Positions 1 through 64,000 of a stretch of 64,000 nt of DNA are shown one piece after another. The notes under the pieces are model-generated. The model worked only from the letters and a program-made list of their open reading frames with translations. It was not told the origin of the DNA and ran no database searches. The DNA comes from Cellvibrio sp. KY-YJ-3 (lineage in GTDB: Bacteria > Pseudomonadota > Gammaproteobacteria > Pseudomonadales > Cellvibrionaceae), in the NCBI RefSeq assembly GCF_008806955.1, contig NZ_CP031727.1:868001-932000 (forward strand), given 5' to 3'. The translations under genes were made by a program, and so were the position numbers. Each line of letters begins with the position of its first letter. Position 1 is the first letter of the stretch.

Positions 1-985
1 CTACTGATTTATTATTGAATTCATTGGCGTAGTCCAAAAAGCGCATATTGCCCGCTTCATTGACTATGGGGTTGCCCATTTTTGTGACGACTTCTGTTTC
101 TGTTTTACCAAGCCAGACTTGAATTAAATGCACCTCAAATCGATTCAACTTCCGTTTACCCTGAATTTTTGCAGCCTCTTCCTTAAAATCAAACTCGGCT
201 TGCATGGTGTTGATGCTTGCCTCCAGGTCCTGTTTCATCGTTTGCGCTGCCGACTGAATAGTGTTTTCTATTTCCGCCATTTTTTTCTGATATTCAGCCC
301 ACTCTTTTTTGGTGGGATAACTGGACCATCTGCCGGTTGGATCAGGGCGTTTTTTTGGCCACCAGGCTACTTGCCAGGCAAAATCCAAAAATTCTGACGC
401 TGTTACATAACTCACTAAATAAAAATCGGCGGGCAATCCAATTTTTTGAATCTCTTTGTTGAATTTCTCTAATTCAAATTGCTCGGTTTTTTTGTTTAGT
501 GCGGCTTTGACTGCCGTGTGCATAACATCATCATTACAGGCGATTTTTGCGGCCTTTAATAACATTGGCGAATTGACTTGTTTCCAGTCACTCGTCGGTA
601 CTGCCTGGCTTTTTAAATCAGACCGACGCAGCATGTAACTATTCTCGGCCATGCGCATATTCACCGGATCACTAAAACCCGGCTGCTTGGGAATATTTTT
701 CTCATCGAAGGAAAATTTATTGACGCACTCAAACTGCAAACGCATTACCACGTATTCCGGTTTTGCAGCATTTTCATACACAGCGGTCACATCCAACTCT
801 TTTACACTGAGCGGGCCGAAAATCATATTCATTGGTGTCCTATCTGACACCACCCTGAAATCTGCAAAATACATTTCGCGATCACCCATTTCACCTTGCA
901 TATGAAACAAAGCGGTTTGGGCCAAAACCGGAGTTGCCAACAGGAATAGACAGGCAATCGCTTTGTGAGCTAATGCTTGAAACAT
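1..985 (-). CDS. Secreted protein with BamE/SmpA-like C-terminal segment (3' end outside window)
   Basis: An open frame runs from ATG at 985 off the left edge; 328 codons are visible. I translated it from the sequence. Residues 1-22 form a clear Sec signal peptide (hydrophobic stretch ending TPVLA, then QT), so the product is periplasmic or exported. A central lysine/glutamate/glutamine-rich stretch around residues 235-285 looks like a coiled coil. After it comes 'VWLGKTETEVVTKMGNP', which resembles the 'G.t..eV...lG.P' signature of BamE/SmpA/OmlA-type folds (family knowledge). The first 200 residues are not recognised. The 45-bp gap to the DUF3019 gene allows co-transcription. No function is assigned; the BamE-like call rests on one motif. 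Confidence 0.75.
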   Translation of the reverse strand, partial: MFQALAHKAIACLFLLATPVLAQTALFHMQGEMGDREMYFADFRVVSDRTPMNMIFGPLSVKELDVTAVYENAAKPEYVVMRLQFECVNKFSFDEKNIPKQPGFSDPVNMRMAENSYMLRRSDLKSQAVPTSDWKQVNSPMLLKAAKIACNDDVMHTAVKAALNKKTEQFELEKFNKEIQKIGLPADFYLVSYVTASEFLDFAWQVAWWPKKRPDPTGRWSSYPTKKEWAEYQKKMAEIENTIQSAAQTMKQDLEASINTMQAEFDFKEEAAKIQGKRKLNRFEVHLIQVWLGKTETEVVTKMGNPIVNEAGNMRFLDYANEFNNKSV

Positions 986-1030
986 ATTGAACACCCTATA
1001 TAAGTCCATGGGTTGCGGGGGGGAACAGAA

Positions 1031-1498
1031 CTAAAAAAAGCTCCAGGGGTTGCGCCGCGCCCGGCGGTATTTTTTGTCATTGTAGACCACTTGAAAACGC
1101 TGATCGCTCACCGCTGTTCCCGTGTCTATTTCGCGCAATTCAAAATCGGTGCTTGCACTGGCGGTTAATTCAAATTGATATTCACCTTGCGTGGCCTCTT
1201 GCCAACAGCGCAGCGGTTCGGTTTTATCCGATTGATACAAACACAGGGAACGCACCGCAGCGGATTGCCATTTAACTTCAAGCTCGTCGCGGCACACTTC
1301 TTCGCCGGCATTCAATACACACAAACGCGGTTTGATGGAGAACTGGATCAGCGGTAATGCGGATGAACCCGCGCCGGATAAATCGCTGGCGAGCGCCGTG
1401 CTTCCCAGCAGCTGCGCTGCAAAGAATAAACCGGATGCAACCGAGGTTGCGGTCAAGCGGTTCAGCACCGGGCCATCAGAAATGGTATACCCCTCCAA
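1031..1498 (-). CDS. DUF3019 family protein
   Basis: A 155-residue protein with an N-terminal hydrophobic segment (about residues 18-38, ending STALAS), suggesting export. The body carries the DUF3019 pattern as I know it: 'IKPRLCVLNAGEEVC', then a W, 'SLCLYQ' and 'LRCW', giving four regularly placed cysteines that probably form two disulfides, followed by a small beta-rich domain. Its start overlaps the 3' end of the upstream mipA-like gene by 23 bp, so the two are very likely translationally coupled. DUF3019 genes commonly accompany mipA/ompV genes, often with a two-component system, but no such regulator is present here. The function is unknown. Confidence 0.8.
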   Translation of the reverse strand: MEGYTISDGPVLNRLTATSVASGLFFAAQLLGSTALASDLSGAGSSALPLIQFSIKPRLCVLNAGEEVCRDELEVKWQSAAVRSLCLYQSDKTEPLRCWQEATQGEYQFELTASASTDFELREIDTGTAVSDQRFQVVYNDKKYRRARRNPWSFF

Positions 1499-2393
1499 CG
1501 AAAACCGTGATCACTTTATTATCGTTAATTAATGGGCTCGCTGAAATCTCGTCGGGTAAAAAACGGTAACTGGCGAGCACACGCAAATCCCAGCGCGCGC
1601 TTAACTCGTAATTCCAATCCAAACGCAGCAGCGGCGAGAGCGCCGCGTCCGTAATATAAGCACCGCGCTCATCGGCCTCAGCATCACTTACGCCGTAGTA
1701 ATAATTCACTACCTCGCGGCTCTGCCAATTAGCGCCCACCGACGCCAGCCACTGGTGTTTGCCATAACGCCACTGTTTGGCAAGGGCGATACGCAGTTCC
1801 TCGCCCGAATGAATTTGGGTGAAGTCGGTTAAATACTGGATCTGTAGATCAACCAAAGAACTGGACCAACTATATTCAATACCGGCAAGGCCGGCCATGT
1901 GGCGATCGCGCAAATCGCGCTCGCGCAATGGCATAAATTCCGGCGCAACCAATTCGCGGTCGCCGCCATCACCCTCGGTCACTACCGGGTTCTTGCCACC
2001 GCCAGTATCTTTTCCCGCAGTCGCCAGCGTACTGCCTTCAATAAAAAAATTGCTCGGGCTCCAGCGATGAAAAAAGACCTGATCGTAACTGGGAGTGGCG
2101 AGCAGGTTCAGCTGTTGGGTTTCACTCTGCCAAAGGATCATACCCAGATCCAGGTTCTGGATAAAAAAGCGCTCACCCTGATAATTAATCTGCGGGACTA
2201 TAAACAGCGGAATATCGTCACTATCGGCCAGTGGATTGGTGCGCACTCCAACACCCAAACCAACACTCACTTCCCATTTACCTACCTCCACACAATCGCC
2301 CTGCCCCTGCTCACAGGCAAACGCAGTCGCCGCAAAACAAGGCGCAACCAAAGCGGGCAAGAAAGTGGTGAACAGTTGGCGGATCAGAGTCAT
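1476..2393 (-). CDS. MipA/OmpV family outer-membrane protein
   Basis: About 305 residues. I chose the ATG at 2393 because it gives a compact signal peptide (MTLIRQLFTTFLPALV..., cleavage near ATAFA-CEQ); a TTG four codons upstream also fits. The mature part opens 'WEVSVGLGVGVRTNPL' and 'IPLFIVPQINYQGERFFI', alternates polar and aromatic residues like a beta-barrel, and ends in '...FVGGVYHF', with the C-terminal Phe typical of outer-membrane barrels. This matches the MipA/OmpV family, whose members are scaffolding or osmoregulated outer-membrane proteins. An Asp/Gly/Glu-rich stretch around residues 140-160 is probably an extracellular loop. The gene overlaps the DUF3019 gene. The specific role cannot be read from sequence. 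Confidence 0.85.
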   Translation of the reverse strand: MTLIRQLFTTFLPALVAPCFAATAFACEQGQGDCVEVGKWEVSVGLGVGVRTNPLADSDDIPLFIVPQINYQGERFFIQNLDLGMILWQSETQQLNLLATPSYDQVFFHRWSPSNFFIEGSTLATAGKDTGGGKNPVVTEGDGGDRELVAPEFMPLRERDLRDRHMAGLAGIEYSWSSSLVDLQIQYLTDFTQIHSGEELRIALAKQWRYGKHQWLASVGANWQSREVVNYYYGVSDAEADERGAYITDAALSPLLRLDWNYELSARWDLRVLASYRFLPDEISASPLINDNKVITVFVGGVYHF

Positions 2394-2601
2394 AAGATTG
2401 CACAAAAAAAGAGAGGGATAGCTTATTTATAAACCAGCGCGCGGTATAGGGTTGTAAGGAATTGTAGCTGTTATCCGGCGATAAAAAAAATTCCCCTCGC
2501 TGTTACACTTTTTTACCAGTCGCTACATATCCACCACAGACGCTGCCACAAGCGCTGCACACAATAGTTCCATAGAAGATAACCTTAAAAGGAGCGACCC
2601 T

Positions 2602-3339
2602 ATGCAACTCACTGGCTATATTCCCGCCGTCATTTTATTACTAAGTACCGGTTTACTCAGCGCCTGTGGGAGCGACATAAAACTACCACCGGTAGACCCC
2701 AATTCAAAAGCGTTGAGCATCGACTTTAACGATACCAATACCGATTGGAAATCAGGTTTTGCGGATTACCCTGTGGGTCAGGAATCGTTTTATGAGCTTG
2801 ATGCAGGCTCTACCACCCTGCCCGCCAGTTTGGCGACAAACCGCAAGGGTTATAAGTTGAGTGGCAATAATCACAGTGATGATTTATTTATGTTCATCAC
2901 CAAAAAATTCGAAGGGCTTGAGCCTAATACTCGCTATGAATTTCAATTCAAAGTCCGTTTTGGCACCAACGCGCAAAAAAATTGCATGGGTGTGGGCGGT
3001 GCGCCGGGTGAAAGTGTGTGGATAAAGGCAGGTGCGAGTAAAACCGAACCACTGGCCGTAAATAACGGTGCTGGTGATTTGTTAATGAATATCGACAAAG
3101 GCAACCAAGCCGTGGGTGGCAGCGATGCCATAGTGCTGGGAGATTTTGCCAACAGCCGCGAGTGTGGTGACAGCAACACCGACTATATGCGCAAAACCTT
3201 GCGCAGCGAACCAGGCGCCTTTTCCGGTGTAACCGCAGAGGATGGCAGCGTTTGGATTTTACTCGGCACCGATTCAGGCTTTGAGTCAACCACGACCATT
3301 TATTTTATGACCCTGGATGTGATTGCTACCAAGCGCTAA
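2602..3339 (+). CDS. Putative lipoprotein, unrecognised family
   Basis: A 245-residue protein with a lipoprotein signal peptide: 'LLSTGLLSAC' gives a lipobox with the acylated Cys at residue 22. The residue after Cys is Gly, so outer-membrane sorting is expected. The mature region is rich in Gly, Asp, Asn and beta-prone segments ('LEPNTRYEFQFKVRFGT', 'ATTIYFMTLDVIA'-like end), resembling a jelly-roll or carbohydrate-binding sandwich. Two further cysteines (C131 region and the 'RECGD' motif) may form a disulfide. The start is supported by an AAGGAG ribosome-binding site 8 bp upstream. It stands alone, divergent from mipA and convergent with the efflux genes, with its own terminator. No function is assigned. 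Confidence 0.8.
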   Translation: MQLTGYIPAVILLLSTGLLSACGSDIKLPPVDPNSKALSIDFNDTNTDWKSGFADYPVGQESFYELDAGSTTLPASLATNRKGYKLSGNNHSDDLFMFITKKFEGLEPNTRYEFQFKVRFGTNAQKNCMGVGGAPGESVWIKAGASKTEPLAVNNGAGDLLMNIDKGNQAVGGSDAIVLGDFANSRECGDSNTDYMRKTLRSEPGAFSGVTAEDGSVWILLGTDSGFESTTTIYFMTLDVIATKR

Positions 3340-3357
3340 GTGGTAATAGGGTTTCAT

Positions 3358-3394
3358 AAAAAATCCCGATCAGAAAATCTGCTCGGGATTTTTT
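3358..3394. terminator. Bidirectional intrinsic terminator
   Basis: A perfect 12-bp stem (AAAAAATCCCGA / TCGGGATTTTTT) with an inner CAG/CTG pairing gives a U-run on both strands. It lies between the convergent lipoprotein gene and the membrane fusion protein gene. Confidence 0.9.
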
Positions 3395-3418
3395 ATGGAT
3401 ATTAATTTATGAACTGAG

Positions 3419-4492
3419 TTAGCGATGTTTGATCTTATCGCCTTCTTTTAAGCCTTCCAGAATTTCAATGTTAATACCGTCGGAGATGCCGGTTTTAACT
3501 TCGCGTTTCTCAAATTTTTGCGGGCCGGTTTCGATTTCAACAAATTGGGCTTTCTCTTCCACAATTAAATTGCCTTCGTTGATTGCCAATATGCCTTCTT
3601 TTTTCTCCAATACAATATCGGCATTCGCACTGTAGTTGGAGCGCAGGAATAATTTTTCACTCAGTTTTACGGCGGCGCGGATTTGGAATTTAATCGTGCC
3701 CTGGTCGGTTACACCCTTGGGTGATATATATTCCAATACGGCGGTGAAGGGTTCACCTTCCAACGCACCGACATCCAGAACCAACTCCATGCCTTCGCGG
3801 ATTTTGCCCACTTCAGATTCATCCACCATGCCTTCAAAAATCATGTCGTTCATGTCAGCGAGAGTGGCAATAGTAGTACCCGCACCGAAGGAGCTGGTCT
3901 CTACAATAAATGCACCTTCTTTAAAGGGCAGATCCAGAATCATACCGGTGACGGTAGCGGGAATCATGTTGGAAACCTTATCGGATTTTTTGGTGGCACC
4001 GGATTTCATCAGCAGCAAATTATTTTCCGCGGCGGTCACTGCCTCACGCTGCAAATCATAGTTCAACATGAATTTATTAAATTCAGAGGTAGAAATTAAT
4101 TTATCCGCAAATAGCTTTTTCTGCCGTTGAAATTCGTCAGTAGCATTTTGTAAATTGATTTTAGCCGTTTCCAGTTGCGATTCAGCTTGGTTCAACATTA
4201 CCATATTGGGTGCCAGAGTAATTTTGGCAATGATATCGCCTTTGTTTACATTCTGACCAGCAACCACATACAACTTTTCTACGACACCGGAAACCTGGGA
4301 TTTAATTTCCACTTCGCGCCGCGGAATCACCTTACCCACTGCCACTGTCTTTTTCACAATCGTGGTTTTAAATACTTCGTCCGATTGATAAACCACAGGT
4401 TTTTCCTGGGATTTGTTGTAGAGGAATACTGCAGTGCCAATAAACACTACCGCGATTAAACCTAATACGGCAAACCAGATAAACTTTTTCAT
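3419..4492 (-). CDS. HlyD/MacA-like periplasmic membrane fusion protein
   Basis: A 357-residue adaptor subunit of a tripartite or MacB-type exporter. It has one N-terminal transmembrane anchor (residues 4-25). A lipoyl-like half follows ('IPRREVEIKSQVSGVVEKLYVVAGQNVNKGDII'), then a helical hairpin (about residues 105-165, Gln/Glu/Lys-rich). The second lipoyl half and beta-barrel come next ('PATVTGMILDLPFKEGAFI'), and a C-terminal membrane-proximal domain ends 'LEGLKEGDKI', as in MacA/AcrA relatives. The start has a good AGAAGGA ribosome-binding site. It is the last gene of a minus-strand series with MacB-like permeases and an ATPase. No TolC-type channel gene is nearby, so an outer-membrane partner would have to be supplied from elsewhere. 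The substrate is unknown. Confidence 0.9.
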   Translation of the reverse strand: MKKFIWFAVLGLIAVVFIGTAVFLYNKSQEKPVVYQSDEVFKTTIVKKTVAVGKVIPRREVEIKSQVSGVVEKLYVVAGQNVNKGDIIAKITLAPNMVMLNQAESQLETAKINLQNATDEFQRQKKLFADKLISTSEFNKFMLNYDLQREAVTAAENNLLLMKSGATKKSDKVSNMIPATVTGMILDLPFKEGAFIVETSSFGAGTTIATLADMNDMIFEGMVDESEVGKIREGMELVLDVGALEGEPFTAVLEYISPKGVTDQGTIKFQIRAAVKLSEKLFLRSNYSANADIVLEKKEGILAINEGNLIVEEKAQFVEIETGPQKFEKREVKTGISDGINIEILEGLKEGDKIKHR

Positions 4493-4559
4493 GACGTCCT
4501 TCTTGCGATTGCTAAAAAATAGTGGATGTAAAATTAATTAAAACAGTGTGGTGAATAAC

Positions 4560-5825
4560 TTACTCGTCTTGCAGCGCGACAATCGGATTCACAGTTGCTG
4601 CTTTTGCGGCAGGCATCAGTGAAGCCAGGAACCCTGAAAAAATTAATACTGCTACGGCGCTCAGGGCGGTATTAAAATCCACCTCCGGGTTGCGGAACAT
4701 GCCGGCACTACCGCCATTGGCTTCCATCAGCATATTGATACCTTCCAATAAAAGTACGCCCATTACCAAGCCGAAATACCCGGCAATGGCGGTGATAAAA
4801 ACTGACTCTTGTACAATCATGCCAATAATGGATGCCGGTGTTGCGCCAAGTGCTTTGCGCAAACCAATTTCCCGGGTGCGCTCTTTCACTACAATCAACA
4901 TAATATTGCCCACACCAATTGCACCGGCCATAATGGTGCCAATCGCTACAATCCAACTGAACACATTAATACCGGTGAACAAACCGTAAATTTTGTCGAA
5001 TTCATTTTGCAAATTAAAACTGCCCAATACACCCATATCATTTGGATCAACTTTATTGCGCGCGTACAAATATTTTTTTACATCCGCTTCTGCGACAGCG
5101 GCATGTATGCCTGCTGGCGGAATTACCACAAAACTGCCCACCCAATCCGCTTGGTTAAAAGCGTAGCGCAACGTGTCATTGGGAATATAAACCTTTTCTT
5201 CTTCAGCACTGTTGGGATTAGTCGAGCTGGATTTATAAACGCCCACTACCTGAAAACTAATACCCGCCAAGGTAATATCCGCACCAACTGCATTTTCCCC
5301 CTGCTTAAACAAAATCTCTTTTACGCGAGTGCCGATGATTGCCACCTTGCGGCGCTTGTTATCATCTATTTCATTGATATAACGGCCTTCCACAATTTTT
5401 TGTTGGTGGATATTCGCCATGCCCGCATGGGTACCTTGAATGGGAAAGCTGCCATTATTTTTTTTGTATACCGTGTAGGCTGGTGAGCCATCCCAAATTC
5501 CCACGCTATTTTGCGCATAAATTCTGTCTACACTCGGCACATTGTTTTTAATCGCTTCGACGTCATCTACTTTCAAACGGATTTGCCGGCCAACCGGTAA
5601 ACCTTGATAAGCCAGTTGTGTTGGGCTTTGCGACCAGATCCACACTGCATTGGGAATTTCTTTAAAATCTTCCACCACCCCATTTTCCAAGGCTTTACCG
5701 GCACCGAGCAAAACAGTGAGCATAAAAATGCCCCAGAACACACCAAATGCCGTAAGTGTGGTACGCATTTTATGCTGATTAAGGGTGAGGAAAATTTCCT
5801 GCCACTTTTCGGTATCTATTAACAT
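4560..5825 (-). CDS. MacB/FtsX-type ABC transporter permease (type A copy 1)
   Basis: A 421-residue permease. I use ATG 5825 (MLIDTEKWQEI) rather than the upstream ATG 5858, because 5825 aligns with the paralogue starting at 9265, follows a TAAGGG site, and avoids overlap with the preceding stop. It has one N-terminal transmembrane helix ('TLTAFGVFWGIFMLTVLLGAG'-like), a large MacB periplasmic core domain (about residues 50-270), then three C-terminal helices. These flank the FtsX signature 'VVKERTREIGLRKALGAT'. The end 'AATVNPIVALQDE' is the usual family end. It is close in sequence to the 8003-9265 gene and less close to its direct neighbour, indicating an old pair duplication. It probably heterodimerises with its neighbour. 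Confidence 0.9.
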   Translation of the reverse strand: MLIDTEKWQEIFLTLNQHKMRTTLTAFGVFWGIFMLTVLLGAGKALENGVVEDFKEIPNAVWIWSQSPTQLAYQGLPVGRQIRLKVDDVEAIKNNVPSVDRIYAQNSVGIWDGSPAYTVYKKNNGSFPIQGTHAGMANIHQQKIVEGRYINEIDDNKRRKVAIIGTRVKEILFKQGENAVGADITLAGISFQVVGVYKSSSTNPNSAEEEKVYIPNDTLRYAFNQADWVGSFVVIPPAGIHAAVAEADVKKYLYARNKVDPNDMGVLGSFNLQNEFDKIYGLFTGINVFSWIVAIGTIMAGAIGVGNIMLIVVKERTREIGLRKALGATPASIIGMIVQESVFITAIAGYFGLVMGVLLLEGINMLMEANGGSAGMFRNPEVDFNTALSAVAVLIFSGFLASLMPAAKAATVNPIVALQDE

Positions 5826-5835
5826 AAAGTGGCCC

Positions 5836-7074
5836 TTAATCCGCGCGCATGGCTTCAATAGGTGCGATACGTGCTGCTTTTAAAGCAGGGACTAAACCTG
5901 CTAAGGCACCAACCAACACCAATAAAATAATGGCGGTAATCGCCACCTGAAAATTCACTTCCGGGTTTTGGAAGAAAGGTAAATTTGCCCCCGCTGAACG
6001 CAAACCAAAAGACACTAATTCCAATAGACCCACACCCAAAACCAAACCTGCATAACCGGCGATTGCCGTTACCAAAATCGATTCCATTAACAAGGTAGTG
6101 ACAATGCCAAAAGGTGTTGCGCCCAGTGCTTTGCGAATACCAATTTCACGGGTGCGCTCCTTCACGGTAATAATCATGATATTGCTCACCCCGACTATAC
6201 CGGCCATTAATGTTCCCAATCCGACAAACCAAATGAATGCATTAATTGCCAAAAATAATCCGTTCACCATTTTTGCCGGCTCAGCCATATTGAATGAACG
6301 GATTGCACGTTTGTCTTCCGGTGAAACCTGATGGCGTTGCCTTAATAATTGCATGACACTTTCTTCAAATTTAAAACCGTCAACCCCTGCTTGGGGGCGC
6401 AACCAAATGGAGCCAATTTTATCGCTGGTACCAAACAGTTTTTGAAAAGTAGTTTGTGGTATGTACACCCGCTCGGAATCCTGCCCGCGATTACCCTTGT
6501 CGTAAAACACTCCCACCACTTTCATCACTACACCGTTAACGCGAATATCTTTACCCACTGGGTCTATATCTTTACCAAATAATCTTTCGCTCACCACGGT
6601 GCCAATGACCGCAATTTTTCGCATCTGTTGATCGTCGAGTGGGTTAATTTTTCGGCCAAAATTAAATGGCACCGATTCTTTTATTATGAAAAAATCATCG
6701 GGCACGCCATGCACTCCAAAAGAACCATTTTTCTTTTCATAAATGATTGAGATTCCACCGCGCTGGCTCTCCGCTGCAGCAATACGCACCCCGGGTATTT
6801 TTTGTTGAATCGCCGCAATATCTTCCGTTGTTAACTCAATTTGACGACCGACGCCCCTGCCGTTGTGGGCGATCGACGTTGTGCCGGTATAGACCACAAT
6901 AAAATCCAGCACGTCAGAACCAAAACCATCGTAAACACCGTTCTGCATTCCACGCCCGGCACCGAGCAATAGAATCAACATGAAAATACCCCAGAACACC
7001 CCAAAGGCAGTCAACAGGGTGCGCAATTTATTCTGGCGCAGGGTGTAGAGGATTTCTTGTAAGCCATCAAACAT
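5836..7074 (-). CDS. MacB/FtsX-type ABC transporter permease (type B copy 1)
   Basis: A 412-residue permease with the same topology as its neighbours: one N-terminal helix (LTAFGVFWGIFMLILLLGAG), a periplasmic MacB core domain, then three helices near the C-terminus and the motif 'TVKERTREIGIRKALGAT'. It ends 'AARIAPIEAMRAD'. The ribosome-binding site TAGGG precedes ATG 7074. It lies 5 bp after the ATPase gene and 10 bp before the next permease start, so the three are one transcription unit. It is most like the 9280-10530 gene (both begin with a '..LQEILYTLRQNKLRT'-type sequence). Like other MacB-type permeases it probably acts as a mechanotransmitter driving an adaptor or periplasmic substrate rather than forming a classical channel. 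Confidence 0.9.
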   Translation of the reverse strand: MFDGLQEILYTLRQNKLRTLLTAFGVFWGIFMLILLLGAGRGMQNGVYDGFGSDVLDFIVVYTGTTSIAHNGRGVGRQIELTTEDIAAIQQKIPGVRIAAAESQRGGISIIYEKKNGSFGVHGVPDDFFIIKESVPFNFGRKINPLDDQQMRKIAVIGTVVSERLFGKDIDPVGKDIRVNGVVMKVVGVFYDKGNRGQDSERVYIPQTTFQKLFGTSDKIGSIWLRPQAGVDGFKFEESVMQLLRQRHQVSPEDKRAIRSFNMAEPAKMVNGLFLAINAFIWFVGLGTLMAGIVGVSNIMIITVKERTREIGIRKALGATPFGIVTTLLMESILVTAIAGYAGLVLGVGLLELVSFGLRSAGANLPFFQNPEVNFQVAITAIILLVLVGALAGLVPALKAARIAPIEAMRAD

Positions 7075-7079
7075 GGTGT

Positions 7080-7805
7080 TTACCCTAGAATCTCTTCTTC
7101 ATCCTGATCATCCGCCGTTATTAGTGGCGCATGATGGTGTTTGCCCGAAACAATCAAACCGTCTTTTAAAATAATCTGCCGTTGAGTTTGATCAGCAATA
7201 TCCTGTTCGTGGGTAACAATCACAATGGTATTGCCCAACTGATGAACTTCTTTTATCAGCGCCATTACTTCCTGGGTGGTTTGGCTATCCAATGCACCAG
7301 TGGGTTCATCGGCGAGAATCACTTTAGGTTTAGTCACCAAGGCACGGGCAATCGCCACGCGCTGTTTTTGCCCACCGGATAGTTCATTAGGCATATGGGT
7401 AGCGCGATTACTCAAGCCCACCATTTCCAAATATTGTGCCGCACGGTAGTTCCGCTCTTTGCGGCTGACACCCTGGTAATAAAGTGGCAGCGCAACATTT
7501 TCAGTAGCATTTTTAAACGGCAATAAATTGAACGATTGAAATACAAAACCCAACAATTCATTGCGCAGTTTTGCCGCTGTTTTTTCTTTGAGATTTTTGA
7601 TTTCACGGCCGGCGAGAAAATAATCACCCTGATCGTGGCTATCCAAAATGCCGAGAATATTCAGCAGCGTCGATTTACCGGAACCGGAGGAACCCATAAT
7701 CGAAACCAATTCACCTTCACGGATATGCAGGTCGATGCCCTTTAATACATGCAGCGGTTGCTCGCCGGAGTGATAGTACTTATGGATGTTATGGAGTTTG
7801 ATCAT
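7080..7805 (-). CDS. MacB/LolD-type ABC transporter ATP-binding subunit
   Basis: A 241-residue stand-alone ATPase that powers the MacB-type permeases from the cytoplasmic face. The motifs are complete: Walker A GSSGSGKS (38-45), Q-loop 'VFQSFNLLP', ABC signature LSGGQKQR (142-149), Walker [13 protein letters not shown] (from residue 162) and H-loop His199. The C-terminal tail ([21 protein letters not shown]) is histidine-rich, then acidic, and is unusual for the family. AAGGAA precedes the ATG. It is the only ATPase in the cluster, so it presumably serves all four permeases. It heads the leftward block ATPase-permease-permease-fusion protein. Confidence 0.95.
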
Positions 7806-7883
7806 GTTAAATTCCTTGGCGGTTTGCTCGTTGGCTGCGCAGGCAGCTTATTCACTTTTCAAGGGCTAGCCGTATTTTTTAAC

Positions 7884-7922
7884 CGCGCTTAACACTTTTA
7901 TGACAAGTGTCAGCTAAGCGCG
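7884..7922. other. Long interrupted hairpin between the two transporter blocks
   Basis: CGCGCTTA-ACACTT, a 7-base loop, AAGTGT-CAGC-TAAGCGCG: 14 paired bases with one 4-base bulge. It lies 79 bp upstream of the ATPase start and 81 bp downstream of the permease stop. Neither strand has a strong T-run directly after the stem. It could be a processing site, attenuator or operator; it is not a clear intrinsic terminator. Confidence 0.6.
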
Positions 7923-8002
7923 ATTGTGAAGTGTCACCATTAGTGACTTATTGTTAACTTTGATGCATTAGCAGCAGCTTTGGATTCACTGCACTAACAA
8001 TT

Positions 8003-9265
8003 TTATTCATCTTGCAAAGCAGTAATGGGATTCACACTCGCCGCATTACGTGCTGGTAATAAGGCTGCCACCACGCCGGTAATCACCAGCACCGCAAGCG
8101 CCATGATTGCAATTTGAATATCAATAAACGGTGACGCAAAAATACCATCGCCCTGCCCCAAGCCAACCAGCAAAGCGCGAATACCTTCCAATAAAAATAC
8201 TCCCGCAACCAAACCGGTGTAACCGGCAAGTACGGTAATCACCAGCGATTCATGCACAATCATCAAGCTTATGTTCAAGGGCGTTGCCCCCATGGCTTTG
8301 CGCAACCCAATTTCGCGCGTGCGCTCTTTTACCACCACCAACATAATATTGCCGACACCAATCACACCGGCGATGATGGTGCCAATCGCTACCATCCAAC
8401 TAAAGCCGATTACTCCGGTTACCAAACCACGATTTTGCTGATAAACCTGCTCCATATTAAAACCGCCGATCACACCGGAATCATCCGGGTGAATGCGATT
8501 GCGTTGGTAGAGCAATTGTTTGACATCGCGCTCGGCATCAAAGGCGCTGTAACCTTGTGCCGGAGTAAAAAATAACATTTGAAATGCGTCGACTTGATTA
8601 AACGCGTAACGCAGCGTTTGATTGGGTAAAATTATTTTACTGTTAGCTTGCTGCGCACCATCACCGGGTTCGGTGGATTTATAAATTCCCACCACCACAA
8701 ATTGCACACCGTTTACTTTAATCGCCTCACCAATAGGGTTAGTGCCATCTTTAAATAAAACTTCCTGCACGCGGGTGCCTATTACCGCCACCTTGCGTTT
8801 CTCGCGTTCGTCCAGCGCGTTAATGTAACGACCTTCCGTCACTTTCAAAAATTCAAACGGCTCCCAACCGGGGTGGCTGCCATTAACCGAAAACGAACCG
8901 CTCTCTTTGCCATAAACCACATACTGCGCGGCACCCCAGGCGCCGAGATTATTCTTTCCATCCACCATTTCTACGCTGGCAATTTTTTGGCGAATGGCTT
9001 CTACATCGGCTTCGGTAAATTTCACACTGCGGCCTTTACCCAGGCCTTCAAAGGCGAGCTGGGTAGTATTGGATGGCCAAAAAATTACTACATTTTTTGC
9101 ATCGCCAAAAATGCCTTCAATTTTGCTGCCAAAGCCCGTGCCAAAACCGAGCAGAATAACCAACATAAAAATTCCCCAAAAAACACCAAAGGCCGTTAAG
9201 CCAGTGCGCAGTTTTTGTTTTTTGAGGCTGTTGATAATTTCTTGCCATTTATCCCAATCAAACAT
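8003..9265 (-). CDS. MacB/FtsX-type ABC transporter permease (type A copy 2)
   Basis: A 420-residue permease starting MFDWDKWQEI after a GGAG site. It has one N-terminal helix, a MacB periplasmic core domain (about residues 50-270) and three C-terminal helices around 'VVKERTREIGLRKAMGAT', ending 'AASVNPITALQDE'. It is clearly paralogous to the 4560-5825 gene (shared start, shared end, shared 'NQTLRYAFNQ'-type segment). It lies 14 bp downstream of the 9280-10530 permease, so this pair is a second permease set upstream of the ATPase. The substrate is unknown. Confidence 0.9.
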   Translation of the reverse strand: MFDWDKWQEIINSLKKQKLRTGLTAFGVFWGIFMLVILLGFGTGFGSKIEGIFGDAKNVVIFWPSNTTQLAFEGLGKGRSVKFTEADVEAIRQKIASVEMVDGKNNLGAWGAAQYVVYGKESGSFSVNGSHPGWEPFEFLKVTEGRYINALDEREKRKVAVIGTRVQEVLFKDGTNPIGEAIKVNGVQFVVVGIYKSTEPGDGAQQANSKIILPNQTLRYAFNQVDAFQMLFFTPAQGYSAFDAERDVKQLLYQRNRIHPDDSGVIGGFNMEQVYQQNRGLVTGVIGFSWMVAIGTIIAGVIGVGNIMLVVVKERTREIGLRKAMGATPLNISLMIVHESLVITVLAGYTGLVAGVFLLEGIRALLVGLGQGDGIFASPFIDIQIAIMALAVLVITGVVAALLPARNAASVNPITALQDE

Positions 9266-9279
9266 GTTTTGCTCCTTCC

Positions 9280-10530
9280 CTACTCGGCTTTCATTGCTTC
9301 AACCGGCATGATGCGCGCAGCGCGCAATGCGGGCATTAATCCGGCAAAAACCCCGGAGAGAATAAGCAATAACAGAGCGCTAATGGCGATACCCAAATCG
9401 ATTTCCGGTTGTTGAAAAAAAGGCAGTTCTACTTTTAACGCGGTTAATAGTGCCGAGACGCCCTCCAAAATTCCTACGCCCAATACCAAACCGCTGTAAC
9501 CCGCCACGCTGGTCACCAATACCGATTCAAACAACAGGCTCCCCACAATGGAACTGGGTTTAGCGCCCAGTGCTTTGCGAATACCAATTTCGCGGGTGCG
9601 CTCTTTCACTGTGATAATCATGATATTGCTTACCCCCACAATGCCCGCCAGCAAAGTGCCTATGCCCACCAACCAGATAAACATATTCAAGCCGGTAAAC
9701 ATGGCGTTGATGTCTTCCGCTTCGCGCGCTTTGTTGCTCACTTCAATTGCACGTACATCGTCGGGGGCAATTTTGTGGCGCTGTTTTAACAGCGCGAGAA
9801 TATCTTCTTCCAGTTTGATGCCATCGACACCGGGTTTGGGTCGCACAGTAATTAACGCTACTTCTTGACCACCGCCAAAGGATTTTTTAAATGCGGTCAC
9901 CGGCATATACAACCGTTCCGACATTCGCCCCTGATTGCCCTTGTCGTAAAACAAACCAATCACTTTGAAAGAAATGCCGTTAATTAGTATTTCTTTGCCC
10001 ATGGCTTCGGCGTGGGTGGTAAATAATCGTTCGCTCACGCGTGTACCTATTACCACCACTTTGCGGTTGTCATCTTGATCCAACGGATTCAAACGGCGGC
10101 CATCATCAAAGCGCACTTTTTCTTTGATATTAAAATATTGATCAGCCACACCCAGCACCCCAAAGCTGCCGGACTTATTGCCGTACATCACTGAAATATC
10201 AGAATTAATAAAAGAGCCGAGCGGATTTTCGCTGGAGAGATAACCCACACCGGGAATTTGTTGGCGAATTGCCGCCATATCACTGTCGGTCAACGCAATT
10301 TGACGGCCAACCGGTAGACCCAAATAAGGTACAGAGGTGGTACTGGGGAAAATCCAAATCGAATCGGAAACGTCGTTGCTCCAACCATCGGCAAATGCGT
10401 TTTGCATACCGCGCCCGGAGCCGAGCAACAGGATCAACATTAAAATGCCCCAAAACACCCCGAAGGCGGTAAGCGCAGTACGGAGTTTATTTTGGCGCAG
10501 GGTAAATAGAATTTCTTGCAAGCTGTCCAT
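9280..10530 (-). CDS. MacB/FtsX-type ABC transporter permease (type B copy 2)
   Basis: A 416-residue permease, first gene of the leftward transporter series, with AGGAAA before ATG 10530. The N-terminal helix, MacB core domain and three C-terminal helices are present, with 'TVKERTREIGIRKALGAK' and the end 'AARIMPVEAMKAE'. Its closest relative in the window is the 5836-7074 gene. The A/B pair order (B then A in transcription direction) is the same in both blocks, consistent with duplication of a permease pair around the ATPase. The 435-bp upstream gap carries several strong RNA hairpins that may control the operon. Confidence 0.9.
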   Translation of the reverse strand: MDSLQEILFTLRQNKLRTALTAFGVFWGILMLILLLGSGRGMQNAFADGWSNDVSDSIWIFPSTTSVPYLGLPVGRQIALTDSDMAAIRQQIPGVGYLSSENPLGSFINSDISVMYGNKSGSFGVLGVADQYFNIKEKVRFDDGRRLNPLDQDDNRKVVVIGTRVSERLFTTHAEAMGKEILINGISFKVIGLFYDKGNQGRMSERLYMPVTAFKKSFGGGQEVALITVRPKPGVDGIKLEEDILALLKQRHKIAPDDVRAIEVSNKAREAEDINAMFTGLNMFIWLVGIGTLLAGIVGVSNIMIITVKERTREIGIRKALGAKPSSIVGSLLFESVLVTSVAGYSGLVLGVGILEGVSALLTALKVELPFFQQPEIDLGIAISALLLLILSGVFAGLMPALRAARIMPVEAMKAE

Positions 10531-10718
10531 GGCGATTTCCTAATCGTGCGGTAGCAGTAGCTGGATAAGTGCTTTGACGCACCCATCTCCTTTTTGGATT
10601 CACTTCCCACTGTTTTTATTAATAAGGCGCCCAAATTAACACAGACTGGTGTACTTGGATATTTGTTCAACCCGCGTGCTTAGCACTTTCATCTATAAAA
10701 ATGCAGTTGCAAATTGAC

Positions 10719-10751
10719 AAAAAAGAGTCCCTGCAGCAGCACCTGCCGGGA
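10719..10751 (-). terminator. Intrinsic terminator or attenuator, minus strand
   Basis: Reading leftward: TCCCGGCAG, loop GTGCTG, CTGCAGGGA (nine positions, one G-A mismatch), followed by CTCTTTTTT. This is a good intrinsic terminator, about 190 bp upstream of the first permease gene and downstream of two other hairpins. leuA already has its own terminator at 10899-10943, so this one either ends a separate small RNA or attenuates the transporter operon. Confidence 0.75.
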
Positions 10752-10756
10752 ACCCA

Positions 10757-10844
10757 ATAACCAGCCGCGCCCCGGGGTGCTGCACGCGGCTGGTTATCAA
10801 GTGCGGAGAGAAAACCAAATTCAGGTTGGGGGATAGAATTTGGT
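10757..10844. other. Two strong adjacent hairpins; candidate structured RNA or leader
   Basis: Two inverted repeats lie in the 435-bp gap at 10531-10965. The first is ATAACCAGCCGCG (10757-10769) with CGCGGCTGGTTAT (10785-10797), 13 bp perfect, 15-base loop. The second is ACCAAATTC (10814-10822) with GAATTTGGT (10836-10844), 9 bp perfect. In the loop of the first, GGTGCTGC (10776-10783) can alternatively pair with GCAGCACC (10735-10742), inside the terminator stem on the left. Mutually exclusive pairing is typical of attenuators. No coding frame with a ribosome-binding site was seen here. No known RNA family is recognised. Confidence 0.55.
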
Positions 10845-10898
10845 GACCTCGATAGTTGGATGGTGATTAAACTGATTTGGATTCAAAAAGAGTGAATA

Positions 10899-10943
10899 AA
10901 AAAGCGCAGCCCCTTTGAGTTATCTTAGGAAGCTGCGCTTTTT
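10899..10943. terminator. Terminator downstream of leuA (usable in both directions)
   Basis: AAAAAGCGCAGC / GCTGCGCTTTTT, a 12-bp perfect stem with a 21-base loop and U-runs on both strands, starting 23 bp after the leuA stop codon. Confidence 0.85.
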
Positions 10944-10965
10944 AGATTGGATAAAACGGTATTAC

Positions 10966-12633
10966 TTAGCTAATTGCCCCACTGCGATTCACACCATTAA
11001 TCAACGCTTTTATAGCCGAGGTAATAATGTTGCGATCTTGCCCTACACCGTAAACCGGTTTGCCATTTTTCACTTTGATTTCCACGTAAGTCACCGCGGC
11101 CACATCAGAACCTTCACCGACGGAATGTTCGGAATAATCAATCACGCTCACTTCCGCATCGATAAATTGACTGATTGCGTGGGCGGCGGCATCGATGGGG
11201 CCATTACCGCTGCCGCTGATTTGCACGGTTTTGTCCTGATGTTGGGCGTGGATGACTATATCAACCTGATGCGTATCATCCTGCTCACTAAACTTACTCG
11301 ATTGATAAGTGATAGGCGAATTTACCGCAAAATATTCGTCGTTAAAAATCCGTGCGATGTCAGTCGCTTTAACTTCTTTACCGGTACTGTCGCTAACTTT
11401 TTGTACCACACCACTGAATTCAATTTGCAAACGACGCGGCAATTGCAAACCGGCTTCCTGTTGCAACAGGAAACTCACACCGCCTTTACCGGACTGCGCG
11501 TTTACCCGCACGACGGCATCGTAACTGCGATTTAAATCTGCTGGGTCGATAGGCAAATAAGGTACCTCCCACAGTGCGTCTTTTTTCTGCACTGCAAAAC
11601 CTTTTTTGATTGCATCCTGATGTGAACCAGAAAAAGCGGTAAATACCAATTCGCCGGCATAGGGGTGACGCGGATGCACCGGCAATTGCGTGCACTCTTC
11701 ATGCAATTTACGCACGCGATCTATGTCAGAAAAATCTAACCCTGGGCTAACGCCCTGCGAATACAAATTCATCGCCAAGGTCACCAAACACACATTACCG
11801 GTGCGCTCGCCGTTGCCAAACAAACAACCTTCAACACGATCTGCACCCGCCATCACTGCCAATTCTGCCGCAGCCACTGCGGTGCCACGATCATTGTGCG
11901 GATGCACGCTGATAACAATAGAATCGCGGCGATTGATATTACGGTGAATCCACTCGATTTGATCGGCATAGGTATTCGGTGTGTTCATCTCCACCGTTGC
12001 GGGCAAATTCAAAATCAATTTCTTTTGCGGGGATGGATTCCAAATTTCTACCACCGCATCGCACACGTCTTTTACCAATTCGATTTCAGTCGATGAAAAC
12101 ACTTCCGGTGAGTATTGAAAAGTCCAATCCACTTCCGGTGCTGTTGCGGTTAATTCTTTGCACCATTTAGTGCCTTGAATCGCGATATTTTTTACACCTG
12201 TTTCATCGGTGTTGTACACAATTTTGCGGAACGCTGGTGCGAGTGGATTGTACATATGCAAAATCGCACGCTTGGCGCCGCGCAAACTTTCCACGGTTTT
12301 TTCGATCAAGTCGTAACGCGCTTGCACCAATACTTCGATGGTAACGTCATCGGGAATTAAATTTTCTTCGATCAATTGGCGAGTGAAGTTGTAATCAATT
12401 TCGCTGGCCGAAGGAAAACCGATTTCGATTTCTTTAAAACCAATCGCGACCAATTCTTTGAACATACGCATTTTGGTGGCAACGGACATAGGGTCGATCA
12501 GTGCTTGATTGCCATCGCGCAGGTCAGTGCTCATCCAAATGGGCGGTTTTTCAATGTGATTATTCGGCCATTGGCGGTCGGGCAAGGAAACACCGACAAA
12601 ACGCTGGTATTTGCTGGATGGATTGGCAAGCAT
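10966..12633 (-). CDS. leuA: 2-isopropylmalate synthase, long form
   Basis: 555 residues from ATG 12633 ([12 protein letters not shown]). An in-frame upstream extension of 75 codons is rejected because it is compositionally odd and homologues start here. The enzyme condenses acetyl-CoA with 2-oxoisovalerate, the first committed step of leucine synthesis. Motifs of the HMG-CoA-lyase-like TIM barrel are visible: '[11 protein letters not shown]' near residue 50, '[17 protein letters not shown]' (metal-binding His pair), 'GNGERTGN' and 'GEGSDVAAV' in the C-terminal LeuA regulatory (leucine-binding) domain. The length fits the long LeuA class (about 550-600 residues) rather than the E. coli form. 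It is divergent from an Lrp-type regulator, a plausible controller. Confidence 0.95.
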
Positions 12634-12855
12634 GGTTGACTCCGTGATGTCGCAAAAAGGTATATCGTAAAAAATAGAGGTTGATGGAAAGCCCGGTCCG
12701 GTCACAACAGCTGGGGATAACAGCGCTGGATTCCTGAAAGTGCGGTCACACAGGTAGGAACCCCATTCCGGCGCGGGTAGCGCGCGGCTTTTATCAACAT
12801 GTACCCAGTATAGGCAGATGAGCTTGGCAGATGATTGCGAAGCTTGTGTTAATAT

Positions 12856-12899
12856 CAATAATTGAACAATATTATTGCTATAAAATTCAATTTATTGAA
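12856..12899 (+). promoter_or_regulatory. Putative Lrp-type operator and -10 region
   Basis: CAATAAT (12856-12862), 8 bp, ATTATTG (12871-12877) is a perfect 7-bp inverted repeat. Right after it come TATAAA (12879-12884) and a second repeat TTCAAT-TT-ATTGAA (12886-12899). They lie 32-75 bp before the regulator's ATG, in the gap shared with leuA. AT-rich dyads are usual for Lrp/AsnC binding. Autoregulation is inferred. Confidence 0.5.
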
Positions 12900-12930
12900 A
12901 TTTAATTTCCATCATATGGAGTTTATCGCT

Positions 12931-13395
12931 ATGGAACTCGACCGTTACGACCGTTTGATACTGGAAGCCTTACAGCGCGATGGCCGCATCTCCAACCAGG
13001 AATTGGCCGACAGTATCAGCCTGTCGCCCTCCCCTTGCCTGCGCCGCGTGCGCGCACTTGAGGAAGCGGGGCTGATCGATGGTTATGTCGCGCTACTCAA
13101 TGCACGCAAACTCGGGCTGACATTGGTGTCATTCATCCAGATCAGCATGGATAAACACACCCCGGACAGGTTTGATTCCTTTGAAAAAACGGTAGAAGCC
13201 TACCCCGAAGTGTTGGAATGCCACTTGATCACCGGGCAGTCGGCGGATTACCTGTTAAAGGTCATAGTGAAGGATATGGATGCTTATCAACAATTCCTGC
13301 TGCAAAAACTCACCCGCATCGAAGGGGTGAGCGGGGTGCATTCGTCGTTTGTGCTGAAATCGCCCATTGATAAAACGGCGTTGCCAGTGGGATGA
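12931..13395 (+). CDS. Lrp/AsnC family transcriptional regulator
   Basis: 154 residues from ATG 12931 (MELDRYDRLILEALQRDGR), chosen because GGAG lies 9 bp upstream and because Lrp-family proteins begin this way; ATG 12862 would add 23 AT-coded residues. The N-terminal winged helix-turn-helix is 'ISNQELADSISLSPSPCLRRVRALEEAGLI', the typical AsnC_HTH. The C-terminal RAM domain (about residues 70-145, 'VLECHLITGQSADYLLKVIVKDMDAY') binds amino-acid effectors and mediates octamer formation. It is divergent from leuA across 297 bp and may respond to a branched-chain or other amino acid. The target set is inferred only from position. Confidence 0.9.
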   Translation: MELDRYDRLILEALQRDGRISNQELADSISLSPSPCLRRVRALEEAGLIDGYVALLNARKLGLTLVSFIQISMDKHTPDRFDSFEKTVEAYPEVLECHLITGQSADYLLKVIVKDMDAYQQFLLQKLTRIEGVSGVHSSFVLKSPIDKTALPVG

Positions 13396-13453
13396 ACACT
13401 TGAGGTTTTGATGTGTTTGAAAAAAGCATCCATCCACACTTATAAAACGGCAA

Positions 13454-15082
13454 TTACTCCAAACGCATAAAATCAAAATCTACACTGCCGCCGGTTTGCT
13501 CTGTGGCAAAGTTAAACAGGGCAAACCTATAGCCCATAAAATGATCCAGTGAATATTTCATCTGCAGGGTGTTGCCGATAGGTTTCCACTCAATGCCGTC
13601 AAGGCTGTAAGCGAAAGTTGCCGTGTCTTTCAAGTCGCGGAAATCCGTATAGGTTTTTAAATGAATTTTTGATTCAGTGAGAGGAACTCGTTCGATCACA
13701 CTCCACTGATCTTTTTCACCGCTCGCCATCACAATGAATAAACCTTCTTTGGTTTTTTCAACGCCTACAAATCCATAGGCAGATTGCAAAGCACCAATAC
13801 CAGCGTAATCGCCTGATTTCATGTTGCTGGCATCAATGAATGTATGCGCAGTTGAAACAGGGCCAAACGTGCGTTGGGTTAGGGTATTTTGCGTTTCAAC
13901 AAAACTTTTATCCAAACGCAAATTGGTTAAACGTAAAAATCCTTTGCGATCGGTAAGCGACCAGCCTTCGGCAACTGGATTGTGATTCCATTGCCACGCC
14001 ATTTTGAGCGGCTGATTGGCAGCATAATAAAATTCATCCGATTCAATAATATTATTGAATCCTTGATGTGTAACTTGAATCGGTAACTCATCAGGCACCT
14101 TGCCGTTTACGCCATAAATCGGCCAACCGTCTTTCCAATGCACAGGTACCAAATAAGGAATACGCCCTACTGCACCACGGTCACGAAATAAAAATGCATA
14201 CCATTTGCCATCGGGTGTATCAATTAATCCACCTTGGGCGATGCCCTTGTCCGTTAATGCGACCCTGCCTTCATAGCTCCCCATCAAGGTATCCGAGCGA
14301 TAAATTAATTGGGTACGCATTTTATTCGCGGGCCAGGAAATTAAATTGAGATAATATTTTCCATTTACTTTTAACATCTGCGCACCTTCGGAAGGAACCC
14401 AGAATTTATCGCCTGCAACACGTGACGCTTTTGGGATTAATACACGATTAACGCCGTCTTTTTTTATTGCCGTAGCATCAGCGGTTAACTCGACGATAAA
14501 AATATCGTCATTGCCATAAATCATAAATACACGGCCATCATCAAAAAATAATGATGAATCATGAAACAAGGCATCGATTTCAGATCGCTGCCAATCGCCG
14601 GTTTCAATATTGTCCGTTGAAAAAATATAGGTTTTTTTGGTGGTATTGGAAAAACTACTGACGTAATAACGCCCATTGTGATAACGCAAGCTACTCGCCC
14701 AAGTGCCTTCACCATAGGCTTCTTTGCCATTATTCAAACTGGATTTTTCATCGCTTGATAAAATTGGATAGGCATAACGCACCATTTCCCAATTTACCAA
14801 ATCCTTTGATTTCATAATCGGCAAACCGGGATTCATATGCATGGTGGTGCTACTCATATAATAAGTGTCGCCCACGCGCATCACAGCTGGGTCAGGCACA
14901 TCTGCCCAGATCACAGGATTATGAGCAAACGGTTTTTTGATCTCCGCCGTTTGGCAGCCCATCAACACACTCAACACCAATAGCAAACCCGTGAGTATAA
15001 AAACGGCAGGCAAAACCTTCCGCTTGGGCAGTGAGCTGTGAAACTCCATAGAGTCGTTTTGGAAATGAGTGAGTTCTTGCAC
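13454..15082 (-). CDS. Glycoside hydrolase family 43 lipoprotein (arabinofuranosidase/xylosidase type)
   Basis: 542 residues from GTG 15082, which has AAGGA 8 bp upstream; ATG 15049 has none. A transmembrane-like segment ends in the lipobox 'LSVLMGC' (Cys43), so the enzyme is membrane-tethered. The five-bladed propeller begins 'NPVIWADVPDPAVMRVGDTYYM' with the catalytic-base Asp region, then 'FHDSSLFFDDG' (likely pKa-modulating Asp) and 'VPSEGAQMLKVNGKYYL' (likely general acid Glu). A C-terminal beta-sandwich (about residues 350-540, 'AGIGALQSAYGFVGVEK') matches the accessory domain found in many GH43 enzymes. The expected activity is on arabinoxylan or arabinan oligosaccharides; exact specificity cannot be read. 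Confidence 0.9.
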   Translation of the reverse strand: MQELTHFQNDSMEFHSSLPKRKVLPAVFILTGLLLVLSVLMGCQTAEIKKPFAHNPVIWADVPDPAVMRVGDTYYMSSTTMHMNPGLPIMKSKDLVNWEMVRYAYPILSSDEKSSLNNGKEAYGEGTWASSLRYHNGRYYVSSFSNTTKKTYIFSTDNIETGDWQRSEIDALFHDSSLFFDDGRVFMIYGNDDIFIVELTADATAIKKDGVNRVLIPKASRVAGDKFWVPSEGAQMLKVNGKYYLNLISWPANKMRTQLIYRSDTLMGSYEGRVALTDKGIAQGGLIDTPDGKWYAFLFRDRGAVGRIPYLVPVHWKDGWPIYGVNGKVPDELPIQVTHQGFNNIIESDEFYYAANQPLKMAWQWNHNPVAEGWSLTDRKGFLRLTNLRLDKSFVETQNTLTQRTFGPVSTAHTFIDASNMKSGDYAGIGALQSAYGFVGVEKTKEGLFIVMASGEKDQWSVIERVPLTESKIHLKTYTDFRDLKDTATFAYSLDGIEWKPIGNTLQMKYSLDHFMGYRFALFNFATEQTGGSVDFDFMRLE

Positions 15083-15399
15083 CTTGCTGATCCTTTCTTT
15101 TGTTTGGTTTATGTGACGAATCGGTGGCCTATCCTCAGTGATTTCCTGCTACTAAGCAATTCATCACAAGGTCTTTACTCATTCTTTACTTTTCGCTTAA
15201 AACTTGTTCAAAATGCACATATAAACCATCATAAGTGCAAATCGCACATTGTTTAATGATAGGGGTTCACCATGTCAGCACTTGCACAAAAAATCCCAAA
15301 AGAAATGACCGCGTGGCTGTGTGAAGTTAGCGCTAAGGAAGTAGCTTTTAAACAACGGGATAAGTTCTATCCCGTTGTAAAATTTATGATTTTAAAGTT
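15083..15399. other. Intergenic gap between GH43 and CAP-domain genes
   Basis: 317 bp. It holds the GH43 upstream region and a terminator hairpin at 15353-15377. A 43-codon plus-strand frame (15272-15403) was considered and not called. Nothing else was seen. Confidence 0.6.
15353..15377 (-). terminator. Hairpin terminator of the CAP-domain gene
   Basis: CAACGGGATA / TATCCCGTTG, 10 bp perfect with a 5-base loop, followed leftward by a short U-stretch (TTTAAAAG). It starts 23 bp past the stop codon. Confidence 0.7.
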
Positions 15400-16728
15400 T
15401 TAGGGAATAACAACACGAAGATTATTTCCCGACTTAATCACATCCAGTTTTTGATTTTGATTGGCTACCTGCACCGAATAATAAACTGGTGCTCCTAATG
15501 CATCGCCGGTGATACTCAATTCATAATTGCCATTGGTAAGTGGGATTGAATAGGCGCCGGAATTAAATACGGGATAGGATTTTCCATTGGTGGTAATCGT
15601 TATACCACTTAACCCTTCACCCACATCATAAAATTCGTTGTTATTTTTATCGTCGTAAATAACACCCGTTAAAAAATAGCTTGAACCGGAACGCGCAAAG
15701 TTTTGCGTGAGCATGGACGATAAATAATTGCGCCCATCCTGCATAAAATAACCTTGCAGCTGACCGACACCCAACTCGCGGAAATTGGCGTTAAGGATAT
15801 TCACGCGATGCCCCGGTGATTTAAATAATCCTTCGTGTTGTGAAATCGCGTAGCTGGTTAAATTGATTGTACTTCCCGTCGTTCCGCCCCAGGCAATATT
15901 TTCCCCACTCGTCCAACTGCCGGTAAATGTATAACCTGCTGCCTGCATCCGTTCATGGGGTGTTGAATTATTCTCACCTGTATGGGAAAAAATATCGGAA
16001 TCCAACATCCATTGTGAATGCTCGCGTGAAGATTCAATCAGCAACAAATTATGGGCAAGCGGTGGTTTGGGTGAGTTGGTAATTTGAGTGCCGGTGATGC
16101 CATCGTTTAAACCGATTCCCAGGCGGGTCGCTTCCAAATCAGGATTAGCGCGAGCGCGATTTATTAACTCAACCACTAACACCTCCTGCGCAGTTGGCTG
16201 TTTGGTTAAATCAATGACAGCCGGTGTTGCACTGACTTCACTGCTGGCAATACTTTCCTGATTTCCGTTGAGTGCGGTCACCACAAAATAATAGGTTTCG
16301 TCGTTGCGCAGGTTGGTAATAATACGCGGCGACGTTGCATCATCTACCCGGGTTCCATCAGCAAAGCTGGCAATATTGTTAATCAGAATATTGGCTTCGG
16401 ATGCGTAGTAAATTCGATAGCCAGTTGCACCGGCAACGGCGTTCCAGGTTAGCGTGACCGACGCGGTGCCAGGGATGGCAGAAGTATTTTGTGGCGCAGC
16501 GAGTGAACTATTTGAGAAATTAGCGTTGCTACTCAGCGTGGAAGAAATGCTACTTGCGCTAGTGCTGGATACAGGGTTAGCGGAAGATGGGCTCGCGGGC
16601 GCCGATGGATTTGAGTTTCCGGATGAACCCCCACCTCCGCCACCACAGGACACTAAACCACCACCGCACACTAAAAGGCAGAGTGCAAAAATGGAAAGGG
16701 ATCTTCTAAAAAATAATGTAGTGTTCAT
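15400..16728 (-). CDS. CAP/SCP-like domain lipoprotein with fibronectin type III module
   Basis: 442 residues. The lipobox 'GLVSC' is followed by six glycines and a Ser/Pro/Asn/Ala-rich linker (about residues 29-80), a start shared with the GH9 gene in this window. A fibronectin III domain follows (about 80-170, 'VTLTWNAVAGATGYRIYYA', 'YYFVVTALNG'). The CAP/SCP domain spans about 180-345: 'LVVELINRARANP', 'HSQWMLDSDIFSHTG', 'GENIAWGG' and 'SPGHRVNILNANFRELGVG'. It carries the conserved His/Glu pairs of bacterial CAP proteins. The C-terminal 'GVIYDDKNNNEFYDVGEGLSGITI' segment looks like an SdrD-B-like calcium-binding beta domain. It sits on the outer surface or periplasmic side; biochemical role unknown. 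Confidence 0.9.
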   Translation of the reverse strand: MNTTLFFRRSLSIFALCLLVCGGGLVSCGGGGGGSSGNSNPSAPASPSSANPVSSTSASSISSTLSSNANFSNSSLAAPQNTSAIPGTASVTLTWNAVAGATGYRIYYASEANILINNIASFADGTRVDDATSPRIITNLRNDETYYFVVTALNGNQESIASSEVSATPAVIDLTKQPTAQEVLVVELINRARANPDLEATRLGIGLNDGITGTQITNSPKPPLAHNLLLIESSREHSQWMLDSDIFSHTGENNSTPHERMQAAGYTFTGSWTSGENIAWGGTTGSTINLTSYAISQHEGLFKSPGHRVNILNANFRELGVGQLQGYFMQDGRNYLSSMLTQNFARSGSSYFLTGVIYDDKNNNEFYDVGEGLSGITITTNGKSYPVFNSGAYSIPLTNGNYELSITGDALGAPVYYSVQVANQNQKLDVIKSGNNLRVVIP

Positions 16729-16735
16729 AACGATT

Positions 16736-16781
16736 TAACCAATCTTGCCAATAACAGTTTTGATACTAGCAAGATTGGTTA
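16736..16781 (-). promoter_or_regulatory. Perfect 13-bp inverted repeat at the CAP-gene start
   Basis: TAACCAATCTTGC (16736-16748) and GCAAGATTGGTTA (16769-16781), 20-base spacer. It ends 8 bp before the ATG at 16728, where a ribosome-binding site would lie; no other Shine-Dalgarno is evident. It could be a translational hairpin or an operator. Confidence 0.6.
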
Positions 16782-16843
16782 GCACCAACCGAGACTCCAA
16801 CCACAAGTCAAGGTTTGCACCGATGGTACATAACAACCTTTGG

Positions 16844-17290
16844 TTATAAGATCTTTCTTTCCTCTGCACTAATCTTCACATCGTTAATACTCGCAAAACG
16901 TCGCTGCATTAATCCATTTTCAGCGAACTCCCAATTTTCATTACCATAAGAACGAAACCATTGCCCTTCGGCATCGTGCCATTCATATTCAAAACGCACC
17001 GCAATGCGATTTTCAGTGAATGCCCACAATTCTTTTTTCAGGCGATAATCCAGCTCTTTGTTCCACTTCGCTTGCAAGAATTTAACGATAGATTCACGCC
17101 CGGAAAAAAATTGATCGCGGTTGCGCCACTCACTGTCCGGCGTGTAAGCCAGTGCAACACGTTCGGGGTCGCGGCTATTCCAGGCATCTTCCGCCGCTTG
17201 TACTTTTTTTAGCGCCGTTTCTGCCGTGAATGGAGGAAACGGCGGCCGGGGTACAACGGCTGTTAAATCCACAGCGGATTGCACATTCAT
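16844..17290 (-). CDS. NTF2-like (DUF1348) family protein
   Basis: 148 residues with a nuclear transport factor 2-like fold: '[41 protein letters not shown]', then '[35 protein letters not shown]'. The second stretch is the DUF1348 pattern. NTF2-like proteins are small cone-shaped folds used as enzymes or ligand-binding modules; no catalytic role is assigned. It begins 5 bp after the cynS stop codon, so it is the last gene of the cyanate operon and presumably serves it, perhaps in handling cyanate, carbamate or a related toxic small molecule (inference). Confidence 0.85.
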
Positions 17291-17295
17291 AATGA

Positions 17296-17736
17296 TTACC
17301 AGGCTTTGTAGGGCAGGAATTTGCCATTGAGATTGATGACCACCCGATCACCTTTTGGGTTTTCTTCTTTGCCAATTTCCATGGAAAAATCAATCGCGCT
17401 CATAATGCCGTCACCAAATTTTTCGTGAATGATTTCTTTAATTGTCGGGCCGTAAACGCCGATCATTTCATACAAACGATAAATCAACGGATCTTGCGGA
17501 ACATTCGGTTCCCAACTTTTACTGGGGCATTGCATCAATGCAATTTTGGCAGCTTCCGGTAAATCGAACACTTTGCACAGCGCTTCCGCTTTATCCGCCG
17601 GCGCGCTGTTCATGCCCAAACAGACCGAGGTGGTCCACACTGGTGACATGCCAATGCTCTCTGCAACACCTTCCCACGTCAGGTTCATTTTTTGTTTGGC
17701 GATAACAATGGCTTCTACAACGTCTTGCTTTTTCAT
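17296..17736 (-). CDS. cynS: Cyanate hydratase (cyanase)
   Basis: 146 residues from ATG 17736, preceded by TGAGGAAA; the longer frame start at 17760 overlaps cynD and is rejected. Cyanase converts cyanate and bicarbonate to ammonia and CO2 through carbamate. The N-terminal HTH-like helical domain (residues 1-70) precedes the catalytic domain. Arg87, Glu90 ('[11 protein letters not shown]') and Ser113 ('[12 protein letters not shown]') correspond by a constant offset to the E. coli active-site residues Arg96, Glu99 and Ser122 (established for the family). The end 'GKFLPYKAW' resembles the usual cyanase C-terminus. It lies between the transporter ATPase gene and the DUF1348 gene in one operon under the sigma-54 promoter at 21001-21016. 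Confidence 0.97.
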
Positions 17737-17746
17737 AGTGGTTTCC

Positions 17747-18631
17747 TCAGGCATTAACAAGTTGATTAACAGGTGTCGATTGCTCGACTGATGGTTGGTC
17801 TAGCGGATTTACACTGATCGGGAATTCATCGCACGCAGAATTTTTAGTAAAGGTTTTTGAGCGCTTCACTAAAAACTCCACCAGATGATTGCGAATGGTG
17901 TAATAACCGGGGTGATGAATTATTTCGGCGCGTTTACGCGGCTTGGGCAAATCCACCACCACCGATTCTGCAATCACCGCGCCCGGCCCATTGCTCATTA
18001 ATAAAATTCGATCCGATAATAAAATGGCTTCATCGATATCGTGGGTAATCATAAAAACCGTTTGGCGAGTTTCGCTGCAGATATTCACTAGCTCGTCTTG
18101 AATCACGCCGCGAGTTAATGCATCCAGGGCGCCAAAGGGTTCGTCGAGTAATAATAATTTTGGTTGGGTAGCAAAGGCGCGAGCGATGGAAACTCGCTGG
18201 CGCATACCGCCGGATAATTGCGCGGGTTTGCGCTGTTCAACACCTTGTAAACCGACCATGGTTAAATAGCGCAAACTATGGGTGCGAACCGCTTCTTTAC
18301 TCCATTGTGGCCAGCGAGCGCGCACACCAAACATCACATTGTCGAGCGCACTTAACCAGGGCAATAGCGAATAATTTTGAAACACCACACCGCGCTCCAA
18401 ACTCGGGCCACTGACTTCGCGGCCATCCATAATCACTACGCCTTCAGTGGGTACATCCAAACCGGCGAGGGTATTCATGATGGTCGATTTGCCGCAGCCC
18501 GAATGGCCAATAATGCAAACGAACTCGCCTTTCTCAATCGTAAAATTGGCTTGCTCAAATACGGTGAGTGTTTCTTGCTTTGATACAAAACGTTTCGCCA
18601 GTTGTTGAACTTGTAAAAAAGATTGGCTCAT
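17747..18631 (-). CDS. cynD: Cyanate/nitrate-type ABC transporter ATP-binding protein
   Basis: 294 residues from ATG 18631 (MSQSFLQVQ), with a GGAG site; the 25 codons upstream in frame overlap the permease gene. Motifs: Walker A 'GHSGCGKST', signature 'LSGGMRQRVSIARA', Walker B 'LLLLDEPFGALD', H-loop 'ITHDIDEA'. It belongs to the NrtD/CynD/SsuB/TauB group of importer ATPases. Position between the permease and cynS, the same gene order as the cyanobacterial cynABDS cluster, argues for cyanate as substrate. A roughly 60-residue C-terminal tail past the usual 'FL...' end is compositionally plain. Confidence 0.9.
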   Translation of the reverse strand: MSQSFLQVQQLAKRFVSKQETLTVFEQANFTIEKGEFVCIIGHSGCGKSTIMNTLAGLDVPTEGVVIMDGREVSGPSLERGVVFQNYSLLPWLSALDNVMFGVRARWPQWSKEAVRTHSLRYLTMVGLQGVEQRKPAQLSGGMRQRVSIARAFATQPKLLLLDEPFGALDALTRGVIQDELVNICSETRQTVFMITHDIDEAILLSDRILLMSNGPGAVIAESVVVDLPKPRKRAEIIHHPGYYTIRNHLVEFLVKRSKTFTKNSACDEFPISVNPLDQPSVEQSTPVNQLVNA

Positions 18632-18635
18632 TCCA

Positions 18636-19463
18636 CTACTCCTCGTATTGGACCAATTTGGTAGCGGCAGTGAGTGCCATATCCAACAACATGCCCACCA
18701 GGCCAATCATCAGGATGGAAAAAATCACACTGGTTAAATCCAGGTTATTCCATTCATTCCACACGTAGTAACCAATCCCGGTTCCACCAACCAACATTTC
18801 GGCAGCGACAATGACCAACCAGGCGATGCCGATAGAAATGCGCATGCCGGTTAAAATAGTCGGTGCCGCTGCCGGTAAAATAACGGTGAACGCCGTGCGT
18901 AAAGGTGATAGCTCATGAGTGCGTGCAACATTGATCCAATCTTCACGTACATTCGCTACACCAAATGCGGTGTTCAATAACATCGGCCAAATGGAACAAA
19001 TAAAAATCACAAAAATTGCCGAGGTTTCTGAATCCTTAATAATGAACAGCGCAAGTGGCATCCACGCCAGGGGTGAGATGGGGCGCAATACTTGAATATA
19101 GGGATTTAATGCGCGGTACATGAGCGGCGACATGCCGATTAAAAATCCCACTGGCAAGGCAATGATTATTGCGAGAAAAAATCCGCTCAGTACGCGATAA
19201 AGTGAATAGCCGAGTTGAATACCTATACCTTTATCGTTGGGGCCCGCATCGTAAAAAGGATTGCGCAGTTCTTCCCACGCGCGCACTAACACCGCCGAGG
19301 GTGGCGGCACGCGCGCTTCTTGTTGCGCACCGCCCATGAGCAATTCATATTCCGATTGCGCTTCACTGGCCGCTGGCGCTTGTGAGGAAAACTCCCACAG
19401 GCCCAGCACCAACACCAGAAAACTCAGCGACACCAGCAGCGCACGCAGGTTAAGTGAACTCAT
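18636..19463 (-). CDS. cynB: Cyanate/nitrate-type ABC transporter permease
   Basis: 275 residues with six predicted transmembrane helices. The BPD_transp_1 core has the EAA-like loop 'NVAREDWINVARTHELSPLRTAFTVILPAA'-type region around residues 170-200, and the segment 'RISIGIAWLVIVAAEMLVGGTGIGYYVWNEWN' typical of NrtB/SsuC/TauC permeases. The N-terminus has one helix and then a soluble insert (about residues 30-70, 'APAASEAQSEYELLMGGAQQEARVPPPSAV'-like; periplasmic by inference) longer than in SsuC. It is spaced 2 bp from the binding-protein gene and 4 bp from the ATPase gene, so it is tightly coupled. Confidence 0.9.
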   Translation of the reverse strand: MSSLNLRALLVSLSFLVLVLGLWEFSSQAPAASEAQSEYELLMGGAQQEARVPPPSAVLVRAWEELRNPFYDAGPNDKGIGIQLGYSLYRVLSGFFLAIIIALPVGFLIGMSPLMYRALNPYIQVLRPISPLAWMPLALFIIKDSETSAIFVIFICSIWPMLLNTAFGVANVREDWINVARTHELSPLRTAFTVILPAAAPTILTGMRISIGIAWLVIVAAEMLVGGTGIGYYVWNEWNNLDLTSVIFSILMIGLVGMLLDMALTAATKLVQYEE

Positions 19464-19465
19464 AT

Positions 19466-20905
19466 TTAACCCCTGCGAATTGGAAAACTATTGATGTATT
19501 CATCCGGCTTGGTGTAATCGAACTCTTTGCCCATGATGAAATAGTTTTTGTTGGTGCTGGTGGGAACGGCATAACCCAGTTCTTTCATCACCTTTTCACA
19601 ATCGGTTGCGAGATAAACCTGACCCGCGATGGTCTGGTAGTCCACTGCGCCTTTGATATATCCCCAGCGCTTCATTTGGCTGAGAATCCATACCGCCATG
19701 GAGTGCCAGGGGAAAGGATCAAAGTCGATGCGGTCGGGCACATTTTTCACCTCACCCAAACCATCGGCGTAGCGGCCCAGCAGCACCTGTTCAATAACTT
19801 GCACGGGTTGGTTGAGATAATTGGCGGGGGCAATCGCGGCGGCAATTTCCTTGCGATTTTCTGCCTTGGAAGAATAATGGGTCGCTTCCACAATCGACTT
19901 GAGCAGCGCGCCATAGGTGTTGGGATTGGTCAGCGCAAATTCCTGGCTGCAGGCAAAAGCGCAACAGGGGTGGCCATCCCAAATATCTTTGGTGAGGGTG
20001 TGGATAAAACCGACTTTTTCCCATACCGCCCGCTGGTTAAAAGGGTCGGGCGAGAGGTAGCCATCGAGGTTACCGGCGCGCAAGTTCGCGACCATTTCCG
20101 GCGGCGGCACTACGCGGATCTGCACATCCTGATCCGGGTCAAGGCCGTGTTCGGCGAGGTAATAACGCAGCAAAAAATTGTGCATGGAAAATTCAAAAGG
20201 CACGCCAAATTTAAACCCCTTCCACTGCTTGGGGTCGCGTTTATCCTTATGGTCTACATGCAACACAATCGCCTGGCCATTGATATTTTCCACCGCCGGC
20301 ATAATGAAATTTTTGGCGGTTGAGCCGATACCTAAACTCATCGCCAGTGGCATGGGCGTCAACATATGCGAGGCATCGTATTCACCGGCGAGGGATTTAT
20401 CGCGCGCCACGGCCCAGCCCGCAGTTTTAATGACCTCCACCTCCAAGCCGTGTTTGGCATAAAAACCCATGGGCTGCGCCATGATAATCGGGGTGGCACA
20501 GGTGATAGGGACAAAACCGACGTTGAGTTTTTTCTTTTCCAGCGGACCGCCCGCTTCTTGCGCCGCCGCTTTAATCGCCGCCATGGGCAGTACCGAGGAG
20601 AGCGCGGCGGCGAGGGTGCCGCCACCTACCGCACGAATAAAACGACGGCGGCCGTGATCGTCCTGATTAAACACCGCGCGCACTATGGCGTTTTCAATAA
20701 CACGATCCATCACCGCTTCGCTGGAACCTAAATCCCCATCCGCCGATATTGAATCCACCCGGGCGTATTGCTCTGCCTGTTGTTCCAAAGCCTGTGAATA
20801 GGCACGGTTATCTGCCCCCAGGCGACAGGTATCGCAATGGCAACCACGCTGGTGAATCAATGAGGTTTCGCTGCTGTATGCATCACCCAAACTTTTATCG
20901 CTCAT
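19466..20905 (-). CDS. cynA: Cyanate/nitrate-type ABC transporter substrate-binding protein with Tat signal
   Basis: 479 residues from ATG 20905, preceded by AAAGGGGG. It belongs to the NrtA/CmpA/CynA family: 'KKLNVGFVPITCATPIIMAQPMGFYAKHGLEVEV' opens the mature two-lobe domain at about residue 125, and 'DGYLSPDPFNQRAVW' and 'GHPCCAFACSQEF' follow. Signs of twin-arginine export are 'GRRRFIRAVGGGTLAAAL' at 85-102. Unusually, 84 residues precede the Tat motif, including 'RGCHCDTCRLG' (20-30), three closely spaced cysteines that could bind metal or sit in the cytoplasm before export. It is first in the operon, 95 bp from the sigma-54 promoter. Substrate assignment to cyanate rests on linkage to cynS. 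Confidence 0.9.
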   Translation of the reverse strand: MSDKSLGDAYSSETSLIHQRGCHCDTCRLGADNRAYSQALEQQAEQYARVDSISADGDLGSSEAVMDRVIENAIVRAVFNQDDHGRRRFIRAVGGGTLAAALSSVLPMAAIKAAAQEAGGPLEKKKLNVGFVPITCATPIIMAQPMGFYAKHGLEVEVIKTAGWAVARDKSLAGEYDASHMLTPMPLAMSLGIGSTAKNFIMPAVENINGQAIVLHVDHKDKRDPKQWKGFKFGVPFEFSMHNFLLRYYLAEHGLDPDQDVQIRVVPPPEMVANLRAGNLDGYLSPDPFNQRAVWEKVGFIHTLTKDIWDGHPCCAFACSQEFALTNPNTYGALLKSIVEATHYSSKAENRKEIAAAIAPANYLNQPVQVIEQVLLGRYADGLGEVKNVPDRIDFDPFPWHSMAVWILSQMKRWGYIKGAVDYQTIAGQVYLATDCEKVMKELGYAVPTSTNKNYFIMGKEFDYTKPDEYINSFPIRRG

Positions 20906-21000
20906 AACGCCCCCTTTGTATGCATGCACGCACCAACACTTGGCGACGCGCTGAATCAATGAAAAATCCGGAACTTGCGTTGACTAGCTACAAGGCTTAT

Positions 21001-21016
21001 TGCGAGCCCCGTGCCA
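21001..21016 (-). promoter_or_regulatory. Sigma-54 promoter of the cyanate operon
   Basis: Read leftward, TGGCACGGGGCTCGCA matches the sigma-54 consensus TGGCACG-N4-TTGCW at every defined position except one (TCGC for TTGC), with correct GG-to-GC spacing. It is about 95 bp upstream of cynA and divergent from a sigma-54 activator gene. Confidence 0.85.
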
Positions 21017-21080
21017 ACCTCTTAATTTTTCGTAATTGACTGATTTTTAAGGGGATTTTTTATTATTACGGGAAACGATA

Positions 21081-21137
21081 ACAACGAAAAATCGTGACTC
21101 ACGAAATTTCGTTCAGCTTGGCACGATTTTTCGTTGT
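21081..21137. promoter_or_regulatory. Large inverted-repeat operator, probable enhancer site for the sigma-54 activator
   Basis: ACAACGAAAAATCGTG (21081-21096) and CACGATTTTTCGTTGT (21122-21137) form a perfect 16-bp inverted repeat. Between them lies a third, fully palindromic site ACGAAATTTCGT (21101-21112). All share ACGAAA-T-TCGT-like halves about 20 bp apart. They lie 65-136 bp upstream of the cyn sigma-54 promoter, the usual distance for enhancer binding, and just before the activator gene, allowing autoregulation. Confidence 0.8.
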
Positions 21138-21195
21138 ATTAGCTGGTGTGTATTCACTCAACCACCACCTACCGCATCCAGCAAGGGGATCCTCT

Positions 21196-22758
21196 GTGAG
21201 CAACCTGCCCTGCCCAGTCCATCACTCCGTCGCGCAGCATCAATCCACTACTGCTATGTCGGCAATTACCCAGGTATTCCAACAATTTGAACAGCAGAAC
21301 CAACTGATCCTGAATGCGGCGGGTGAAGGTATTTATGGTGTGGACGCTGAAGGGCGCGCCACCTTCGTCAACCCGGCGGCGGAGCGGATTCTAGGCTGGA
21401 AGGCGGAGGAACTGATTGGTAACAATATTCATTTGGCGATTCATCACAGCCATAACGACGGCTCGGATTATTGCGTTCAGGACTGCCCGATTTTTGCGGC
21501 GTTTCACGATGGTACGGTGCGCCGTGTGGATGATGAAGTGTTTTGGTGTCGCGATGGCCACCCGGTGCCGGTGGAGTACACCAGTACCCCGATTTTTGAT
21601 CAGGGTAAACGGGTGGGAGCGGTGGTTATTTTTCGTGACGTATCGGAGCGTAAAAGCGCGCAGGAAAAATTGCACTCCACCATGGAAGAATTACGTCTGG
21701 CACTGGAACAGGTTGAACAGCTCAAACACAAACTGGAACTTGAAAATGCCTATCTGCAACAGGAAATCAGTGAGAGTTTCAGCTCCCATCATATTGTGGG
21801 TAAAAGCCATGCTGTGCAGCAGATTAATCACCAAATTCAATTGGTCGCGCCCACGGTAGCCACGGTATTGATTACCGGTGAGTCAGGCACGGGCAAGGAA
21901 TTGATCGCACGCGCTATTCACCGCGCCAGTGAACGCAACCAGCGCCCGTTGATTCGCGTGAATTGTGCGGCTATTCCTCCGGAACTGTTTGAGAGCGAAT
22001 TTTTTGGCCATGTGCGCGGTGCATTTTCCGGCGCCGTGAGCGCACGCATGGGCCGCTTTGAAGTTGCCGATGGCGGCACCCTCTTTCTCGATGAAGTCGG
22101 CGAATTACCACTGGCGTTACAGGGAAAATTATTGCGCGTATTGCAGGATGGAGAATTTGAACGGGTGGGCGAATCTATCACCCGCAAGGTGGATGTGCGG
22201 GTAATAACGGCCACCAATCGTGATTTAAAACAGCGTGTTGAACAGGGTTTATTCCGCGAGGATTTGTATTTTCGCCTGAATGTTTTTCCCATCCGCTCGG
22301 CACCGCTGCGCGAGCGGCTGGAAGATATACCACTGCTGGTTGCGCATTTTTTACAGGCCACCTGCCAGCGGTTTCACAAAACAGCGCTTAAAATTTCCCT
22401 CGCCCAAATCCAACGCCTGCAGGCCTACCACTGGCCAGGTAATATCCGCGAGTTGGAAAACCGCATCGAACGGCAGGTAATTCTCAGCCAGGGCGATAAA
22501 TTAGTACTGGATGACCTCCCGCAATACCAACAAGCCAGCCAACTGCCACTTCAATTAGCGAGCGAGACACTGACCGAACAGGATTGTCGCCAGATGCAAT
22601 ACCAGGCAACGCTGGATGCGTTAGTGCGCACAGGCGGGAAAATTTATGGCGTGGATGGTGCGGCGCAATTACTGGGTATCAAACCCACTACCCTTGCCTC
22701 GCGCTTGAAAAAATTAGGGATAAACCGGCAACAGCTATTGGCTGCGTACCCGCAATAA
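21196..22758 (+). CDS. Sigma-54-dependent transcriptional activator with PAS domain
   Basis: About 520 residues from GTG 21196 (AGGGG 8 bp upstream). A GTG at 21094 would start inside the operator, and ATG 21256 lacks a ribosome-binding site. The PAS domain (about 35-150) includes 'AAGEGIYGVDAEGRATFVNPAAERILGW' and a Cys/His-rich core 'HHSHNDGSDYCVQDCPIF'; a short coiled coil follows (155-195). The AAA+ domain has Walker A 'TGESGTGKE' (about 228), GAFSGA (275-280) in place of the usual sigma-54-contacting GAFTGA, and Walker B 'TLFLDEVGEL'. A Fis-like HTH ends it ('DGAAQLLGIKPTTLASRLKKLGI'). There is no receiver domain, so sensing is probably by the PAS domain. It likely controls cynABDS. Confidence 0.9.
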   Translation: MSNLPCPVHHSVAQHQSTTAMSAITQVFQQFEQQNQLILNAAGEGIYGVDAEGRATFVNPAAERILGWKAEELIGNNIHLAIHHSHNDGSDYCVQDCPIFAAFHDGTVRRVDDEVFWCRDGHPVPVEYTSTPIFDQGKRVGAVVIFRDVSERKSAQEKLHSTMEELRLALEQVEQLKHKLELENAYLQQEISESFSSHHIVGKSHAVQQINHQIQLVAPTVATVLITGESGTGKELIARAIHRASERNQRPLIRVNCAAIPPELFESEFFGHVRGAFSGAVSARMGRFEVADGGTLFLDEVGELPLALQGKLLRVLQDGEFERVGESITRKVDVRVITATNRDLKQRVEQGLFREDLYFRLNVFPIRSAPLRERLEDIPLLVAHFLQATCQRFHKTALKISLAQIQRLQAYHWPGNIRELENRIERQVILSQGDKLVLDDLPQYQQASQLPLQLASETLTEQDCRQMQYQATLDALVRTGGKIYGVDGAAQLLGIKPTTLASRLKKLGINRQQLLAAYPQ

Positions 22759-22784
22759 AAAAGGGGCTAATTAGCCCCTTTTTT
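22757..22784. terminator. Bidirectional intrinsic terminator
   Basis: AAAAAAGGGGCTAA / TTAGCCCCTTTTTT, a perfect 28-bp palindrome touching the activator's stop codon. It also lies just past the stop of the small minus-strand gene. Confidence 0.95.
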
Positions 22785-22792
22785 AATTCGTT

Positions 22793-22954
22793 TTAGCCAT
22801 GTTTTTTATGCGCACGGCGGTCGCCCTGGCGGCGATCCCTGGGGATGTCCTGCGGGATGCCTTTATGCTGTTGGCGACGATCATGGCTCTGACGTTCTTC
22901 CAGAGCATCTTCAATTTGCGTTAGCAGTACCTTAGGTGTCTTTACTTCTGTCAT
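22793..22954 (-). CDS. Small basic hypothetical protein
   Basis: A 53-residue frame (MTEVKTPKVLLTQIEDALEE ... ending RRAHKKHG), found by reading the minus strand. The first 20 residues predict an amphipathic helix. The rest is Arg/Gln/His/Lys-rich and includes 'DRRQQHKGIP' and 'RDRRQGDRR', suggesting a nucleic-acid-binding or ribosome-associated small protein (inference). The frame ends 9 bp before a terminator palindrome shared with the convergent activator gene. The ribosome-binding site is weak (GACGGAT region). It lies downstream of gyrB in the same direction, with gyrB's terminator between, so it has its own promoter if real. Confidence 0.6.
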   Translation of the reverse strand: MTEVKTPKVLLTQIEDALEERQSHDRRQQHKGIPQDIPRDRRQGDRRAHKKHG

Positions 22955-23079
22955 CGTTAAATCCGTCTCACTAAGCAGTTAATTCAAGGGTGGATCGCTG
23001 TTATTACGACTTCTGTATTATTGTAGACCAGCTTGAAATTCATTTTTGGGATTATGGAAGTTTTCTTATTTCATTTTTT

Positions 23080-23113
23080 AATAAGAAAAGCCGAATCCTT
23101 GCGAATTCGGCTT
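23080..23113 (-). terminator. gyrB terminator
   Basis: Read leftward: AAGCCGAAT, 8-base loop, ATTCGGCTT, then TTCTTATT. It lies 37 bp after the gyrB stop codon. Confidence 0.85.
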
Positions 23114-23149
23114 CGGGAAACCTTAATTTAAATACTATTATAGTATAAA

Positions 23150-25591
<2,442 letters not shown>

Positions 25592-25620
25592 TCAGTAGCG
25601 ATCAGCAACAGGCTGATGAC

Positions 25621-26745
25621 TTATTCATTCAATCCAGAAACCAGAACTTCACTGATTTCTTTTACCCTTCCCTGTTCCACGTGGAACATTTTAGGGATTA
25701 GGTTTTCTATATCACGCCAACTGGATAAAAGTGCTTCCTGTTCAACACCAGTGATAAAAATCTGGGTTTGCATCGCATGAAGCCAATGCACCAACAGTTT
25801 GCGATGTTTTTCATCCAACTCAGCCGGTAAATCATCCACGAGATAAATAGACTTACGCCCTGTCATACGGCTAAACACATAACCTTGGGCGATCTTTAAT
25901 GCACAGACCAGTAACTTTTGTTGGCCACGAGATAGCAATTCAGCTGCGTCTTGACCATTCACCGTTATTTTTAAATCTGCCCTGTGGCTTCCCATCTGGG
26001 TATACCCCAGACGCTGATCCCGTTCAAAACCCTCGGCGAGTATATCGCTATAGTCTCGCTCTTTATCCCAGCCGCGATAATAACTGAGCTTGATGCCCTC
26101 CACCTTAACAAACTCATGCAGCAGCTCGGAAAGGTTAGATTCAAACTCCGCCATGCAGGCAGTACGTAACTCATGTATTTTTTCAGTGAGAATGACTAAT
26201 TCCTGATCCCAACTGGCTAATTCAAAGCGGTCTATTCTATCACGCCGCAACAGGCTATTGCGGTGTTTGAGGCAACGTTGAATAGCCTTCCATGCGGGAT
26301 AGAATTGAGGTTCCACGTGGAACACCAACCAATCGATAAACTGTCGACGAACCTTGGGGCTGCCTTCCAATAATAAAAAAGTATCGGAATTAATAACTTG
26401 AACAGGCAGATAAGCCGCAAGGTCAGCTGCAGAGGAAACAATCGCTCCATTGGCTTTGAAGCTGGCTTCGCCATCCATTGAGCGGGTAATACCAATGGGT
26501 ACCTCTGAATGGTCATCGGTATGCACACGACCAAACACGGTAAAGGCTTGTTGTTGATGGCGGATTAGGGGTTTGTGTTTATGGCTACGGAAAGATCGAC
26601 CTAAAGCCAAGAGGTTTATAGCTTCCAGAATACTAGTTTTACCCGAGCCGTTTTCACCAAAGATGAGATTCACCTGCGCCGAGGGAAGGATATCAACCCC
26701 TTCAAGATTGCGCAGGTTTTGAATAAAAAGACGTTTGAGGGTCAT
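25621..26745 (-). CDS. recF: DNA replication and repair protein RecF
   Basis: 374 residues, an SMC-like ATPase that helps load RecA at single-strand gaps with RecO and RecR. Walker A 'FGENGSGKTSILEAI' is at about residue 31, the signature region is 'LLSRGQQKLLVCALKIAQG', and Walker B is 'IYLVDDLPAELD'. Length and end are normal for the family. Two palindromic parS sites (25673-25688 and 26310-26323) are embedded in the coding sequence, encoding the 'FHVEQ' and 'FHVEP' peptides. It starts 36 bp after dnaN. Confidence 0.97.
   Translation of the reverse strand: MTLKRLFIQNLRNLEGVDILPSAQVNLIFGENGSGKTSILEAINLLALGRSFRSHKHKPLIRHQQQAFTVFGRVHTDDHSEVPIGITRSMDGEASFKANGAIVSSAADLAAYLPVQVINSDTFLLLEGSPKVRRQFIDWLVFHVEPQFYPAWKAIQRCLKHRNSLLRRDRIDRFELASWDQELVILTEKIHELRTACMAEFESNLSELLHEFVKVEGIKLSYYRGWDKERDYSDILAEGFERDQRLGYTQMGSHRADLKITVNGQDAAELLSRGQQKLLVCALKIAQGYVFSRMTGRKSIYLVDDLPAELDEKHRKLLVHWLHAMQTQIFITGVEQEALLSSWRDIENLIPKMFHVEQGRVKEISEVLVSGLNE
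25673..25688. other. parS: parS centromere-like site 1 (inside recF)
   Basis: TGTTCCACGTGGAACA, a perfect 16-bp palindrome matching the bacterial parS consensus bound by ParB (Pseudomonas form). It lies about 13 kb from parB and 4 kb from the dnaA-rpmH gap. Confidence 0.95.
26310..26323. other. parS: parS centromere-like site 2 (inside recF)
   Basis: GTTCCACGTGGAAC, a perfect 14-bp palindrome; the 16-mer differs from site 1 by one base (first base G for T). It lies 637 bp from site 1. Confidence 0.93.
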
Positions 26746-26781
26746 ATGACCGGCAGGAATGGCTTATACCAATGGCCTCTC

Positions 26782-27885
26782 TTAGAGGCGCATTGGCATA
26801 ACAACATAGAGAGAGTCGCTGTTTTCCGGCTCTTCCAGCAATGCACTGGAGTTAGCATCCGACAGAGTAATTTTCACATTTTCGTTACTGATCACATTGG
26901 TCACATCTTGCAAGTAGCTCACATTGAAGCCTACTTCCAGAGAATCACCGGTGTAATCCACAGTCACTTGCTCTTCTGCTTCTTCCTGCTCGGGGTTATT
27001 GGCGACTATGGTCAAGCTGCCATCAGACAATAGCAAACGCACACCACGGTACTTTTCGTTGGATAAAATCGCGGTGCGAGCAAAGGCTTGTTTCAACTCC
27101 AGGCGCGAACCTATCACCACTTTATTACCACCGCGCGGTAATACGCGCTCATATTCGGGGAATTTGCCATCCACCAGTTTAGAGGTGAAGGTATAGTCCA
27201 TCGAGGTCACACGGATATGATTGGCACTGAGTACGACTTCAACTTGGGCAGAAGAGTCATCGAGCAAGCGGGATAATTCCAGTACGCCTTTGCGCGGCAA
27301 AATAGCCTGCACAACTTCATTGGCATTAACCGCTACTGCACGTGTACACATAGCCATACGGTGACCATCGGTGGCGACAACACGCAGTTGATCCTGACGC
27401 ACTTCCCACAACATACCATTCAAGTAGTAGCGAACATCTTGCTGGGCCATGGCAAAGGCGGTGCGTTCGATCAAGCGTTTTACTTCTTGTTGTGCACAAC
27501 TGAAACGCAGATTACCGGGGGCATCTTCCACATTCGGGAAATCACCAGCTGGCAAGGTCGACAAGGTGAAACGGCTACGGCCGGATTTCACCAGAATACG
27601 GTTATCTTCCAGGGTAAATTCGATATTGCTGCCATCCGGCAAGGAACGACAAATATCTACTAGCTTGCGCGCCGGTACGGTGATCTCACCGGATTGGCCT
27701 GCTTGCTCGAGGGTGATGCGGCCTACAATTTCCACTTCCAAATCCGTACCGGTCAACGACAATTGATCGCCATTTAATTGAATCAATACGTTCGACAATA
27801 CCGGCAGCGTTTGACGACGCTCCACCACACCAGCTACCAGTTGTAAGGGTTTCAGCAAGGCTTCGCGAGATACGGCAAATTTCAT
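26782..27885 (-). CDS. dnaN: DNA polymerase III beta sliding clamp
   Basis: 367 residues, the usual length of the ring-forming processivity clamp, with three repeated DNA-clamp domains. Diagnostic segments are 'MKFAVSREALLKPLQLVAGVVERRQTLPVLSNVL'-type start, 'LVDICRSLPDGSNIEFT', 'VATDGHRMAMC' and the end 'SDSLYVVMPMRL', which forms part of the hydrophobic pocket that binds clamp-interacting proteins. It lies 88 bp after dnaA in the same direction. Confidence 0.98.
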   Translation of the reverse strand: MKFAVSREALLKPLQLVAGVVERRQTLPVLSNVLIQLNGDQLSLTGTDLEVEIVGRITLEQAGQSGEITVPARKLVDICRSLPDGSNIEFTLEDNRILVKSGRSRFTLSTLPAGDFPNVEDAPGNLRFSCAQQEVKRLIERTAFAMAQQDVRYYLNGMLWEVRQDQLRVVATDGHRMAMCTRAVAVNANEVVQAILPRKGVLELSRLLDDSSAQVEVVLSANHIRVTSMDYTFTSKLVDGKFPEYERVLPRGGNKVVIGSRLELKQAFARTAILSNEKYRGVRLLLSDGSLTIVANNPEQEEAEEQVTVDYTGDSLEVGFNVSYLQDVTNVISNENVKITLSDANSSALLEEPENSDSLYVVMPMRL

Positions 27886-27973
27886 GTGATGGTCTCTTTG
27901 GTAATCTTCCGGGACTTATTTAGGTTTTATCTCAGTGTGCAACAAAGAATGTAATTATCTATTAACAATAAAA

Positions 27974-29557
27974 TCAGGTAGTTAGAGAGCGTAACAAGTT
28001 TTTCATATCCTCGCGGATATCTGCTGTCTCTTCCTGCAATTCTTTAATTTTTCGACAAGCATGCAAAACAGTTGTATGGTCGCGACCACCAAAGGCTTCG
28101 CCTATTTCCGGCAAACTGTGGTTGGTCAACTCTTTCGCCAAAGCCATAGCCACCTGACGCGGACGCGCCACTGAACGACTGCGACGCTTGGAAATCATAT
28201 CGTTCATTTTGATTTTGTAGTATTCACATACAACCCGCTGGATATTGTCGATACCGACTTGTTTATCCTGCAAGGCTAATAAATCTTTCAGGGCTTCACG
28301 CACCAGCTCAACATCAATTGCCCGACCGGTAAAATTGGCGCTGGCAATCACCCGCTTGAGTGCACCTTCCAAATCACGGACATTGGCGCGAATGCGTTGG
28401 GCGATAAAGAAGGCTGCTTCGTGCGGCAGGTCAATATTCACCTGCTCCGCTTTTTTCATCAAAATCGCAACCCGGGTTTCCAACTCCGGCGGCTCAACCG
28501 CCACGGTTAAACCCCAACCGAAGCGCGACTTGAGCCGCTCCTCAAGACCATTAATTTCTTTGGGGAAGCGGTCACAGGTGAGGATAATCTGACGACCACC
28601 TTCGAGCAATGAATTAAAGGTGTGAAAGAATTCTTCTTGTGAACGCTCTTTACCAGCGAAAAATTGGATGTCGTCAATTAAGAGTGCATCCATGGAACGA
28701 TAGTAGCGTTTGAAATCATTGATCGCATTCAGTTGCAGCGCTTTAACCATATCAGCCACAAAACGTTCGGAATGCAGGTAAACCACTTTAGCGTTGGGGT
28801 TCTTGGCAACCATGGCATTGCCCACGGCTTGCATCAAGTGAGTTTTCCCCAAGCCCACACCACCATAAATAAACAAAGGGTTGTAAGCGCCGCCTGGGTT
28901 TTCTGCCACTTGTCGTGCGGCGGCTAGACCCAACTGGTTGGACTTGCCTTCCACAAAAGTCGCAAAAGTCGAACCGGCATTTAAATAATTACTGTGTTTA
29001 AGCCCACCCTCTACCTCTATATCGGCTGCAGCGCGGCCGGGGGTATCGCGGCTGGGAATATCAACTTGCGGCTCTTCGACAACAGCCGCCGCGTTAACTT
29101 CATAATCACTACTTTTAGCAACAAAGTTTGCAGATTTTGGCGAAGATGAATAGGTAGAAACTGCTCGAGGTTCATCATTAGCCGGAACAAAAGATAAATT
29201 ATCAGTCACCGATGACCCTTGGGTGACAAATGCCGCAGACGCGGCGGCTGGAGTCTGGCGCTCAAAACGATTGCTCGCCACGGGTGGCGCCTGAAATCCG
29301 GCGGCAGGACGCGGAGCAACACCAACCGCTACTTGTAGATTGGCGTCCTGATGATAGTGCCCGGCCAGCTCGCGAATACGGTTAAGAAATTTATCTGCCA
29401 CCCAATCGCAAATAAAACGATTGGGCGCTAACAAGCGCAACTCGGAAGGTGCTGCTGATTCATCAATCTGCAGTGGCCGAATCCAGGTATTGAATTGCTG
29501 CGATGGCAACTCATCCTGCAAGCTGGCGGCACATAGTTTCCAAATCGACTGCAGCAA
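27974..29557 (-). CDS. dnaA: Chromosomal replication initiator DnaA
   Basis: 527 residues, somewhat long because of an extended, low-complexity domain II (about residues 90-200, Ser/Ala/Pro/Val-rich). The start is TTG at 29557 (GGGAG 8 bp upstream), giving '[29 protein letters not shown]', aligned with the E. coli start. The AAA+ domain has '[19 protein letters not shown]', '[25 protein letters not shown]' and the arginine-finger region. Domain IV has the DnaA signature '[18 protein letters not shown]' that contacts DnaA boxes. It is the first gene of the leftward operon, with the putative origin directly upstream. Confidence 0.98.
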
Positions 29558-29967
29558 AACAAAAACTCCCGAAACGCGACAAGCGTTAGTTGATTATTAA
29601 AAGAGAGGTAAACGGCAACAAGACGGCCAGAAGCTTCCACAGGGGAAACCCGCTGAACAATGACAAACCCAAGTGATAAATGAAACGGCTGGCGAACAAT
29701 TTATACAAGGGGTAGCAAGTCTACTCTCGCCCCCTGAAGTTATCCACAGTAAAAGCCAAAATAAATTCAATAGATTGAAACTTAGCCATTAAAATTCAAC
29801 CAGTTACACAACAATAAGAAAGCGAGGGGAAATCATTTAAAATCCTTTAAAACCACAAAAACTGTGGATAAACCTGTGCACAAACCATGAATAAAATGAG
29901 GACAACGAGGTACAAGGTGTATATAAGAAGAATTGGTGGCTTTTGTAGATTATTTGCACAAAATTAT
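29558..29967. other. oriC: Putative chromosomal origin (oriC), dnaA-rpmH gap
   Basis: The 494-bp gap has two perfect DnaA boxes: TTATCCACA at 29740-29748 and its complement TGTGGATAA at 29863-29871. Between and beside them is AT-rich DNA, including the repeated ATTTAAAATCCTTTAAAA-type stretch (29835-29852) directly next to the second box, which could act as an unwinding element. Genes diverge from here on both sides, so most transcription in the window is co-directional with forks starting here. This is where the Pseudomonas origin lies (established). A dnaA promoter must also be here but I could not fix it. Confidence 0.7.
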
Positions 29968-29996
29968 TTGCTTTAGCGATTGGCTTTCATTAGAAT
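29968..29996 (+). promoter_or_regulatory. rpmH promoter
   Basis: TTGCTT (29968-29973), 17-bp spacer, TAGAAT (29991-29996): a good sigma-70 match 56 bp before the rpmH ATG. Confidence 0.7.
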
Positions 29997-30051
29997 CCCG
30001 CCTCTTTTCGCACACCGTGTGAATTAACTCAGGATTTTTAACAGGTTTATC

Positions 30052-30189
30052 ATGAAAAGAACTTTCCAACCCAGCAATCTGAAGCGTGTTCGCAATCACG
30101 GTTTCCGTGCTCGTATGGCTACTAAAAGTGGTCGTGCTGTTTTAGCTCGTCGTCGCGCCAAAGGCCGTGCTGAGCTGACTCGCGTTTAA
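30052..30189 (+). CDS. rpmH: 50S ribosomal protein L34
   Basis: 45 residues, below usual ORF cutoffs. The sequence '[19 protein letters not shown]', then '[20 protein letters not shown]', is unmistakable L34, a small basic protein deep in the large subunit. It starts at ATG 30052, downstream of the promoter at 29968-29996, and precedes rnpA by 106 bp. It is divergent from dnaA, the standard arrangement. Confidence 0.98.
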
Positions 30190-30295
30190 TTACGCCGCTT
30201 TTTGGTTCACTAGCAGTTTGTTGAAATTCGTTATTGGCAGATGTGGGATAAAAGTAGTCGATGACGGTCATTCCTAGACTATTTTTAGCGCATAT

Positions 30296-30790
30296 ATGCC
30301 AGCCGAAATAGAATTTCAACAGCCTGCTAGCTCGAATCACTCCCGAGACAATTTCTGTTTTGGTAAATCCCTTCGTTTACTTTGCGCCGCTGATTTTAAA
30401 CCCGTTTTTGATAATGCCCCGCTGCGTGCCTCCCACCAGAATTTTCTGATTCTTGCCCGTTTCAACCAGCTACCCAACGCCCGGCTCGGCTTGGTGATGG
30501 CGAAAAAACATATTCGCCATGCAGTGGAACGCAATCGCATCAAGCGCTTGGTACGTGAAAACTTTCGCCTGCAACAACAGGCGTTTGTTGGTGTGGATAT
30601 GATAGTGCTGTCGCGCAATGGCTTGGATAAATTGTCGAATAGCGAATTTACCCAACAACTTAATCAACAATGGCAGCGAATTTTCAAAAAAATGCGCCAT
30701 CATCGGTTAACATCGCAAACGCAAACTTCACCGGCAACAAAGGTGGAGCCACAGCAGGTAAACGCAGATGTTAAAACGGTTGATCACTAA
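30296..30790 (+). CDS. rnpA: Ribonuclease P protein component
   Basis: 164 residues, long compared with the usual 110-135. The protein binds the RNase P RNA and pre-tRNA leader during tRNA 5' maturation. The core is 'CFGKSLRLLCAADFKPVFDN', then 'RLGLVMAKKHIRHAVERNRIKRLVRENFR', the RNR motif of the family. Extra length comes from about 20 residues before the core and a polar C-terminal tail. The start at ATG 30296 has no clear ribosome-binding site, so the true start is uncertain. The 3' end overlaps yidD by 23 bp, indicating translational coupling. Confidence 0.95.
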   Translation: MPAEIEFQQPASSNHSRDNFCFGKSLRLLCAADFKPVFDNAPLRASHQNFLILARFNQLPNARLGLVMAKKHIRHAVERNRIKRLVRENFRLQQQAFVGVDMIVLSRNGLDKLSNSEFTQQLNQQWQRIFKKMRHHRLTSQTQTSPATKVEPQQVNADVKTVDH

Positions 30791-31070
30791 GCTAAATCAG
30801 GGTCTGGTATACATAGCCGTGAAGTTACTCCACGGCTATCGCTACTTGCTTAGCCCCTGGATCGGTAATCAATGCCGGTTTTACCCGAGCTGCTCCCATT
30901 ACTCGGAAGAGGCAATAATCAAGCACGGATTTTTAACAGGGACTTATCTAACCCTGCGTCGCCTACTAAAATGCCACCCCTGGCATGCAGGCGGCCTGGA
31001 TCCGGTGCCCGTGGTTAACAAAACCTGTTGTTCTTCTACCCATTCACACACTACTGATGGCAGTCATTAA
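30768..31070 (+). CDS. yidD: Membrane protein insertion efficiency factor YidD
   Basis: 100 residues. 'GYRYLLSPWIGNQCRFYPSCSHYSEEAIIKHG' and 'RLLKCHPWHAGGLDPVP' are the diagnostic DUF37/YidD motifs, including conserved cysteines. YidD is a small membrane-associated protein that assists YidC-dependent insertion. It overlaps rnpA and stops 1 bp before the yidC ATG, so rnpA-yidD-yidC are coupled. The C-terminal 15 residues (Cys/Ser/Thr/His-rich) are not part of the conserved core. Confidence 0.96.
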   Translation: MLKRLITKLNQGLVYIAVKLLHGYRYLLSPWIGNQCRFYPSCSHYSEEAIIKHGFLTGTYLTLRRLLKCHPWHAGGLDPVPVVNKTCCSSTHSHTTDGSH

Positions 31071-31071
31071 G

Positions 31072-32733
31072 ATGGATTGGCAAAAAAACCTATTAATAGC
31101 GGCAATTCTCGCTACTTTATTGATGTTGGTTATCCGCTGGAACGAATTCCAGGAACAGCTTCCTGCACCGGTAGCAGTTGCATCACAAAATTCTTCTCCT
31201 GCGGCGACACCAACAGGTGCCGTACCTTCAGCGACCAGCGAAATCCCTGTCGCTGCAGGTGATGTGAGTGAGGCTAAAAAAGTTGAGTTGGCGACAGCGA
31301 AACTCATCAGCGTAAAAACCGACAGCTTTGATCTGGTGATTAACCCCTTGGGTGGCGATATCACACAACTAGCCCTGCCACGCCATTTTTTGAAACTGGA
31401 TAAACCGGACCAACCTTTTGTCCTGCTCGACAATCGTGACAACCATACCTATCTGGCACAAAGCGGTTTGATCGGCCTGAACGGTACCGATACTGCCCAA
31501 GGTCGCCCACTGTTTAGCTCTGAACAGCAAGAATACCAACTGGCAGAAGGGCAAGATCAACTACAAGTTGATTTGGTGTTACAACAAGGCGAGGTAAAAA
31601 TCACCAAGCGCTTTACCTTTACCCGCGGTGATTATTTGATCAAAGTGGATTATCTGATCGATAACCAAAGCACCAATACCTGGTCAGCCCAGCTCTACGG
31701 TCAAATCAAGCGCGACAGTCAAAACTTTGTCAAAGTCAGCGCGCTGGAAATGAACCCCTACCTGGGCGCGGCTATCACCACTGCCGATGAGAAATACAAA
31801 AAAGTCACCTTTGACGATATGACCGAAAAAGAAGAGAAGGTCAGTGTTCAAGGTGGTTGGGTCGCTATGGTGCAACATTATTTTGTCAGCGCGTGGATTC
31901 CGGATGCCACCAGTACCAATAGCTACCATTTGCGTAAATTGGGTAATACCGATCTTTATTTGATGGGTTTCACCGGCAAAGTTAACGAAGTCGCACCAGG
32001 TAGCCAAGGTGTTATCAGTGCCAACTTCTATGCCGGTCCCAAAGATACTGAACGTTTGGAGCAAATCTCCCCTTACCTCGACCTGACCGTAGACTACGGC
32101 TGGCTGTGGTGGGTAGCAAAACCGCTGTTTTGGGTGTTGAAGTTTATCCACAACCTGGTAGGTAACTGGGGCTTGGCAATTATCGGCCTGACTCTCTGTG
32201 TCAAACTGCTGTTCTTCAAACTTTCCGCAACCAGCTATAAATCTATGGCGAAAATGCGTAAGTTAGCGCCGAAAATGGCAGAAATGAAAGAGCGCTATGG
32301 CGATGACCGCCAGAAGTTCTCGCAAGAAATGATGAAAATGTACAAAACCGAAAAGGTAAATCCTTTTGGTGGCTGTCTGCCGCTGCTGATTCAAATGCCG
32401 GTATTCCTTGCGCTTTACTACGTATTGATGGAATCGGTTGAGTTGCGTCACTCGCCTTTCTTCGGCTGGATTCTCGATCTGTCGGTTAAAGACCCTTACT
32501 TTGTGTTGCCGATTATTTACGGTATCACCATGTATTTTATGCAGAAGCTCAATCCGCAACCGACTGACCCTATGCAGGCGCGCATTATGCAAATGCTGCC
32601 GTTGGTATTCACTTTTATGTTCCTCTGGTTCCCGGCCGGTCTCGTACTTTACTGGGTAACTAACAATAGCCTGTCGATTTTGCAGCAGTACATCATCACC
32701 AAACAAATCGACGCAGAACCTTCTCACAAGTAA
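31072..32733 (+). CDS. yidC: Membrane protein insertase YidC
   Basis: 553 residues from ATG 31072 ([19 protein letters not shown]), one base after the yidD stop. The in-frame extension to 30985 overlaps yidD and is rejected. It has one N-terminal helix, an Ala/Pro/Ser-rich linker, a large periplasmic beta-supersandwich domain (about 80-330, '...[12 protein letters not shown]'), then the five-helix insertase core from about 340: '[27 protein letters not shown]', '[24 protein letters not shown]', '[23 protein letters not shown]'. It inserts and folds inner-membrane proteins, alone or with SecYEG. The Fo a and c subunits encoded downstream are known clients of this family. Confidence 0.98.
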
Positions 32734-32741
32734 GCCGCACT

Positions 32742-34103
32742 ATGATCATTTCCGACACCATCGCCGCCATAGCTACCGCCACTGGCCGTGGTGGTGTCGG
32801 CATAGTCCGCGTCTCCGGCCCAAAAGCCAAACAAGTCGCTGAACAACTTCTCACTGTTTCGCTCCAGCCGCGCCACGCCCATTATTGCGATTTCACCAGC
32901 CACCAAGGTGAGGTACTCGATCAGGGCATAGCGTTATTTTTCCCCGGCCCCAACTCCTTTACCGGTGAAGATGTACTTGAACTTCAGGGTCACGGCGGCC
33001 CGGTAATTCTGGATTTACTGCTGCGCGAAATCACCCAGTTGGGTATCCGCCTCGCCCGCCCCGGAGAGTTTTCCGAACGCGCCTTTTTAAATGACAAACT
33101 CGACCTCGCACAAGCCGAAGCTATTGCCGATTTAATCGACGCCACTACTGAACAGGCGGCGCGCAACGCCCTGCACTCACTGCAAGGCGTCTTCTCCAAA
33201 CGCATCAACGAGTTGGTGGAAGCACTGATTCACTTGCGGATTTACGTGGAGGCTTCAATCGACTTCCCCGAAGAAGAAATCGACTTTTTAAGCGATGGCA
33301 AGGTGGCACGGGATCTGGATGGCATCATTGGCAAATTAGCCAGTGTATTTAAAGAGGCAAAACAAGGTGCGTTAGTGCGCGATGGTATGCGTGTGGTTAT
33401 CGCCGGTCGCCCCAACGCGGGTAAATCCAGCCTGCTCAATGCGCTTAGCGGACGTGAATCCGCAATTGTCACCAGTATTGAAGGCACCACCCGCGATGTG
33501 CTGCGCGAGCATATCCATATTGATGGTATGCCACTGCATATCATCGACACTGCAGGCTTGCGCGAAAGTCCGGATGAGGTCGAACAAATAGGCATCCAGC
33601 GCGCCTGGCAAGAAATCCAACAGGCCGATCGAGTCCTGTTATTGATCGACAGCCGTGAAACCACGCTGACCAATCCCCATCAGATCTGGCCGGAATTTGT
33701 CGATCAACTGCCAGATCCGAGCAAAATCACCCTGGTGCGCAACAAAATTGATTTGAGTGGTGAAACCGCTGGCTTATTTGAAACTGATGCTGCTACTTAT
33801 ATAGGTATTAGCGCTGCCACGGGTGCAGGTGTAGATTCACTGAAACACCATTTGAAAAATATTATGGGTTTTAGCGACAGCGGCGAAAGTGGTTTTACTG
33901 CCCGCCGCCGTCATTTAGATGCTTTGGCGCGCGCTGAGAATTTCCTCGCCTCGGGCAAAGCCCAATTACAAGGCTACGCTGCCGGTGAACTGCTCGCGGA
34001 AGATCTGCGTCAGGCACAAAATGCGCTGGGAGAAATCACTGGTGAATTTACCCCTGATGACCTCTTGGGGCGCATTTTCAGCAGTTTTTGTATCGGCAAA
34101 TAA
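32742..34103 (+). CDS. mnmE: tRNA uridine-5-carboxymethylaminomethyl synthesis GTPase MnmE
   Basis: 453 residues. The N-terminal folate-binding domain is '[23 protein letters not shown]'. A helical domain surrounds a G domain at about 215-375: '[21 protein letters not shown]' (P-loop), '[10 protein letters not shown]', '[17 protein letters not shown]' and 'NKID'. The C-terminal 'FSSFCIGK' holds the essential Cys of the family. MnmE and MnmG jointly modify the wobble uridine of several tRNAs, and mnmG lies 1 kb downstream. It starts 8 bp after yidC. Confidence 0.98.
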
Positions 34104-34126
34104 CTCATCACCCTCTATCCCCCTTC

Positions 34127-34318
34127 TCAAGAGGCGCTTGAATTAAGCGCCTCTTTCTCCAGCAATTCTATTTTTACTGCTACAGCTTCCGCCTCTTCTG
34201 TTAATTCAGAGTAGCGACGTATATCGCCATTGCGCTGGGCTTGCATAGCTGCCTCCAATAAAACCAGATATTGCTTCCTAAGGGTCTTGAGTGGATTGGG
34301 CTTCAAAAAACCAAACAT
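34127..34318 (-). CDS. DUF6435 family small protein
   Basis: 63 residues from ATG 34318 (MFGFLKPNPLKTLRKQYLVLLEAA), preferred over 34390 because homologues of this small family start 'MFGFLK.NP...L.K.Y'. The body 'AMQAQRNGDIRRYSELTEEAEAVAVKIELLEKEA' predicts a helical hairpin. The function is unknown. It is convergent with mnmE; a terminator hairpin (34129-34155) overlaps its last codons, so the stop codon lies in the stem. It reads out of the DnaA-box region between mnmE and mnmG. Confidence 0.85.
   Translation of the reverse strand: MFGFLKPNPLKTLRKQYLVLLEAAMQAQRNGDIRRYSELTEEAEAVAVKIELLEKEALNSSAS
34129..34155. terminator. mnmE terminator overlapping the DUF6435 3' end
   Basis: AAGAGGCGCTT / AAGCGCCTCTT, an 11-bp perfect stem with a 5-base loop, then TCTCC on the plus strand. 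It begins 26 bp after the mnmE stop codon. Confidence 0.75.
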
Positions 34319-34862
34319 GGCTGCTCCGCATCGGTGATAGGTTTGGGATATTGTCCTGACTTGTACCTTAAAAGCCGATACCGGGATCACTGGTGCAACA
34401 ATAATAAAAACTGACTAAAGACCGCAAACCTTCCAGTAAAAGACACCTTTATTCAAGCTTATCATCATGTTTTTCCACACGCTTACACAGCTTATCCACA
34501 GTTGAATCGAGTTTTATCGTCTAAATGTTTGTTTTTAATACTATTTCGATTACTCAAACAAGCCTGTGTGTACAAACCTGTGAGTCATGGCGACAAAAGC
34601 TGGGCAGGTTTTTGGGGATAAGTGGTAATTTTCCGGATGACTGTATAACCAAGGCTTTTATATCCAGCTTTCGAGCAGCTTAAGACCAGCTTGCGCGATG
34701 TTTTTCCAGTCCCTTATCATTCAATTAACCTATTGAAAAACAATAACTATTTTGCCTTATCCACAGAAATATAGCGCTACATATATAACTACATCTTTTA
34801 AATACCTAAATAACAATACATATATTCATTTCATAAAATATTTTCCTTTGTTGTAACGCGAG
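34319..34862. other. Second DnaA-box/AT-rich region (mnmE-mnmG gap)
   Basis: Perfect DnaA boxes TTATCCACA lie at 34492-34500 and 34758-34766. A one-mismatch box TGGGGATAA lies at 34613-34621. An AT-rich tract follows at 34767-34862. This layout resembles an origin, and in E. coli oriC lies next to mnmG (gidA). If replication started here, rpmH to mnmE would be transcribed against the fork, so I rate it as the less likely main origin or a DnaA-titrating/regulatory site. No gene was seen. Confidence 0.6.
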
Positions 34863-34900
34863 CTGTTTTTTTGAATAAGTATCTGTTCGGATGAAGTTCA

Positions 34901-34989
34901 GAGTTTTCTCTGAGACACGCCGGACTTTTTCCTACAGGCGAAGCGTCCATGGGGGCTTGTCTTCCACATCCCTGTCTTAGAGGAAACTC
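34901..34989. repeat. 89-bp element with 17-bp imperfect terminal inverted repeats
   Basis: GAGTTTTCTCTGAGACA (34901-34917) pairs along its whole length with TGTCTTAGAGGAAACTC (34973-34989), with only two G-U wobbles. The 55-bp interior is C/G-richer than its flanks. It reads as a dispersed intergenic repeat of the miniature-element kind or as a structured RNA. It lies 84 bp downstream of the AT-rich origin-like tract and 61 bp before the mnmG promoter. Confidence 0.6.
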
Positions 34990-35049
34990 CAAATTTTCTC
35001 TTCAACTAACGTGGGGCTAAAAAAGCATTGATTAATCCCTGTACAAGTT

Positions 35050-35078
35050 TTGTGCAAACCGCTGACAAGCCCTATAAT
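35050..35078 (+). promoter_or_regulatory. mnmG promoter
   Basis: TTGTGC (35050-35055), 17-bp spacer, TATAAT (35073-35078): a strong sigma-70 match 67 bp before the mnmG ATG. Confidence 0.75.
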
Positions 35079-35144
35079 GTCGCCCCTTTTGTCCCTCGCC
35101 TGTCTAAGGTATTAGTACGCAGCCCGGCTGCAAGGTAGTAAGCG

Positions 35145-37055
35145 ATGATTTTCCCGGATCGTTTTGATGTGATTGTGATTGGCGGCGGCCATGCCGGTAC
35201 TGAGGCTTGCTTAGCTTCCGCGCGTATGGGCTGTAAGACTTTGCTGCTGTCGCACAACATCGAAACCCTCGGCCAAATGTCTTGTAACCCGGCCATTGGC
35301 GGGATTGGCAAAAGCCATCTGGTAAAAGAAATCGATGCCATGGGCGGTGCTATGGCACTCGCAACAGACAAAGGCGGCATCCAATTCCGTGTATTGAATG
35401 CGCGCAAAGGCCCTGCCGTGCGCGCGACCCGTGCCCAGGCCGACCGCATCCTCTACAAAGCGGCGATCCGTGAAACCCTGGAAAATCAAGAAAACCTCTG
35501 GATTTTCCAACAAGCCGCTGACGACCTGATTGTGGAAAACGATCAAGTGCGCGGTGTGGTTACGCAGATGGGCCTGAAATTTATGGCCAATCAAGTTGTC
35601 TTGACTGCTGGTACATTCCTTGGTGGTTTGATCCACATAGGTATGCAAAATTATTCTGGTGGCCGCGCGGGTGATCCGCCGTCGATTGCACTTTCAAAAC
35701 GCCTGCGTGAATTGCCGCTGCGCGTTGATCGTTTAAAAACCGGTACGCCGCCGCGTGTTGATGCGCGTACCGTCGATTTGGCTGTGCTGGAAAAACAGTA
35801 TGGTGATGAGCCGCGTCCGGTGATGTCGGTGATGGGCAGCCGCGCCATGCAACCGCGCCAAATTTGTTGTTACATAACCCACACCAATGAAAAAACCCAC
35901 GATGTGATTCGTCGCAACCTCGATCGCTCACCCATGTATTCGGGTGTGATTGAAGGCATCGGCCCGCGCTACTGCCCGTCGATCGAAGATAAAATTCACC
36001 GCTTCGCGGATAAGGATTCACACCAGGTATTTATCGAGCCAGAAGGTTTGACTACCCACGAGCTTTATCCAAATGGAATTTCCACCAGCTTGCCGTTTGA
36101 TGTGCAGTTGGAAATCGTGCGCTCGATGAAAGGTTTTGAGAACGCACATATCCTGCGTCCGGGTTACGCGATTGAATACGATTATTTCAATCCGCAAGAT
36201 TTGCAGCACAGTCTGGAAACCAAAGTGATCGGCGGTTTATTTTTCGCTGGCCAGATCAACGGCACCACCGGTTACGAAGAAGCGGGTGCGCAAGGTCTAC
36301 TCGCCGGAATAAACGCTGCGCTGCGCGCGCAAGAAAAAGCAGCCTGGTGTCCAACTCGCGATCAAGCTTATGTAGGTGTATTGGTTGACGACTTGATCAC
36401 ACTTGGCACCAAAGAACCCTACCGCATGTTTACCAGCCGCGCCGAATATCGGTTATTGCTACGTGAAGACAATGCCGATTTGCGCCTCACCGAAAAAGCA
36501 CGCGAATTTGGTTTGATCAGCGATGCCCAGTGGAAAATTTTCTGCGATAAGCGCGAGCAGATTGCACTTGAACAAGAGCGTTTGCGTTCCACCTGGATTC
36601 AAGCCGGTTCTGCAGAAGCAGAACAAGTGGAACAAAAAATCCAGACCAAACTCACGCGCGAATACAGTTTGATGGATTTGCTGCGTCGCCCGGAATTGAG
36701 CTACAGCGATATCGCCTCACTCAAGGGTGAAGCTATCGCCAATGAAGCGGCGGCCGAACAAGTTGAGATTGAGGCAAAATATTCCGGCTATATCGAACGT
36801 CAGCAAGAAGATGTGGATCGTTTGCGTGCCTATGAAAATACCATTATCCCGGATGACTTTGATTATTCGGTGGTTGATGGTTTATCCAACGAGGTCAAAC
36901 AAAAATTGACCGCTGCGCGGCCGCAAACCCTGGCGCGCGCGGCGCGCATTTCCGGTATTACCCCGGCAGCGATTTCATTAGTGCTGATTTATTTGAAAAA
37001 ACGCGGTGTGTTAAAACGCCTGCAAGAAGATGCACCTGAACAACAGGCGTCTTAA
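35145..37055 (+). CDS. mnmG: tRNA uridine-5-carboxymethylaminomethyl synthesis FAD protein MnmG (GidA)
   Basis: 636 residues. It begins with the FAD-binding Rossmann motif '[22 protein letters not shown]', then '[23 protein letters not shown]' and '[15 protein letters not shown]', all diagnostic. The C-terminal helical GidA_assoc domain includes '[16 protein letters not shown]' and '[23 protein letters not shown]'. It works in a heterotetramer with MnmE to modify wobble uridines. It is transcribed from its own TATAAT promoter and is followed by rsmG 70 bp downstream. Confidence 0.98.
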
Positions 37056-37125
37056 TTTCTAAAAATTGATGGGTATTGCTTGCGCTCCATCAATCCTACA
37101 AAACAAATTTTTTAAAGAGTGACGA

Positions 37126-37785
37126 GTGACTGATTTAAACGCTGAATTACGCGCGCAATTGTTGCGCGGTGCTACTGAAATGTCGGTGGCGCTCAACGAA
37201 ACACAAATTGAAAAATTGTTGGCCTACGTACGCGAATTTGAAAAGTGGAACAAAGCCTATAATCTTTCAGCGGTGCGCGATATTCGTCAAATGGTGGCGC
37301 GTCATTTGTTGGATAGTTTAAGTGTGGTGCCTTGGTTTACCGCCAATAAAAAATTTTCCGCTGCGCGGGTAATTGATGTTGGCACCGGTGGCGGCCTGCC
37401 GGGAATTCCATTGGCGATTATGTTTCCGGAACAACAATTTACCCTGCTCGATAGCAATGGTAAAAAAACCCGCTTTTTATTCCATGTAAAAACCTTGCTT
37501 GGTTTAAGCAATGTCAGTGTGGAAAATCGCCGCGTGGAAGAATTTAAACCCGAGCAAAAATTCGATGTGGTGATTAGTCGCGCCTTTGCCAGTTTGCAAG
37601 ATATGACCGATGGTTGCACACACTTGCTAGTCGATAAGGGATTTTTTTTGGCGATGAAAGGCCTGTTTCCACAAGATGAGTTGGCGCCCATCGCCGATAA
37701 AATTGCATTAATCGAAAGTGTCAAACTGTTGGTTGCTGAAACAGATGGCGAACGCCATTTGTTAGTATTGCAGCCGCAACAATAA
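37126..37785 (+). CDS. rsmG: 16S rRNA (guanine-N7) methyltransferase RsmG (GidB)
   Basis: 219 residues from GTG 37126. A Rossmann-fold methyltransferase: 'RVIDVGTGGGLPGIPLAIMFPEQQFTLLDSNGKK' is the SAM-binding region, and 'EKWNKAYNLSAVRD' and 'VISRAFASLQDM' are family markers. It methylates G527 of 16S rRNA (E. coli numbering); loss gives low-level streptomycin resistance in other species. It lies between mnmG and parA, the standard gid-par order. Confidence 0.97.
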   Translation: MTDLNAELRAQLLRGATEMSVALNETQIEKLLAYVREFEKWNKAYNLSAVRDIRQMVARHLLDSLSVVPWFTANKKFSAARVIDVGTGGGLPGIPLAIMFPEQQFTLLDSNGKKTRFLFHVKTLLGLSNVSVENRRVEEFKPEQKFDVVISRAFASLQDMTDGCTHLLVDKGFFLAMKGLFPQDELAPIADKIALIESVKLLVAETDGERHLLVLQPQQ

Positions 37786-37821
37786 AAATTGCCAACCACG
37801 CTGTGGTTATAGGATTTTCAC

Positions 37822-38622
37822 TTGACCAAGATATACGCCATTGCCAATCAAAAAGGTGGAGTTGGTAAAACGACCACCTGTGTGAATTTAGCTGCATCAC
37901 TGGTAGCAACCAAAAAGCGTGTCTTGCTGGTGGATCTCGACCCACAGGGCAATGCCACTATGGGCAGTGGTGTCAATAAAAACGAAGTGGAATTATCCAT
38001 TTACGATGTACTGACCGAGCGCGAGTCGATTAATAACTGTTTGGTTTTATCCGAGAGCGGTAAGTATCAGGTGTTACCTGCCAACGGCGATTTAACGGCG
38101 GCCGAAGTAGAAATGTTAGCGCTCGACAACAAAGAGCGCCGTTTGCAAAATGCATTGAACCAGGTGCGTGAACAATTTGATTACATACTGATCGACTGCC
38201 CGCCTTCGCTCAATATGCTTACCCTCAACGCCTTGACCGCCTGCGACGGCGTCATTATTGCCATGCAATGTGAATACTATGCGCTGGAAGGTTTGTCCGC
38301 GCTGGTGGGCACCATCAATCAAATTCAAAAACTGCTCAACCCGAATTTAAAAATCGAAGGTTTGCTGCGCACCATGTATGATCCGCGCAATAGTTTGACC
38401 AACGATGTATCGGCGCAGTTGCAGCAGCATTTTGGCGATCGTTTGTATCGCACTTGCATTCCACGCAATGTGCGTTTGGCGGAGGCGCCCAGTTTTGGTA
38501 TGCCAGTATTGGCGTTTGATCGTCAGTCCAAAGGCGCAATTGCGTATTTGGCATTGGCGGGTGAAATTTTGCGGCGCAATGAAAGTAGCGAAAAAACGGC
38601 TGCTGCCGCAGAAACTATTTAA
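37822..38622 (+). CDS. parA: Chromosome partitioning ATPase ParA
   Basis: 266 residues from TTG 37822, with AGGA 8 bp upstream. A deviant Walker A 'KGGVGKTT' is at 11-18, Walker A' 'DYILIDCPPSLNMLTLNAL' and the 'VLLVDLDPQGNATMG' motif are present, so it is a Soj/ParA ATPase that forms nucleoid-bound dimers and moves ParB-parS complexes. There is no N-terminal HTH, as for chromosomal ParA. It is followed by parB 26 bp later. Likely targets are the two parS sites in recF. Confidence 0.97.
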   Translation: MTKIYAIANQKGGVGKTTTCVNLAASLVATKKRVLLVDLDPQGNATMGSGVNKNEVELSIYDVLTERESINNCLVLSESGKYQVLPANGDLTAAEVEMLALDNKERRLQNALNQVREQFDYILIDCPPSLNMLTLNALTACDGVIIAMQCEYYALEGLSALVGTINQIQKLLNPNLKIEGLLRTMYDPRNSLTNDVSAQLQQHFGDRLYRTCIPRNVRLAEAPSFGMPVLAFDRQSKGAIAYLALAGEILRRNESSEKTAAAAETI

Positions 38623-38648
38623 TAAAATTTTTAACAAGGCGAAAGCAG

Positions 38649-39560
38649 ATGTCGACTAAACGCAAAGGATTAGGAAAAGGTTTGGATGCACTTTTGAGTG
38701 CAGGTTTGGGTGTTACCTCACCCGCGCCGGAAATGCCACTTGATCCTGCCGATGTGGATAGCAAACTCGATTACCGCGACGGCAAACTTGCCCATTTACC
38801 GGTTGAATTAATTCAGCGCGGTAAATATCAACCGCGCCGCGATATGCACACCGAAGCTCTGGAAGAGTTGGCGGAATCAATTAAAGCCCAGGGTGTGATG
38901 CAGCCGATTGTGGTGCGTCCGATTGGTGAAGGTCGCTACGAAATTATCGCCGGTGAGCGTCGCTGGCGTGCGACCCAGATCGCCGGTTTGGATAAAATCC
39001 CTGCGGTAATTCGCGATGTGCCCGATGAAGCCGCGATTGCGATGGCGTTGATCGAAAACATCCAGCGCGAAAATCTCAATCCGATCGAAGAAGCGGTTGC
39101 GCTGAAACGTTTGCAAGATGAGTTTGAATTGACCCACGCGGAAGTTGCGCAAGCGGTGGGTAAATCGCGCACCACCATCACCAACTTGTTACGTCTGATT
39201 GCGTTGAGTGAAGAGGTCAAAACCCTGCTTGAACATGGCGACCTGGAAATGGGCCATGCGCGTGCACTGCTGACACTTGATGATGAAACCCAACGAGCTA
39301 TTGCACGCCAAATTGTGGCTAAAGGTTTATCGGTACGGCAGACGGAAGCGTTGGTACGTTTGCATCAGGAGGGGAAAAACCCTGACAAAGTAAAACCGGA
39401 AGTAGTGGTATCGGCCGATATTCGCCGATTGCAAGATCAGCTTTCAGACACTTTGGGTGCGGGAGTAGAGATCCAACATGGTGCCAAAGGCAAAGGTAAG
39501 CTGGTGATTAGCTATAACTCGCTTGACGAATTGGATGGAATTCTCGGGCATATTAAATAA
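38649..39560 (+). CDS. parB: Chromosome partitioning protein ParB
   Basis: 303 residues. The N-terminus 'KGLGKGLDALLS' contacts ParA. The CTP-binding/clamp domain has 'QYQPRRDM'-like box I (about 58-66) and the arginine patch 'AGERRWRA' (101-108). The HTH is 'THAEVAQAVGKSRTTITNLLRL' (about 160-180), and the C-terminal dimerisation domain ends 'YNSLDELDGILGHI'. ParB loads at parS and slides as a CTP-dependent clamp (established for the family). It is paired with parA and terminated by a hairpin at 39585-39605. Confidence 0.97.
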   Translation: MSTKRKGLGKGLDALLSAGLGVTSPAPEMPLDPADVDSKLDYRDGKLAHLPVELIQRGKYQPRRDMHTEALEELAESIKAQGVMQPIVVRPIGEGRYEIIAGERRWRATQIAGLDKIPAVIRDVPDEAAIAMALIENIQRENLNPIEEAVALKRLQDEFELTHAEVAQAVGKSRTTITNLLRLIALSEEVKTLLEHGDLEMGHARALLTLDDETQRAIARQIVAKGLSVRQTEALVRLHQEGKNPDKVKPEVVVSADIRRLQDQLSDTLGAGVEIQHGAKGKGKLVISYNSLDELDGILGHIK

Positions 39561-39584
39561 ATTCAGTTTTTTACGCGTCGTGTC

Positions 39585-39611
39585 GGCACCTGTCGCCAAG
39601 GTGCCCTTTCC
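39585..39611 (+). terminator. parAB terminator
   Basis: GGCACCT, 7-base loop, AGGTGCC, then CTTTCCC; 25 bp past the parB stop codon. The U-run is short. Confidence 0.6.
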
Positions 39612-39726
39612 CAATATCTAGTTATGAACTCCAATCTGAAACACTACTTGCAGTTATCGATAAATCGATCAGTAAATTTACAACAAATTTACTAGTCAGT
39701 TTTTACCTTTGGTGCTAGCACGAAGG

Positions 39727-39755
39727 TTGCTGCTGGGGTGCTTAATCACTATAAT
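39727..39755 (+). promoter_or_regulatory. ATP synthase operon promoter
   Basis: TTGCTG (39727-39732), 17-bp spacer, TATAAT (39750-39755): a strong sigma-70 match about 100 bp before atpI. Confidence 0.8.
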
Positions 39756-39855
39756 GCGCCACGTTTGGGCGCACGAAGCATCGATTTGTTACTAATGGTA
39801 ATAAACGATTCTTTGTGACAGAATGCCGCCGCCAAAAACGGAGGGCTATAAAACC

Positions 39856-40254
39856 ATGTCGCGTTATCTCAAAGGGCGTGACGCTGCTCTTCGAACAATA
39901 GCAATCCAGCTGGTGGTTAGTGTGATGATCGGCTTGGCTGGTCTGGCGATCAATAATCCAATCGCGATCGCTTTGTTCACTGGTGGAATTATTTGTGTGA
40001 TAGCCAATTTATGGCTGGCACTAGTGGCGTTTCGTCCCCCATTGGGCGCGCCAACCCAAAAAATCCTGGCGGCTTTTTACGTCGGTGAGTTGGGAAAGTT
40101 TGTTATCACAGCCTTATTATTTTTGCTCGCGTTCAAGCAGATTGCGTTGCTAAAACACGCTCCTTACGCCGCAACTATGATCCTGGCTTATGTGTTGGTT
40201 CAGGCAATTGCCTGGCTATATCCACTAGTTCGCAGCGCCGCTGGCCGCAGTTAG
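39856..40254 (+). CDS. atpI: ATP synthase assembly protein AtpI
   Basis: About 132 residues from ATG 39856 (MSRYLKGRDAALRTIAIQLVV), chosen for the GGAGGG site 10 bp upstream; ATG 39823 would add 11 residues. It has four predicted transmembrane helices ('VVSVMIGLAGLAINNPIAIALFTGGIICVIANLWLA...') and conserved 'FYVGELGKFVITALLF'. AtpI is a non-structural member of atp operons that helps c-ring assembly in some bacteria. It is the first gene after the atp promoter. Confidence 0.88.
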   Translation: MSRYLKGRDAALRTIAIQLVVSVMIGLAGLAINNPIAIALFTGGIICVIANLWLALVAFRPPLGAPTQKILAAFYVGELGKFVITALLFLLAFKQIALLKHAPYAATMILAYVLVQAIAWLYPLVRSAAGRS

Positions 40255-41202
<948 letters not shown>

Positions 41203-41255
41203 TTTTTAATTGTTTTTTGGGTTTTGTTTTTCGTTTTTAATTTTTATCAACTTAA

Positions 41256-41507
<252 letters not shown>

Positions 41508-41555
41508 GTACTGCTCGCCAACAACATTTAATCCCTTTAACAAAGGCATTCAACT

Positions 41556-42026
41556 GTGAACCTTAATGCAACTTTCATCGGTCAGATAGTGGCGTTTGCC
41601 ATTTTCATTTACCTGACACAACGCTTTGTGTGGCCACCCATTGTTGCGGCAATGGCAGAGCGCACCAAGCGTATCGCTGATGGGCTCCAGGCTGCAGATA
41701 AAGCCGAAAAAGATCTCGAACTGGCCAAAAAGAAAGTGGTTGAGCAACTGACTTCTGCCAAGAAAGAAGCTGCTGCCATTATTGATCAAGCTAACAAGCG
41801 CGCTATCGAAGTTGTTGAAGAAGCAAAAGAGAAAGCGCGTGTAGAAGCTGAGCGTATCAAGGCCTCTGCCCAAGCGGAAATTGAACAGGCAACAGCACGC
41901 GCGAAAGAAGAATTGCGCAGCAAAGTAGTTGTTCTTGCTCTGGCGGGTGCGGAAAAAATTCTTGAATCTTCTATCGATCAAAATGCTCACAACGAGTTGG
42001 TTAATAAACTCGCTGCAGAGCTCTAA
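41556..42026 (+). CDS. atpF: ATP synthase Fo subunit b
   Basis: 156 residues from GTG 41556, the typical length. One N-terminal helix ('[25 protein letters not shown]') is followed by a long charged helix ('[38 protein letters not shown]'-type) that dimerises as the peripheral stalk. The C-terminus contacts subunit delta. It lies 11 bp before atpH. Confidence 0.97.
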
Positions 42027-42037
42027 GAGAGGTAGAC

Positions 42038-42574
42038 ATGGCTGAACTAACCACCTTGGCTAGGCCTTACGCCAAAGCAGCATTTGAATACGCCATCGCT
42101 GCGAATAAATTGCAGTCATGGTTTGAAGCTCTGGAAGTTTCAGCCGCCGTTGCAGAACAGGATCAGGTTAAAAAAGCCTTGGCTGTTTCTGGTCTTTCTG
42201 CGGCGCAAAAAGCTTCCGTTTTTGTACAAGTGTGTGGTGATCACCTGGATCAGAATCAACAGAATTTCATCCACACCCTTGCGAGCAATAAACGTTTGGC
42301 ACTCTTGCCGTTTGTGAAAGAGCTGTTTGCCAAAATGAAAGCCCAGCAAGAAAAAACCATCGATGTTGAGGTAACCGCAGCGTTTGAGTTGCCGGTTGAC
42401 TTGATAAACAAATTGGCTCAAGCACTGAGTGCCAAATTGGATCGTAAAGTCAGTGTTCAGGGTTCGGTAGATAAGAGCCTGCTGGGTGGTGTTGTTATCC
42501 ACACCGGCGACATGGTGATTGACGGTTCAGTCCGTGGGCGCTTGGCTAAACTCGCCGAAGCAATGAAATCCTAA
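42038..42574 (+). CDS. atpH: ATP synthase F1 subunit delta
   Basis: 178 residues, standard length. The N-terminal six-helix domain ('[23 protein letters not shown]') binds the alpha subunit. The C-terminal part ('[38 protein letters not shown]') is the conserved OSCP/delta signature that joins the b-subunit stalk. It is placed between atpF and atpA as in all gammaproteobacterial atp operons. Confidence 0.97.
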
Positions 42575-42597
42575 TCTTTGGGGTTGAGGAACAGAGC

Positions 42598-44142
<1,545 letters not shown>

Positions 44143-44149
44143 TTTGGCG

Positions 44150-44181
44150 GCCATAAAACCGACGATTATCGGTTTTATGGC
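44150..44181 (+). other. Intercistronic hairpin between atpA and atpG
   Basis: GCCATAAAACCGA / TCGGTTTTATGGC, a 13-bp perfect stem with a 6-base loop and no T-run after it. It starts 8 bp after the atpA stop and ends 36 bp before atpG. It may protect or cut the mRNA to set subunit ratios; it is not a full terminator. Confidence 0.75.
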
Positions 44182-44216
44182 TCAGCGTCTTAGGCCGTTA
44201 ACCTGAGTTCGAGAGT

Positions 44217-45080
44217 ATGGCAAGCACTAAAGAAATTCGGACGCAAATTTCGAGCGTCAAAAGCACGCAGAAAATTACCAGCGCGATGGAAATGGTCGCT
44301 GCCAGTAAAATGCGTCGTGCGCAAGAGCGTATGCAGTTGGGCAAGCCTTACGCCAACCGTATTCGCGAAGTAGTCGGGCATTTGGCTAACGCTAATCCCG
44401 AATACAAACACCTGTTTATGAAAGAGCGCGAAGTCAAACGCGTGGGTTACATTCTGGTGTCCAGTGATCGCGGTCTCTGTGGTGGCTTAAACACTAACCT
44501 GTTTAAAGCAGCCATCCGTGATATGAAAGGCTGGAACGATCAGAAAATCGCTATTGATCTGTGTCTTGTCGGCGCCAAAGCGGCACAATTTTTCAGAAGT
44601 TTCGGTGGCAATGTTGTTGCTTCCACCCGTGATATCGGCGAAGCCCCGACGGTTTCCGATCTGATCGGTAGTGTGAAGGTGATGCTCGATGCTTTTGAAC
44701 AAGGCAAGATCGACAAGCTGTATATGGTGAGTAACGATTTTGTGAATACCATGACCCAGTCGCCTAAAGTTCGCCAATTGTTGCCTTTGGTTGCCGAAGA
44801 AAATACCAAGTTGAAACATCACTGGGATTATATCTACGAGCCAGATGCCGAGTTCCTGTTGAAGGGTTTGTTGACTCGTTTTATCGAATCACAAGTGTAT
44901 CAAGCAGTGGTTGAGAACGCCGCCTGTGAACAAGCCGCGCGTATGATTGCAATGAAAAGCGCAACCGACAACGCCGGTGAATTGATTGATAGCTTGAAAC
45001 TGATTTACAACAAAGCGCGTCAAGCAGCGATTACCCAGGAACTGTCTGAAATTGTGGGTGGTGCGGCAGCGGTTCAGTAA
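44217..45080 (+). CDS. atpG: ATP synthase F1 subunit gamma
   Basis: 287 residues. The start '[38 protein letters not shown]' and the C-terminal '[43 protein letters not shown]' form the antiparallel coiled coil that turns inside the alpha/beta hexamer. The middle ('[17 protein letters not shown]') is the Rossmann-like globular part. Length and motifs are normal. Confidence 0.98.
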
Positions 45081-45136
45081 GCTGCCCCGTCCAGACAGGC
45101 TAACGATTTTTTGTATTTAAACCTTCAGCCCCTTGA

Positions 45137-46564
<1,428 letters not shown>

Positions 46565-46571
46565 TCCCTCA

Positions 46572-46590
46572 CCCCGCGCCCGGCGCGGGG
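46572..46590 (+). terminator. Weak terminator/attenuator between atpD and atpC
   Basis: CCCCGCG, loop CCCGG, CGCGGGG, then TTTGTGTG. The stem is strong but the U-run short, so it would cut rather than stop expression of atpC. Confidence 0.6.
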
Positions 46591-46642
46591 TTTGTGTGCT
46601 GTTCTGTTTAAGTGCAGTTTATTCAAGTGAAGAGACACTAGT

Positions 46643-47068
46643 ATGGCCATGACTATTCAATGCGATATCGTCAGTGCTGAGCGTGAAATTTTCTCCGGTA
46701 TTGTGGAGATGGTAATTGCCACCGGTACTCTGGGTGACATAGGTATCGCCTATGGCCACGCGCCCTTGTTGACCGGTATCAATCCTGGCCCAGTGCGTCT
46801 TATTAAACAAGGCGGCGCCGAAGAAGTGTTTTTTGTATCCGGCGGCTATTTGGAGGTTCAGCCCTATCATGTAACTGTGCTGGCAGACACTGCTTTGCGC
46901 GCCGATGATATGGATGAAGCTGCCGCTCTGGAAGCACAACAATTGGCACAACATCAGCTGTCGGAACAATCCAAAGAGATTGATTTCCAACGTGCTGCCG
47001 CCCAATTGGCAGAAGCTGCTGCTCAATTGCGCACCTTGCAAGCGATCAAAAGAAAAGCAGGCAAGTAA
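46643..47068 (+). CDS. atpC: ATP synthase F1 subunit epsilon
   Basis: 141 residues. The N-terminal beta-sandwich ('[43 protein letters not shown]') contacts the c-ring. The C-terminal two-helix region (residues about 88-138, '[36 protein letters not shown]') can extend to inhibit ATP hydrolysis. It is the last gene of the operon, with a strong terminator after it. Confidence 0.97.
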
Positions 47069-47086
47069 GCAGTTGATGAGTTTTAC

Positions 47087-47114
47087 AAAAAGGCGACTTT
47101 CGAGTCGCCTTTTT
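47087..47114 (+). terminator. atp operon terminator
   Basis: AAAAAGGCGACT, TTCG tetraloop, AGTCGCCTTTTT: a 12-bp perfect stem with a U-run, 18 bp after the atpC stop codon. Confidence 0.95.
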
Positions 47115-47171
47115 TATTAGAATCTTGCCCTATTCAGACTCTATTGGTTATTCACACTAAAGGACTCCACC

Positions 47172-48530
47172 ATGCTCGATATCCTCGTTCTCGCCGCTGG
47201 TAAAGGCACCCGCATGCGTTCCGACTTACCCAAAGTTTTGCACCCGATTGGCGGCAAAGCCTTGGTGCAACATGTGGTGGATACCGCGCGTCAGGTGGGC
47301 GGCGAGCAAATTCTGATTATCGTTGGCCACGGTGCGGAAAAAGTCGAAGAAAAAATGGCCGCGCCCGACGTGAAATTTGTATTGCAAGCACAGCAACTTG
47401 GCACTGGCCACGCGGTGCAACAAGCCCTGCCCCAACTTAGAAATGATGCAACCGTATTAATCCTCTATGGCGATGTACCGCTGACCCGCGCTGAAACCCT
47501 GCAAAAACTTATCGCTGGCGTGAATGAAACCCAAATGGGTTTGCTCACCGTAAATATGCAAGACCCAACCGGCTACGGTCGAATTGTGCGCGATAATTCC
47601 GGTGCAGTGATTGCGATTGTCGAGCATAAAGACGCGAGCGACGCGCAGAAAAAAATCGCCGAGATTAATACCGGCATCATGGCTGTAAAAGCTTCGCACT
47701 TACAAAAATGGTTGCCGCAATTAAAAAATAATAACGCACAAGGCGAGTTTTACCTGACCGATATTATCGCTATGGCCAAAGCCGATGGTGTTGCGATCCA
47801 TGTTGAGCAACCCAACGCCGTTGAAGAAGTGGAGGGTATTAACAATCGTCAGCAACAAGCGGCGCTTGAACGCTTTTATCAACAACAAAAAGCGAATGAA
47901 TTGATGGTGGCGGGTGTCACTTTACTCGATCCTTCGCGCATCGATATTCGCGGCAATATAATTGTTGGTCGCGATGTGGTTATCGATGTGAACTGCGTTT
48001 TTGAAGGCGATGTTGTCTTGGGTGATGGTGTAGTCATTGAGCCCAACTGCGTGATTATCAATAGCAAAATTGGTGCGGGAACCCACATCAAAGCGTTCAG
48101 CCATATTGAAGAAGCGGTGATGGCAGCCAACTGCGATATCGGCCCTTACGCGCGGTTGCGCCTGGGCACTGATCTAGCTGATGAAGTCAAAATTGGCAAC
48201 TTTGTCGAGACTAAAAAAGCCGTGATCGCCAAGGGCAGCAAAGTGAATCACCTGAGTTATATCGGCGATGCCAAGGTCGGCAGCAAGGTGAATGTGGGCG
48301 CGGGAACTATCACCTGCAATTACGATGGTGTAAATAAATTCAAAACCGAAATTGGTGATAACGCCTTTATTGGTTCTAACTCGGCGCTGGTCGCGCCGGT
48401 AAAAATTGGCCCGGGTGCCACTGTTGGTGCAGGGTCGATTATCACCAAAGATGTTGAAGCTGCAGAGCTGGCAATTGCACGCAGCAAGCAGCGCAATATT
48501 CAGGGTTGGGAACGGCCAACAAAAAAATAA
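47172..48530 (+). CDS. glmU: Bifunctional UDP-N-acetylglucosamine pyrophosphorylase / glucosamine-1-phosphate N-acetyltransferase
   Basis: 452 residues. The N-terminal uridyltransferase domain (1 to about 228) begins 'LDILVLAAGKGTRMRSDLPKVLHPIGGK' and has 'YGDVPLTRAETL' and 'GEFYLTDIIAMAK'. The C-terminal left-handed beta-helix (from about 250) has 'GDGVVIEPNCVI', 'GPYARLRLGTDL', 'NFVETKKAVIAKGSKVNHLSYIGDA' (active-site His) and 'NVGAGTITCNYDGVNK'. It makes UDP-GlcNAc for peptidoglycan and LPS. glmS lies 8 kb downstream. It is followed by a terminator at 48549-48574. Confidence 0.98.
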   Translation: MLDILVLAAGKGTRMRSDLPKVLHPIGGKALVQHVVDTARQVGGEQILIIVGHGAEKVEEKMAAPDVKFVLQAQQLGTGHAVQQALPQLRNDATVLILYGDVPLTRAETLQKLIAGVNETQMGLLTVNMQDPTGYGRIVRDNSGAVIAIVEHKDASDAQKKIAEINTGIMAVKASHLQKWLPQLKNNNAQGEFYLTDIIAMAKADGVAIHVEQPNAVEEVEGINNRQQQAALERFYQQQKANELMVAGVTLLDPSRIDIRGNIIVGRDVVIDVNCVFEGDVVLGDGVVIEPNCVIINSKIGAGTHIKAFSHIEEAVMAANCDIGPYARLRLGTDLADEVKIGNFVETKKAVIAKGSKVNHLSYIGDAKVGSKVNVGAGTITCNYDGVNKFKTEIGDNAFIGSNSALVAPVKIGPGATVGAGSIITKDVEAAELAIARSKQRNIQGWERPTKK

Positions 48531-48548
48531 ATCAAAAGACAAAAAATG

Positions 48549-48574
48549 AAACGAGGCCAAGTGCCTCGTTTTTT
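48549..48574 (+). terminator. glmU terminator (first copy of a repeated terminator)
   Basis: AAACGAGGC, loop CAAGT, GCCTCGTTT plus a further T-run. The core sequence, from ACGAGGCC through TTTTTTATG, recurs base for base at 52496-52521. Confidence 0.9.
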
Positions 48575-48608
48575 ATGGAATCTATCTTGTGTTTTTATGG
48601 AGAGCCAC

Positions 48609-50024
48609 ATGTACATGAGAGTAAGTACCAAACTCTGGCTGGCATTTGTCGGCACCATAGCGCTATGTGTATTGGCGCTTTATCTGTTGTTGCATAACAG
48701 TTTGCGCCAAGGATTTTTGGATTACACCTCAAAGCAATCCGTGCAACGGTTAGAAATATTGCGCAGTGCACTTTCAAATGTTTATCGCGAAGAAGGTTCC
48801 TTTGATGCACTTGAGGCCAATCCATCGCGCTGGCTCAATTTAAAAGAAATTATTTTTGCAGAAAGCGATTCCCTGTTTGATGGCCTGCCGCCAGCGCAAC
48901 GCGTTGGGGAAAATGCGCCACGCGCCTATTATCGCGAGTTCGTCAGCAGTATCAGTTTGCATGACGCGGATAAAAAACTATTGCTGGGTGTTAACAAACC
49001 CAACCAAACATTGGATTGGATTCCAGTGACCAATGCAAACCACCTGGTTGGTTTTATCGGCTTTGTAAAACCCACTGTTGTGAGTAGGCAGCAAGACCAA
49101 AATTTTATCCAGCACCAGTTTAAAATCTTCAGCATTATCAGTTTATTTGTGTTGGTGATTGCGACGATTGTTGCAACCCTACTGGCGCGACGAATCAGCC
49201 AGCCGTTGACTACCCTCGCTCAAAAAGCCCATGCATTGGCGTCTGGCGATTATTCTCAAACAATTCCGGTTACTAGCCAGGATGAAATCGGCCAACTCTG
49301 CAATAGTTTTAATCAGCTCAGTGAAGCGCTGGCGGCAAACCAACAATCGCGTGCACTTTGGGTTGCCGATATTTCCCATGAGATGCGCACACCGCTTTCT
49401 GTGCTCAAAGTGCAAATAGAAGCGATGCAGGATGGAATTCGACCCGCTAGTTATGAAAACCTTGCATTGCTCTATGAAAAAATTCTAGGGTTGAGCAATT
49501 TGATCGATGATTTATTTGAACTGTCATTGTCTGACGTGGGCGCGCTTAGCTACAACAAAAAAACTATTTCTTTCGCACCTTTGGTCAAAACCTGCCTTAA
49601 ACATTTTCAAGTGAAAGCGCAAGCGGCGGATTTAACGTTAAAAGACAATATCGATGTAACTCAGGACTACTCAATAGTCGCTGATAGCGACCGACTGCAA
49701 CAGTTATTCAGCAACTTGTTGGAAAACTCCATACGCTACACCGATGCGGGCGGTGAGATCCAAGTGGACATCAGCACCAGCGATACGAAAGTTTTCATCA
49801 CTATTGATGACAGTGCGCCCGGCGTGGCACCTGAGCAATATGACAAAATTTTTGAGCGACTTTTCCGGTTGGAAAATTCACGCAGTCGCGCAACGGGCGG
49901 CGCGGGCTTGGGATTGGCGATTTGTAGAAATATCGTCAATGCACACCAAGGCAAAATAACAGCGGGCACCTCGGTTTTGGGTGGATTGCAAATTTGCATC
50001 GAGTTACCCAAAGCACAACAATAA
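48609..50024 (+). CDS. baeS: BaeS-like two-component sensor histidine kinase
   Basis: 471 residues from ATG 48609 (MYMRVSTKLWLAFVG), with GGAG 7 bp upstream; the frame start at 48546 lies inside the glmU terminator. Two transmembrane helices (about 7-27 and 180-202) enclose a periplasmic sensor of about 150 residues. HAMP follows ('RRISQPLTTLAQKAHALASGDYSQTIPV'), then HisKA with phospho-acceptor His in 'DISHEMRTPLSVLKVQIEAMQDG', and HATPase with 'NLLENSIRYTDAGGEI', 'DSAPGV' and 'GGAGLGLAICRNIV'. The close motif-level match to E. coli BaeS (envelope stress, Spy and efflux induction) is from memory. It is followed by its response-regulator gene 30 bp later. Confidence 0.9.
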   Translation: MYMRVSTKLWLAFVGTIALCVLALYLLLHNSLRQGFLDYTSKQSVQRLEILRSALSNVYREEGSFDALEANPSRWLNLKEIIFAESDSLFDGLPPAQRVGENAPRAYYREFVSSISLHDADKKLLLGVNKPNQTLDWIPVTNANHLVGFIGFVKPTVVSRQQDQNFIQHQFKIFSIISLFVLVIATIVATLLARRISQPLTTLAQKAHALASGDYSQTIPVTSQDEIGQLCNSFNQLSEALAANQQSRALWVADISHEMRTPLSVLKVQIEAMQDGIRPASYENLALLYEKILGLSNLIDDLFELSLSDVGALSYNKKTISFAPLVKTCLKHFQVKAQAADLTLKDNIDVTQDYSIVADSDRLQQLFSNLLENSIRYTDAGGEIQVDISTSDTKVFITIDDSAPGVAPEQYDKIFERLFRLENSRSRATGGAGLGLAICRNIVNAHQGKITAGTSVLGGLQICIELPKAQQ

Positions 50025-50054
50025 ATATCCATCGCGTTTATTAAGGACATAAAG

Positions 50055-50738
50055 ATGCAACCATCACCACTGATTTGTTTGGTTGAAGATGAAATCGATT
50101 TGGCAAAGTTAATGGCGGAATACCTCAACGCCAGCAACTTCCAGACGATTGTATTTAATCGCGGCGATGAAGCGCATCGCTGGTTGCAGCAAAACGAACC
50201 GGCATTAATTTTGTTGGATTTGATGTTGCCCGGTATGGATGGTTTGGAAATTTGTAAGCATCAGCGCCAACACTCGGCGGTGCCCATTATTATGATGACC
50301 GCCAAAGTTGAAGAAATTGACCGGTTATTAGGGCTTGAATTGGGTGCGGACGATTATGTGTGCAAACCATTTAGTGCACGTGAAGTAGTAGCGCGTGTTA
50401 AAGCGGTATTGCGCCGCAGCTTTCACACGCCACAAGAATCTGCTGCAACAGCGCCAGTTGTTATTGATGAGCAGAGCATGAGCCTGCGAGTTTTCAATCA
50501 AGTTGTTGAATTGACAAACGTGGAATTTCAATTATTTTCCCTGCTCTATTCCCAACCCGGCAGAATCTTTTCCCGCCAATATATCCTCGACAATATCTAT
50601 CAGGACTACCGCGTAGTGGGTGATCGCACGGTAGATGGACATATCAAAAAATTGCGCAAAAAACTCAACGACGTCAACGATCAGGTTGAGTTGATCCGCT
50701 CAGTCTACGGTGCCGGTTACAAATACGAAGCGCCCTAG
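50055..50738 (+). CDS. baeR: BaeR/OmpR-family response regulator
   Basis: 227 residues. Receiver domain 1-120: acidic pair in 'CLVEDEIDLAKLM', phospho-acceptor Asp in 'LILLDLMLPGMDGLEIC', Thr in 'IIMMTAKVEE' and Lys in 'GADDYVCKPFS'. The C-terminal winged helix (130-225) has 'VELTNVEFQLFSLLYSQPGRIFSRQYILDNIY' and 'RTVDGHIKKLRKKL', ending 'YGAGYKYEAP'. It works with the preceding kinase. A tandem direct repeat with 11-bp period upstream of the next gene (50777-50796) is a plausible binding site. Confidence 0.93.
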   Translation: MQPSPLICLVEDEIDLAKLMAEYLNASNFQTIVFNRGDEAHRWLQQNEPALILLDLMLPGMDGLEICKHQRQHSAVPIIMMTAKVEEIDRLLGLELGADDYVCKPFSAREVVARVKAVLRRSFHTPQESAATAPVVIDEQSMSLRVFNQVVELTNVEFQLFSLLYSQPGRIFSRQYILDNIYQDYRVVGDRTVDGHIKKLRKKLNDVNDQVELIRSVYGAGYKYEAP

Positions 50739-50776
50739 CCGGGCAAACCAGCGCACCGCCTTACCCGCGCAAAAGA

Positions 50777-50828
50777 CACAATTCATTCACAATTCACACA
50801 TTTTGCTTCCTCATTTGAGGCCTACATT
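50777..50828 (+). promoter_or_regulatory. Tandem response-regulator box and promoter of the Spy-like gene
   Basis: CACAATTCA at 50777-50785 and again at 50788-50796, an 11-bp period typical of OmpR-family dimers. Directly downstream are TTTTGC (50801-50806), a 16-bp spacer and TACATT (50823-50828). Binding beside a poor -35 suggests activation. BaeR control is inferred. Confidence 0.6.
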
Positions 50829-50864
50829 GGCACTTGTAGACCACAACCACAGAGGAACAAAGTT

Positions 50865-51350
50865 ATGAAAAAGTTAATTATCACCGGTTTGATTGTTGGC
50901 AGTATCGCCTGTGCATCGTTTGTTGTTGCAAAAGATTGGAGCGGCGAGGCTAACTGGGGCAATGGCCATCAGCGTTTTGTTGCTGAGTTGAATCTTGATG
51001 CAGAACGTGCCGAAAAGATGTCGGCTATCCTCGAATCATACCGCGAAGTACCCAAGCTTTACTTCACCAACCAAGGCGACAAAATTCCGGAATTTCTTGC
51101 ACAAAAAGAAGCGGAATTAGCCGCGCTCTTAACGCCGGAAGAATTGGCGCAATTCAAACAGTCATTTGCTGAATGGGCCAAAACCAAAAAATTCGGCTTT
51201 ATGGCGTTTTCATACAGCCAACCACAATCACACCAGCAAGTTCCCACATCACCACTGCCTGAATCCTTGCAGCAGGAAATCCGCAAGACCTTTGATAACG
51301 AATTGCTGCAACTGCGCCAGCAATTGCAGCAACAAACATTAAACGCGTGA
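50865..51350 (+). CDS. Spy/CpxP-like periplasmic protein
   Basis: 161 residues with a signal peptide (KKLIITGLIVGSIACASFVVA, cleavage near VVA-KD). The mature part is all-helical by composition: 'ELNLDAERAEKMSAILESYREVPKLYF', then 'EAELAALLTPEELAQFKQSFAEW', where 'LTPEEL.QF' resembles the LTxxQ repeat of Spy/CpxP chaperones. The C-terminal helix is Gln/Leu-rich. In enterobacteria spy is a BaeR target, and here the gene directly follows a BaeSR-like pair with an OmpR-type operator, which supports the call. A ribosome-binding site AGAGGAAC precedes ATG. Sequence similarity is weak. Confidence 0.65.
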   Translation: MKKLIITGLIVGSIACASFVVAKDWSGEANWGNGHQRFVAELNLDAERAEKMSAILESYREVPKLYFTNQGDKIPEFLAQKEAELAALLTPEELAQFKQSFAEWAKTKKFGFMAFSYSQPQSHQQVPTSPLPESLQQEIRKTFDNELLQLRQQLQQQTLNA

Positions 51351-51438
51351 TCCAATAAAGCGCTCAAGGAAAAACCGTCATAGCAATGACGACTATGACG
51401 GGATCCAGAGCCCCAACAATAATATTCGTGAGAAAAAA

Positions 51439-52461
51439 ATGAATTTGCGTACTATTTCTACGATTACCCTATCGGTTGCCTTTGCCGTACTGCTGATTAC
51501 CGGCGTGCTTTTGTACGCAACACCTTACAATTATTTTGTCGGCTCACTGCATATCTGGGGCGCGGTGCTATTTCTGGCTTGCATTGTGTTGCATATTAAA
51601 CACAATGCAAAAACCTATAAAAACCATATGCAAAAGCGGCCGGGTAAATGGTCGATGGGTTTGGCGATTGCGGGCATAGTCCCGCTGGTGATGGGGCTGA
51701 TTTTTAATTTGCCGCCGGTCTCATCGGTTGCGACCTTTGGTTACAACCTGAAAAAATCCGCTGAGCAGGATAAACGCGAATACACAATCATCGATTTAAG
51801 TGCGGATGCCAGTTCGCCAAAATTGCATGTGTTTTTTAAAGCCGGCCGTGAGTATCACTCTGCACCGCAAGAGTTGTTTTTAAGTTTGACTTACACCAGC
51901 ACGCCGCAAATTGTGGTGTGGATGGAAACGCTGGAAGGCAAATATATCGATACGCTGTACATCACTGGCAAAACGTCCGATTCCAGTTATCGTTCAAAAG
52001 ATCCAGCGATTGATGTGGTGCGCCGCCCGGAGGCCTTGCCCTACTGGAGCCATAAACGCGGCATTAAATCGGTTGACGGACTTTACACCCCTGACCAACA
52101 CAATTCGGATTTGGACGGCATCGCCGCTGCAACACCGAAGGTGGATTATCAAGTCACTATGTCTGCACCGCGTATGGGGCGCTACAAATTGATGGTTGAG
52201 GTTAATCGCACCTATGATTTTAATGACTACTACAGCAAAACCCGTTTTCCTGATGATGCAATTTATTCTGGTACGGGTTCATCGGGTCAGCCTTCGCTGA
52301 TTTATGAGTCGATTATTGATTCGCAAAAACCGGGGCAGCATTTATTTAACCTTGTCGGCCACGGCCATCATTCAGGAAGGGATGGTTCGCTCTATACCGA
52401 ATTGGATAATGTCACCACTGCCAAACAGATTCTGGAATTTATCGTGGCGAATGTGGAATAA
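51439..52461 (+). CDS. Membrane protein: DUF4405-like cytochrome b segment plus DUF2271-like periplasmic domain
   Basis: 340 residues. Three hydrophobic helices lie at about 7-27, 32-55 and 71-92. The second contains 'LHIWGAVLFLACIVLHIKHN' with His38, His52 and His55, an arrangement like the haem-binding helix of DUF4405 (flavinylation-associated cytochrome). The remaining 245 residues are predicted periplasmic and beta-rich. They contain 'PQIVVWMETLEGKYIDTLYITGKTS', the DUF2271 pattern, and 'HGHHSGRDGSLYTELDNV'. DUF2271 and DUF4405 proteins occur with FMN-transfer/extracellular electron systems (family knowledge). Here both seem fused in one chain. Redox function is inferred; no ApbE gene is in the window. 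It ends just before the terminator at 52491. Confidence 0.7.
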   Translation: MNLRTISTITLSVAFAVLLITGVLLYATPYNYFVGSLHIWGAVLFLACIVLHIKHNAKTYKNHMQKRPGKWSMGLAIAGIVPLVMGLIFNLPPVSSVATFGYNLKKSAEQDKREYTIIDLSADASSPKLHVFFKAGREYHSAPQELFLSLTYTSTPQIVVWMETLEGKYIDTLYITGKTSDSSYRSKDPAIDVVRRPEALPYWSHKRGIKSVDGLYTPDQHNSDLDGIAAATPKVDYQVTMSAPRMGRYKLMVEVNRTYDFNDYYSKTRFPDDAIYSGTGSSGQPSLIYESIIDSQKPGQHLFNLVGHGHHSGRDGSLYTELDNVTTAKQILEFIVANVE

Positions 52462-52490
52462 GAACAATCAAATAGTGTGTGGACGACGAC

Positions 52491-52519
52491 AAAAAACGAG
52501 GCCAAGTGCCTCGTTTTTT
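52491..52519 (+). terminator. Terminator (second copy of the repeated terminator)
   Basis: AAAAAACGAGGC, loop CAAGT, GCCTCGTTTTTT: a 12-bp perfect stem. It shares a 27-bp identical core with the glmU terminator 3.9 kb upstream. Confidence 0.92.
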
Positions 52520-52649
52520 ATGAGTCAAAACGCTGTGGATTAGATCAATTAGAGAAACGTAAAGATTTACCAAGACGCCAACAAATTGATGAATGTAACC
52601 GGTTAAGAGATTAATATCGCACCAAATCAATAATAAACACGAGCGATAT

Positions 52650-54698
52650 ATGAAAACTCCCAAAGTATTACTTACCTTTTTATTAAGTGGATTAATGACT
52701 GCCTGTGGTGGTGGTGGCGGAGGCGGTGGATCAGCCCCGGCATCCACGCCTGCCTCCTCGGTCGCACCTGCCAGCAGTGTTGCACCCTCGTCTGTTGCGG
52801 TTTCTTCCCTCCCTGCCTCATCAACCCCAATCGCCAGTTCAGTTACATCGAGCGCCGCCAGTTCGGTTGCCAGCGGTGCACCGGCGATTAGCGCCTTTAT
52901 CGTGGTCGATCAATTCGGTTATCTGCCCGATGCGAAAAAAATCGCGGTTATTCGCGACCCACAAACTGGCTACGATGCCGCCCTCAGCTTTACCCCTGGC
53001 GCAACTTATCAATTGCTGAATCTGGATACGAACGCGGTGGTATTGAGTGGTGCCGCCGTTTCGTGGAAATCCGGTGCTACTTTTGAGGCGGCAGGCGATA
53101 AAGCCTGGTGGTTTGATTTTTCCAGCGTAACCACACCCGGTAATTACGCAGTGGTTGATGTTGAAAGAAACGTACGCTCACCCGGTTTTAAAATCGCGGC
53201 CGATATATACCAGCCGGTGCTTAAACACGCCATGCGCAGCTTCTTTTACCAGCGCGCCGGTTTTGACAAACAAGAACCTTTTGCCGAAGCCGCTTGGGTA
53301 GATGGCGCCAGCCATATAGGTACCGGTCAGGATAAAAACGCACGCCTGTTTAGCGACAAAAATAACGCCGCGACTGAAAAAGACTTATCCGGCGGTTGGT
53401 ACGACGCGGGCGATTACAACAAGTACACCAATTGGCACGCCTATTATCTGGTCGCTCTGCTCCATGCCTACGCGGAAAATCCCACAGTCTGGGGCGATGA
53501 TTACAACATCCCTGAGTCCGGTAACGGCATCCCCGATATTATTGACGAGATTGTATGGGGCTTCGATTGGTTGAAGAAAATGCAGAATAACGATGGTTCT
53601 GTATTGTCGATTCTCGGTCTTGCGCATGCCAGTCCGCCCTCTGCCGCCACTGGCCCCAGTTACTACGGCCCGGCGAGTACTTCTGCCACCCTCACCAGCG
53701 CCGGTGCGTTTGCATTGGGCAGTAAGATTCTGGCAACTCTGGGCAACGCTGATTTGACTACTTACGCAGCTGACCTGAAAACCCGCGCCGAAAATGCCTG
53801 GACTTGGTCGGTTGCCAACCCGAATGTTGTTTTCCGCAATAACGAGGGTGCATCGGCGGGTTTGGGCGCGGGTCAACAAGAAGTTGATGATGCGGGCCGT
53901 GCGACCAAAAAACGCACGGCGGCAATCTACCTGTTTGCTGCGACGGGTTCATCGACCTACCGCGACCATGTAGATGCCAATGCGACGAATGCAACCAGTT
54001 GGGTGGATGTGTGGAGTGAACCCGAGTTAACCGCCTGGCTTTATTACGCCAGCTTGCCCGATGCAACCAGTAATATCGCCACCACCATAAAAAGCCAGTA
54101 TCAAACGGCACTCAATGCCAACCATAACTGGCCAGCTGTACGTAATGCGGATGATCCCTATCGCGCCTTTATTGGCACCAGCAACTTTACTTGGGGCAGC
54201 AATCGCACTATCTCGCGCAAAGGGCTGACCTTTCATAACTTGATCGATTACAACATTAGTGGGACAGACGTTGCGGAGGTGCGCAACGCTGCGCTTGGTT
54301 ATCTCAATTACATCCACGGTGTTAACCCGCAAGCGATGGTCTACCTGTCCAACATGTACAGCCTGGGTGTGCACAGTTCGGTTAACGAGTTTTACCACTC
54401 TTGGTTTACCGATGGCAGCGCACTCTGGGATCGTGTTGGAACCTCTACTTACGGCCCGGCGCCAGGGTTTTTAGTGGGTGGCCCCAACCCCTCTTACGAC
54501 TGGGATGGCAACTGCACCTCAAATAGCCCGAATAGCGGTTGTGGTGCCGCCGCGCCCAATCCACCCAAAGGCCAACCGGCGATGAAAGCCTATCTGGACT
54601 TCAACACCAGTTGGCCACTCAACTCCTGGCAGATCACGGAAAACCACAACGATTATCAGGTCGCTTATATCCGCTTGTTGTCCAAGTTTGTGGATTAA
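52650..54698 (+). CDS. Glycoside hydrolase family 9 endoglucanase, lipoprotein
   Basis: 682 residues. The lipobox 'GLMTAC' is followed by eight glycines and a Ser/Ala/Pro linker of about 55 residues, so the enzyme is anchored and displayed on a flexible tether. An N-terminal CelD_N Ig-like domain (about 85-180, 'AFIVVDQFGYLPDAKKIAVIRDPQTGYDA') precedes the (alpha/alpha)6 GH9 barrel. 'GGWYDAGDYNKYTNWHAYY' (about 248-266) carries the catalytic-base Asp pair, 'VHSSVNEFYHSWF' is a substrate-binding region, and 'ITENHNDYQVAYIRLL' (about 662-677) carries the general-acid Glu. It hydrolyses beta-1,4-glucan with inversion. No carbohydrate-binding module is seen. Confidence 0.95.
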   Translation: MKTPKVLLTFLLSGLMTACGGGGGGGGSAPASTPASSVAPASSVAPSSVAVSSLPASSTPIASSVTSSAASSVASGAPAISAFIVVDQFGYLPDAKKIAVIRDPQTGYDAALSFTPGATYQLLNLDTNAVVLSGAAVSWKSGATFEAAGDKAWWFDFSSVTTPGNYAVVDVERNVRSPGFKIAADIYQPVLKHAMRSFFYQRAGFDKQEPFAEAAWVDGASHIGTGQDKNARLFSDKNNAATEKDLSGGWYDAGDYNKYTNWHAYYLVALLHAYAENPTVWGDDYNIPESGNGIPDIIDEIVWGFDWLKKMQNNDGSVLSILGLAHASPPSAATGPSYYGPASTSATLTSAGAFALGSKILATLGNADLTTYAADLKTRAENAWTWSVANPNVVFRNNEGASAGLGAGQQEVDDAGRATKKRTAAIYLFAATGSSTYRDHVDANATNATSWVDVWSEPELTAWLYYASLPDATSNIATTIKSQYQTALNANHNWPAVRNADDPYRAFIGTSNFTWGSNRTISRKGLTFHNLIDYNISGTDVAEVRNAALGYLNYIHGVNPQAMVYLSNMYSLGVHSSVNEFYHSWFTDGSALWDRVGTSTYGPAPGFLVGGPNPSYDWDGNCTSNSPNSGCGAAAPNPPKGQPAMKAYLDFNTSWPLNSWQITENHNDYQVAYIRLLSKFVD

Positions 54699-54715
54699 CA
54701 CTGAGTCGAAAAGAG

Positions 54716-54736
54716 CCGGCTCGGGTGGCGAGCCGG
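54716..54736 (+). terminator. Possible terminator hairpin after the GH9 gene
   Basis: CCGGCTCG, loop GGTGG, CGAGCCGG, 8 bp perfect, 18 bp after the stop codon, without a T-run. Confidence 0.45.
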
Positions 54737-54868
54737 TACATCTTGGCAAGGGGATCTTTGTCTGCTCAGACGCGATGCTTGAAATCGGATTTTTGTGAGG
54801 TTGAATCCAAAACGGTTGAAGTTACGTCTAGGTTGCGAACGCCTTAACTTCGGACATGGACAAATCCT

Positions 54869-55543
54869 ATGCAAAACTTTCGTTTTAAGATCTTCATGAC
54901 TAGTCTCGCTATCGCAAGTGCTTTTAGTCCCGCGATAGCCAGTGCCACGGAGGGCACCCGGCATATAACAATGCAGCAGGATGTCACTCATGCCAGACTA
55001 ATTCGCTTAAACCTACCAGCGGGCGATGTGTTGGTCACAGGTATCTCGGGCAACGTGATAACAACGGAGGTTTCGGCAAGTTGCAAGGATGGGCCGAATG
55101 AAAAGCGCCTAGCGTGTTATGAATTACTTGCGAAATTGGAATGGAAGCAAAAAATTGGCAACACATCCACATTTACCCTCTTACCCACAGGCATCAATAA
55201 CTACGACCATTCAACGCTAAAAATTAAGATTGGCGTTCCAATGGATAAAAAACTTGAGGCCAATCTCAGCGTCGGTTTACTCAGTATTATCGACACCAGC
55301 GGTTGTTTAACAGCCGATGTTAATGCTGGTGAAATCCATATTGCCGTAAGCGAATCACAATTGGCGTCGGCGAAAATTGGTGCCAATGTGGGCGATGTGG
55401 AGATGACCACCGCGGAGGGTGAAAGAATTGCAGGAAAACGCTCCTTACTGGTGGGCGCGAGCTTGAATTGGAAACACGGAACCGGCGATTGTCATACCGA
55501 AGCTGGCGTTGTAGCAGGTAAAGTGAGTTTGGTCCTTAAATAA
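54869..55543 (+). CDS. Secreted DUF4097-like beta-repeat protein
   Basis: 224 residues with a signal peptide (about 1-26, ending AIASA-TEG). The mature region is a run of short beta-strands with turns, such as 'RLNLPAGDVLVTGISGNVITTEVS', 'ADVNAGEIHIAVSESQLASAKIGANVGDVEMTTAEG' and 'VVAGKVSLVLK'. This resembles the DUF4097/DUF2807 right-handed beta-helix ('putative adhesin') family. Four cysteines in pairs suggest disulfides. It stands alone between the GH9 gene and glmR. The function is unknown. Confidence 0.65.
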   Translation: MQNFRFKIFMTSLAIASAFSPAIASATEGTRHITMQQDVTHARLIRLNLPAGDVLVTGISGNVITTEVSASCKDGPNEKRLACYELLAKLEWKQKIGNTSTFTLLPTGINNYDHSTLKIKIGVPMDKKLEANLSVGLLSIIDTSGCLTADVNAGEIHIAVSESQLASAKIGANVGDVEMTTAEGERIAGKRSLLVGASLNWKHGTGDCHTEAGVVAGKVSLVLK

Positions 55544-55554
55544 ACCTTGCCAAT

Positions 55555-55593
55555 AAGTTTCGAAAGGCTAGAATAACTTTCATATCGAAACTT
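55555..55593 (+). promoter_or_regulatory. Putative GlmR operator
   Basis: AAGTTTCGA (55555-55563) and TCGAAACTT (55585-55593), a perfect 9-bp inverted repeat with 21-bp spacer, ending 15 bp before the glmR ATG. TTTCGA-type halves are common DeoR-family boxes. It suggests autoregulation of glmR-glmS. Confidence 0.6.
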
Positions 55594-55608
55594 ACTGGTC
55601 AGCTAAAA

Positions 55609-56376
55609 ATGACAAAACGCAACACCCAGCAGCGCCGTCGAGCGATTATTGACCTGCTGAATGCCAGTGGCGAGGTCAGTGTTGAAGCCTTGGCGGAGCA
55701 GTTTGCAACCTCAGAGGTAACCATTCGCAAGGATTTGGCCGCCTTGGAATCCAATGGTTTGCTGTTGCGTCGTTACGGTGGCGCGGTGCCGGTGCCGCAA
55801 GAATTGATGAGTGATCCCATCGAAAAAGTTTCGGTTCGTAAGCAAGCGATCGCCAAAGCCGCCGCGCAACTGATCCGTGACCACAACCGCATCATCCTCG
55901 ATAGCGGTAGTTCCACCACCTCCGCCCTACTGCCCGAGTTATCCCACAAGCAGGGGCTGGTGGTGATGACCAACTCCCTCAGTATCGCCAATGCCCTGCG
56001 CGAACTGGAAAACGAGCCCACCATTTTGATGACCGGCGGCACCTGGGATCCAAAATCCGAAGGTTTCCAGGGCCAACTCGCCGAGCAGATTTTGCGCTCT
56101 TACAACTTCGACCAATTTTTTATCGGCGCTGACGGTTTGGATCTGGAGCGCGGCACAACCACCTTCAATGAACTTTACAGCCTTAGCCGGGTGATGGCCG
56201 AAGTCGCGCGCGAAGTAATTGTGATGGCCGAGTCTGACAAGATCGGGCGCAAAATCCACAATCTGGAATTGCCCTGGTCGGTGATAAAAGTATTGGTGAC
56301 TGACGATGGTATTGACGCAAAAGACAAACAGAAAATTGAACAACAGGGTGTGCAAGTGATTTGCGCATCGGCATAA
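55609..56376 (+). CDS. glmR: DeoR-family transcriptional regulator next to glmS (GlmR-type)
   Basis: 255 residues. The N-terminal DeoR HTH is '[51 protein letters not shown]'. The C-terminal sugar-phosphate-sensing domain (80-255) has '[16 protein letters not shown]', '[17 protein letters not shown]' and '[12 protein letters not shown]'. The same neighbour precedes glmS in Pseudomonas (glmR). It probably senses an amino-sugar phosphate and controls glmS, 37 bp downstream in the same direction. Confidence 0.9.
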
Positions 56377-56413
56377 ATTATTTTTACTACTACTAAAGCT
56401 TAAGGAGTTAATT

Positions 56414-58246
56414 ATGTGTGGAATTGTCGGCGCAGTAGCGCAACGTGATGTAGTGGATATTCTGGTGGAAGGATTGCGTCGCCTTGAGTATCGCGGTTAT
56501 GACTCCGCCGGTGTGGCCGTGGTAAACAGCAGTGGCGAATTACAGCGCCTGCGTCGTTTGGGAAAAGTAAAAGAATTATCCGATGCGGTACACAGCAGCC
56601 CAACACCGGGCGGTACTGGTATCGCGCACACCCGCTGGGCGACACACGGCGAACCGAGTGAGCGCAACGCGCACCCACACGTTTCCAAAGAACACATCGC
56701 CGTAGTGCATAACGGTATTATTGAAAACCACGCTTCATTGCGCAGTTTGTTGCAAGAAGAAGGTTATATTTTTACGTCCGATACCGACACCGAAGTGATC
56801 GCGCACTTGGTGCAAAAAGAATTAAAAAATTCCGAGAGTTTATTAGCCGCGGTGCAAAAAACCGTAAAACAATTGCATGGCGCCTATGGCACGGTTTTGA
56901 TGGACAAAAACGATGCATCGCGTTTAGTGGTTGCCCGCTCCGGAAGCCCCTTAGTGATTGGTTTAGGCATCGGTGAAAACTTTATCGCGTCCGATCAACT
57001 AGCACTCTTGCCGGTGACTCGCCGCTTTATCTTTTTGGAAGAAGGCGATGTAGCGGAAATCACCCGCACCACGATTAAGATTTTTGATAAAGACGGCCAA
57101 GCGGTAGAGCGTCAAATTCACGAATCAACCGCCAGTTACGATGCCGGCGATAAAGGCCAATACCGTCACTTTATGCTCAAGGAAATTTACGAACAACCTA
57201 ACGCCGTGATGAATACACTCGAAGGTCGTTTGAGTAATGAATCAGTGATGGATGAAACCTTTGGCAACGGCGCGGCTGAATTATTTAAAAAAGTAAAACA
57301 CATTCAAATCGTCGCCTGCGGCACCAGCTATCACTCGGCGATGGTTGCACGCTATTGGTTGGAAACTTTTTCCGGTATTTCTTGTAATGTCGAAATCGCC
57401 AGCGAATTTCGCTACCGTAAATCCTTTGTACAACCTAACAGCATGGTTGTCACCATCAGCCAGTCCGGTGAAACCGCAGACACGCTTGCCGCTTTGCGCT
57501 TGGCAAAAGAGCTTGGCTATTTAGGCAGCTTGAGTATTTGTAACGTCGCTGGTTCATCACTGGTACGCGAATCGGATTTAGCGTTTATGACGCGCGCCGG
57601 TGCCGAAATTGGTGTGGCATCCACCAAAGCCTTCACCACTCAATTAGTGGGTTTGGCGATGTTGGTATTAGCCATTGGTAAATACAACGGCCTCTCTGCC
57701 GAGCAACAAAAAGAGATGGTCAGCGCGTTAAAAAATCTCCCAGCAAAATTAGAGGAATCTTTAGCGCTCGCACCAAAAATTGAAGCCCTTGCCGAAGAGT
57801 TTGCCGATAAACACCACGCGCTCTTTTTAGGCCGCGGCGATCAATATCCCATCGCAATGGAAGGTGCACTGAAATTAAAAGAAATTTCCTACATCCACGC
57901 CGAAGCCTACGCGGCTGGTGAATTAAAACACGGCCCACTGGCACTCATCGATGCCCATATGCCGATCATTGTTGTCGCGCCCAATAACGACCTGTTGGAA
58001 AAATTAAAATCCAACGTGGAAGAAGTGCGCGCCCGTGGCGGCATCTTGTATGTCTTTGCCGATGAAGACGCAAAATTTGAATCAGATGCAACCATGCGCG
58101 TCATCAACGTACCGCATATCCATCCTTGGCTAGCGCCGATTCTTTATACATTGCCGCTGCAATTATTAAGTTATTACGTGGCGATTATTAAGGGAACCGA
58201 TGTGGATCAGCCGAGGAATTTGGCGAAGTCGGTAACCGTAGAATAA
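56414..58246 (+). CDS. glmS: Glutamine-fructose-6-phosphate aminotransferase
   Basis: 610 residues, standard length. '[33 protein letters not shown]' gives Cys2 as the glutaminase nucleophile after Met removal, and '[13 protein letters not shown]' and 'VVHNGIIEN' are class-II amidotransferase motifs. Two SIS isomerase domains follow ('[18 protein letters not shown]', '[18 protein letters not shown]', '[36 protein letters not shown]'), ending 'NLAKSVTVE'. It makes glucosamine-6-phosphate, the entry to the pathway completed by GlmU. A 13-bp inverted repeat follows the stop codon. Confidence 0.98.
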
Positions 58247-58251
58247 AAATT

Positions 58252-58286
58252 TTGTCGGGAAGTATCCCTGTGTTACTTCCCGACAA
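58252..58286. terminator. Hairpin after glmS
   Basis: TTGTCGGGAAGTA / TACTTCCCGACAA, 13 bp perfect with a 9-base loop, 5 bp after the stop codon. The T-rich flank is on the minus-strand side, so termination on the plus strand is less certain. Confidence 0.6.
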
Positions 58287-58463
58287 TAAATAAACCCAAT
58301 ACAAAACCTCCACATCTATTCACACGTAAAAACTTTTTCATATTTTTTGATAAAAATCCGCATTCAATTTCATTAAAAAAATAATAAAAAATTTCGTTTT
58401 AAGATGAGCACGGCGACAAAAAAATCTGAATAGGGTTACATCGACAATCTACATAAGGTTTAT

Positions 58464-58492
58464 TTGACAATAACATCTTGCAGTCGTATACA
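58464..58492 (+). promoter_or_regulatory. Strong sigma-70 promoter of the xylanase gene
   Basis: TTGACA (58464-58469), 17-bp spacer, TATACA (58487-58492). The rest of the 400-bp gap is AT-rich with nothing else recognised upstream. The implied leader is about 150 nt. Confidence 0.88.
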
Positions 58493-58542
58493 AGTGCACT
58501 TCGGAATCACCTCGTCAATCTAAACAATAACAACAAGGCAGT

Positions 58543-58644
58543 ATGACGACCGAAAAAATGCCTGTTCACAAGGAGCAGGGTCGGTCCTCAACGCCCTCGA
58601 TCTTTTTAGTGGTATTGGTTGAGCGGCATTATTCTGGAGTTTAA
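58543..58644 (+). CDS. Possible 33-residue upstream ORF in the xylanase leader
   Basis: An ATG frame within the 5' leader (begins [16 protein letters not shown]) stops 2 bp before the xylanase ATG; AAGG lies 5-8 bp upstream. Its placement would permit translational coupling. The sequence has no recognised motif. It may be chance. Confidence 0.3.
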
Positions 58645-58646
58645 TA

Positions 58647-60620
58647 ATGAAATTTCCTCTCATCGGTAAAAGCACCCTGGCGGCGCTTTTCTGCAGCGCT
58701 CTATTGGGTGTAAACAACACCCAGGCACAAACCCTGACCAATAATGCGACGGGTACCCACAACGGTTTTTACTACACCTTTTGGAAGGATTCCGGCGATG
58801 CGTCCATGGGTTTACAAGCGGGTGGCCGTTATACGTCCCAGTGGTCCAATGGCACCAATAACTGGGTGGGTGGCAAAGGCTGGAACCCGGGTGGCCCCAA
58901 AGTGGTGAACTACTCGGGTAGTTACAATGTGGATAACTCGCAAAATTCTTACCTGGCACTTTACGGTTGGACGCGCAGTCCCCTGATCGAATATTACGTA
59001 ATTGAAAGTTACGGTTCTTACAACCCGGCGAGCTGTTCGGGTGGTACGGATTACGGCAGTTTTCAAAGTGATGGCGCTACCTACAATGTGCGTCGCTGCC
59101 AGCGGGTACAGCAACCGTCCATCGACGGTACACAAACCTTTTATCAATACTTCAGTGTACGCAGCCCGAAAAAAGGCTTTGGCCAAATCTCCGGCACCAT
59201 CACTACTGCTAACCATTTTAATTTTTGGGCGAGTAAAGGCCTGAACCTGGGCAACCATGACTATATGGTGTTGGCGACCGAGGGTTATCAAAGTCGCGGC
59301 AGTTCCGATATCACCGTAAGTGAAGGTACAGCGGGCAATGCCAGCAGTGCGGCAAGCAGTACGCCGCCAGCAACGAGCAGCAGTTCCAGCGTCGCCAACT
59401 CTGGCGGTGTGCTTGTGCGCGCACGGGGTGTTGCCGGTGGCGAGCATATTAATTTGCGTATTGGCGGCGCGACAGTGGCGAGTTGGAATCTCACCACCAG
59501 CTTCCAGGATCTGAATTACACCGGCACTGCCTCGGGTGATATCCAGGTGCAGTTTGATAACGACGGCGGCAGCCGCGATGTGGTGGTGGATTACATCCGC
59601 GTCAACGGCGAAACCCGGCAGGCGGAAGATATGAGTTACAACACCGCCTTTTATACCAATGGTTCCTGTGGCGGCGGCGGCAACTCGGAATTGATGCACT
59701 GCAACGGCGCGATTGGTTTTGGTTACACCTACGATTGTTTCAGCGGCAACTGCAGCGGTGGCAGTACGGGTGGCGGCACTAACAGCAGCGTCGCCAGCAG
59801 TGCGGGCAGCACAGCCAGTTGCGCCGGTTATGTCGGCATTACGTTTGATGACGGTCCCGGCGCCAACACCACTACTCTGGTTAACCTGCTCAAACAAAAT
59901 AATCTCACGCCAGTGACCTGGTTTGTGCAGGGCAATTATGTAGCGGCCAATAGCAACCTGATGTCGCAACTGCTGAGCGTGGGTGAGGTACAAAACCACA
60001 GCTATACCCATCCACACCTGATCAATCTGGGCTATCAGCAAATTTATGACGAGCTGAACCGCACCAATCAGGCCATCCAAAATGCGGGCGCACCCAAACC
60101 CACCCTATTCCGTCCGCCTTACGGGGAAGTGAATACCAACGTCAATCAGGCTGCCCAAGCGCTCGGGTTGCGGGTGATTACCTGGAATGTGGATTCACAG
60201 GATTGGAACGGCGCCAGTGCAACAGCCATCGCCAATGCCGCCAACCAACTGCAAAATGGTCAGGTGATCCTGATGCACGATGCCAACTACAACAATACCA
60301 ACGCCGCTATCGCGCAAATTGCGTCCAACTTACGCGCCAAGGGTTTATGCCCCGGCCGCATTGACGCCGCCACTGGTCGCGCCGTTGCACCTGCCGGTGC
60401 AGTAGCGAGCAGCAGTCGTAGCAGTAGCAGCACATCCATCGTTGCCAGCAGTAGTAGTGTCGCCACTGGCAACGCCTGCCAGTGCAATTGGTGGGGCACG
60501 CGCTACCCTTTGTGCACTAACACCGCCAGTGGTTGGGGTTGGGAGAACAACACTAGCTGCATCACCACCAGCACTTGTAATAGCCAGGGTGCTGGCGGCG
60601 GCGGAGTGGTTTGTAATTAA
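58647..60620 (+). CDS. xyn11A: Modular secreted xylanase/deacetylase: GH11-CBM60-CE4-CBM10
   Basis: 657 residues with a signal peptide (cleaved near NTQA-QT). GH11 jelly roll (about 30-230): nucleophile Glu in '[16 protein letters not shown]', acid/base Glu in '[13 protein letters not shown]'. After a Ser linker, the CBM60 (about 250-365) has '[16 protein letters not shown]', '[17 protein letters not shown]' and a Cys pair. The CE4 polysaccharide deacetylase (about 392-580) shows all motifs: 'GITFDDGPG', 'NHSYTHPH', 'FRPPYGE', '[11 protein letters not shown]' and 'VILMHD'. A second Ser linker leads to a CBM10 (about 610-650, '[13 protein letters not shown]'). It cleaves and deacetylates xylan. 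The same architecture is known from Cellvibrio Xyn11A. Confidence 0.95.
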
Positions 60621-60644
60621 TCGAACAGACCCTTGCGATAATTG

Positions 60645-60675
60645 AAAAAAGGGGCAGAATTTCTGCCCCTTTTTT
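60645..60675. terminator. Xylanase gene terminator
   Basis: AAAAAAGGGGCAGAA / TTCTGCCCCTTTTTT, a nearly perfect palindrome 24 bp past the stop codon, with U-runs on both strands. Confidence 0.95.
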
Positions 60676-60734
60676 CATTCATCCGTGTATCTCCTTTATC
60701 ATGTCCAGCCCTTCCTTCGGCTCGGATTCCCCTC

Positions 60735-61508
60735 ATGAACGACCTCACCCTCCTGCAACTTTCATTAGTCCTACTGATTTTTGTGTGGAGCGGTTTTGTG
60801 CGCACCGGTTTGGGCTTTGGTGGGGCGATGATGTCCTTGCCGTTGTTGCTGTTGGTGGATAACCGGCCGCTGGTGTATTTGCCGATTATTGCGGTGCACT
60901 TGTTAATTTTTTCTACGCTCACCGTGTGGCAGAACAATCGCAAACGCGCTTTGGCGGAGGAAAAAAAGCCCTCCACGGTGGATTGGGTTTATCTGAAAAA
61001 ATCGCTGAAGATTATGATTATCCCCAAGCTTATTGGGGTGGCCGGGTTGTTAACCATTCCGGCGCAGATTATGAGTGCGATTATTTTTGTCATTATCTCG
61101 GTCTATTCCATCACTTATATTTTGAATAAACCTTTTAAAAGTTCGCACCCGGTGAGTGATGGAATTTTTCTATCGCTTGGTGCTTATATTAGTGGTACGT
61201 CTTTGATTGGTGCGCCGTTGATTATGACGGTGTATATGGTGCATGTGGCGCGGGAAAAATTGCGCGATACCTTGTTTGTGCTCTGGTTTATTTTGGTGAG
61301 TATCAAAATGGTGGCGTTTTTAATTGCGGGGGTGGATCTGCAATTGCAGGCGCATTTGTGGTTATTGCCGGCGACCGCCATTGGACACTATTTTGGCTTG
61401 AAGTTTCACCAGCGGTTAGTCAGTGCGGATCCGGTTATTTTTTATCGCGTGATAGGCACGGCCTTGTTGTTGGTTAGTGGTGCAGGTTTGGTGTCGGTTT
61501 ATTGGTAA
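60735..61508 (+). CDS. TSUP (TauE/SafE) family membrane transporter
   Basis: 257 residues from ATG 60735 (MNDLTLLQLSLVLLIFVWSG). The longer frame from 60642 runs through the xylanase terminator and is rejected. Seven to eight hydrophobic helices and the motif 'GFVRTGLGFGGAMMSLPLLLL' near the start identify the TSUP family, which exports sulfite, sulfoacetate or other small organic anions, or protects from their accumulation. A second glycine-rich repeat 'SLGAYISGTSLIGAPLIMTVYM' gives the internal symmetry. It is 50 bp upstream of chrA. Confidence 0.85.
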   Translation: MNDLTLLQLSLVLLIFVWSGFVRTGLGFGGAMMSLPLLLLVDNRPLVYLPIIAVHLLIFSTLTVWQNNRKRALAEEKKPSTVDWVYLKKSLKIMIIPKLIGVAGLLTIPAQIMSAIIFVIISVYSITYILNKPFKSSHPVSDGIFLSLGAYISGTSLIGAPLIMTVYMVHVAREKLRDTLFVLWFILVSIKMVAFLIAGVDLQLQAHLWLLPATAIGHYFGLKFHQRLVSADPVIFYRVIGTALLLVSGAGLVSVYW

Positions 61509-61558
61509 GATTCGGGTTATAAAATTCCTCCAATATTTGTTTTCGGTGTTTATTCAAC

Positions 61559-62905
61559 ATGACTGATTCCCCTGAGAAAAATAGCTTACCTGCCCCGGTC
61601 AGTTTTTGGTCGGCGTTTTTATTTTGGCTGAAACTGGGTTTTATCAGTTTTGGTGGCCCGGCCGGGCAAATTGCGATTATGCATCAGGAGTTGGTAGAGC
61701 GCCGGCGCTGGATCAGTGAAAAACGTTTTTTACATGCACTCAATTACTGCATGTTATTGCCCGGCCCCGAGGCGCAGCAGTTGGCGACTTATTTGGGTTG
61801 GTTAATGCACCGCACCTGGGGTGGTTTAGTGGCGGGTTTGTTATTTATTCTGCCGTCGCTGGTGTTATTGATTGTGTTGTCCTGGGTGTATATCGCCTAT
61901 GGCGATGTGGCTTGGGTGGCGGGGATTTTTTACGGCATCAAACCGGCGGTAACCGCGATTGTGTTTCAGGCGGCTTATCGCATTGGCAAACGCGTATTAA
62001 ATAATTATTGGTTGTGGGCGATTGCAGCGCTGGCGTTTATTGCGATTTTTGCATTGAAAATTCCCTTCCCTTATATAGTGATCGGCGCCGGAGTTTTGGG
62101 TTACATAGGTGGGCGCTGGCGACCCAATGTATTTCAATCCGTCGGTCACAATACTGCACAAAAAAATTACGGCTCTGCCCTGATTGATGACCATACGCCC
62201 ACGCCTGCGCATGCATTATTTCGCTGGTCGCGTTTGACTGGCATTGTGCTTGTGGGTGCAGCGCTCTGGTTAATTCCTATGGCACTGCTCTGGTCAGTTT
62301 ATGGCTGGCAGCACCAGTTCACCCAAATGGCCTGGTTTTTTACCAAAGCGGCGCTGCTCACCTTTGGTGGTGCCTATGCGGTGTTGCCCTATGTGTACCA
62401 AGGTGCGGTGACCCATTATTCCTGGCTCACGCCCACTCAAATGATTGATGGTTTGGCGCTGGGTGAAACCACGCCCGGGCCGTTAATTATGGTGGTGGCT
62501 TTTGTCGCGTTTGTGGGTGCCTATGTGCAGCAGGCCTTGGGTGCTGATTTGCAATTTGTAGCGGGCGCAACGGCCGCTATTATCGTTACCTGGTTTACGT
62601 TTTTGCCGTCGTTTATTTTTATTTTTGCGGGGGCTCCGCTGATTGAAACTACCCATCAAAATATAAAATTCACCGCACCGCTGACGGCCATTACTGCAGC
62701 AGTGGTTGGGGTGATTGTTAACCTGGCATTATTTTTCGCCTATCACATTATCTGGCCAGAGGGTTTTAGCGGCGAGCTGGATTGGCTATCGGCCGTGATT
62801 GCGCTGCTGGCGGCGGTGGCATTGTTTCGTTTTAATATCAGCGTGATGAAGGTGATCGGTGCCTGTGCGCTGATTGGTCTGTTAGTACACACCCTGATGT
62901 TATAA
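61559..62905 (+). CDS. chrA: Chromate transporter, ChrA family (long form)
   Basis: 448 residues with two homologous halves, the long-chain ChrA form. The first half has 'FWLKLGFISFGGPAGQIAIMHQELVERRRWISEKRFLHALNYCMLLPGPEAQQLATYLGW'-type signatures. The second repeats the fold ('FTKAALLTFGGAYAVLPYVYQGAV', 'DGLALGETTPGPLIMVVAFVAFVGAY'). Ten to twelve helices are predicted. Members export chromate, driven by the proton gradient; chromosomal copies may have other anions as natural substrates. It is possibly co-transcribed with the TSUP gene. Confidence 0.92.
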   Translation: MTDSPEKNSLPAPVSFWSAFLFWLKLGFISFGGPAGQIAIMHQELVERRRWISEKRFLHALNYCMLLPGPEAQQLATYLGWLMHRTWGGLVAGLLFILPSLVLLIVLSWVYIAYGDVAWVAGIFYGIKPAVTAIVFQAAYRIGKRVLNNYWLWAIAALAFIAIFALKIPFPYIVIGAGVLGYIGGRWRPNVFQSVGHNTAQKNYGSALIDDHTPTPAHALFRWSRLTGIVLVGAALWLIPMALLWSVYGWQHQFTQMAWFFTKAALLTFGGAYAVLPYVYQGAVTHYSWLTPTQMIDGLALGETTPGPLIMVVAFVAFVGAYVQQALGADLQFVAGATAAIIVTWFTFLPSFIFIFAGAPLIETTHQNIKFTAPLTAITAAVVGVIVNLALFFAYHIIWPEGFSGELDWLSAVIALLAAVALFRFNISVMKVIGACALIGLLVHTLML

Positions 62906-62921
62906 ATCAGGATGTATTTTT

Positions 62922-64000
62922 TTAATCGGTGTGTTTCGCAGAATATTTTTTACTGCCGCCATCGGCCCAGAGTGTTGCCAGCAAACCCAGTGTCGGCACA
63001 ATAATAAAACCCAGGGTTACGGGCATAACGGATTGGTTGTACGCCTGGCCTATGTAAGTGCCCAAGCCCATGGAAATAAGCGATGAGCTAGCGCCTATCA
63101 CCGCCGCTGCTATGCCGGCCACATGCCCCATGGGTTCCATAGCAATCGCGTTTAAATTGCCAAACACCAAACCAAAACTAAAAAATAAAATGCTGGCGTA
63201 AATCACAAACATCCAGAGTGCGGGTGTTATAAAAAACTGCAGCAATAAAAATAAAATTGAGCTGGCGATAATCACGTAAATCGCACGGCGGCTAATAAAA
63301 TGCATGCCCAGGCGCTCGACAAAACGCGAATTAAAAAAGGATGCAAAACCCAGCACCAGCGCCAAACCGCCAAAATATACGGTAAACAGTTTTCCGGTGC
63401 CGTAAAGCTCCTGCAGGATTTGTTGCGATGAATTGATGTAACCCAAAAAGCAGCCAAAAAATAAACCCATCGCCAGGGTGTAACCGGCGGTGAGGCGATT
63501 GCTGATCACGGTTTTAAAACCATCGCTAATTGCTTTCACACTGAACGCAATGCGTTTTTCACGCGGCAGGGTTTCTTCCAAACGGAAAAAAATTAATGCG
63601 ATGACTGCCGCTGCAAAAATCAGGTAGAACACAAAAATCGCGCGCCAGTCGGCGACCAACATAATGGCCTGCCCGATGCTCGGCGCCAGTGCGGGTACGG
63701 TGATAAAAATCATCATCACCACCGACATAATTTTTGCCATTTGGCGCCCGGCAAATTTGTCGCGCACAATAGAAATGGCGCAAATGTAAGGGCCGGAAAC
63801 CCCCAACCCCTGCACAAAACGGCCGAGCAGCAATGCGGTTAAATCCTGCGCAAAAATGCACAGCACTGTGCCGAGCAAAAATAAACCTAAACCCGCATAG
63901 AGAATTTTTTTGCGCCCCAAGGCATCGGACAATGGCCCGCTTACCAATTGCCCCAGCGCCAAACCGGCAAATAACAGACTGATTAACAACTGCGCCTGAT
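62922..64000 (-). CDS. Bcr/CflA-type multidrug MFS transporter (5' end outside window)
   Basis: The frame stays open to the right edge; 359 codons are visible, and the N-terminal helix (usually about 40 residues) lies outside. In frame with the edge it reads 'QAQLLISLLFAGLALGQL', then 'VSGPLSDALGRKKILYAGLG', the MFS motif-A region (D.xGRK) between helices 2 and 3. 'LTALLLGRFVQGLGVSGPYI' is the Bcr/CflA drug-resistance (DHA1) pattern. About 11 of 12 helices are visible. The first in-window TTG at 63989 is not the real start. It is convergent with chrA, only 16 bp between stop codons. Confidence 0.88.
   Translation of the reverse strand, partial: QAQLLISLLFAGLALGQLVSGPLSDALGRKKILYAGLGLFLLGTVLCIFAQDLTALLLGRFVQGLGVSGPYICAISIVRDKFAGRQMAKIMSVVMMIFITVPALAPSIGQAIMLVADWRAIFVFYLIFAAAVIALIFFRLEETLPREKRIAFSVKAISDGFKTVISNRLTAGYTLAMGLFFGCFLGYINSSQQILQELYGTGKLFTVYFGGLALVLGFASFFNSRFVERLGMHFISRRAIYVIIASSILFLLLQFFITPALWMFVIYASILFFSFGLVFGNLNAIAMEPMGHVAGIAAAVIGASSSLISMGLGTYIGQAYNQSVMPVTLGFIIVPTLGLLATLWADGGSKKYSAKHTD

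Follow-up and report, generated by a model that had tools for sequence, protein, structure and literature searches.

Three conserved tandem dyads as the probable enhancer of a CynF-type sigma54 activator upstream of a Cellvibrio cyanate operon

The gap between the cyanate operon of Cellvibrio sp. KY-YJ-3 and its divergent regulator gene contains three tandem dyads which, with good confidence, we regard as the enhancer at which a sigma54 activator of the CynF type acts; judging from sequence comparisons, it would load the AAA+ hexamer of this protein and have one clear target in the genome. The array lies in the window, i.e., the whole 64,000-nucleotide stretch analysed here (contig NZ_CP031727.1, positions 868,001 to 932,000), whose relevant features are collected in Table 1. 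Three regularly placed sites that are kept in distant bacteria are very probably the seat of a known type of activator that turns these genes on in response to cyanate. It should be borne in mind that dyad conservation alone does not tell which protein binds; CynF is the presumed one, and a second, co-inherited regulator may bind the dyads instead.

Table 1. Features of the cyanate locus, in coordinates of the window
Feature	Position	Strand	Remarks
DUF1348 (SnoaL-like) gene	16844..17290	-	operon end; PF07080
cynS	17296..17736	-	cyanase; NF002773 and TIGR00673 above cut-off
cynD	17747..18631	-	ABC ATPase
cynB	18636..19463	-	ABC permease
cynA	19466..20905	-	substrate-binding protein (NMT1_2); ATG start
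Putative sigma54 promoter of cynA, TGGCACGGGGCTCGCA	21001..21016	-	-24 GG / -12 GC; from sequence
IHF-like site, AATCAGTCAATTA	21033..21045	-	consensus WATCARNNNNTTR; between promoter and dyads
Dyad 1 (promoter-proximal), ACGAAAAATCGT	21084..21095	.	centre 86.5 bp from G of -12 GC
Dyad 2, ACGAAATTTCGT	21101..21112	.	centre-to-centre 17 bp to dyad 1, 22 bp to dyad 3
Dyad 3 (distal from cynA promoter), ACGATTTTTCGT	21123..21134	.	within TGGCACGATTTTTCGTTG
cynF	21196..22758	+	PAS + AAA+ sigma54-dependent activator, Fis-type HTH; GTG start assumed

The activator encoded in the window is a CynF homologue. Family models find PAS and Sigma54_activat domains in its product (PF00158, E 6.4e-72) and also confirm cynS and the DUF1348 gene, in agreement with the operon content and the divergent PAS-AAA+ activator of the original prediction; its L1-loop motif reads GAFSGA, not GAFTGA. 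The gene diverges from a cyn operon that includes the cyanase gene. As far as the divergent gene is concerned, the regulator is a PAS-AAA+ protein and not a LysR one. Both rpoN and ihfA are present in the same genome.

Re-reading the sequence located all the predicted elements where they had been placed, including two arms (21081-21096 and 21122-21137) that are exact reverse complements with the palindrome ACGAAATTTCGT between them at 21101-21112. These 16-bp arms and the central palindrome are thus real, while their description as one inverted repeat enclosing a palindrome does not stand: the region is better parsed, from the sequence comparison, as three tandem dyads of the form ACGA-N4-TCGT, and the long inverted repeat is due to the coincidence that one unit is present in its A4 version in dyad 1 and its T4 version in dyad 3, or the reverse. 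Only 4 of 80 loci have dyads 1 and 3 that are exact inverse copies of each other, and 16-bp inverted arms are found in the window alone; an operator made of one long hairpin or inverted repeat was rejected, as relatives retain the dyads and inversion occurs in those four loci only. In the nine aligned Cellvibrio loci, the gap outside the dyads has mostly diverged, and TGGCACGATTTTTCGTTG was found in all nine cyn-linked loci of this genus.

To compare relatives, we drew 86 cyn-linked loci from 98 sequences (97 loci and the window), leaving out L001-L002 (own genome), L018-L019 (regarded as coming from the genomes of L015 and L009), and L006, L011-L014, L016, L017, and L047, whose stretches showed no cyn gene (the triple of L006 is perfect all the same). 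From at least 585 relatives the search kept the best 80, and the sample therefore leans to close ones; the loci being phylogenetically related, the counts below are not independent events, and the deeper branches of the tree are weakly supported (0.683 for the cyn group). The other 85 loci each have an EBP homologous to CynF and divergent from the cyn genes. A three-dyad array was found in 86/86 loci of alpha- and gammaproteobacteria, window included: 83 are of the ACGA type, with at most 5/24 mismatches, where 1290 dinucleotide shuffles never gave fewer than 6 (L031, L034, L042, and L051, with 5 mismatches each, are near the shuffle limit), and three are of the ACGC type (ACGCA-N2-TGCGT), with 6-7/36 mismatches against a minimum of 13 in 1290 shuffles. 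When both spacings of the ACGA dyad were left free (12-30 bp), 17-18 + 21-23 came out best in 83/86 loci, the exceptions being L034, L065, and L083; the ACGC dyad with free spacing (14-30 bp) gave 17+22 or 17+23 in L062, L065, and L083, which leaves L034 (23+16) as the sole locus favouring another layout. The operator is not peculiar to this organism: the same three-dyad enhancer occurs in distant bacteria. The P. sediminis locus L038 combines the triple with a cynA-cynF gap of 268 bp, the length given for CECT5344 in the part of PMC6627978 considered here. Among nine further EBPs, two (L170 and L171, 7 mismatches each) have no clear triple; the first (G212) has cynS at a distance of about 12 kb, the second no cyanase.

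On the cynA side, TGGCACGGGGCTCGCA (21016-21001) matches TGGCACR-N4-TTGCW at 11 of its 12 specified positions. Promoter statistics were taken over 80 loci, whose triples have 17 + 20-24 spacing and no more than 5 mismatches; the corresponding slot, counted as filled at 9/12 positions or more, is filled in 79, as compared with 1.3% of 4000 shuffles; the remaining one, which its outlying distance points to as L049, has no promoter of at least 9/12 in the slot. The array keeps a constant polarity and a few fixed distances relative to this promoter, with spacers of 48, 57-59, 66-71, and 82-83 bp, classes which differ by about one helical turn except for the last one. A comparison across relatives had been proposed as a check on the original prediction, which loss of the GG-GC elements or of the repeats would have refuted; this did not happen, both being conserved.

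The consensus of IHF is WATCARNNNNTTR. An IHF-like site (at least 8/9 positions, offset 15-17) is present in 9/9 Cellvibrio loci and in 22 of the 32 gamma loci outside Cellvibrio whose spacer belongs to the commonest class, 66-71 bp; at this offset it is absent from the remaining 10 of the 32, from 29/31 alpha loci, and from all five loci of the 82-83 bp class. IHF therefore cannot be general, and we rejected it as a universal part of the system, most alpha loci being without the site.

The array would work as follows. Three CynF dimers would sit on the three dyads, whose centres stand 17 bp apart in the proximal pair and 22 bp apart in the distal one, and, by analogy with NorR, load one AAA+ hexamer; IHF could bend the DNA between enhancer and promoter, bringing the hexamer to the sigma54-RNA polymerase expected to wait at 21016-21001 for transcription of cynA-B-D-S-DUF1348. 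Cyanate is probably sensed by the PAS domain. NorR itself has a GAF sensor instead of a PAS one, and recognizes GTCA-N3-TGAC (GT-N7-AC) dyads; we measured spacings of 24 (proximal) and 21 (distal) between its sites, versus 17 and 22 in the window. Dyad and spacing being unlike those of NorR, the array is not a NorR operator, though it may work like the NorR enhancer. In E. coli norVW, the three sites are required for activation and for the assembly of a higher-order oligomer (PMC2941729, in the sections used here); that system and, as read from sequence only, the window both have a divergent activator and a sigma54 promoter preceded by three dyads.

Cyanate genes are also under regulators of other families: in cyanobacteria, they are controlled by NtcA. 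In E. coli, according to the introduction of PMC6627978, it is CynR, of the LysR family, that controls them; neither protein belongs to the activator family of CynF. The part of the same paper considered here reports that in P. pseudoalcaligenes the divergently encoded, sigma54-dependent CynF is essential for cynABDS expression, that a cynF knockout abolishes cyanase activity and growth on cyanate, that the operon is induced by cyanate and repressed by ammonium, and that a putative sigma54 promoter lies upstream of cynA; a 2025 survey, again as partly considered, lists cyanate lyase among enriched sigma54 targets (PMC12316311). The wiring put forward as new is therefore already published, and this knockout, together with the dyads (86/86) and promoter (79/80), supports sigma54 control by the divergent activator. 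The window shares with CECT5344 (PMC6627978, same part) the divergent sigma54-dependent activator, cynABDS, and the putative sigma54 cynA promoter, and differs from it by the DUF1348 gene at the operon end and by an activator without N-terminal extension. In the main text of that paper, so far as covered, “palindrom” has 0 matches, and the description covers a putative sigma54 promoter and no binding site for an activator; no description of a three-dyad operator was found in the literature searched, which took in parts of PMC6627978 (main text), PMC11049912, and PMC12316311.

An alternative, which we consider improbable, is that the dyads form an operator for autorepression of cynF, at which CynF or another repressor would block the cynF promoter, with cynA activated via other, weaker sites. 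Dyad 3 is indeed near the cynF start, and 34 of the 40 gamma loci outside Cellvibrio have, beginning 3-6 bp past it, a sigma54-like element directed at cynF (TGGCAY-N5-TTG, with the -24 GG and -13 G kept and the -12 C lacking in 31/34). Such an operator accounts poorly for the fixed polarity and few distances of the array relative to the cynA-side promoter, and two loci (L155 and L156) have similar arrays away from the EBP start, adjoining other genes and sigma54-like sites. Autorepression of cynF and activation of cynA by the same dyads can coexist. A conserved sigma70 promoter for cynF was rejected, as no -10 common to relatives was seen by eye after TTGGCA.

The CynF enhancer proposed here can be compared with that of NitA (Cellvibrio L011-L014 and L016), an activator about 56% identical whose sigma54 promoter is on the far side. 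The five NitA-type loci that could be read all have three dyads with 18 + 23 spacing, of the ACGC type (TACGCA-N2-TGCGTA), placed 120-142 bp from the -12 element and beside nitrilase genes instead of cyn genes; for two loci, those with longer DNA, Nit1C neighbours were confirmed, and this nitrilase cluster is described in PMC11049912 (part considered). The idea of a recognition-helix residue that accounts for ACGA versus ACGC was rejected: the PTTLxSR helix is shared, and no diagnostic change was noticed in 25/98 ACGA-type and all 8 ACGC-type rows. It is conceivable, though we hold it only tentatively, that CynF, NitA, and relatives form one EBP subfamily in which hexamer geometry sets the enhancer layout and the dyad (ACGA/ACGC) varies by paralogue or lineage, the gamma enhancer also serving the back-to-back sigma54-like cynF promoter to give a weak or leaky self-controlling switch. 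In this putative subfamily, the promoter is followed by a 17-18 bp proximal pair, then by the distal site at 21-23 bp.

In the 4.49-Mb genome of the window, the 12-mer ACGAAATTTCGT and the exact double dyad each occur once. At up to 3 mismatches, the pattern has 4 hits and its backward control 21 per strand, so that no second operator site stands out against the control; the pair next in rank, with 2 mismatches, is inside an ORF that we take, by eye, to be kdpD. A multi-operon regulon in this genome was rejected on both counts. Fourteen of 18 relatives searched whole have one pair each, located by coordinates inside the cyn locus. Conversely, among 369 gammaproteobacterial genomes, 7 contain the double dyad (backward control: 0); a CynF-like EBP is at or near a site in 7/7, a cyanase lies within about 4 kb in three, and four have no cyanase, the pattern thus marking CynF-like activators. 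These searches also bear on a reading that we hold to be very unlikely, in which a nitrogen regulator such as NtrC binds the dyads for ammonium control and CynF binds elsewhere: the ammonium repression in Pseudomonas noted above (PMC6627978, same part) would suit it, but a global regulator should have many sites and not one, and the EBP in 7/7 genomes and the ACGC-type dyad at all five readable NitA-type loci also speak against it. Chance palindromes in an A+T-rich gap have nothing but this composition in their favour and are refuted, to near certainty, by an array found beyond shuffles in 86/86 loci while the rest of the gap has mostly diverged among the nine Cellvibrio loci.

The dyads thus give a concrete and testable candidate for the element bound by CynF, a protein whose regulatory role had been established with mutants. 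They add a second family, with a spacing unlike that of NorR, to the cases where a single sigma54-activator hexamer seems to be loaded by three dyads at near-fixed distances, and the CynF/NitA pair allows one to ask how a half-site changes while the geometry of the enhancer stays.

Read from cynA towards cynF, the gap between the two genes contains a sigma54 promoter, an IHF-like site and three dyads, which we number 1 to 3 from the promoter outward. Behind the promoter, the genes run cynA-cynB-cynD-cynS-DUF1348; the divergent gene, cynF, codes for a PAS-AAA+ protein with a Fis-type helix-turn-helix recognised by eye, and both rpoN and ihfA are found in the genome. The original prediction had tentatively placed the operon under sigma54 control by the divergent activator, through an inverted-repeat operator; the promoter that it described (21016-21001) is indeed present, and so are the repeats, read here as dyads (21084-21134). 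The wiring is right in outline but not new, since it is already published for Pseudomonas: PMC6627978 reports, for P. pseudoalcaligenes CECT5344, that cynF is oriented opposite to cynA and 268 bp upstream of it, that CynF is a putative sigma54-dependent regulator, that cyanase activity is absent in a cynF mutant and that a putative sigma54 promoter precedes cynA, while the sigma54 targets that PMC12316311 names as enriched in alpha- and gammaproteobacteria include cyanate lyase. At the P. sediminis locus (L038), the start codons of cynA and cynF are also 268 bp apart, with three dyads between them. In the literature searched, we found no description of a conserved three-dyad enhancer of CynF, of an enhancer layout common to CynF and NitA (a related activator beside Nit1C nitrilase clusters) or of a second sigma54-like element facing cynF.

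Features of the cynA-cynF gap (window coordinates)
Feature	Position	Strand	Remark
cynA	start 20905	minus	one border of the gap
sigma54 promoter of cynA	21016-21001	minus	TGGCACGGGGCTCGCA
IHF-like site	21033-21045		between sigma54 promoter and dyads
dyad 1, ACGA-N4-TCGT	21084-21095		nearest to the cynA promoter
dyad 2, ACGA-N4-TCGT	21101-21112		centre 17 bp from dyad 1
dyad 3, ACGA-N4-TCGT	21123-21134		centre 22 bp from dyad 2
cynF (activator gene)	start 21196	plus	other border of the gap

Relatives of the activator were drawn from same-genus genomes and from 80 loci of public genomes (the best 80 of at least 585); from these we dropped copies from the window's own genome, two duplicates and eight loci in whose stretch no cyn gene was found, which left 86 cyn-linked loci, the window included. 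An ACGA-N4-TCGT triple with spacings of 17-18 and 21-23 bp and at most 5 mismatches in 24 positions is found in 83 of the 86; it is perfect in 29 and has 5 mismatches in four (L031, L034, L042, L051), the best of 1290 dinucleotide shuffles having 6. L062, L065 and L083 build the same layout from ACGCA-N2-TGCGT dyads, with 6-7 mismatches of 36 and a shuffle minimum of 13 (n = 1290). When both spacings were left free (12-30 bp, ACGA dyad), 17-18 plus 21-23 came top in 83/86 loci (17+22 in 45, 17+21 in 27, 17+23 in eight, 18+22 in two, 18+21 in one), the exceptions being L034 (23+16), L065 and L083; the ACGC dyad, left free over 14-30 bp, gave 17+22 for L062 and L065 and 17+23 for L083. Across nine aligned Cellvibrio loci, the gap outside the dyads has mostly diverged. 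With spacings of 16-18 and 20-24 allowed, seven of nine further sigma54-dependent activators of this kind (EBPs) have an ACGA triple at 5 mismatches or fewer, and L170 and L171 have none.

Among the alpha cyn loci, about half (15/31) have a TTGGC motif 8 bp ahead of dyad 1. In L018 and L019 (5258-5737), as in the shorter Cellvibrio stretches L004, L008, L009 and L015, cynS lies directly behind the operator; cynABD was not found in the 13.5-kb stretches of L018 and L019, and in L019 a converging Lrp-like gene, recognised by eye, follows cynS (a similar gene lies at window 12862-13395). Behind the same operator, L160 (3716-4528) and L023 (4019-4882) have a formate/nitrite-type transporter (PF01226) beside cynS in place of CynABD; it may be another kind of cyanate importer. 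The DUF1348 gene (window 16844-17290) also adjoins cynS in 11 non-Cellvibrio loci (L021, L022, L031, L036, L039, L044, L050, L057, L069, L082, L093), some fetched stretches ending before that point; judged by this gene order, it is a recurrent, uncharacterised partner of cyanase. On the other side, gyrB, recF, dnaN and dnaA-like genes, recognised by eye, adjoin cynF (23150-29557), and the cyn cluster therefore borders a likely replication-origin region.

In 79 of the 80 loci with a 17-bp triple, the expected 75-bp slot contains a GG/GC sigma54 site that matches at 9 or more of 12 positions, as do 1.3% of 4000 shuffles. The distance from this site to dyad 1 falls into classes of 48 bp (n = 1), 57-59 bp (n = 28), 66-71 bp (n = 45) and 82-83 bp (n = 5); L049, at 164 bp, is outside all of them and its promoter is probably a wrong pick. 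In the 66-71 bp class, a sequence that agrees with what we take to be the IHF consensus at 8 or more of 9 positions sits at offset 15-17 in 9/9 Cellvibrio and 22/32 other gamma loci, with one match elsewhere in the spacer in each group; the alpha loci have it at that offset in 2/31. The strict consensus is found in 12 of 80 loci, against 0.6 expected from shuffles. IHF often assists looping at sigma54 promoters (PMC7057263).

A second element, TGGCAY-N5-TTG, starts 3-6 bp after dyad 3 and points to cynF in 34 of 40 non-Cellvibrio gamma loci (L024, L026 and L052, for example) at a threshold of at least 7/9, which 3.4% of shuffles reach. TTG is followed by C in just three of the 34, L052 among them, whereas the identical relaxed search, run on the cynA side with GG as its sole requirement, finds C in 79/80; the search itself, thus, does not produce the contrast. 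In Cellvibrio, TGGC runs straight into dyad 3 in 9/9 loci, and TTG was not found at N5 spacing after it in these nine. The pattern suggests that cynF may have a promoter of its own, related to the sigma54 type but weak in its -12 element; for the cynF of its strain, PMC6627978 puts forward a sigma70 promoter.

NorR requires three enhancer sites upstream of norVW for activation, and on this scaffold it forms a higher-order oligomer, in all likelihood a hexamer (PMC2941729). In E. coli K-12, we located the NorR dyads with what we take to be their consensus and measured spacings of 24 bp (proximal) and 21 bp (distal), with the proximal one 74 bp from the -12 G, whereas the CynF spacing is 17/22. 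By analogy, CynF would probably load as three dimers on its three dyads. In 71 non-Cellvibrio loci measured, dyad 3 lies 391-557 bp from the aligned activator core, which leaves room for an N-terminal extension, in most cases of 130-200 in-frame residues up to the preceding stop; two PAS domains were found in L161, the one cyn-linked relative that was scanned. In eight of nine Cellvibrio loci, this distance is only 37-105 bp (701 bp in L010), and such little room makes the remaining PAS the candidate input domain, the one that would take the signal. The GAFTGA loop reads GAFSGA in all 10 Cellvibrio CynF examined (window 21196-22758 included) and in 4/98 other EBPs.

Searching outward from the operator, we found the double dyad (16 fixed bases) in 7 of 369 gammaproteobacterial genomes and its backward control in none. 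It lies within about 4 kb of the cyanase gene in G000, G385 and G204; in G131, G157 (three copies), G366 and G187, no cyanase was found at the threshold used, and a CynF-like EBP gene stands at or near a double-dyad site. Beside the ACGA triple of G187 (L158, 6931-9682), the EBP gene is broken across two or more reading frames, by a frameshift or a sequencing error. Among 289 alphaproteobacterial genomes, only the Bradyrhizobium genome used as centre and G609 have the double dyad, which in G609 adjoins an EBP gene with cynABD-like genes recognised by eye. The window's whole genome has no second double-dyad site above noise; whole-genome searches of 18 relatives gave a single pair (at most 1 mismatch) in 14, within the fetched cyn locus by coordinates, and none at that level in four. 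In genomes without cyanase, CynF-like EBPs also have several ACGA-type arrays with at most 1 mismatch per dyad, at L155 (4645-4695, 6882-6910) and L156 (2570-2619, 7077-7105, 10943-10971, 11472-11521), near genes for an alpha/beta hydrolase, DUF3187, TM_HPP and ChrR-cupin; they are perhaps a related regulon. At least nine of the 50 cyanase-bearing genomes among the 369 (G000 and eight of 13 listed) have a CynF-like EBP, a lower bound since the strict threshold can miss some, within about 6 kb of cynS in 8/9; the CynF wiring, thus, looks like a minority one among cyanase-bearing gammaproteobacterial genomes.

The layout extends to Cellvibrio EBPs about 56% identical to CynF (L011-L014, L016; a sixth, L017, runs off its contig). 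In L162 and L163, taken from the L014 and L012 genomes, the EBP gene (6704-8650 and 7285-9225) is divergent from a Nit1C nitrilase cluster (TIGR04048, TIGR04043, TIGR04045, TIGR04049, TIGR04046, TIGR04044) and matches NitA as PMC11049912 describes it; such neighbours are confirmed for these two of the five loci. In all five, ACGA triples fall short of those at the cyn loci (7-9 mismatches, wider spacing allowed). What each of them has is a set of three TACGCA-N2-TGCGTA-like sites with spacings of 18 and 23 bp, the 18-bp pair on the promoter side, with 3-4 mismatches of 36; this spacing is also best when left free, and the promoter G lies 141.5, 120.5, 141.5, 141.5 and 142.5 bp from the first site. 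The cyn-linked L062, L065 and L083 have ACGC-type dyads like those of NitA, and in a FastTree tree of 68 EBPs and NorR, with weak deeper support, ACGC-type operators turn up at three distinct points (in the NitA group, in L062 together with L065, and in L083), apparently reflecting at least two separate changes at the cyn loci. The NitA-type loci, with their 18 + 23 array of ACGC dyads, thus show the layout preserved across a change of half-site from ACGA to ACGC.
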